Assembly (NCBI GenBank): GCA_027315365.1
Contig: DAHUYF010000121.1
Coordinates: 1 to 34,386, forward strand
DNA: 34,386 bases
From: Rhodospirillales bacterium
Lineage (GTDB): Bacteria; Pseudomonadota; Alphaproteobacteria; ATCC43930; CGMCC-115725
Direction of reading: 5' to 3'
Below the pieces are notes generated by a model. That model had not been told where the DNA came from. It did no database searches and saw only the letters and a program-made list of their open reading frames with translations. This document shows positions 1 through 34,386 of this stretch, in pieces. The position numbers and the translations under genes are program-made. How positions within the stretch are numbered: position 1 is the stretch's first letter; each line of letters begins with the position of its first letter.

Positions 1-1014
1 GCGGGGGCGGTGCTGATCGGCCGTACCAACATGACCGAATTCGCCTTTTCCGGGGTCGGCATCAACCCGCATTACGGTACGCCGGGCAATCCCTACGATC
101 GCCGGCGCATCCCCGGCGGCTCCTCCTCCGGGGCGCCGGTCTCGCTGCTTGACGGCATGGCTGCGGTCGCGATCGGCACCGATACCGGCGGCTCGGTTCG
201 CATTCCCGCCGCGTTTTGCGGCGCTGTCGGCTTCAAGCCGACGCAAAAGCGTGTGCCGCGCGCGGGGGCGACGCCGCTATCGACCACCCTCGACTCGGTC
301 GGTCCGCTTGGCCTCAGCGTTGCCTGCTGCGCCGTTGCCGACGCGATCATGGCGGGTGAACCGCCGGCGGCGCCGCCAACCGCGGCGGTGGCGGGGCTGC
401 GGCTCGGCGTGCCGCGCACGCTGGTGCTGGACGACCTGGACGCTCCGGTGGCGGCTGCTTTCGAGCGCACCCTCTCGCTGCTGTCGCACGCCGGAGCGCG
501 GCTGGTCGATCTGCCGCTCTCCGAGTTCGGCGAGTATGCCGGGATAAACGCCAAGGGCGGCTTCTCGCCGGCGGAAGCGTATGCCTGGCATGCGGGTCTG
601 ATCGCCCGGCGCGGCGCGGACTACGATCCGCGCGTTCGCTTGCGCATCGAGCGTGGCGCCGCGATGAGTGCCGCCGACTATGTCACGCTCGGCTGGCAGC
701 GGGCTGATTTCATCGCCCGGGTTGAGGCGCGGACGGCCGAACTCGACGCCCTGGTCATGCCGACGCTGGCGCTGACCGCGCCGGAGATCGCCGCCTTCGA
801 CCGGGACGAGGATTTCTGGCGCCTCAACGGGCGCATCCTGCGCAACCCCTCGTTGATCAATTTCCTCGATGGCTGCGCGCTGACGCTGCCGATCCATGCG
901 CCCGGAACCGTGCCGGTAGGGCTGATGCTGGTCGGCCGCCACGGCCAGGATCGCCGCCTGCTCTCGCTGGCCCAAGGCATCGAGACGGCGATCGAGGACG
1001 ACCGCTGGCGCTGA
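1..1014 (+). CDS. Amidase signature family protein, 3' part only
   Basis: This is the C-terminal part of an amidase signature (AS) hydrolase, which breaks C-N bonds of amides. The reading frame is open from the first base, so the true start and the catalytic lysine of the Ser-cisSer-Lys triad lie to the left of the window. Two hallmark motifs are visible: the glycine/serine loop GGSSSG (cis-Ser) about 37 residues in, and TDTGGSVRIPA, whose second serine is the nucleophile, about 20 residues later. About 337 residues are present, against roughly 450-500 for the family. The frame ends at TGA, 9 bp before the stop of the oppositely oriented DUF2794 gene. Substrate cannot be told from the fragment. 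GatA of the tRNA amidotransferase is unlikely, because no gatC or gatB lies beside it on the visible side and the C-terminal part does not look GatA-like, but this is not excluded. Confidence 0.88.
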   Translation, partial: AGAVLIGRTNMTEFAFSGVGINPHYGTPGNPYDRRRIPGGSSSGAPVSLLDGMAAVAIGTDTGGSVRIPAAFCGAVGFKPTQKRVPRAGATPLSTTLDSVGPLGLSVACCAVADAIMAGEPPAAPPTAAVAGLRLGVPRTLVLDDLDAPVAAAFERTLSLLSHAGARLVDLPLSEFGEYAGINAKGGFSPAEAYAWHAGLIARRGADYDPRVRLRIERGAAMSAADYVTLGWQRADFIARVEARTAELDALVMPTLALTAPEIAAFDRDEDFWRLNGRILRNPSLINFLDGCALTLPIHAPGTVPVGLMLVGRHGQDRRLLSLAQGIETAIEDDRWR

Positions 1015-1023
1015 CATCGGTTG

Positions 1024-1389
1024 CTAGACGGCACTTTCGCCGTCGAGCCGCATGGCGTTGCCGTGCAGCTTGCGCTGGAGGCTGGTCAGCACCTCGGCGA
1101 GCGCCTTGCCCGTGGTCAGCCGTTGCCGGCCGCTGAGCAGGATGAAATCGCCCTGGCGGCCGGCGCCGGGTGCCGCCGTCTTGACGACGCTGAAAAGCGC
1201 GTTTTCCTGCGTATGGCGGAAGACCGAAAACACCGCCGTGCCTTCGCGGTGGTCGATCGCGTAGTCGCGCCATTCGCCGCGCGCCACCTGGCGGCTGTAC
1301 AGCGAAAGCAGCTGATTCAGCTCGGGCCGACTGAAGAAAACCGACTTCTGTCTGCGTCGGTAATCGTTCAGACGGAAGAGTGTCGCCAT
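1024..1389 (-). CDS. DUF2794 family protein
   Basis: This is a 121-residue protein of unknown function whose central segment (a phenylalanine-arginine-glutamate-leucine stretch, then LYSRQVARGEWRDYAID and AVFSVFR) matches what I know of the alphaproteobacterial family DUF2794. There is no signal peptide or membrane segment, so it is probably cytosolic. I chose the ATG at 1389, giving MATLFRLN. The frame stays open to a TTG at 1431, which would add 14 arginine/aspartate-rich residues that look like read-through. No strong ribosome site is visible at either start. It is transcribed alone, between the convergent amidase gene and the divergent yfgM promoter. No function is assigned. Confidence 0.8.
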   Translation of the reverse strand: MATLFRLNDYRRRQKSVFFSRPELNQLLSLYSRQVARGEWRDYAIDHREGTAVFSVFRHTQENALFSVVKTAAPGAGRQGDFILLSGRQRLTTGKALAEVLTSLQRKLHGNAMRLDGESAV

Positions 1390-1483
1390 CGGCCGCCGCC
1401 GCGGAGGGTCGTCATCGTATCGCCACCGCAACCAGTTTTCCTCATTTCCGGGCCGAGGTCCAGCGGCAAACCGGCGCCGTGGT

Positions 1484-1512
1484 TTGCCTCGTCCCGGGCA
1501 AGGGGCTATGGT
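1484..1512 (+). promoter_or_regulatory. Candidate sigma-70-type promoter for yfgM-bamB-der
   Basis: TTGCCT at 1484-1489 and TATGGT at 1507-1512 are separated by 17 bp. This is a good fit to a housekeeping promoter and lies 35 bp before the GTG of yfgM. Inferred from sequence only. Confidence 0.5.
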
Positions 1513-1547
1513 AGCGCCCGCGCCCGGCGCGGGGTTGGAGTGGGTTT

Positions 1548-2192
1548 GTGAGCGACATTTTCCAGGAAGTGGACGAAGATCTACGGCGCGAGAATTTCGC
1601 CAAGCTGTGGGCGCGATACGGCAAGTACGTCATCGCCCTGGCCGTGCTGCTGGTGCTGGCCACCGCTGGCGTCGTCCAATGGCGCCAATACCAGCAGCAT
1701 CAGCGCGAAGCGGAGGGAGCGCGCTATGTCGGCGCGCTGAACCTCGCGCGCGAGGGCAAGGAGCGCGACGCCGCCGATGCCTTTGCCGCGCTGGCGCGCC
1801 AGGCTGCCGGCGGGCATGCCACCCTGGCGCGGCTCGAAGAGGCGGCGCTCAAGGCGCGGGCTGGCGATGTCGCCGGCGCGATCGCCGCTTATGACGTGCT
1901 TGCCGATAACGGCTCGGCCGACCCGGTCTATCGCGACGTGGCAACGCTGCTCGCGGCGCAATATTCGCTGAAGAATGGCGACCCCAGAGCGATCATCGCT
2001 AAACTGACGCCGTTGACCACGGCGGACAATCCGTGGCATCCCTCGGCGCTGGAGTTGACGGCGCTGGCGCAGCTCAAGGCCGGCGACCGGACAGCCGCGC
2101 GCGCGACCTATCAGCGCATCGCCGATGATCTCGCGGCGCCGCAGGGCTTGCGGGCGCGGGCGACCGAAATGCTCACGGCGCTGGCGGAGTGA
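1548..2192 (+). CDS. YfgM-like TPR ancillary protein, membrane anchored
   Basis: This 214-residue protein has a short cytosolic N-terminus (about 1-27), one transmembrane segment (about 28-46, VIALAVLLVLATAGVVQW) and a helical TPR-like periplasmic domain to the end. That is the plan of the YfgM family (TPR_21), which in E. coli associates with the SecYEG translocon and periplasmic chaperones. The start is GTG at 1548, because a GGAG (1537-1540) lies 7 bases upstream and the following residues (SDIFQEVDEDLRRENFAKLWARYG) match the usual family N-terminus. It is the first gene of the conserved yfgM-bamB-der order, and bamB begins 13 bp after its stop. A general TPR protein is the alternative name, but the gene order supports YfgM. 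Confidence 0.85.
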   Translation: MSDIFQEVDEDLRRENFAKLWARYGKYVIALAVLLVLATAGVVQWRQYQQHQREAEGARYVGALNLAREGKERDAADAFAALARQAAGGHATLARLEEAALKARAGDVAGAIAAYDVLADNGSADPVYRDVATLLAAQYSLKNGDPRAIIAKLTPLTTADNPWHPSALELTALAQLKAGDRTAARATYQRIADDLAAPQGLRARATEMLTALAE

Positions 2193-2205
2193 GCGGAGAA
2201 GCGCG

Positions 2206-3543
2206 GTGACGGCAAGACGCGTCCTGGCGCAAGCGGGGCTGATGGCGCTGGCGCTGTCCCTGGTGGGCTGCGACACCTTCGACAAGCTGTTCTCCGGTCC
2301 GGGCAAGGACCGGCTCAAGGGCCCGCGCGTCTCGGTGCTGGCGCTGGACAGCGCGCTCGAGCCGGATCCGAAGCTCGTCAGCGTCAAGGTACGCCTGCCC
2401 CGGCCGGTGCTGAACGCCGATTGGCCGCAGGCCGGAGGGAACCCCGAGCACGCCATGCAGCATCTGGCGCTGGACGGCGCCTTGCGCCAGGCTTGGTCGG
2501 ACAGCATCGGGGCGGGCGAGACCCGCTACGGCGCGCTGCTGTCGCAGCCGGTGGTCGAAGGCGGGCGCGTCTACGCGCTCGACGCCCGCGACGTGGTGAT
2601 CGCGCTCGACGTCAAAAGCGGCGACGAGGTCTGGCGCAACGACGTGAAGCCCGGGGCCGAGCTCGGCCACGCCTATGGCGGCGGCGTCGCCACTGCCGGC
2701 GGCCGTGTCTACGTCACCACCGGCTATGCGCAGGTGCTGGCGCTCGACGCCGCCACGGGCAAGGAGATCTGGCGCCGCGAGGTCACGGCGCCGGTGCGCG
2801 CGTCGCCGACGGTGGCCGATGGCCGCGTCTTCGCGGTGACCGTCGACAACGAGCTGGAGGTCCTCTCGGCCGATGACGGCCACCTCCTGTGGACGCATAA
2901 TGGCATCCCGGAGACCGCCGGCCTGCTCGGCGCGGCGAGCCCGGCGGTGGAAGGCGACATCGTCGTCGTGCCCTATAGTTCGGGCGAGATCTTCGCGCTC
3001 CGCGTCGAGAACGGCCGGCCGCTCTGGACCGACAATCTCACCACCGCGCGCCCGCTCGGCGCGCTCTCGACCATCGCCGATATCCGCGGCCGCCCGGTCA
3101 TCGATCGCGGTCGCGTCTATGCGGTGAGCCATAGCGGCCGCATGCTGGCGATCGACCTGCGCACCGGCGACCGCGTCTGGGAACAGGAAATCGGCGGTAC
3201 GCATGGGCCGTGGGTGGCGGGCGACTATCTCTATGTGCTGTCCAACGACGTCAACCTCATCTGCCTGAGGCGGGACGACGGCCGGGTGCGCTGGGTGACC
3301 GGGCTGCCACGCTACGAGGATCCGAAGAAGAAGAAGGACCCCGTGACTTGGTCCGGGCCGGTGCTGGCCGGCGACCGGCTCATCGTCATCGCCTCTACCG
3401 GCGACGCGGTTTCGATCTCGCCCTACACCGGCCAGGCGCTGGGACACAGCGAGTTTCCCGACGGCGTCTTTCTCGATCCGATCGTCGCCGGCGACACGCT
3501 GTTCGTGCTGACGAACGACGCCGAACTCATCGCCCTGAAGTGA
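2206..3543 (+). CDS. bamB: Outer membrane protein assembly factor BamB (PQQ-repeat lipoprotein)
   Basis: BamB is the beta-propeller lipoprotein of the BAM complex, which folds beta-barrel proteins into the outer membrane. The 445-residue product has a lipoprotein signal ending LSLVGC, with the acylated Cys at residue 22. It then has repeated PQQ-type blades, each with a variant of the pattern YALDARDG.VIWR (for example [22 protein letters not shown] and [14 protein letters not shown]). I chose GTG at 2206 because GGAGAAG lies 5-11 bases before it and translation then runs directly into the signal peptide; the open frame further upstream is arginine-rich read-through. The first residue after the acylated Cys is Asp, which in E. 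coli would favour inner-membrane retention. The gene lies between yfgM and der, as in many proteobacteria. Confidence 0.93.
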
Positions 3544-3559
3544 TGGGGGCGAAGCGGCG

Positions 3560-4903
3560 ATGGCACTGACGGTCGCCATCATCGGCCGGCCCAACACCGG
3601 AAAATCGAGGTTGTTCAATCGACTGGTCGGCCATCGCTTGGCGCTGGTCGACGACACGCCGGGGGTGACCCGCGACTGGCGCGAGGGCGAGGCCGCGCTC
3701 GGCGATCTGCGCTTCCGCGTCATCGACACGGCCGGGCTCGAGGAAGCGGTACCCGATACCCTCGGCGCGCGCATGCAGGAGCAGACGGCACGCGCGCTGG
3801 AGCGCGCCGACGTGACGCTGCTGCTGATCGACGCGCGCGCCGGCATCACACCGCTCGATCGCCATTTCGCGGATTGGCTGCGCCGCGGCAAGACACCGGT
3901 GGTGCTGGTGGCGAACAAGGCGGAGGGGCAGGGCGGCACCAGCGGCGTGCTCGAGGCCTTCGCGCTGGGGCTCGGCGAGCCGGTGGCCATCTCGGCGGAG
4001 CACGGCGAGGGCATGGCCGAGCTCTACGCCGCGCTCGTCCCCTTCGCCGACCGGCAGGAGGCGAGCACGCCGCCGCCCGAGGGCGGCCGCGAGCGGCCGC
4101 TGCAGCTGGCGGTCATCGGGCGGCCTAATGTCGGCAAGTCGACTCTGGTCAACCGGCTGCTCGGCGAAGAGCGCGTGCTTACCAGTTCCGAGGCAGGCAC
4201 CACTCGCGACGCGATCGCCACGCTCTGGCAGTGGCGAGATCGCACCGTGCGGCTCATCGACACGGCTGGACTGCGGCGGCGGCCCAAGGTCGAGGGCAAG
4301 CTGGAAAAGCTCTCCGTCGCCGATACGCTGCGCGCGATCCGCTTCGCAGAGGTGGCGGTACTGGTGGTGGACGCGACGCAGGGTCTCGAAAAGCAGGATC
4401 TCGCCATCGCTGAAATGGTCGAGTCGGAAGGGCGCGCGTTGGTGCTCGCGGTCAACAAGTGGGATCTGGTCGAGGACAAATCCGCGACCCTGCAGCGGCT
4501 GCGCGATCGCCTGGAGACCTCGTTGCCGCAGCTTGCGGGGCTGCGCGTGGTGATGCTCTCCGCGGCGACCGGCGCCGGCATTGCCAAGCTCATGCCGGCG
4601 GTGATCGACGCGCATGCGGCCTGGAACCGGCGCATCGCGACGCCGCGCCTCAATCGCTGGCTCGCCCGGGTGCAGGAGCGCCATCCGCCGCCGCTGGTCT
4701 CGGGCCGGCGGCTCAAGCTGCGCTACATGGCGCAAGCGAACATCCGCCCGCCGACCTTTGCGCTCTTCGCCTCGAAGCCGGGCGAACTGCCGGACGCCTA
4801 TCGGCGCTATCTGGTCAACCTCTTGCGCGAGGATTTCGATCTCCCCGGCGTTCCCATCCGCATGATGCTGCGCAAGGGCGAAAACCCCTTCGCCGGCGAG
4901 TGA
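3560..4903 (+). CDS. der: Ribosome biogenesis GTPase Der (EngA)
   Basis: Der is a double-GTPase needed to mature the 50S ribosomal subunit. Both G domains are intact. In domain 1, the P-loop GRPNTGKS is at residues 9-16, followed by DTPGVTR and DTAGLEE, and the NKAE motif is at 119-122. In domain 2, the P-loop GRPNVGKS is at 187-194, followed by DTAGLRRR, with NKWD at 299-302. A C-terminal KH-like domain (about 355-447) ends in the typical [17 protein letters not shown] segment. At 447 residues the length is normal. The residue after the first P-loop serine is Arg (GKSR) rather than the usual Thr, while the second keeps GKST. The gene starts 16 bp after the bamB stop and closes the operon. 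Confidence 0.96.
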
Positions 4904-5065
4904 GGCGCAGCCGGCCCGGCAACCGCTTCTTTGCCTATCGCGGCGAGACGGCGGCGCCGGTGAACACGGCGTGGCAACGACCGATCCTGCCGATCGGCGG
5001 ACAGGCTTGGTGTCCTCCGTTCCGCGCCGCCGTCCTCGCGTTCCGTTCTATCCTGCCGTTGGTTT

Positions 5066-5090
5066 GGAACAGCCGGGGCGCGGCGCGGTT
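5066..5090 (+). promoter_or_regulatory. Candidate EcfG-type general stress promoter
   Basis: GGAAC (5066-5070) and GTT (5088-5090) are 17 bp apart. This resembles the GGAAC-N16-CGTT signature of alphaproteobacterial EcfG promoters, with the base before GTT being G instead of C. It lies 58 bp before the ATG of the small secreted protein, with a clear ribosome site in between. No ecfG, phyR or nepR gene is in the window, so this rests on the motif alone. Confidence 0.4.
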
Positions 5091-5148
5091 TTCGAGAGCG
5101 GCATCCCGTCGGAAATTGACGCGGGGCAGCTTTCATGGAGGAAAGTCA

Positions 5149-5472
5149 ATGAAGCGTCTCGTTCTGACCACCGCATCGATCCTCGCCTTGACCTTCGGCG
5201 CCGCCGCCCTGGCGCAGACCGGCACCAACGCCGGTCCGGGCACAAGGGCCACGGAAAGCCCGACCAACACGGGGACCAATCAAACGAACATGGGCACCTA
5301 TCCCACCGGCCCAGGCCGGGCGCAGCACAGCACCGACTGCGGGCCGGGCAGCCGGGCCTCCAACGACTCCGGCAGCGGCAACTCGAAGAGCGGCTCCGGC
5401 ATGGCCGGCGATTGCGGCACCGCCGGCAGCTCCACCGGCCCCGGAAACAGCGATTCCTCGGAAAAGCGCTGA
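5149..5472 (+). CDS. Small secreted, disordered Gly/Ser/Thr/Asn-rich protein
   Basis: This is a 107-residue protein of unknown function. Residues 1-22 form a classic Sec signal peptide (KR, then a hydrophobic stretch) with likely cleavage after ALA before QTGTN. The mature part, about 85 residues, is almost entirely Gly, Ser, Thr, Asn, Pro and Asp and should be disordered. It holds two cysteines, each in a DCG context (DCGPGS and DCGTAG) about 30 residues apart, which could form one disulfide in the periplasm. The ATG at 5149 is preceded by a strong GGAGGAAAG (5137-5145). A candidate EcfG-like promoter lies upstream and an excellent terminator downstream, so it is probably a single-gene transcript. 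I do not recognise a family and assign no function. Confidence 0.75.
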   Translation: MKRLVLTTASILALTFGAAALAQTGTNAGPGTRATESPTNTGTNQTNMGTYPTGPGRAQHSTDCGPGSRASNDSGSGNSKSGSGMAGDCGTAGSSTGPGNSDSSEKR

Positions 5473-5491
5473 CCGCAGTTCGTCGCCGCGA

Positions 5492-5520
5492 AGAGCCCCG
5501 CGCAGCGCGGGGCTCTCTTT
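5492..5520 (+). terminator. Strong intrinsic terminator
   Basis: An 11-bp perfect GC-rich stem (arms 5492-5502 and 5506-5516) with the 3-base loop CAG is followed by CTTT. It sits 20 bp after the small secreted protein gene and 35 bp before the stop of the convergent cupin gene. It may also work in the other direction, although there is no T tract on that side. Confidence 0.8.
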
Positions 5521-5555
5521 CCGGTCTCGCGTTCATCGAGACCTGAAAGTGCGGC

Positions 5556-6059
5556 TCAGCGTCGCCAGGCCCGGAGCAACGGTCCGTCCGCGCCGAGGAC
5601 GGGATCCCCGTCCGGGAGGGGCACCTCGGCCAGCAGTCCGGCCAGGCCGGGCCGGGGCTCGGGCACGCCCTTCTGAATATCCGGGTCCTGGCCGCCGGGA
5701 TAGGCGCCGACGACGCGGAGATCGGCGCTGGCGCCCTCGTTCCTGTGGCTGGTTCCGGCGGGGATGACGATGACGTCGCCGGCGCGGACGGCGACGAGGG
5801 GGCCGGTGTCGCCGCCGAAGCGCACGCGAACCTGACCCCGGGCGATGCCCAGGACTTCATGTGTCGTGGCGTGAAAGTGATGATAGGGATAAATCCCGTC
5901 GCGCCAGGCACCGCTCCAGCCATGCCGGGCAAAAAGACGCTCGCATGTGTCCGCGGCATCGCCCTCGACGGTGAAGGCATCGCGATAAATCGCGACCGGA
6001 AGTGCCGCTGCCGCGGCAAGCTCTAGGACCTCCATCTGGATCGAACCGCTCTTTGGCAT
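5556..6059 (-). CDS. YjlB-like cupin protein
   Basis: This is a 167-residue single-domain cupin of the YjlB type. The segment GIYPYHHFHATTHEVLGIARG, followed by GDVIVIPAGTSHRNEG, holds the two conserved cupin motifs with histidine and glutamate metal ligands (HxH...E, then a later H). The role of the family is not established; metal-dependent small-molecule binding or turnover is the usual inference. I chose the ATG at 6059 because GGAGGT (6064-6069) lies 4 bases upstream; a GTG at 6065 in the same frame overlaps that site. There is no signal peptide. It is convergent with the small secreted protein and transcribed alone. A 370-bp gene-free stretch lies upstream. Confidence 0.82.
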   Translation of the reverse strand: MPKSGSIQMEVLELAAAAALPVAIYRDAFTVEGDAADTCERLFARHGWSGAWRDGIYPYHHFHATTHEVLGIARGQVRVRFGGDTGPLVAVRAGDVIVIPAGTSHRNEGASADLRVVGAYPGGQDPDIQKGVPEPRPGLAGLLAEVPLPDGDPVLGADGPLLRAWRR

Positions 6060-6069
6060 CCTCACCTCC

Positions 6070-6431
6070 GATCTCGCGGCGCTCCGGTAGCGGCGTCAGG
6101 AAGCGCGCGAGGGCCGCGGACGGCCCAGCCCGGAACGGCGCCGCTGCCTGCGTGGGACCGACGCTTCCCAGAGCAAAACTGCCGCGGTGGCGTTCTCGTT
6201 CCGCGACACCGTGGAAGCCGGCCGATGCGGGCGGATATCCGCCGGCATTCGCGGCTTCTCGATAGTCGGGGTCGGTGGATGGCGGGCCGCAGGTCGCGCC
6301 AGGGGCGCGCGATGAGGCCGCGGTTTCCTCCGGGAACGCCTTACGGTATCGCGACCATCCGGTCGTCGGGCGCGGCGTGCATCTGCTAAGGTGGACCCGA
6401 CAGATGTGACTCGAGGGTGGGGAAACCGCCA
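6070..6431. other. Gene-free intergenic region between cupin and denD genes
   Basis: This region lies between two divergent genes, and no reading frame in it has a plausible start plus a recognisable product. Minus-strand GGAAC at 6202-6198 and GTT at 6179-6177 have an 18-bp gap, a poor EcfG-like match for the cupin gene. A purine-rich GAGGGTGGGG run just before 6432 probably serves as the denD ribosome site. A short palindromic patch, GCGGATATCCGC, lies near 6230. Nothing else was supported. Confidence 0.5.
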
Positions 6432-7427
6432 ATGCATGTTCTGATTTTCGGCGCGGCCGGCATGATCGGCCGCAAGCTCGTCCAACATCTCGCGCAGACG
6501 GGAGAACTCGCCGGGCAGGCGATCACGGCGCTCTCCCTCGTCGACGTCGTGCCGGCCGAGCGACCCGTGGGCTTCGCGGAAAAAACCTCCGTCGAGGTCC
6601 TGGATATCGCCGATCCCGGCGCGGCTGCCCGCGTCATCGCCGGCCGCCCGGAGGTCATCTTTCACCTGGCGGCCGTCGTCTCGGGCGAAGCCGAAGCCGA
6701 TTTCGAGAAGGGCTATCGCATCAACCTCGACGGGTCGCGGCACATTTTGGAAGCGATTCGGCGCGAGGGAATGAAGGCGGCGTACCGGCCGCGCCTGGTC
6801 TTTTCCTCGTCCATCGCCGTCTTCGGCGCGCCGTTTCCGGAAGTCATCGGCGACGAGTTCTTCAATACGCCACTGACGAGCTACGGCGCCCAGAAGGCGA
6901 TATCGGAGCTGCTGCTCACGGATTATTCGCGTCGCGGCTTTCTGGACGGGATCGCCCTCCGCCTGCCGACCATCTGCATCAGGCCGGGAAGGCCCAACAA
7001 GGCCGCATCGGGATTCTTCTCCAACATCCTGCGTGAGCCGCTGGCCGGGCGGGAGGCCGTGCTGCCGGTCGCACCGGAGGTGCGCCATTGGCATGCCAGC
7101 CCGCGCGCCGCGGTCGGCTTTCTGACGCACGCCGCAGCGATGGATTTGAAGTCGCTGGGCGCGCGGCGCGCGCTGACGATGCCGGGGCTGGCCGCGACAG
7201 TGGCCGAGCAGATCGAGGCGCTGCGGCGCATCGCGGGCGAGAAGGCGGTGCGGCTCATTCGCCGCGAGCCTGACCCCGTGATCGCCGGGATCGTGGCCGG
7301 TTGGCCGCGCACCTTCGACGCGCGGCGCGCGCTGGCCCTTGGATTTCGGCCCGATGCATCCTTCGACGAGATCATCCGCATCCATATCGCCGACGAACTC
7401 GGCGGTAGCGTGCCGGTACCGTCTTGA
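6432..7427 (+). CDS. denD: NAD-dependent epimerase/dehydratase, D-erythronate dehydrogenase-like
   Basis: This 331-residue extended short-chain dehydrogenase has the N-terminal Rossmann motif GAAGMIG (residues 8-14), an acidic residue after beta-2 (SLVDVVPAERP) fitting NAD+, FHLAAVVSGEAEADFEKGYRIN, and a catalytic YGAQK (Tyr/Lys). This matches what I know of DenD, which oxidises D-erythronate at carbon 2 in four-carbon sugar-acid breakdown. The start is the ATG at 6432, giving MHVLIFGAAG; an upstream GTG at 6417 overlaps the ribosome site. A hydroxypyruvate/tetronate isomerase gene follows 77 bp later. That is the expected partner, but no OtnK kinase or OtnC decarboxylase gene is nearby. A general NAD-dependent epimerase is the safe fallback name. 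Confidence 0.78.
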   Translation: MHVLIFGAAGMIGRKLVQHLAQTGELAGQAITALSLVDVVPAERPVGFAEKTSVEVLDIADPGAAARVIAGRPEVIFHLAAVVSGEAEADFEKGYRINLDGSRHILEAIRREGMKAAYRPRLVFSSSIAVFGAPFPEVIGDEFFNTPLTSYGAQKAISELLLTDYSRRGFLDGIALRLPTICIRPGRPNKAASGFFSNILREPLAGREAVLPVAPEVRHWHASPRAAVGFLTHAAAMDLKSLGARRALTMPGLAATVAEQIEALRRIAGEKAVRLIRREPDPVIAGIVAGWPRTFDARRALALGFRPDASFDEIIRIHIADELGGSVPVPS

Positions 7428-7504
7428 GCGCGCCGCGCTTTTTCGCCGACGGTCGCCGCGCCGGCCGCGGGGTCTGATCCGCCAACCTGCCGGAGATGCT
7501 TGCG

Positions 7505-8290
7505 GTGCCGAAACTCGCGGCCAATCTGAGTATGCTGTTTCAGGAAGTGCCCTTTCTCGACCGCTTCGCCGCGGCCGCCGCCGCCGGCTTCGCCGGCGTC
7601 GAGTGTCTTTTCCCTTACGAGTTCCCGCCATCTGAGATCGCGGCGCGGCTGGAGCGGCACCACCTGGTCCAGGCGCTCTTCAACCTGCCGCCCGGCGATT
7701 GGGTGAAGGGCGAACGCGGCTTGGCGGCGCTGCCCGGGCGCGAGGGCGAGTTCATGGACGGGCTCCAGCGCGCGCTCGACTATGCGCGCGCGACCGGCTG
7801 CCAGCGGCTTCACGCCCTGGCCGGGATATGGCCGACGGAGCTCGATCGCCGCGAGGGCGCCGCGGTCTACGCGGCCAATCTCCGGCGCGCCGCCGACCGC
7901 GCGGCGGCGCGCGGCGTGAGCCTGGTGATCGAGCCGATCAACAGCCGCGACATGCCCGGCTACTTCCTGCGTACGACCGGCGAGGCGATGGCGATTCTGA
8001 AGGAGGTTGCGCGCGATAACCTGAAGCTGCAGCTCGATCTCTATCATTGCCAGATCACGGAGGGCGATCTCGCGATGCGCATTCGCGCGCTCGCCGGCCA
8101 TTACGCGCATGTGCAGATCGCCGGCGTTCCCGGGCGCCATGAGCCCGATCGCGGCGAGGTCAACTACCCCTATCTGCTCGAGTTGCTGGACGAGGTCGGC
8201 TACGGCGGCTGGGTCGGCTGCGAGTACTGGCCCGCAGGCGAGACTCGTGCTGGCCTCGCCTGGGCGCGGCGCTGGGGCATCGGCGCATGA
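7505..8290 (+). CDS. Hydroxypyruvate isomerase / 2-oxo-tetronate isomerase family protein
   Basis: This is a TIM-barrel sugar isomerase of about 261 residues. The N-terminus KLAANLSMLFQEVPFLDRFAAAAAAGFAGVE is characteristic of Hyi/OtnI. Glu in the VIEPINSRDMPGYF segment, the aspartate and histidine in LQLDLYHCQ, HVQIAGVPGRHEPD and the final Glu in GCEYWP supply the expected metal and substrate residues. I prefer the GTG at 7505: GGAG (7492-7495) is 9 bases upstream, and family members begin MPK/R-FAANLSMLF. The ATG at 7496 directly abuts that GGAG. With DenD upstream it probably interconverts 3-oxo- and 2-oxo-tetronates; hydroxypyruvate-tartronate semialdehyde conversion is the alternative. 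Confidence 0.87.
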   Translation: MPKLAANLSMLFQEVPFLDRFAAAAAAGFAGVECLFPYEFPPSEIAARLERHHLVQALFNLPPGDWVKGERGLAALPGREGEFMDGLQRALDYARATGCQRLHALAGIWPTELDRREGAAVYAANLRRAADRAAARGVSLVIEPINSRDMPGYFLRTTGEAMAILKEVARDNLKLQLDLYHCQITEGDLAMRIRALAGHYAHVQIAGVPGRHEPDRGEVNYPYLLELLDEVGYGGWVGCEYWPAGETRAGLAWARRWGIGA

Positions 8291-8328
8291 GATGACGCGG
8301 ACGGGCAGAGTGGCCGCCTGTGCCGTCG

Positions 8329-9045
8329 TTACCTGCGAACGATCTCGCCGTTGCGCGCGCAGCCGGCCGAGGCCAGCTCGACGAATGCCTCCGTCACGTC
8401 CTCGGGTCGGGCGAGGGGCGCGCGATCCTCGCCGGGGAAGCCCTGGGCGCGCAGATTGGTTGCGACGACGCCGGGATCGACCAGATTCACCTTGAGCGCC
8501 GTCTTGGTCACTTCCCCGGCATAGATCCGGGCCATGCTCTCGAGCCCCGCCTTGCTCGCGGCGTAGGCGCCCCAGTACGGCACCGCTTCGCGCCCGGCGG
8601 CGCAGGTGGTGAAGATGAGCCGGCCTGCCTCCGAGAGCCGCAGCAGCGGGTCAAGCGAGCGGATGAGGCGCCAGTTCGCGGTGAGATTGACTGCGATCAC
8701 CTCGTCCCAGGTGGCGGGCGCGAAATGCCCCATCGGCGAGAGCGAGCCCAGCAATCCTGCATTGCCGACGAGCACGTCGAGCCGGCCGAAGCGCTGATAG
8801 AGCGCCGCACCCATCTGATCGATCTGGTCGAACTGGCGGAGATCGAGCGGCACCAGCGTGGAGACGCCGCCGGCGGCGCGGATCTCGTCGTCGCGCTCCT
8901 CGAGCCCGCCGACGGTGCGGGCGACCAGGATGACGTGTGCGCCCTCGGCGGCGAACCGCCGCGCCACCGCCGCGCCGATGCCGCGCGAGGCGCCGGTGAT
9001 GAGCGCGAGACGCCCGCTGAGGCGCTTGCCCGCCGGGAAGGACAC
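8329..9045 (-). CDS. Short-chain dehydrogenase/reductase with Cys at the catalytic Ser site
   Basis: This is a 238-residue classical SDR oxidoreductase. The cofactor loop GASRGIG is near residue 18, NAG near 95, and the catalytic YAASK is present. The residue 13 positions before the catalytic Tyr, normally Ser, is Cys (FTTCAAGREAV; codon TGC on the coding strand), so one member of the Ser-Tyr-Lys set is changed. Start GTG at 9045 leaves 6 bp after the purF stop, so the gene is probably co-transcribed with purF as its last member. A purF-SDR pair is common in related genomes. Substrate is unknown. Its stop faces the isomerase gene 38 bp away. Confidence 0.85.
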   Translation of the reverse strand: MSFPAGKRLSGRLALITGASRGIGAAVARRFAAEGAHVILVARTVGGLEERDDEIRAAGGVSTLVPLDLRQFDQIDQMGAALYQRFGRLDVLVGNAGLLGSLSPMGHFAPATWDEVIAVNLTANWRLIRSLDPLLRLSEAGRLIFTTCAAGREAVPYWGAYAASKAGLESMARIYAGEVTKTALKVNLVDPGVVATNLRAQGFPGEDRAPLARPEDVTEAFVELASAGCARNGEIVRR

Positions 9046-9051
9046 GGGCGG

Positions 9052-10506
9052 CTACGCGGTCTCGGCGAGCAGCGACAGCTGGGTTGACACCTTGCCGGCA
9101 TCGTGATCGACGAGCGCGATGGGATAGTCGCCGGTGAAGCAGGCGTCGCAGAAGCGCGGCGCCGCCGGATCGCGCCGGCGCTCGCCCATGGCGCGGTAGA
9201 GTCCGTCGATCGAGATGAAGGCGAGGCTGTCGGCGCCGATGAAGCGCGCCATCTCCGCCACGTCCATGCGAGAGGCGAGAAGCTTCTCGCGCTCGGGCGT
9301 GGCGATGCCGTAGAAGCAGGAATGGCTGGTCGGCGGGCTCGAGATGCGCATATGCACCTCGCGCGCGCCGGCTTGGCGTACCATCTCGACGATCTTGGTC
9401 GAGGTCGTGCCGCGCACGATGGAATCGTCGACCAGGATCACGCGCTTGCCCTCGATCTTCACGCGGTTGGCGTTGTGCTTGAGCCTGACGCCGAGATGAC
9501 GGATCTGGTCGGTCGGCTCGATGAAGGTGCGGCCGACATAGTGGTTGCGGATGATGCCGAGTTCGAAGGGCAGGCCGCTCTCCTGCGCGTAGCCGAGCGC
9601 GGCCGGCACGCCCGAATCCGGCACCGGGATGACGATATCGGCGCCGACTCCGCTCTCGCGGGCGAGCTCGGCGCCGATGCGCTTCCTCGCCTCGTAGACG
9701 CTGATGCCGTCGACGACGCTGTCGGGTCGTGCGAAATAGATGTACTCGAAGACGCAGAAGCGCTGCTTGGCGCGTTCGAAGGGCTTGCTGCTGTGCACGC
9801 CCAGCGCGTTGATGGTGACAATCTCGCCGGCCTCGACGTCGCGAACGAAGTCGGCGCCGATGATGTCGAGTGCGCAGCTCTCCGAGGCGAGGATCCAGGC
9901 GTCGCCGAGCTTACCCAGAACCAGCGGCCGGACCCCCAGCGGGTCGCGCACGCCGATCACCCCGTTCTGGGTCAGCGCCACCAGCGAGTAGGCGCCTTCC
10001 ACCTGGCGCAGCGCGTCGATCATCCGCTCCTCGACGGTGCGCTTCAGGCTGGTGGCGATGAGATGGACGATGACCTCGGTATCGCTGGTCGATTGGAAGA
10101 GGCTGCCGCGGGCGACGAGCTTGCGCCGCAGGTGATAGGAGTTGGTGAGATTGCCGTTGTGGCAGATGGCGAGACCGCCGAACTCGAAATCGGCGAAGAG
10201 TGGCTGGACGTTGCGCATCGCCACTTCGCCGGTGGTGGCGTAGCGCACATGGCCGATGGCGGAGTGGCCGTTGAGCCGGCCGATCACCTCTTTCGAGCTG
10301 AAATTCTCGCCGACATGGCCCATGCCGCGATGGACATGAAACTGCTCGCCGTCATAGGCGACGATGCCTGCCGCCTCCTGGCCGCGGTGCTGCAGCGCAT
10401 GCAGCCCCAACGCCGCCAGCGCCGCCGATTCGACATGGCCCCAGATGCCGAAGACACCGCATTCCTCGCGCAGATGGTCGTCGTCGAGCGGATGGGTCGT
10501 CAGCAT
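9052..10506 (-). CDS. purF: Amidophosphoribosyltransferase
   Basis: PurF catalyses the first committed step of purine synthesis, PRPP plus glutamine to 5-phosphoribosylamine. The 484-residue protein has a short propeptide and the nucleophile Cys16 in REECGVFGI, which becomes N-terminal after processing. The glutaminase domain comes first (about 16-245), then a phosphoribosyltransferase domain with the PRPP loop VILVDDSIVRGTTS. It is the iron-sulfur type: the four cysteines expected to bind [4Fe-4S] are present (Cys before VFEYIYFARPD; Cys in SHSCFYGIA; both Cys in CDACFTGDYP). The ATG at 10506 has a purine-rich AAGGCAGG upstream. It follows cvpA by 131 bp, the conserved order, and an SDR gene follows downstream. 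Confidence 0.96.
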   Translation of the reverse strand: MLTTHPLDDDHLREECGVFGIWGHVESAALAALGLHALQHRGQEAAGIVAYDGEQFHVHRGMGHVGENFSSKEVIGRLNGHSAIGHVRYATTGEVAMRNVQPLFADFEFGGLAICHNGNLTNSYHLRRKLVARGSLFQSTSDTEVIVHLIATSLKRTVEERMIDALRQVEGAYSLVALTQNGVIGVRDPLGVRPLVLGKLGDAWILASESCALDIIGADFVRDVEAGEIVTINALGVHSSKPFERAKQRFCVFEYIYFARPDSVVDGISVYEARKRIGAELARESGVGADIVIPVPDSGVPAALGYAQESGLPFELGIIRNHYVGRTFIEPTDQIRHLGVRLKHNANRVKIEGKRVILVDDSIVRGTTSTKIVEMVRQAGAREVHMRISSPPTSHSCFYGIATPEREKLLASRMDVAEMARFIGADSLAFISIDGLYRAMGERRRDPAAPRFCDACFTGDYPIALVDHDAGKVSTQLSLLAETA

Positions 10507-10637
10507 GACCTGCCTTGGTTAAGAGCGGTTAAGACCCCGACACCCGGGGCTAAAGTGGGGATTGCTTGGCGGGATGTCGAGAAGCCCCGCGAGCCTTCTA
10601 CACGCAACCGCCGCTTGCCGCCAGGGGGCGCGGGCAT

Positions 10638-11309
10638 CTACTTCGTGTCCTGCTGTTGCTGTATCAAGCGGTTAAGATCGCGCTGGTCGTCAACCGAATA
10701 GGGTGTGCCGCGGTCGTGCCCGTTTGCCGGCTGGCGCGGCGTGCTGAGCGCGCGCATGGCGCTGGCCGCTTCATTCATCTGCTCGGCGGCGCGCCTCGTG
10801 TCCTCGGCGGTGGCTTGCGCCCGGGCGCGGTAGGCGGCAGGGACCAGCGCCCGCAGTCGCTCGGCGCCGTTGGCCAGCAGCGGCAGCGTCTTGGCATCGG
10901 CGATCCAGCCCGGCTGCTGCTGGCTGCCTGCCGGCAGCGCCCAGGACAGGGCGATATAGAGCAGGCATACCAGGACCAGCCCGCGCACCAGGCCGAAGAC
11001 CAGGCCGAGCGTGCGGTCGACGGCGGAAAGCGAGCTCTCCTTTACCCGGCCGGCGATCGACGAAGTGACCAGCGACAGCACGATCAGCGAGACCAGGAAG
11101 AGCGCGAGCGCCGCGGCCGCCTCCGCCACCGGCCCCCGGGGCAGGAACCGCTCGGCCAAGGGCGCCGCATAGGGTAGTCCATAGAGCGCGGCCAAGGCGG
11201 CGCCGACCCAGGCGGCCACCGACAGCGCTTCCTTGACGAAGCCGCGGGCGAAGGCGAAGAGCCCCGAGATCAGGACCACCGCGATGACGATGATGTCGAG
11301 CAGGTTCAT
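10638..11309 (-). CDS. cvpA: CvpA family membrane protein
   Basis: This 223-residue protein has four hydrophobic segments within the first about 125 residues (starting LLDIIVIAVVLISGLFAFARGFVKE, which is the CvpA signature) and a polar, Gln/Ala-rich C-terminal tail ending IQQQQDTK. CvpA proteins are inner-membrane proteins linked to colicin V secretion and envelope homeostasis in E. coli; their exact activity is unsettled. The ATG at 11309 overlaps the radA stop as ATGA, indicating translational coupling. purF follows, as in many proteobacteria. The same frame stays open far upstream inside radA, but that is antiparallel GC-rich read-through. Confidence 0.92.
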   Translation of the reverse strand: MNLLDIIVIAVVLISGLFAFARGFVKEALSVAAWVGAALAALYGLPYAAPLAERFLPRGPVAEAAAALALFLVSLIVLSLVTSSIAGRVKESSLSAVDRTLGLVFGLVRGLVLVCLLYIALSWALPAGSQQQPGWIADAKTLPLLANGAERLRALVPAAYRARAQATAEDTRRAAEQMNEAASAMRALSTPRQPANGHDRGTPYSVDDQRDLNRLIQQQQDTK

Positions 11310-12736
11310 CGCCTCGTCCCGGGGGCCGCCAGGCTGCGCGGCGCGCGGCGCGGCTGATCCTCGAAGAGTTCGACGAGATGGCGCAGATGGCGCAACTCGC
11401 GCAGCGCGATGCCGGCCGGCGGCGCGCGCTCCTGGCCGCGGCCGCGATAGGCCGGCGCCAGCGCCGCGGTAAAGCCGAGCTTGCTCGCCTCCTTGAGCCG
11501 AGCCTCGGCCTGTCCCACCGGTCGCACCTCGCCGGAGAGGCCGATCTCGCCGAAGATCACGGTTTCTGCCGGCACCGGCTGCAGGCGCAGCGCTGAAACC
11601 AGCGCCGCGGCCACCGCGAGATCGGCGGCCGGCTCGGCGATGCGCAACCCGCCGGCGACGTTGAGATAGATGTCGTTGAGGCCGATTTGCACGCCGCAGC
11701 GTGCCTCGAGAACGGCCAGCACCATGGCGAGGCGGTTGCCGTCCCAGCCGACCACGGCGCGGCGCGGCGTGCCCAGGCTCGACGGTGCCACCAGGGCCTG
11801 GATCTCCACCAGCACCGGCCGCGTGCCTTCCATGCCGGCGAACACCGCCGCGCCGGAGCTGTCGCCCTGGCGCTCGGCAAGGAATAGCGCCGAAGGGTTC
11901 GGCACCTCGGCGAGGCCAGCATCGGTCATCTCGAAGACGCCGATCTCGTCGGTCGGGCCGAAACGGTTCTTGACCGCGCGCAGGATGCGGAACTGGTGGC
12001 CGCGCTCGCCCTCGAAATAGAGCACGGTGTCGACCATGTGCTCGAGCACGCGCGGGCCGGCGATCAGCCCCTCCTTGGTCACGTGTCCCACCAGGATCAC
12101 CGAGAAGCCGCGCTGCTTGGCGAGACGGATAAGCTCCTGCGCCGCGGCGCGTACCTGGCTTACCGTGCCGGGTGCGCTGTCGAGCGTGTCGATGTACATG
12201 GTCTGGATGGAGTCGATGACGACGACGTCGGGCGCGACCGCTTCGTCGAGCGAGGCGACGATATCGCGGACGCTGGTGGCCGCGGCGAGCATCACCGGCG
12301 CCCCCGCCACGGCCAGCCGCGCCGCGCGCAGCCGCACCTGGTCGAGCGACTCCTCGCCCGATACATAGGCGCAGCGCAGCGGCGCGCCGCCCTTGCCCGA
12401 GGCCAGCGCCGCCACCACCTGCAGCAGCACCGTCGATTTGCCGATGCCGGGATCGCCCCCCACCAGCAGCGCCGAGCCCGGAACCATGCCGCCGCCGCAG
12501 ACGCGGTCGAACTCGGCGATGCCCGAGACGCGGCGCGGTACCGCCTGGGCGGCGCCGTCGAGTCCGGAAAAGACGAGTTTGCGTCCCTTGCCGCCGCCGA
12601 GGCCTTTGGGTGCGCTGTCGCGCACGACCTCTTCGACCAAGCTGTTCCAGCCGCCGCAGGCGTCGCACCGCCCCGCCCATTTCGGATGCGCGGAGCCGCA
12701 TTCCTGACAGACGAAGCGGGCCTGCGTGCGTGCCAC
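11306..12736 (-). CDS. radA: DNA repair protein RadA (Sms)
   Basis: RadA is a RecA-like, DnaB-related ATPase that promotes branch migration during recombinational repair. The 476-residue protein has the N-terminal zinc finger (Cys10, Cys13, Cys24, Cys27), the Walker A GGDPGIGKS at 93-101, the RadA-specific KNRFG motif, and a C-terminal Lon-protease-like domain. Start GTG at 12736 gives MARTQARFVCQECG, the standard family start. The gene lies 18 bp after the mlaF stop and overlaps cvpA by 4 bp. All key motifs are intact. Confidence 0.96.
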   Translation of the reverse strand: MARTQARFVCQECGSAHPKWAGRCDACGGWNSLVEEVVRDSAPKGLGGGKGRKLVFSGLDGAAQAVPRRVSGIAEFDRVCGGGMVPGSALLVGGDPGIGKSTVLLQVVAALASGKGGAPLRCAYVSGEESLDQVRLRAARLAVAGAPVMLAAATSVRDIVASLDEAVAPDVVVIDSIQTMYIDTLDSAPGTVSQVRAAAQELIRLAKQRGFSVILVGHVTKEGLIAGPRVLEHMVDTVLYFEGERGHQFRILRAVKNRFGPTDEIGVFEMTDAGLAEVPNPSALFLAERQGDSSGAAVFAGMEGTRPVLVEIQALVAPSSLGTPRRAVVGWDGNRLAMVLAVLEARCGVQIGLNDIYLNVAGGLRIAEPAADLAVAAALVSALRLQPVPAETVIFGEIGLSGEVRPVGQAEARLKEASKLGFTAALAPAYRGRGQERAPPAGIALRELRHLRHLVELFEDQPRRAPRSLAAPGTRR

Positions 12737-12754
12737 GTCAGTCTCCCCGACCGG

Positions 12755-13531
12755 TCACAGCGCGCGCACCTCCATCTTGATCGGGCCTTCGGCGCGGCCG
12801 TGGATGAACTGGTCGACATAGGGGTTGCCCGAGCGGTCGATCTCCTCCTTGCGGCCCGCCCAGATGATACGCCCTTTGTAGATCATGGCGATGCGATCGG
12901 CGATCTTGTGCGCGCTCACCATGTCGTGGGTGATCGAGATGGCGGTGGCGCCGAGCTCGCGCACACATTTGACGATGAGGTCGTTGATCACGTCGGCCAT
13001 GATCGGATCGAGTCCGGTGGTCGGCTCGTCGAAGATGATGATCTCGGGCTCGGCGGCGATGGCGCGCGCCAGCGCCACGCGCTTCTGCATGCCGCCCGAC
13101 AGCTCCGACGGGCGAAGCTCGCCGACCTCGGGGCCGAGCCCGACGGCGCCCAGCTTCTGCAAGGCGATCTCCTTGGCGCGGGCGCGCTCGGTGCCGCGGC
13201 CCTGGATCAGGCCGAAGGCGACGTTCTCCCAGACGCTCAGCGAATCGAAAAGCGCCGAGCCCTGGAACAGCATGCCGAATTTCTGCATGAGCTTCTCGCG
13301 CTCGCGCGAGGGTATGCCGATCGCCTCGCGGCCGCCGACCGCGATCGATCCGCCGTCCGGCTCGATCAGCCCGAGAATGCACTTCACCAGCACGGATTTG
13401 CCCGAGCCGGAGCCGCCGATGACGACGAGGCTCTCGCGCTCGCCGACGTCGAGGTCGATGCCGTCGAGCACGATCTTGCGGCCGAAGGATTTCTTGAGCC
13501 CGCGGACGGCGATCTTCGAGGCGGCGGCCAT
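12755..13531 (-). CDS. mlaF: MlaF-type ABC transporter ATPase (lipid transport)
   Basis: This is the ATP-binding subunit of an MCE/Mla-type phospholipid transporter at the inner membrane. The 258-residue protein has Walker A GGSGSGKS (about residues 39-46), the MlaF-type Q-loop segment FGMLFQGSALFDSLSVWENVAF, the signature LSGGMQKRVALARA, and Walker B IIIFDEPTTGLDP, then the H-loop ITHDM. The ATG at 13531 gives MAAASKIAVRGLKKSFG and leaves 2 bp after the mlaE stop, so the two are coupled. The solute-binding mlaD, mlaC and mlaB genes are not nearby, so they must be elsewhere if the system is complete. Confidence 0.92.
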   Translation of the reverse strand: MAAASKIAVRGLKKSFGRKIVLDGIDLDVGERESLVVIGGSGSGKSVLVKCILGLIEPDGGSIAVGGREAIGIPSREREKLMQKFGMLFQGSALFDSLSVWENVAFGLIQGRGTERARAKEIALQKLGAVGLGPEVGELRPSELSGGMQKRVALARAIAAEPEIIIFDEPTTGLDPIMADVINDLIVKCVRELGATAISITHDMVSAHKIADRIAMIYKGRIIWAGRKEEIDRSGNPYVDQFIHGRAEGPIKMEVRAL

Positions 13532-13533
13532 GG

Positions 13534-14304
13534 CTAGAACAGCACGCTGGTGAGCGCGCTGTCGAACAGCAGGATCAGGATCGAGGCCGAGACCACGGCG
13601 TAGGTGGTGGCGGTGCCAACGCCCTCGGCGCCGCCACGCGAGTGGTAGCCGTGATAGCAGCCCATCAGCGCGATGATGAAACCGAACACCGCGGCCTTGA
13701 TCAGGCCCGAGATGACGTCGTCGCTGCGCAGATAATCCGCCGTCTGGCCGAGATACCCGGCCGGGTTGAAGCCGAGCTTGTATGTCGCGACCAGGAAGCC
13801 GCCGAACACGCCGATGATGTCGGCCACCAGGACCAGAGCCGGGACCGCGATGGTGCCGGCGACCAGTCGCGGCACCACCAGATATTTGAAAGGGTTGGTC
13901 GAGAGCGTGGAGAGGGCGTCGATCTGGTCGGTAACGCGCATGGTGCCGATCTCGGCGGCCATGGCGGCGCCGATCCGGCCCGCCACCATCAGCGAGGCGA
14001 TTACCGGTCCGAGCTCGCGCGTCACCGACAGCACGACGACGGTGGCGACCGCGCCCTCGGCGGAGAAGCGGCTGAAGCCGGTATTGGTCTGCAGCGCCAG
14101 CACGACGCCGGTGAAAAGCGCGGTCAGCCCCACCACCGGCAGCGAGTAGTAGCCGATATCGATCATCTGCCGCCCTACCAGCCGCAGGTAGAAGGGCGGG
14201 CGCAGGCAATGGCTGAGCGCACGCAGCGCGAAAAGCGCCAGCCGTCCGGCGGCGGCGAGGAAGGAAAGGAAGACGCGGCCGACGCGGGCGAGAAAGTCGA
14301 GCAT
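13534..14304 (-). CDS. mlaE: MlaE-family lipid ABC transporter permease
   Basis: This 256-residue integral membrane protein of the MlaE/permease family is the partner of the ATPase that follows. The family hallmark TRELGPVIASLMVAGRIGAAMAAEIGTMRVTDQIDAL is present in the middle, with about five to six hydrophobic segments around it, and the C-terminus ends in a hydrophobic stretch. It starts 2 bp after the alr stop, giving a tight dnaB-alr-mlaE-mlaF-radA-cvpA operon. A standalone STAS-domain protein (MlaB) is not fused or adjacent. The role is inferred from family: movement of phospholipids between inner membrane and an MCE protein. Confidence 0.92.
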   Translation of the reverse strand: MLDFLARVGRVFLSFLAAAGRLALFALRALSHCLRPPFYLRLVGRQMIDIGYYSLPVVGLTALFTGVVLALQTNTGFSRFSAEGAVATVVVLSVTRELGPVIASLMVAGRIGAAMAAEIGTMRVTDQIDALSTLSTNPFKYLVVPRLVAGTIAVPALVLVADIIGVFGGFLVATYKLGFNPAGYLGQTADYLRSDDVISGLIKAAVFGFIIALMGCYHGYHSRGGAEGVGTATTYAVVSASILILLFDSALTSVLF

Positions 14305-14306
14305 GC

Positions 14307-15431
14307 TCAGCCGATCGCGCCGCGATAGACGCGGTGATAGCGCCGGCCGAGCGCGGTCAGGATCTCGTAGCCGATCGTCCCGGCGGCGGCGGCGGCGGCG
14401 TCCACGTCATAGGTCTCGTCGATGAGATCGACCAACGCACCGGGCCGCGCCAGGCAAGGGTCGACGCCGGTCACATCCAGGGTCATGAGGTCCATCGAGA
14501 TGCGTCCGATGACGGGAACCCGCTGGCCGGCGATGCCGGCGCTGCCGCGATGGCTCGCCGATCGGAGCCAACCATCGGCGTAGCCGACGGCGACCGTGGC
14601 GATGCGGCCGGGGCGTTCCATGCGATGCGCTGCACCATATCCAACGCTCTGCCCCCTGTCAACGTCGCGCACCTGCAGGATTCTGCCTTTGATGCGAACC
14701 ACTTGTGCCATCGGATTGGGCCGTCCCGGAGTCGGATTGACGCCATGGAGCGCGGCTCCCGGCCGGACGAAATCGAAGTGGAAATCGGTGCCGAGAAAGA
14801 TGCCGGAACCCGAGGCGAGACTGGCCGGCGCCGGCGGCAGCGCCGCAAGCGCGGTGCGGAAGGCGGCGAGCTGCCGGGCGTTCAGCGGTTGGTCTGGCTC
14901 TTCGGGGCAGGCCAGGTGACTGAGAACGGCCCGCAGCTCGAGTCCGGCGAGCGGCGACGGGTCGCGCGCCAGTTCGGCCAGCGCGCCCGGGCCAAGGCCG
15001 AGCCGGGCCATGCCGGTATCGACGTGGAGCATCGCGGGCAGCGCCCGCGTCGCCGCTCGCGAGCGCCAGGCGGCGATCTCTTGGAGATCGTTGAGCACCG
15101 GCAGGAGACGGGCGCGGGCGAACTCGCCGCCGGTGCCCGGCAGCAGTCCGTTCAACACGGCGATCTCCGTGTTCGGCAGCAGGCGCCTGAGGGCGATGCC
15201 CTCGTCGAGCGTTGCGACGAAGAACAGGCGGCAGCCGGCGGCGGCGAGCAGCGGCGCCACCTCAGCCATGCCGAGGCCATAGGCGTCTGCCTTGACCACC
15301 GCGGCGCAGCTCGCCCCGGGCTTCAGCCGCCCGGCAAGGCGCCGCCAGTTCGCCTCTATCGCGGCAAGGTCGATCTCCAACACCGCGCCGGCGCGCGCAA
15401 GCGCGCGCGACGGCCGGTCAGTAGCGCTCAT
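14307..15431 (-). CDS. alr: Alanine racemase
   Basis: Alr is a PLP enzyme that makes D-alanine for peptidoglycan. The 374-residue protein carries the PLP lysine in AVVKADAYGLG (Lys47) and the second catalytic base, Tyr, in the VGYGAAHR segment, with ISMDLMTLDVT in the C-terminal beta domain. The ATG at 15431 overlaps the end of dnaB by 14 bp, so translation is probably coupled. The N-terminus MSATDRPSRALARAGAVLEIDL adds about a dozen residues before the conserved start, which is normal variation. Confidence 0.95.
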   Translation of the reverse strand: MSATDRPSRALARAGAVLEIDLAAIEANWRRLAGRLKPGASCAAVVKADAYGLGMAEVAPLLAAAGCRLFFVATLDEGIALRRLLPNTEIAVLNGLLPGTGGEFARARLLPVLNDLQEIAAWRSRAATRALPAMLHVDTGMARLGLGPGALAELARDPSPLAGLELRAVLSHLACPEEPDQPLNARQLAAFRTALAALPPAPASLASGSGIFLGTDFHFDFVRPGAALHGVNPTPGRPNPMAQVVRIKGRILQVRDVDRGQSVGYGAAHRMERPGRIATVAVGYADGWLRSASHRGSAGIAGQRVPVIGRISMDLMTLDVTGVDPCLARPGALVDLIDETYDVDAAAAAAGTIGYEILTALGRRYHRVYRGAIG

Positions 15432-16950
15432 CGGGAAGATGATCGCCGCGCACGAAATTGTCGAAGCGGGTGGTCTCGCCGTCGAAGCGCAGGGTTACCT
15501 TTCCGATCGGGCCGTGGCGCTGCTTGGCGATGATCACCTCGCCGGTGCCGTGCACCTGCTCGAGCCGCTCCTGCCAGCGGGTATAGCGCTCGTTGAACTT
15601 CTCGTCGTTCTCCTCGGGCCGGCGCGTCGGCTCGCCGCGACTCAAATAGTACTCCTCGCGGAAGACGAACATGACGACGTCGGCGTCCTGTTCGATCGAG
15701 CCGGATTCACGCAGGTCGGAAAGCATCGGCCGCTTGTCTTCGCGTTGCTCCACGGCGCGCGAGAGCTGCGAGAGCGCCAGCACCGGCACGTTCAGCTCCT
15801 TGGCCAGCGCCTTGAGGCCGCGTGTGATCTCCGAGATCTCCTGCACGCGGTTCTCCATGCCGTCGCCGCTGCCGCGCAGCAGCTGGAGATAGTCGACGAT
15901 GATGAGGCCGAGGCCCTGCTGCCGCATCAGGCGGCGGGCGCGGGTGCGCAGGCCGGCGATGGTCAGCGCCGGGGTGTCGTCGATGAACAGCGGCACCGAA
16001 GAGAGCTTCTGACTGGCCTGGACGAATTTGCCGAAATCGTCGTGCGAGACGTCGCCGCGGCGGATCCGGTCGGAGGCGACGCCCGATTCCTCCGACAGGA
16101 CGCGCGTTGCCAGCTGCTCGGCCGACATCTCGAGCGAAAAGAATCCGATCACGGCGCCGTCTTCGGCGGTGAGTTTGCCGTCCGCGCCGCGCGTCGGGCG
16201 GTAGGCCTTGGCGGCGTTGAAGCCGATATTGGTGGCAAGCGCCGTCTTGCCCATCGACGGCCGGCCGGCCAGCACGACCAGGTCCGAAGGATGCAGCCCG
16301 CCCAGCAGCTTGTCGAGATCGGTGAACCCGGTGGAGACGCCGGTGGTGCGGCCGCTGCGCTTGAATGCGGTCTCCGCCATGGTGATCGCTTCCGCCAGCG
16401 CCTGCGTGAAGGCGCGGAAGCCGCCCTCGTGCTGGCCGTTCACGGCGAGATCGAAGAGCTTCTTCTCCGCTTGCTCGATCTGGGCCGCGGCGAGGCGGTC
16501 GAGGTCGTGATTGTAGGCGTCGTTGACCGTGTCCTCGCCGATCGCGATGAGCTGGCGGCGCAGATAGAGATCGTAGATCGTGCGCCCGTAATCCTCGGCG
16601 TTGATGATGGTCACCACCGAGGTGGCGAGCCGCGCCAGATACTGGGCGCCGCCGATCTCGGCGAGCGCGCCGTCCTGGTCGAAGAGGTTCTTGAGCGTCA
16701 CCGGGTTGGCGATCTGGCCGCGCTCGATCAGCTTGGCGATGGCGGCATAGATCCGGCCATGGACGCCCTCGGCGAAATGCTCCGCCAGCAGGAATTCGGC
16801 GACCCGGTGGAAGGTCGCGTTGTTGAGCAGGATGGCGCCGAGCAGGGCCTGCTCGGCTTCGAGGTTGTGCGGCGGCGTGCGATAGGTGCGATCGCCCTCG
16901 CGCAACGGCAGCACGTTAGACGGCACGACGGCAGGAATGGCGTTTTCCAT
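15418..16950 (-). CDS. dnaB: Replicative DNA helicase DnaB
   Basis: DnaB is the hexameric helicase at the replication fork. The 510-residue protein has the N-terminal primase-interacting domain (starting PHNLEAEQALLGAIL), the linker, and a RecA-like core with Walker A GRPSMGKTALA, the GVSTGFTDLDKLLGGLHPSDLVVLAG entry, LIIVDYLQLL (Walker B) and the C-terminal QRHGPIGKVTLRFDGETTRF. No intein is present. I chose the ATG at 16950 (MENAIPAV); an in-frame TTG at 16989 would add 13 residues and is unlikely. A 10-bp direct repeat lies immediately upstream. It heads the operon with alr. Confidence 0.95.
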   Translation of the reverse strand: MENAIPAVVPSNVLPLREGDRTYRTPPHNLEAEQALLGAILLNNATFHRVAEFLLAEHFAEGVHGRIYAAIAKLIERGQIANPVTLKNLFDQDGALAEIGGAQYLARLATSVVTIINAEDYGRTIYDLYLRRQLIAIGEDTVNDAYNHDLDRLAAAQIEQAEKKLFDLAVNGQHEGGFRAFTQALAEAITMAETAFKRSGRTTGVSTGFTDLDKLLGGLHPSDLVVLAGRPSMGKTALATNIGFNAAKAYRPTRGADGKLTAEDGAVIGFFSLEMSAEQLATRVLSEESGVASDRIRRGDVSHDDFGKFVQASQKLSSVPLFIDDTPALTIAGLRTRARRLMRQQGLGLIIVDYLQLLRGSGDGMENRVQEISEITRGLKALAKELNVPVLALSQLSRAVEQREDKRPMLSDLRESGSIEQDADVVMFVFREEYYLSRGEPTRRPEENDEKFNERYTRWQERLEQVHGTGEVIIAKQRHGPIGKVTLRFDGETTRFDNFVRGDHLPDERY

Positions 16951-16953
16951 GGA

Positions 16954-16984
16954 GCGCGATGTTCCCGGACTATCGCGCGATGTT
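16954..16984. repeat. Two direct 10-bp repeats, 21-bp period, upstream of dnaB
   Basis: GCGCGATGTT occurs at 16954-16963 and again at 16975-16984, each followed by a C/A then CC. The 21-bp period is two helical turns, which would put both copies on one DNA face. They lie in the dnaB leader, just before its ATG. Function unknown. Confidence 0.6.
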
Positions 16985-17079
16985 ACCAAGTCGCGTCGTC
17001 AGAAGACATGTCGATTCCATGCACAGCCTGTGGAAGGCGGGGACGCACGGGCGTGCCGGGCGAACTCGCGTCGCACCTC

Positions 17080-17114
17080 TTAACAAACGGTTAGCAGATT
17101 AAGCAATTGGTTAC
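17080..17114. promoter_or_regulatory. Candidate CtrA-like box(es) upstream of chemoreceptor gene
   Basis: TTAA-N7-TTAG (17080-17094) differs by one base from the alphaproteobacterial CtrA consensus TTAA-N7-TTAA(C). A second, weaker TTAA-N8-TTAC (17099-17114) has a spacer one base too long. They lie 50-85 bp before the chemoreceptor start, and also upstream of dnaB on the other strand. CtrA controls motility genes in many alphaproteobacteria, but this assignment is by motif only. Confidence 0.3.
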
Positions 17115-17164
17115 CCGACTCGCCCATAATGTCGCCTGCCGTCTCGAACCGACGAGCTCATGCG

Positions 17165-19258
17165 ATGCGACCTGGACTCACGATCAGCGTCCTGCTTCAA
17201 GGCATTACCGGCTTCATGGCGGTGGCGCTGGTGGTCACGTTCGGAATTGCCGGACAGCAGGCCTTCGAGCGGCGACTCGTGGCGGAGCGCGTGCAGGCCG
17301 TCGCCGGTATCTCGCGCGATCTCTTCCTGGGGATGCAGAACCTGCGCGTCGAACGCGGCACGGTCAACACGGCGCTGTCGAGCCCCGCCGCGTCGGCCGC
17401 CGACACGCAAAACGAGATTGCCGCGCTGCGCAGCAAGTCGGAAGCGGCGCTGGACGCGGCGCTGTCGAAGCTCGGCCGCGTCCGGCTTTCGGGTGTCGAG
17501 CAGGCGGTGGGCGACCTTCACGCCGCCCGCGACAGCCTCGCGACGATGCGCCGCGAGGCCGATGCCGCACTGCAACAATCCCGTGATGGGCGGGCCGCCG
17601 ACATCAGCAAGCGCTGGATCGCCGCCATTGGCGGGCTGGTCGACGCCATCGACCGGCTCTCCGAACGCCTGACGGCCGACATCAACCTCAGCGACCCCTT
17701 CATCACCGAGATGATGAAGATCAAGCAGCTTGGCTGGCTGGTGCGCGACGCTGCCGGCACCGACCGCATGCTGGTCGGTGCCGCGATCGCCGAAGGCAAA
17801 GGCCTTGCCGTGGCGCAGCAGAATCGGCTCGCCGTGATGGCGGGGCGCATCGACGCGGCGTGGAAAGCGATCGCGGACGACGCGCGCGCCCCCGGCACGC
17901 CAGAGGCGCTCAAGGCGGCGGTAGACGCCGCCCGGCAGAGCTATTTCACGGCCCTGGCGGAGCGCCGCAAGGCGATCGTTGCCGAGCTGCTCGCCGGCAA
18001 GCCGGCGCCGGTGACCGGCGAAGCCTGGGTCAAGCTGTCCAATCCCGGCCTCGAGAGTCTGATCAACGTCGCCAACACCGCCTTCGACCTTGCCGAGGCC
18101 TATGCCGGGGCGCAGGTCTCGGCTGCGATCGCCAATGTCTACGAGAAGATCGGCCTGACGTTGTTATTCCTGGGCTTCGGCGTCTTCACCACGCTGTTCG
18201 TGCGCCGGCGCATTGCCCGGCCGATGGCGGAGATCGCCACGGCGATGCGCGCGGTGGCCGAGGGCGATCTCTCCGGCGAGATTGCCTTCGCCGGTCGCGC
18301 CGACGAGGTCGGCGAACTCGCCCGCGCGCTCGCCGTCTTCCGCGACAACGCCCGCGAGAAGACGCGCGTCGAGGCGGCCCAGCGCGACGAGCAACAGCGC
18401 AAGGAGCAGCGTCAGCGGACGATCGAGCGTCAGATCGCGGGCTTCGAAGCATCGGTCCGCAGCCTGCTCAAGGCGATGGCCGATGCCGCCCTCGAGATGC
18501 GCAGCACCGCGGAGGGCATGTCGGCGACCGCCGATCAGACCGGCCAGCAGGCGAGCGCGGTGAACGCCGCGTCGCAGAGCGCCTCGGCCAATGTCCAGAC
18601 CGTCGCCACGGCCGCCGAGGAGCTTTCCGCATCGATCGGCGAGATCGGCCGCCAGGTCGCGCAGGCGGAAGAAGTTGTGGCTCAGGCGGTGGAGCAGGCG
18701 CGCAATACCGACAGCGCGACGCAGGGCCTCGTCGATCTGGCGCAGCGCATCGGGGAGGTGGTGCAGCTCATCAACGACATCGCCAGCCAGACCAACCTGC
18801 TGGCGCTCAACGCCACGATCGAGGCGGCGCGCGCCGGCGACGCCGGCAAGGGCTTCGCCGTGGTGGCCAGCGAAGTTAAATCACTGGCCACCCAGACCGC
18901 GACCGCCACCGAGGATATCGCCGCGCAGGTGGCGGCGATTCAGTCCGCGACCCGGAGCGCCGTCGACGCCATCAAGGACATCACCCGCATCATCGGCCGG
19001 GTCAACGAGATTTCCGCCTCGATTGCGTCGGCGGTAGAGGAGCAGGGGGCCGCGACCAACGAGATCACGCGCAACACCCAGGAGGCGGCGCGCGCCACGC
19101 AGCAGGTCTCGACCAACATCGACGGCGTCAGCCAAGGCGCGGGCATGACCGGAAAAGCGGCCGAGCAAGTCCTCGCCGCCGCTTCCGAACTGTCGCACGT
19201 CTCGGACAAGCTCAGCAGCGAGGTCGCCGCCTTCCTCGAAGGAATCCGCGCCGCCTAA
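17165..19258 (+). CDS. Methyl-accepting chemotaxis protein
   Basis: This is a transmembrane chemoreceptor of about 697 residues. It has a TM1 at about 7-29 and a large periplasmic, mostly helical sensor domain to about 328. TM2 lies at about 329-346, followed by a HAMP domain ([27 protein letters not shown]) and a cytoplasmic signalling coiled coil of about 440-690. The hairpin tip is canonical: [34 protein letters not shown]. There is no CheR/CheB-binding C-terminal pentapeptide. The ligand cannot be told. Two starts are possible: ATG 17129 and ATG 17165; neither has a strong ribosome site, and I prefer 17165 because of a weak GACGAG and the short cytosolic N-terminus. The stop overlaps the convergent cfa stop by 3 bp. 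No other che genes are in the window. Confidence 0.93.
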
Positions 19259-20484
19259 GCGGCACGCTCCGCCGCCGGCGCGCGGCGGCCGCGCTCCCAG
19301 TCGGTGATGTAGTCGCGCGTCAGCGGCACGGTATCGACGCGCCGGGCGAGCTGCATCTGGAAGTTCATGTGTCCCTGCTGCCGGAAGGCGATCTCGGAGC
19401 CGGCGAGATAGAATTCCCACATGCGGCAGAAGCGCTCGTCGTAAAGCGCGCGGACGCGCTCGCGGTTGGCGTTGAAGCGCTGGCGCCAGGCGCGCAGCGT
19501 CTCGGCATAATGCAGCCGCAGGATCTCGACATCGGTGATCCAGAGGCCTGTACGCTCGACCACCGGCACCACCTCGGACACCGCCGGCGAGTAGCCGCCG
19601 GGGAAGATGTATTTGCGAATCCAGGGATTGGTGCTGCCCGGCCCGTCCTGCCGGCCGATCGAGTGCAGCAGCGCAACGCCGTCTTCGGCGAGCAGATCCT
19701 TCACCTTGCGGAAGAAGGCAGGGTAGTGCACGACGCCGACATGCTCGAACATGCCGACCGAAACGATGCGATCATAGCATCCGGTAGCCTCGCGGTAGTC
19801 GAGCAGCTCGAAGCGCACGCGGTCGGCGAGTCCGGCGTCGGCGGCGCGCTGGCGTGCGACCTTGAGCTGCTCGGTCGACAGCGTGAGGCCGGTAACCGAG
19901 ACGCCGCATTCGCGCGCGAGATAGAGCGCCAAGCCACCCCAGCCGCTGCCGATATCGAGCACGCGGTGCCCCGGCTGGAGCAGCAGCTTGGCGGCGATGT
20001 GGCGCTTTTTGTTGGCCTGCGCTTCCTCGATGGTCTGGTCGGGCGCGAGGAAATAGGCGCAGGAGTACTGCCGGTCGGCGTCGAGGAAGAGGTCGTAAAG
20101 CACGCCTGAGAGGTCGTAATGGTGGGCGACGTTTTCGCGCGCGCGGCCCAAGGGATTGTATTGCTGGAAGACGCGGAAGGCGTGCCCGAACCCGTTATAG
20201 AGCGGGGTCAGCAGCATGCGCGGCGCCAGGTTCATGTTGTCGGCCACGAAATCGAGGAAGTCGTAGATGCTGGCATCCTCGACCGCCAGCGTGCCGTTCA
20301 TGAAGGCCTCGCCCAGATGGAGCCGCGGGTTGAAGAACAGCTTGCGGCCGAGCGACGGATCATGGAGCCGCACGGTCACCGCGGGGCCGGGCTCGCCGGC
20401 GAAGCTATGGATGGCCCCCCCCGCGTCGACTACGCGAAGCGTGCCGCGGCGCACCAGGTGACGGAGCAGATGAGACAACAGCAT
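19255..20484 (-). CDS. cfa: Cyclopropane-fatty-acyl-phospholipid synthase
   Basis: Cfa transfers a methylene from S-adenosylmethionine to unsaturated acyl chains of membrane phospholipids, usually in stationary phase or under acid stress. The 409-residue protein has an N-terminal lipid-binding domain (about 1-130) and a SAM methyltransferase domain with [16 protein letters not shown], and the family motifs [14 protein letters not shown] and [10 protein letters not shown] chose the ATG at 20484 ([11 protein letters not shown]) because GGAAGG lies just upstream; the frame continues upstream as lysine/arginine-rich read-through. A candidate promoter and a pair of inverted repeats precede it. Confidence 0.93.
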
Positions 20485-20503
20485 CGGTACCTTCCTTCCG
20501 AAC

Positions 20504-20558
20504 TGTCGCGATTCGTTGTACTTTTTTTTACTATCCCGCAATCTGACGCATCGCGACA
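20504..20558. repeat. 9-bp inverted repeat flanking the cfa promoter
   Basis: TGTCGCGAT at 20504-20512 and its exact reverse complement ATCGCGACA at 20550-20558 are centred 46 bp apart. One copy overlaps the candidate -35 element of cfa, and the other lies just downstream of the likely transcription start. Each contains the palindrome TCGCGA. This is operator-like, and an A/T tract lies between. No regulator is known. Confidence 0.55.
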
Positions 20559-20559
20559 A
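20531..20559 (-). promoter_or_regulatory. cfa: Candidate cfa promoter
   Basis: On the minus strand TTGTCG (20559-20554) and GGATAG (20536-20531) are 17 bp apart, about 47 bp before the cfa ATG. It is a moderate match to a housekeeping promoter. It overlaps one arm of the inverted repeat. Confidence 0.35.
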
Positions 20560-20582
20560 GAGCCGAGATGAGTGACGCGCGC

Positions 20583-21416
20583 TCACAGCATGGCAAGCCG
20601 CCGCTTTCGTTTAGGGGGCGGGAAGGCATCGTCCAGTGCAGCCATGTCCTCCGGCGCGAGCTTCAGGTCGAGCGCACCCCGGTTTTGTTGCACATGCTCC
20701 GGCCGCCCCGCCTTGGGAATGACAATTACACTATTTTGATGTATCAACCATGATATAGCAATTTGCGCGGGCGTGACCCCCCGACGCCCGGCAATTTCGG
20801 CCAGGGTGCGGTTGCCCAGCAGCCTGCCTTGTTCGAGCGGCGAGTAGGCCATCGCCGGCACCTGCCGGCCCTGCAGCCAGGGCAGCAGATCCCATTCGAT
20901 GCCGCGGCGACCGAGATTGTAGAGCACCTGGTTGGCCTGGGCGTAGCCGCCGCCGGGCAGTCGCCACAGCTCTTCAAGGTCCTCGACATCGAAATTGCTG
21001 ACGCCGTAATGCCGGATCTTGCCGCCACGCTGCAACGCGTCGAAGGCCTCAAGCGTCTCGGCGAGCGGCACCCCGCCGCGCCAGTGCAGGAGATAAAGGT
21101 CAAGGCGGTCGGTGGCGAGCCGCCTCAGGCTGCGCTCGCAGGCGGCGACGACGCCCTTGCTCGTGGCGTTGCGCGGATGCACCTTGCTGACTAGAAAAAC
21201 CTCGTGGCGCCGGCCAGCGATAGCCGCTCCGACAATCTCCTCGGCGCCGCCCTCCCCATAGATTTCCGCGGTGTCGACCAGCGTCATCCCGAGATCGAGA
21301 CCAAGGGTGAGCGCGGCCACCATGTCCGGCCCGCGGGAGCGCGCCTCGCCCATTCCCCAGGTGCCGAGGCCCAGTACGGGGACGGCCTCGCCGCCGGGCA
21401 GGCGCAGCGTTCGCAT
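20583..21416 (-). CDS. Aldo/keto reductase family oxidoreductase
   Basis: This 277-residue NADPH-dependent aldo/keto reductase has a TIM barrel with the full catalytic set Asp48, Tyr53 (DTAEIYG), Lys78 (VSKVHP) and His111 (LLHWRG). The C-terminal cofactor region IVIPKAGRPEHVQQN is present. Start ATG at 21416 has GAGGGAG 6 bases upstream; the open frame beyond it is low-quality read-through. The substrate is not predictable. The coding sequence contains an AT-rich patch (20718-20764) unlike the rest of the gene. It shares a divergent intergenic region with osmC-like gene 21508. Confidence 0.9.
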   Translation of the reverse strand: MRTLRLPGGEAVPVLGLGTWGMGEARSRGPDMVAALTLGLDLGMTLVDTAEIYGEGGAEEIVGAAIAGRRHEVFLVSKVHPRNATSKGVVAACERSLRRLATDRLDLYLLHWRGGVPLAETLEAFDALQRGGKIRHYGVSNFDVEDLEELWRLPGGGYAQANQVLYNLGRRGIEWDLLPWLQGRQVPAMAYSPLEQGRLLGNRTLAEIAGRRGVTPAQIAISWLIHQNSVIVIPKAGRPEHVQQNRGALDLKLAPEDMAALDDAFPPPKRKRRLAML

Positions 21417-21507
21417 CGGCAACTCCCTCGCTCCCTTGGGTTTGATTTGGCGCATGCTGCGGGCCGCGGCAAGATGTCCGACCGGGTGAGGCCCAACGGA
21501 GACCGAG

Positions 21508-21984
21508 ATGAGCGATGAACCTGCCGCAGCGCGCGCGTCGGCGGCTGCCCCCAGCGTCCAAGTGGTGGTGACCGAGACCGGGCAGGGATTGCTCCAGCAG
21601 CACCTGTCCGATGGCCGCCACCTTCTGCTCGCTGACGAGCCCGTCGCCCGGGGCGGCGGCGATACCGGCCCCAATCCCTACGAGCTGCTGCTGATGAGCC
21701 TCGGCGCCTGCACCTCGATGACGCTCCGCCTATACGCCCAGCGCAAGCACTGGCCGCTGTCGCGCGTCGTGGTCAGGCTGAGCCACGGCCGGATCTATGC
21801 CAGGGATTGCGCCGATTGCGAGACCGAGATCGGGCTCGTCGACCGCATCGAGCGCGAGATCGAGCTCGAGGGGCCGCTCGACGCGACGCAGCGCTCCCGG
21901 CTCCTGGAGATCGCCGACAGATGCCCTGTGCACCGAACGCTGATCTCGGAGATCAGCATCCAGACGCGGCTCAGGGCGCCCTAA
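21508..21984 (+). CDS. OsmC family protein
   Basis: This 158-residue OsmC/Ohr-superfamily protein usually reduces peroxides through a cysteine pair. The two redox cysteines are visible: Cys68 in [16 protein letters not shown] and Cys139 in [10 protein letters not shown]. An extra CxxC, Cys101 and Cys104 (RDCADCET), is a known variation in some OsmC groups and might bind metal. The ATG at 21508 has a purine-rich GGAGACCGAG directly upstream. It is divergent from the aldo/keto reductase and convergent with rplI, with a GC hairpin in the 31-bp gap. Ohr proper is less likely given the motifs. Confidence 0.9.
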
Positions 21985-21995
21985 TTAGCCTGCGT

Positions 21996-22012
21996 GCGCC
22001 CCGGGGGGGCGC
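21996..22012. terminator. GC-rich stem-loop between osmC-like gene and rplI
   Basis: A 7-bp perfect stem (21996-22002 with 22006-22012) with a GGG loop lies between two convergent stop codons. No T tract follows on either strand, so termination is inferred only. Confidence 0.4.
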
Positions 22013-22015
22013 GGC

Positions 22016-22600
22016 TCAGCCTTCCGTTTCCGGCGTTCCGGCTTCCGGCGCCGAAGCCGTTTCGGCTTCGGCCGCGACCACCGCCTCGCGTGCTGCCGCT
22101 TGCTGCGCCAGCCTGACCGGGTCGACGCCCTTGGCCTGCATCTCGGCCTCTTCGCGCGATTGGGCGACGTTGACCGTCACGCTGACCGCGACCTCGGGAT
22201 GGAGCACGACGCGCTGCTTGTAGAGGCCGAGCGTCTTGATCGCCTTGTCCAGCACCACCTGGCCGCGGCCGACGGTGAAGCCGGCCTCGGTGATCGCCGC
22301 CGCGACGTCGCGGGCGGTGACGGAGCCGTAGAGCTGGCCGCTCTCGCCGGCTTGGCGGATGATCACCACCGCGACGCCGTTCAGTTTCTCGGCCACATGT
22401 TCAGCGTCGCTGCGGCGGGAAAGATTCTGCGCTTCGAGCTGCGCGCGCTGCTGCTCGAAATAGGCCAGATTTTCCTTAGTCGCGCGCAGCGCCTTCTTCT
22501 GCGGCAGCAGGTAGTTGCGCGCAAAGCCGGGTCGCACCTTCACGACCTGGCCCATCTGGCCGAGCTTTTCGACGCGCTCGAGCAGGATGACTTCGACCAT
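22016..22600 (-). CDS. rplI: 50S ribosomal protein bL9
   Basis: This is ribosomal protein L9, 194 residues. The N-terminal domain [37 protein letters not shown] is the L9 signature, followed by the connecting helix and C-terminal domain ([13 protein letters not shown]). It is about 45 residues longer than the E. coli protein, owing to an Ala/Glu-rich acidic tail that resembles alphaproteobacterial L9 proteins. It lies 9 bp after rpsR. In related genomes dnaB usually comes next, but here about 5 kb of other genes intervene. Confidence 0.96.
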
Positions 22601-22609
22601 GGCCGGCTC

Positions 22610-22873
22610 CTATTGCACGCTGTAAGGCAGGAGGCCGAGAAAGCGCGCGCGCTTGATCGCCTGGGCGAGCTCGCGCTGCTTCTTGGTGGACACCGCGGTG
22701 ATGCGGCTCGGCACGATCTTGCCGCGCTCGGATACGAAGCGCTGCAGCAGCTTCACGTCCTTGTAGTCGATCTTGGGCGCATGCGGCCCGGAGAAGGGGC
22801 AGGATTTGCGCCGCCGGAAGAAGGGGCGCCGCGCTGCGGGCCGGCCGCCGCCGGAAGTCTGGCCGTCGCTCAT
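22610..22873 (-). CDS. rpsR: 30S ribosomal protein bS18
   Basis: This is ribosomal protein S18, 87 residues, with the conserved [49 protein letters not shown]. It is a small-subunit protein that binds 16S RNA together with S6. The ATG overlaps the rpsF stop by 4 bp (ATGA), so S6 and S18 are translationally coupled. No DUF2232 membrane protein gene separates it from rplI, unlike some relatives. Confidence 0.97.
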
Positions 22874-23292
22874 TCCACACCTGCCTCGGCGCTGCGCGGC
22901 GCCTCATCGCGATCGCGATCGCCATAACCGCCGCGTCGGCCGCGCTCGCGGTCGCGCTCCTCGCCGCGGCCGCGATTCTGCATAACCACCGAGGGACCTT
23001 CCTCGAGCCCCTCGACGCGCACCGTCAGGTAGCGGATCACGTCCTCGTTGATCCGCATGGTGCGCTCGAGTTCATTCACCGCCTTGGGCGGCGCATCGAG
23101 GTTGAACATCACGTAGTGGCCCTTGCGGTTCTTCTTGATGCGGTAGGAGAGGTTGCGCAGGCCCCAATATTCGCGCTTGGTCACTTGACCGCCCTGCTCG
23201 GTCACGACGGCGGTGAGAGTATCGGCCAGCGCCTCGACTTGCGAGGCCGAGATGTCCTGGCGCGCAATGAATACGTTCTCGTAGAACGGCAT
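22870..23292 (-). CDS. rpsF: 30S ribosomal protein bS6
   Basis: This is ribosomal protein S6, 140 residues: [30 protein letters not shown], then the family's [41 protein letters not shown] charged C-terminal tail ([16 protein letters not shown]...) follows, typical of alphaproteobacterial S6. The ATG at 23292 has a clear AAGGAG nine bases upstream. It is the first gene of rpsF-rpsR-rplI. A candidate promoter at 23395-23422 and a structured leader lie upstream. Confidence 0.97.
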
Positions 23293-23320
23293 GAAACGGA
23301 GCTCCTTATGGCTCTTCTAT

Positions 23321-23363
23321 GGCCCGGCGCTGGTCGGACATCCGACGATCAGCCGCCCGGGCC
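23321..23363 (-). ncRNA. Candidate structured leader of rpsF
   Basis: In the 5' leader of rpsF, GGCCCGG at one end pairs with CCGGGCC at the other (23321-23327 with 23357-23363). An inner GCTG/CAGC helix and an inner GTCGGA/TCCGAC hairpin (23333-23346) are separated by small bulges. S6:S18 is known to autoregulate through an rpsF leader hairpin in several bacteria; whether this is that element needs a covariance check. Confidence 0.35.
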
Positions 23364-23394
23364 CAGCCGGCACCGGCCGGCAAGGAGGCCGCGG

Positions 23395-23422
23395 ACTATA
23401 CAGAAAGCGCGCCGGGGCGCAA
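23395..23422 (-). promoter_or_regulatory. rpsF: Candidate promoter of rpsF operon
   Basis: On the minus strand TTGCGC (23422-23417) and TATAGT (23400-23395) are 16 bp apart, leaving a leader of about 95 bp to the rpsF start. This is a good housekeeping-type match. Confidence 0.5.
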
Positions 23423-23946
23423 GTCCGGCTGCGGCCGCAGCGGTAATGCCGGTTCGATCGTCGGGAACGTCGCCTCCTCCTCCCGCAATGCGGCCTCGTC
23501 AGATTTCCCGATACGTCAATTAAGTAATTGATGTATCATAGATTTAGCTCCAAATAGTCTTGCCAAAAGGATGGACGGCAGTGGCGCAAGAGGCGTCGCG
23601 ATCCGAGCGGCTGCGGATCATGCTCGCCGTCGAGGAGCCGAGCCGCGCTCGACGATGTGCTGCGGCGCCGCTTTGCCGCCGAAGGCTTCAAGCCGCTGCA
23701 GGGGCCGCGGAAATCGACCCGTTCGGTGCGACCGAGCGCAAGGAAGATCGGCGCTCGGTCGCGGGCGGCGCGCGCTGGACAGTGCCCCGGGGACGGTGCT
23801 ATCCCCGCAGGCCGTTGCTGGCGGGGGAGCAGCATGGAACCTGATTGCCGATCGCGTGATTGCTTCTCAATCGCCCATCCGCCCTGCGCTATGGCGCGGG
23901 TGGCCGCGACACTCCGGCACGGCCGAGGCGGACGGGCGGATCGCCA
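23423..23946. other. Gene-poor region between rpsF promoter and fabD
   Basis: No intact gene is supported here. The first 120 bp are GC-rich and then drop into an AT-rich patch with a 28-bp dyad at 23510-23537. About 25 bp beyond the dyad an AAGGA at 23566 precedes a GTG at 23581, which opens VAQEASRSERLRIMLAVEEPSRA. The protein-like text then continues in the next frame (LDDVLRRRFAAEGFKPLQGP) and later back in the first (AEIDPFGATERKEDRRS). This may be a decayed gene; I do not recognise its family. The remaining bases before fabD show no clear promoter. Confidence 0.45.
23510..23537. promoter_or_regulatory. 28-bp near-perfect dyad, operator-like
   Basis: Arms 23510-23522 and 23525-23537 are reverse complements over 13 bp with a single mismatch, around a central AG. 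The core TCAATTA..TAATTGA is AT-rich in a GC-rich genome and resembles winged-helix (MarR/TetR-like) operators in form. The regulator is unknown. Confidence 0.6.
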
Positions 23947-24888
23947 ATGACGCGCGCCTTGATCTTCCCCGGACAGGGCTCCCAGGCCGTCGGCATGGGC
24001 CGCGATCTCGACGGCGCCTTTGCCGCGGCGCGCGAGGTCTTCGAGGAGGTCGACGAGGCGCTGCGGCAGAAGCTGTCGCGGCTGATGTTCGAGGGGCCGG
24101 AGGCCGAGCTCACGCTGACCGAGAACGCGCAGCCGGCGCTGATGGCCGTGAGCCTCGCCGCGATGCGCGTGCTCGAGCGCGAGGCCGGGCTCGATCTGAC
24201 GCGTCATGTCGGGTTCGTTGCCGGGCATTCGCTCGGCGAGTATTCGGCGCTGGCCGCTGCTCGCTCGCTCTCGCTGACCGATGCGGCGCGGCTGCTGAAG
24301 CGGCGCGGGCTGGCGATGCAGCGCGCGGTGCCGGTGGGCATCGGCGCCATGGCGGCACTGCTGGGGCTCGACCTCGACGCGGCACGCGCCGTCGCCGAGG
24401 AGGCGGCGCAAGGCCAAGTCTGCGCCGTCGCCAACGACAACGGTGCCGGCCAGGTCGTCGTCAGCGGCGACAAGGCCGCCGTCGAGCGGGCGGTGGCCAT
24501 CGCCGCGACCAAGGGCGCCAAGCGCTCGATCATGCTGCCGGTGAGCGCCCCCTTCCACTGCCCGCTGATGGCGCCGGCGGCGCGAGAGATGGCAGAAGCG
24601 CTTGCCGAGGTGCAATTGCGCGAGCCCTATGTGCCGCTGGTAGCCAACGTCACCGCCGCGCCGGTCAGCGAGCCGGACGAGATCAGGCGACTGCTCGTCG
24701 CCCAGGTGACCGGCCTCGTCCGTTGGCGCGAAAGCGTGCTGGCGATGAAGCAGGCGGGCGTGCATGAATTGGTCGAGCTCGGCGCCGGCCGCGTGCTGAG
24801 CGGGCTTGCCAAGCGCATCGATCGCGATCTCGCCACGGTTTCGATCGGCGGTCCGGCCGAGATCGAGACATTTGCAAAAACGCTCTGA
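23947..24888 (+). CDS. fabD: Malonyl-CoA:ACP transacylase
   Basis: FabD loads malonyl groups onto acyl carrier protein for fatty acid synthesis. The 313-residue protein starts MTRALIFPGQGSQAVGMG, has the nucleophile Ser95 in GHSLGEY and the catalytic His in PVSAPFHCPLM, and ends with the expected ELGAGRVLSGLAKRI. The ATG at 23947 is the family start; 29 upstream in-frame residues are read-through. It begins the conserved fabD-fabG-acpP-fabF order, and fabG follows 11 bp later. Confidence 0.96.
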   Translation: MTRALIFPGQGSQAVGMGRDLDGAFAAAREVFEEVDEALRQKLSRLMFEGPEAELTLTENAQPALMAVSLAAMRVLEREAGLDLTRHVGFVAGHSLGEYSALAAARSLSLTDAARLLKRRGLAMQRAVPVGIGAMAALLGLDLDAARAVAEEAAQGQVCAVANDNGAGQVVVSGDKAAVERAVAIAATKGAKRSIMLPVSAPFHCPLMAPAAREMAEALAEVQLREPYVPLVANVTAAPVSEPDEIRRLLVAQVTGLVRWRESVLAMKQAGVHELVELGAGRVLSGLAKRIDRDLATVSIGGPAEIETFAKTL

Positions 24889-24899
24889 GGACGGTTACC

Positions 24900-25637
24900 A
24901 TGTTCGATCTGAGCGGCAAGAGCGCGCTGGTCACCGGCGCTTCCGGCGGTATCGGCGGCGCGATCGCGCGGGCGCTCCACGGCGCCGGCGCCAAGGTGGT
25001 GCTGGCGGGCACGCGGCAGGCGGCGCTCGATGCGCTGGCTGCCGAACTAGGCGAGCGCGCCTTCGTCGCTGTCGCCGATCTAGCGTCTCCCGGTGCAGGC
25101 GACGCGCTGATCAAGGCCGGCGAGGCCGCGACGGGACAGCTCGACATCCTCGTCAACAACGCCGGCCTGACCCGCGACCAGCTGGCGCTGCGGATGAAGG
25201 ACGAAGACTGGCAGACGGTCATCGATGTCGACCTCACCGCCGGGTTTCGCCTGGCGCGCGCGGCGTTGCGCGGCATGATGAAGCGTCGCTGGGGCCGCAT
25301 CATCAGCATCACCTCGGTGGTGGGCGCCACCGGGAATCCCGGTCAGGCCAACTACGCTGCCGCCAAGGCCGGTATGGTCGGTATGTCGAAGGCGCTGGCC
25401 GCCGAGGTGGCGACGCGCGGCATTACGGTCAACTGCGTCGCCCCCGGCTTCATCGCCACGGCGATGACCGACAGCCTGAGCGAGGAGCAGCGCCAACGTC
25501 TCGCCACCGCGATTCCCATGGGCCGGGTGGGCACCGCCGAGGAGGTTGCCGCCTGCGTGGTTTTCCTGGCAAGCGACGAGGCACGCTACGTCACCGGTCA
25601 CACCTTGCACGTCAATGGCGGAATGGCCATGATTTAG
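24900..25637 (+). CDS. fabG: 3-oxoacyl-[acyl-carrier-protein] reductase
   Basis: FabG is the NADPH-dependent ketoreductase of type II fatty acid synthesis. The 245-residue SDR has the GASGGIG cofactor loop, NNAG near 90, and the catalytic Ser139, Tyr152 and Lys156 (ITSVVGATGNPGQANYAAAKAG). The C-terminus HTLHVNGGMAMI is typical. GAGGACGG precedes its ATG. Genome context between fabD and acpP makes the FabG name secure among SDRs. Confidence 0.96.
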   Translation: MFDLSGKSALVTGASGGIGGAIARALHGAGAKVVLAGTRQAALDALAAELGERAFVAVADLASPGAGDALIKAGEAATGQLDILVNNAGLTRDQLALRMKDEDWQTVIDVDLTAGFRLARAALRGMMKRRWGRIISITSVVGATGNPGQANYAAAKAGMVGMSKALAAEVATRGITVNCVAPGFIATAMTDSLSEEQRQRLATAIPMGRVGTAEEVAACVVFLASDEARYVTGHTLHVNGGMAMI

Positions 25638-25808
25638 GGTGTCGCCGCGGCGCGTTGTGCGCTACTGGCAAACCGTCATGAACTATGTTATGTGACCGGC
25701 GCTTTCGGCCCGGTCGTGAGCGAAGCAAGGGTCGGGCCCAGGCGCCCTGCGGCCCGCGCGGCGCCGAAAGCCAGTCTACAAGCCCGTTCATCCGTCGAGG
25801 TATCACCT

Positions 25809-26042
25809 ATGAGCGATGTCGCCGATCGAGTAAAAAAGATTGTGGTCGAGCATCTTGGCGTCGATGAGGCCAAGGTGACCGACAACGCCAGCTTTATCGA
25901 CGACCTCGGCGCCGACAGCCTCGACACGGTCGAGCTGGTTATGGCGTTCGAGGAAGAGTTCGGCTGCGAAATCCCGGACGATGCGGCCGAGAAGATCGTG
26001 ACCGTGAAGGACGCGGTCAGCTTCATCGAAGCCCATAAGTAG
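25809..26042 (+). CDS. acpP: Acyl carrier protein
   Basis: AcpP is the 77-residue carrier of growing acyl chains. The phosphopantetheine site is Ser37 in [19 protein letters not shown]; the protein is highly acidic. The ATG at 25809 follows GAGGTATCACCT. The 171-bp space after fabG probably holds a separate promoter, as expected for an abundant protein, but I could not identify a convincing one. fabF begins 42 bp downstream. Confidence 0.97.
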
Positions 26043-26084
26043 ATCGCCGGCCGCTTTGCCGACGCAGGGATGCTGCATCCAAGC

Positions 26085-27347
<1,263 letters not shown>

Positions 27348-28343
27348 ATGGCTGCGCGGCGGCGCCGGCGCTGGCTTGGCGCGGCGCTGCTCGCCGCTCT
27401 GGCGCTGGCCGGCGCGACGTACTGGGCGTGGCGCGACTATACCGCGCCGGGACCGTTGTCCACCGGCAGGATCGTCGTCATCCCGCGCGGCGCCGGGGTG
27501 AGCGCGGTGGCCGATCTGCTGGCCGAGCAGGGCATTGTCGCCCATCCCTGGTCCTTTGTCTTCGGTACCTTCCTAGACGGCAAGCTTGGCGCGCTCAAGG
27601 CCGGCGAGTACGAATTTGCCGCCGCCATCAGCCCGCGCTCGGCCGCGGCGCTCATCGTCAGCGGCCATGTCGTGCAGCACCGCGTCACCGTGCCCGAAGG
27701 TCTCACCAGCCTCGAGGTTGTCGCTTTGCTGCGCCAGCAGGAAGCGCTCGAGGGCAGCGTCGATGATACGCCGCCCGAGGGCAGCCTGTTTCCCGATACC
27801 TACTTCTATGTGCTGGGCGAGCGTCGCCAGGATCTCCTGGCGCGGATGCGCCGCGCCAGAGACCGTGAGCTGGCAAGCGCCTGGGCCGAGCGCAGCCCGG
27901 AGCTTTCGCTGACCAGCCCGGCGGAGGCGCTGACCCTGGCCTCGATCGTCGAGAAGGAGACGGCGCGCGAAGATGAGCGGCCCCATGTCGCCGCCGTTTT
28001 CCTGAACCGGCTGCGGCTCGGCATGAAGCTGCAGGCCGATCCCACGGTCGCCTATGCGCTGACCCGGGGCGGCGCCGGGGCGCTCGACCATCCGCTGGAC
28101 CATGAGGATCTGGCGGTGGATTCACCCTACAACACCTATCTCCATGCCGGCCTGCCGCCGACGCCGATCGACAATCCCGGGCTGGCCGCGCTGCGTGCCG
28201 TGCTGCACCCCGATGCCAGCGACGACCTCTACTTCGTGGCTGACGGCAGCGGCGGCCATGCCTTCGCGCATAGCTTGGCCGAGCATAATCGCAATGTCGC
28301 GCAGCTCCGCCGCCAGCATGCCGAGAGCGGTGGCACGCCGTGA
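27348..28343 (+). CDS. mltG: Endolytic transglycosylase MltG
   Basis: MltG cuts growing peptidoglycan strands and so sets glycan length. The 331-residue protein has an N-terminal membrane anchor (about 8-27), a LysM-like/periplasmic region and the YceG catalytic core with ASIVEKETA (Glu202/Glu204) and [41 protein letters not shown]. The ATG directly follows the fabF stop. This fabF-mltG order is typical of alphaproteobacteria. Confidence 0.95.
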
Positions 28344-28359
28344 ACCGGAGGAGAGCGGA

Positions 28360-28647
28360 ATGACCCGCGCCGAAAGCATCCGCCACGAGGACAACGACGC
28401 GGTCCGCGTGACCGAGTGGCGCTTCGCGCCCGGCGCGGCGACGGGGCATCATCACCACGAATTCGATTACGTCGTCGTCTACGTCACCCCGGCGAAGATT
28501 CGCGCCGTCGGCCCCGGCGGCGAGACGAGCTTCGAGATGGGCGCCGGCCAGTCCTATTTCCGTCGGGCCGGCGTCGAGCACGACGTCATCAATGTCGGCG
28601 ACGCGCCCGTCACCTTCGTCGAGATCGAGCTGAAGCGGCCGCGCTAG
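28360..28647 (+). CDS. Small cupin-domain protein
   Basis: This is a 95-residue single-domain cupin. GHHHHEFDYVVVYVTPAKIRAVGPGG and, later, GQSYFRRAGVEHDVINVG give the two cupin motifs with a histidine-rich metal site. A strong GGAGGAG (28346-28352) precedes its ATG, so I reject the longer upstream frame inside mltG. It may be co-transcribed with mltG 16 bp upstream. Its TAG stop forms part of the border of the tandem-hairpin element. No specific function is assigned. Confidence 0.85.
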   Translation: MTRAESIRHEDNDAVRVTEWRFAPGAATGHHHHEFDYVVVYVTPAKIRAVGPGGETSFEMGAGQSYFRRAGVEHDVINVGDAPVTFVEIELKRPR

Positions 28648-28765
28648 TGTTGCGGTTTCGACACTTGATCCCCGATCAGGTGTTGAAACCGCAACGCAAC
28701 CCTTTGAGTTTGCCAGTGTTCCGACACCGACGCTTGAGAGACAGGCGTCAGTGTCGGAACACTAG
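28644..28765. repeat. Tandem-hairpin palindromic element with CTAG ends
   Basis: This is 122 bp holding two long imperfect hairpins in a row. Hairpin 1 pairs 28649-28670 with 28674-28695 (22-bp arms, two G-T pairs, CCC loop). Hairpin 2 pairs 28715-28736 with 28742-28763 (22-bp arms, one mismatch and one G-T pair, AGAGA loop). The whole is bounded by inverted CTAGTGTT (28644-28651) and AACACTAG (28758-28765). Both flanking convergent genes use a TAG that lies in these ends. It resembles a REP/BIME or MITE-type element and may also terminate transcription in both directions. Confidence 0.8.
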
Positions 28766-29523
28766 CCGCGCGCCACCCGCCGCGTGAGGGCGTCGCTGAG
28801 CCGCCAGCGCAAGCAGCCGGCGAGCCAGGTCAACGCCGCGGTGGGCCAGGGGAAGGCGATGCGGCCGTCATCTCGCGCGAGGCCCCGGGCGATGATCTCC
28901 GCTGCCCGCTTCGCCGAGATGAGGAACGGCATCGGGAATTTGTTGGCCGCGGTCATGCGCGTGGTGACGAAGCCGGGGCAGATGACGCAGACGCGGATCC
29001 CGTCGCGGGCGAGCATCAGGCGCCAGGCGTCGCCGAGCGCCTTCACCGCGGCCTTCGACGCGGAATAGGCGGGCGCGGTCGGCAGCCCGCGATAGGCGGC
29101 GAGCAAGCTGAGCAGCGCGATCTGGCCGCCTCGCCTCGCCGTCATGCGCGGCAGCACGGGAAAGACGGTGTTGAGCACGCTCTCGATATTGGTCGTCAGC
29201 ACGCGTCGCGCGGTCGCCTCGTCCTGGCGTCGGGCCCCCATCCCGGCGGCGATGCCGGCATTGGCGATCACCAGATCGAGCGGCGTGCGGTCGTCAACCC
29301 GCTCTATCCAGCGGCGCAGCCCGTCGCGGTCGGTGACGTCGATCGCGGCGGCATCGACTGCGGCGCCGGCGGCGCTACAGGCGGCGGCGACCGCTGCCAG
29401 CCGTGAACCGTCTCACCCGGTAAGCGCCAGCGCACGCCCCGGCGCGGCATAGTGCCGGGCGAGCGCCTCGCCGATGCCGCTCGACGCGCCGGTGATGAGC
29501 AGGCTCTGTGGAATCCGGGCCAT
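28762..29523 (-). pseudogene. Short-chain dehydrogenase gene with premature stop
   Basis: Read from the ATG at 29523 this is a normal 253-residue SDR: MARIPQSLLITGASSGIGEALARHYAAPGRALALTG, then a TGA at codon 37 (29415-29413), then DGSRLAAVAAACSAAGAA. The remainder is intact, with NAG near residue 91, a catalytic YSASK and CPGFVTTRMT. A CGA (Arg) to TGA change would explain it, as relatives have GRD at this spot. Without read-through or restart the product would lose its cofactor-binding fold. The TAG stop lies in the hairpin element. A sequencing error is possible but the rest of the frame shows no decay, so the stop is recent or an error. Confidence 0.8.
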
Positions 29524-29603
29524 GGGTTTCCACGTGCTTTGTTGTTGCGCGGTGCCGCCAAGGCTATAAACGCCCGGGCTGCTCGTCGAGGGGATATGAG
29601 CGC

Positions 29604-30491
29604 GTGACCGTCTCCAGCATGACCGGATTTGCCCGCAGCGACGGGCACGAGGAGGGTGTGTCCTGGGTCTGGGAGGTCAAGAGCGTCAACAGCAAGTCGC
29701 TCGACCTGCGGTTCCGCCTGCCGCCGGGCCTCGAGTCGCTGGAGCTGCCGCTGCGCGCGGGCATCGCCCAGCGCTTGAAGCGGGGCGCCGTCTCGGTGAC
29801 GCTCTCCCTGCTGAAAATCGGCGGCGGCGGCGGGTTGCGCGTCAATCGCGACGCGCTGGCGCAGGTCGCGGCGCTGGCGCAGGAACTCGTTGCCGAGGGC
29901 AAGGCGGCGCCGGCGCGCGCCGACGGTCTGCTGGCCTTGCGCGGCGTCCTCGAGAGCGGCGAAGAGAGCGAGGACGAGGGGCGCCGCGAGCGCCGGCAGG
30001 CGGCGCTGCTGCGCGGGTTCGAGGCGGCGCTGCACGCGCTCTCCGCCATGCGTGCGGCCGAAGGCGAGCGGCTCATTCCTGCGCTGGAGGCGCGGTTGGC
30101 GGAGATCGCTCGGCTCGTCGCGACGGCCGAGGACAGCGCTGCGGCGCAGCCGCAGGCGCTCAAGGCGCGCCTCGCCGAGATGCTGGCGCAGCTTCTCGAT
30201 GCCTCGCCGGCGCTGGCGCCGGATCGCCTGGCGCAAGAGGTGGCGCTGCTCGTCGCCAAGGGCGACATCCGGGAGGAGCTCGACCGTCTCTCGGCGCATA
30301 TCGTCGCGGCGCAGGAGCTGCTCGCCGAGGGCGGCCCCATCGGCCGGCGGTTCGATTTCCTCTGCCAGGAGTTCAACCGCGAGGCCAACACCTTGTGCTC
30401 GAAATCGGCCGATCTCTCCCTGACGCGCGTCGGCCTCGCCCTCAAGGCGGCGATCGAACAGCTACGCGAGCAAGTGCAGAATCTTGAATAG
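29604..30491 (+). CDS. YicC family endoribonuclease
   Basis: This 295-residue YicC/YloC family protein begins VTVSSMTGFARSDG and contains WEVKSVNSKSLDLRFRLPPGLESLE and the C-terminal GRRFDFLCQEFNREANTLCSKS, both hallmarks. YicC proteins of E. coli and Bacillus have been shown to be RNases. I chose GTG at 29604 because GAGGGG lies about 10 bases upstream; ATG at 29619 would be too far. gmk follows 9 bp later, which is the conserved order. Confidence 0.9.
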   Translation: MTVSSMTGFARSDGHEEGVSWVWEVKSVNSKSLDLRFRLPPGLESLELPLRAGIAQRLKRGAVSVTLSLLKIGGGGGLRVNRDALAQVAALAQELVAEGKAAPARADGLLALRGVLESGEESEDEGRRERRQAALLRGFEAALHALSAMRAAEGERLIPALEARLAEIARLVATAEDSAAAQPQALKARLAEMLAQLLDASPALAPDRLAQEVALLVAKGDIREELDRLSAHIVAAQELLAEGGPIGRRFDFLCQEFNREANTLCSKSADLSLTRVGLALKAAIEQLREQVQNLE

Positions 30492-30500
30492 GCTCGGACG

Positions 30501-31145
30501 ATGAACGGGACGGACATCGCGCGGCGCGGCATCCTGCTGGTGCTGTCGTCGCCTTCGGGCGCCGGCAAGACCACCATCACGCGCGAACTCGTCGCACGCG
30601 ATCCCAATCTGCGCATCTCCGTCTCGGTCACCACCCGGCCGAAGCGCGCCGGCGAGGTCGACGGCCAGCACTACCATTTCATCACCCGCGCGCGCTTCGA
30701 CGACATGGTCGCCAAAGGCGAACTGTTGGAGCACGCCATCGTCTTCGGCAATTGCTACGGCACGCCTCGCGCGCCGGTCGAGGCCGTGCTGAGCGCCGGC
30801 GGCGACATCGTCAGCGATATCGATTGGCAAGGGACGCAGCAGCTCAAGGCGAGCGTCCGCGGCGACCTCGTCTCGGTTTTCGTCCTGCCGCCCAGCATGG
30901 CCGCGCTCGAGGAGCGGCTGCGGACGCGCGCCCAGGACAGCCCCGATGTGGTGCGCGCGCGCATGGCCAAATCCACCGACGAGATGAGCCACTGGCCGGA
31001 ATACGACTACGTCGTCGTCAACCAGAACGACGATCTCGAGGCCAGCGTTCGGCGCGTACAGGCGATCCTCGCCGCCGAGCGCGTCCGGCGCGACCGGCAG
31101 ACCGGCCTCGCCGATTTCGTCAATCGGCTGCGGAGCGGGGGCTGA
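30501..31145 (+). CDS. gmk: Guanylate kinase
   Basis: Gmk phosphorylates GMP to GDP. The 214-residue protein has the P-loop [10 protein letters not shown], the GMP-binding [22 protein letters not shown], and [13 protein letters not shown]. It is co-transcribed with yicC. Its 3' end overlaps the convergent rsmA by 26 bp. Confidence 0.96.
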
Positions 31146-31971
31146 GCGCGCGCCAGGCTCGCGCCAGCCCGCAGAACTGTTCGACCGACAGCTCTTCCGC
31201 CCGCGCCGTCGGCGGCGTGTCGCCTGCCGCGAGCAGCGCGTCGACGTCGACGCCGAGCGATTTCAGGCTTTGGCGCAGCATCTTGCGACGCTGGCCGAAG
31301 CCAGCAGCGAGCACCCGCTCCAGATCCTCCCGGCGGCAGGCAGCGAGCGGCACCGCGCGCGGTGTCAGGCGCAGCACGCTCGAGGTCACTTTGGGCGCCG
31401 GCACGAAGGCTCTCGGCGGGATGTCGAACAGCAAACGCACCTCGCAGAGCCACTGTGTCATCACCGAAAGTCTGCCATACGCCTTGGTGCGCGGCGCGGC
31501 CGCGAGGCGCTGCGCCACTTCCTTCTGGAACATGAGCGTGAGGCTCTCGTAGGCGGCGGCATCACGCAGCCAGCCGAGCAGCAGCGGCGTGGCGACGTTG
31601 TAGGGCAGGTTGGCGACGATCTTGCGCGGCGCCGGCGTCAGCGCCGCGGGATCGATCGCGAGGGCGTCGGCGGCGACGATGCCGAGGCGGCCGGGAAATG
31701 CCGCAGCGAGCTCTTCAAGTGCCGCGACGCACCGCTCGTCCCGCTCGATCGCGGTGACGTGCCGCGCCCCGGCGAGCAGCAGCGCGCGAGTGAGGCCGCC
31801 GGGCCCGGGGCCGATCTCGATCACGTTGACGTGTTCGAGCGGCGCTGCCGCGCGCGCGATGCGTGCGGTGAGATTGAGGTCGAGCAGAAAATTCTGCCCG
31901 AGCGATTTGCGCGCCGCCAAGCCGTGTCGCGCGATCACGTCGCGCAGCGGCGGCAGTGCCGGCTCGGCCAT
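31120..31971 (-). CDS. rsmA: 16S rRNA (adenine-1518/1519-N6)-dimethyltransferase RsmA
   Basis: RsmA (KsgA) dimethylates two adjacent adenines near the 3' end of 16S rRNA during ribosome assembly. The 283-residue protein has [10 protein letters not shown], the SAM loop [11 protein letters not shown] and the catalytic [11 protein letters not shown]. Start ATG at 31971 is 8 bp after the pdxA stop, the usual pdxA-rsmA pair. It overlaps the end of gmk by 26 bp. Confidence 0.96.
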
Positions 31972-31979
31972 GCCGGCGC

Positions 31980-32975
31980 TCAGCCGCGGGCGCGCCGCGC
32001 CGCCATGTCGCCGGCCAGCCTGAGCGCCGCGATCAGGCTCGTCGGGTCGGCCTTGCCGGTGCCCGCGATGTCGAGCGCCGTGCCGTGGTCGGGCGAGGTG
32101 CGGATGAAGGGCAGGCCCAACGTGACGTTGATGCCGCCCGCGAAATCAATGGTCTTGAGCGGGATCAGTGCCTGATCGTGATACATGCACAACGCGGCAT
32201 CGTAGCGCTGCCGCGCCGCCGGATGGAAAAGCGTGTCGGCGGGAGCCGGGCCGGAAGCATCAACGCCCGCAGCGCGCAGCTCGGCGACGGCGGGCGCAAT
32301 GATGTCGATCTCTTCGCGGCCGAGCGTGCCGCGTTCGCCGGCATGCGGGTTCAGCCCGGCTACCGCGAGGCGCGGCCGCGGAATGCCGAAATCGCGCACC
32401 AGCCCGGCGGCGGCGACCCGGCCCACGGCGACGATGCGCTCGACGCGGAGAGCTGCCAGGGCTTCGCGCAGCGGCTGGTGGATGGTGACGAGCACCACGC
32501 GCAGCTCGGAACAGGCCAGCATCATCACCGGCGCGGCGCCGCCGGCAAGCTCGGCAAGGAACTCGGTGTGGCCCGGATGGCGGAAGCCGGCGGCGTAAAG
32601 CGCCTCCTTCTGGATGGGATTGGTGACCAGCGCGCCGGCGCGGCCGGCTTTTGCCAGCGCGGCGCCGGTGGCGATCGCCTCGATCACGGCCGGCGCATGG
32701 GCAGGGTCGGGCCGCCCGGGCGTCGCCGGTTGCGGCAGCGCGAGTGGCAGCACCGGCAGCGCATCGGCGAAGACGGCCTCCGCCTGCTGCGGCGCGTCGA
32801 CCCGGCGCAGCCTGGCCGACCAGCCGAGGCTTGCGGCGATACGCTCGAGCCGTGCCGGGTCGTCGATGACGAAGAAGGGAGGGACGTTGGCTTCCTTGCG
32901 CCGCAGCCACGCGAGCAGCGCGATCTCGCCGCCGATTCCCGCCGGCTCACCCATGGTGAGCGCAATAGGCATCAT
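31980..32975 (-). CDS. pdxA: 4-hydroxythreonine-4-phosphate dehydrogenase
   Basis: PdxA is the NAD-dependent dehydrogenase of the DXP-dependent pyridoxal phosphate pathway. The 331-residue protein has [23 protein letters not shown] and the three metal histidines in GHTEF, LNPHAGE and MYHDQ, with the C-terminal [14 protein letters not shown]. The ATG at 32975 overlaps the upstream integrase stop (ATGA) and no ribosome site lies before it. The usual upstream gene, surA, is missing: a tyrosine recombinase is there instead. The promoter is therefore unclear. Confidence 0.95.
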
Positions 32976-34126
32976 TTTTTTGGTATTTCAGCGGTTTTTC
33001 CGTCGATCTCCGGCGGAGTTTTCCGTCGCAACTCACGATCCGTCCGGCGCCGGTGGTCGTCGAATTTGGCGATCGCGGCGCGCGCCATGGTTGCGTTGGG
33101 CCGGACATAGCGCCTGATCTCGTCGCTGTTGTGGCCCGTGATGGCGCGGATCTCGCCCTCCGTGCAGCCGGCCTCACCCAGCCGCGTCGCCCCGGTGTGC
33201 CGGAAATGCATGAAGAGCCGCTTGTCGTCGATGCCGGCCCCGCGGCAGATCTCCCGGTGGACCCTCCTGAAGTTGTCCTCGCCGTAGGGCTGCCGGATCG
33301 GCTCGCTGATGACGAAGTGGACGTCGTCCAGAGGCGCGGCCTCGAGCGCGCGGCGCAGCTCCGGCAGCACGGGCACCGTCAGCAGCTTGCCCGTCTTCCT
33401 CTGACGGAAGGTCATCTCTCCGCGGATCACCGAGCCGCCGGCGGTCTGATACTCGGCATGCGGGTCCCACGCCGATCGCTTCATGTCGATGACGTCGGCC
33501 TCGCGCTGGCCGAGGGACACGGCCATCGTCGCGGCGAGCGCCATCGACGGGCGGCCGCGGCGGATCGCCTCGTCGATGTAGGCTGAGATCTGGTAGTCCT
33601 CCCACGGCTCGCCGTCGCCGCCGGCATCGTAGAGATGGAGCTTGTCGAAGTTGTCGATCTTGTGGCCGAGATCCCGGGCGAAGTGCATGACGATCCGGAA
33701 CACCTTGAGGATGGTCGCTGCGAAGCTCGGCGCCTGGGCCTCCAGCACCTCCTGCCAGGCCTTAACGGCCTTGCGGGTGACCTTCTCCGGCCGCTTGTCG
33801 CCGCACCACTCGACCACCCGGACGATCGCCTTGTCGTAGTTCCTGTGGGTCTTCGGGGCGAGGTCCTTCCAGGCGTTCGATGCCTTGTAGCGCTCGACCA
33901 CCCAGGCCACGGTGCCCTCGACCGGGACCGGCGCGGCGGGTGGGCCTCCCTTCAGCGCCGCCTCAACCTGGGCGTTCAAGGTCTGGGCGCGCGCGATAGC
34001 CTCCGCGGCGTCCTTGCCCAACGGCTCGGCCGAAAAACCCAGCGGCCGGATGCGCCGGCTCGGCTCCCAATAATATCCGCTGGGGGTTTGGCGCAGATAG
34101 GGGATGGTCAGGCCGATTTCCGCCAT
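32972..34126 (-). CDS. Tyrosine recombinase / integrase
   Basis: This is a 384-residue site-specific integrase. It has an N-terminal Arm-like segment (about 1-60), a SAM-like core-binding domain (about 70-165) and a catalytic domain. Visible catalytic positions are Arg208 (LGQREAD), Lys244 (RQRKTGK), Arg309 (FRHTGATRL), His332 (ITGHNSDE) and the nucleophile Tyr340 (RRYVRPN). The box II His that should lie three residues before Arg309 is Met306, with His at 307 instead. Its TGA overlaps the pdxA ATG. It overlaps the upstream HTH gene by 19 bp, so both are likely co-transcribed. It probably belongs to an integrated island or prophage that continues past the right end. Confidence 0.9.
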   Translation of the reverse strand: MAEIGLTIPYLRQTPSGYYWEPSRRIRPLGFSAEPLGKDAAEAIARAQTLNAQVEAALKGGPPAAPVPVEGTVAWVVERYKASNAWKDLAPKTHRNYDKAIVRVVEWCGDKRPEKVTRKAVKAWQEVLEAQAPSFAATILKVFRIVMHFARDLGHKIDNFDKLHLYDAGGDGEPWEDYQISAYIDEAIRRGRPSMALAATMAVSLGQREADVIDMKRSAWDPHAEYQTAGGSVIRGEMTFRQRKTGKLLTVPVLPELRRALEAAPLDDVHFVISEPIRQPYGEDNFRRVHREICRGAGIDDKRLFMHFRHTGATRLGEAGCTEGEIRAITGHNSDEIRRYVRPNATMARAAIAKFDDHRRRTDRELRRKTPPEIDGKTAEIPKK

Positions 34127-34344
34127 GCCTTGGCCCGCGCGATGAGTTCGTCCTCGTCCGAGGCCGGTTCTAGGGCACTCGCCCGAGGATTGTCCAGAGA
34201 CCGTTTGACCGCCTCGATGTCATATTTTCGGGAGCCGCGCACGGGCCCGGGTATCGTCCCCGCCTTGCGCAGGCGAGCGAGGGCAGACGGGCTGACGCCG
34301 AGGTATTCGCGCAGCTTCGTCGGGGTGACAAGTCTCGGTTCCAT
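34108..34344 (-). CDS. Small HTH protein, excisionase-like
   Basis: This 78-residue protein has a winged-helix/MerR-like N-terminus: VTPTKLREYLGVSPSALARLRKAGTIPGPVRGSRKYDIEAVKRSLD. This is the form of HTH_17/excisionase proteins that bind att-site DNA or regulate an integrase. The ATG at 34342-34344 has GGGGT just before it. It overlaps the integrase start by 19 bp and precedes it, so it is probably its regulatory or directionality partner. Phage-type repressor is an alternative. Confidence 0.75.
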   Translation of the reverse strand: MEPRLVTPTKLREYLGVSPSALARLRKAGTIPGPVRGSRKYDIEAVKRSLDNPRASALEPASDEDELIARAKAWRKSA

Positions 34345-34386
34345 ACCCCGTCTATGGGTTCGGGGTTGCCTTTCCGGGCGGCAGGT

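Follow-up and report, generated by a model that had tools for sequence, protein, structure and literature searches.

A 122-bp element made of two back-to-back hairpins, lying between two convergent genes in the 34,386-nucleotide stretch of Rhodospirillales bacterium DNA analyzed here (the window; contig DAHUYF010000121.1), is most probably (about 0.87) a non-autonomous MITE that belongs to the IS630/Tc1-mariner type, relies on an ISAr1-like transposase acting in trans to enter the TA of CTAG, and has each of its ends doubled into a hairpin. This reading is based on the many copies, on empty sites, on the CTAG at the element ends and the similarity of these ends to those of ISAr1-type ISs, on compensatory change in the stems and on an enrichment at stop codons.

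Two hairpins between two stop codons

The two hairpins, both strong, fill the span of the element (Table 1). Its outer ends are inverted (CTAGTGTT/AACACTAG) and form a 12-nt inverted repeat (28643-28654 and 28755-28766, 92%), in agreement with the initial annotation of the locus. That annotation also assigned 22-bp arms to both hairpins, which holds for hairpin 1 (28649-28670 and 28674-28695; 22 nt, 91% complementary, or 24 bp across the whole hairpin when G-U pairs are counted); the arms of hairpin 2 are 25 nt long (28712-28736 and 28742-28766; 88% complementary), extend one base past the element end and have a tip of the CGCTTG/CAAGCG type. Aligned in direct register over 26 nt, the 5' arms of the two hairpins share 73% identity, and the hairpins are thus related to each other, as had been supposed. 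Folding of positions 28634-28775 as RNA gave −91 kcal/mol on the forward strand (z = −11.85) and −87.7 kcal/mol on the reverse strand (z = −11.78), with none of 200 shuffles as good.

Table 1 Features of the element and its flanks, in window coordinates
Feature	Position	Strand	Basis
Whole element, including both CTAG ends	28644-28765	+	Sequence, aligned with other copies
Inserted part, if TA is duplicated	28647-28762	+	Sequence
Left TA, presumed target duplication in CTAG	28645-28646	.	Sequence and the IS630 TA rule as described in PMC2170065
Right TA, presumed target duplication in CTAG	28763-28764	.	Sequence
Hairpin 1: left terminal sequence and its own inverted copy	28647-28697	+	Fold, arm search, end comparison
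Linker AACCCTTTGAGTTT, 14 nt, alike among own-genome copies	28698-28711	+	Alignment
Hairpin 2: right terminal sequence and its own inverted copy	28712-28766	+	Fold, arm search, alignment
Cupin-domain gene (PF07883), part tested	28366-28647	+	Domain match; TAG stop 28645-28647 in left end of element
Short-chain dehydrogenase (PF00106), C-terminal open part	28762-29271	-	Domain match; TAG stop 28764-28762 in right end of element

A cupin gene on the forward strand and a short-chain dehydrogenase gene on the reverse strand converge on the element, and the placement of both TAG stops within the element ends was confirmed. The short-chain dehydrogenase frame (28765-29541, reverse strand) also contains a TAG in frame at about codon 43; the gene seems interrupted, or there is an assembly error.

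Highly stable hairpins between convergent genes would also suit an ordinary bidirectional terminator serving both genes, or a host RNA element under selection at this position. A scan of positions 28300-29100 for terminators detected no GC-rich stem with a T-run after it, which argues against this origin, and a comparison of positions 28500-28900 with Rfam gave three sub-threshold matches and nothing above threshold.

Dispersed copies, stem change and insertion sites

When the element was compared with its own genome using BLAST, 36 matches were obtained, many of which were the two arms of a single palindrome. With a covariance model built from 11 own-genome copies, we located at least 24 separate places with E ≤ 1, of which 12 were near full length (≥99 bits) and the other 12 weaker or partial; the count may be a lower bound, since 150 of 2849 candidates were scored. 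The multiple copies predicted for a mobile repeat were therefore present, and at 122 bp, with no transposase gene and in 24 places, the element has the dispersal of an IS630-family MITE. The window copy had no match among plasmids and phages, and neither did three further family members (L117, L124, L131) among plasmids. Two loci (L028, C6:50904-50955, and L030) each hold one hybrid hairpin of ~52 bp, in which the left end of hairpin 1 is joined to the right end of hairpin 2; these may be a minimal form or have arisen by deletion.

Gene context was inspected for 22 of the 24 places, using gene predictions based on codon usage rather than annotation. Flanking genes were unidirectional at 14, convergent at 7 and divergent at 1, and no inspected copy lay inside a predicted gene. 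The TAG stop of a predicted gene fell in an element end for 12 of 21 copies, compared to 6 of 26 CTAGs outside elements, such that stops were enriched at element ends (one-sided Fisher p = 0.018). CTAG was ~seven-fold rarer than base composition predicts, with 48 occurrences in 115,904 b (22 within elements) against 331 expected.

We also assessed the distribution of the family across Alphaproteobacteria. An exact pattern scan of genome contigs recovered at least 115 stretches and, among the 80 listed, most were in Rhodospirillales and Acetobacteraceae assemblies, while a few look like chance. Of 385 genomes sampled from the class, with the own genome among them, 19 matched a wider covariance model of 22 diverse members (threshold E ≤ 1e-4) and 6 matched a stricter pattern. 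The plan of CTAG, hairpin, linker, hairpin and CTAG was constant, while stem sequences varied. Right ends (n = 98) had T in 78, A in 88 and G in 86, with little preference further on. One Acetobacteraceae assembly holds members with hairpin 2 copies in tandem (L111, L133), suggesting expansion of a hairpin module, and two ~170-bp variants (L371 in G354 and L372 in G058) follow the same two-hairpin plan with long loops.

Among the 22 members of the wider set, hairpin 1 arms paired at −31.2 kcal/mol with their own partners and at −13.9 kcal/mol with partners taken from other members, 11 of 462 such swaps being as good, and the corresponding values for hairpin 2 were −37.1 and −30.5 kcal/mol (34 of 462). 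Own arms paired better than swapped arms, and the stems have therefore undergone compensatory change, through selection or correction between arms. Excess stability of one strand was mild (17 of 22 members, sign test p = 0.017), and we treat it as a lead only.

Among 41 genomes searched with the covariance model (the own genome and 40 relatives), matches occurred in the own genome, in a genome of another genus of the same family (G004, 21 matches) and in one of another family (G039, one match); the three other genomes of the same genus, which are 78–82% complete, gave no match. With the flanks of seven sites, and a single flank of one more, as queries, we obtained 18 orthologous or probable orthologous stretches from relatives for these 8 sites, which were then aligned. 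All 18 were free of the element by either covariance model, and the positive control, the window copy (L001), was detected. A single CTAG stood at the junction, as the sole CTAG of the stretch, in 4 of the 18 site-by-genome comparisons (L023 in G001 and G002, L022 in G003, and L014 in G001; stretches L314, L321, L319 and L316); another stretch, L329, has CTAG a few codons off the junction and was left out of this count. Other readable junctions had TTAG or GTAG (two) or CTAA (one). The empty-site case is carried by a minority of the stretches, since in the remainder the motif was absent or divergence was too great to read. In these four comparisons the TAG therefore predates the insertion and, together with the CTAG at the element ends, they bear out the proposal of CTAG as the motif targeted.

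At the window locus, the element is absent from the same-genus genome G001, where the two genes end TGA CCGG TCA, four bases apart; in a second relative (L327, from G003) divergence was too great to read. The predicted empty CTAG, found in the four comparisons above, was thus not seen at the window locus in the one readable relative, which has no CTAG there. Because the cupin gene of G001 ends in TGA, the TAG borne by the element may be a new stop at this locus. The claim that the element supplied stop codons may accordingly hold here but is only partly right, as CTAG or another xTAG was mostly pre-existing in the readable empty sites elsewhere.

The maintenance of stem complementarity across lineages and the mild strand bias are also what a terminator or a host RNA element might display, yet the dispersed copies in the own genome and the absence of the element at this locus in G001 contradict the case of a single copy with hairpins conserved in place in all relatives, and instead match the mobile MITE proposed initially. 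A terminator as the origin of the element is already contradicted, and we regard a host origin of either kind as very improbable. The hairpins may affect transcripts, and the element may secondarily, as one possible effect, terminate them.

A probable ISAr1-type partner and a model of insertion

Of 14 other carrier genomes, 11 contain transposases of the IS630 type (DDE_3), and the own genome has them at four places; three carriers of the repeat (G043, G050, G051) had no DDE_3 match. The assembly DX1.bin89 carries both the repeat and a 1156-bp IS630 (L230), whose transposase has DDE_3 and HTH domains and whose ends, CTAGTGGTAAAAATCTAACGGATG and, inward from the other side, CTAGTGGTCCGAGTCTAATGCTTGG, are of the same two types as the repeat ends in that assembly. 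Relatives of the L230 transposase in plasmid records are annotated IS630, at least two of them being listed as 'IS630-like element ISAr1 family'. A script located IS ends in 9 of 34 loci, and CTAG stood on both sides of these ISAr1-type ISs in 9 of 9 (L278, L279, L281, L252, L263, L270, L273, L276, L253), five of the nine being copies in one genome; the end pairs of L254 and L255 were chosen by eye.

The right end of the window copy was identical to the left end of L254 at 19 of 26 positions after CTAG, the best of 20 IS ends (0 of 20,000 shuffles), and its left end was identical to its best IS end at 16 of 26 positions (p = 0.00025–0.00055; 20 IS ends tried). The poorest three matches (4–9 of 26) were those to ends from other IS630 groups (L226, L077, L076), and a fourth such end, L258, was not among the listed ranks of this comparison. 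Shared terminal sequences thus have a same-assembly partner in DX1.bin89 and none in the own genome, where no IS with matching ends was found (of the four DDE_3 places, two have other ends and two lack convincing terminal repeats) and where the L230 transposase had no match at 1e-60. We rejected as partners the own-genome IS630s L076 and L077, which sit in CTAG but have ends unrelated to the element, and, for the repeats of G109, the IS630 of that genome (L258), whose end differs from the repeat ends.

A preference for TA in CTAG was reportedly described by Tenzen and Ohtsubo in 1991, to judge from the title of their article. IS630-family elements, as described in PMC2170065, target TA and duplicate it on insertion. 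With ends like those of ISAr1-type IS630s, the expected duplication is therefore TA within CTAG, and we infer that TA rather than CTAG was duplicated; the single CTAG at empty sites is compatible with either, and the ends do not discriminate between them. The alternative suggested initially, an IS5-group MITE that duplicates CTAG as a palindromic 4-bp target, would likewise produce CTAG at both element ends and single CTAGs at empty sites, but IS630 fits better, given ends like those of ISAr1-type elements, which are themselves bordered by CTAG, and an IS5-group origin appears quite unlikely.

The initial annotation had also named a REP/BIME origin. Under such a reading a RAYT (Y1 HUH transposase) would mobilize the hairpin pair, and CTAG would be the foot tetranucleotide of each hairpin. 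Such a pair would have its hairpins head-to-head on a tetranucleotide foot, as here, and in some members a three-base stem bulge can be seen by eye at the same place in both hairpins; GTAG-REPs, as described in PMC3733652, also give flanking ORFs TAG stops. This origin was nevertheless not upheld and is very unlikely indeed, as a Y1 transposase was present in 4 of 16 carrier genomes and not found in the other 12, own genome included, the stems are ~22–25 bp compared to the 8–9 bp given for CGTC REPs in PMC3733652, and the element ends resemble IS630 ends.

On the preferred IS630 reading, an ISAr1-like transposase would mobilize the element in trans, as we infer from sequence comparison. Each element end would be the ~30-bp terminal sequence of ISAr1-type ISs duplicated in inverted orientation, and the resulting order of end, inverted end, linker, inverted end and end would form two back-to-back hairpins. 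Cut-and-paste insertion into the TA within CTAG (C^TA^G) would duplicate the TA; since either strand of CTAG contains TAG, this would regenerate a TAG at each border. Insertion at a stop, or between convergent genes, would spare proteins, so that such copies would survive and the stop bias would arise simply via loss of harmful insertions. Survival is probably the reason for this bias, while a genuine target preference for stop codons is conceivable.

Relation to known repeats

Judged by analogy, RUP (repeat unit of pneumococcus) appears to be the nearest known system by mechanism, and CIR (Caulobacter CcrM-associated intergenic repeats; Caulobacter/Brucella) the closest in shape and host group. 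The RUP host belongs to another bacterial phylum, and the presence of many copies on stop codons is a feature of the element, unlike RUP. As described in PMC2229807, RUP resembles the element in being ~107 bp long and intergenic, with IS630-family-like ends and a TA target, and its mobilization in trans by IS630-Spn1 was proposed from end similarity. The two are likened by description, RUP having a 9-bp TIR (PMC2229807, Table 1), whereas each end of the element is a 22–25-bp hairpin of its own. Pneumococcal repeats including RUP are, according to PMC3049150, overrepresented between convergent genes.

CIRs, which we likewise compare by their description in PMC2229807, are ~110 bp, alphaproteobacterial and intergenic, with two long inverted repeats, a linker and 5'-TA-3' termini, all of which the element resembles. 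They are listed there without a TIR and with mobility unknown, and have GANTC at or partly in the terminal loop, whereas the window copy has no GANTC; counted at any position in the fold, the motif occurs in 6 of 11 own copies and 18 of 22 wider-set members. ISAr1-type IS630 ISs resemble the element in their terminal ~30 bp and, like it, are bordered by CTAG, but encode a transposase of ~360–380 aa, and the L230 ends, by eye, are without the long hairpins of the element. The GTAG/CGTC REPs described by Di Nocera et al. 2013 (PMC3733652) are also paired palindromes downstream of genes, with GTAG termini that are often TAG stops, but have short stems and other tags, and the GTAG REPs are linked there to RAYTs.

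At the level of titles and abstract openings, with most subscription journals outside the search, we found no ISAr1-derived two-hairpin repeat in the literature. As a tentative generalization, which we hold with some doubt, alphaproteobacterial two-armed intergenic repeats, possibly including CIRs, might form one ISAr1/IS630 MITE superfamily, in which hairpins arose from inverted end doubling and were kept by selection or arm-to-arm correction, and in which the C^TA^G target would make TAG stops, especially overlapping convergent ones, self-repairing safe landing sites. The hairpins kept at the 3' ends of genes could influence mRNA ends. On the IS630 reading, a dispersed alphaproteobacterial repeat gains a likely mover, a rule for its target and a simple account of its position at stop codons; the reading also predicts empty sites, and other two-armed repeats such as CIR might be explained along similar lines.
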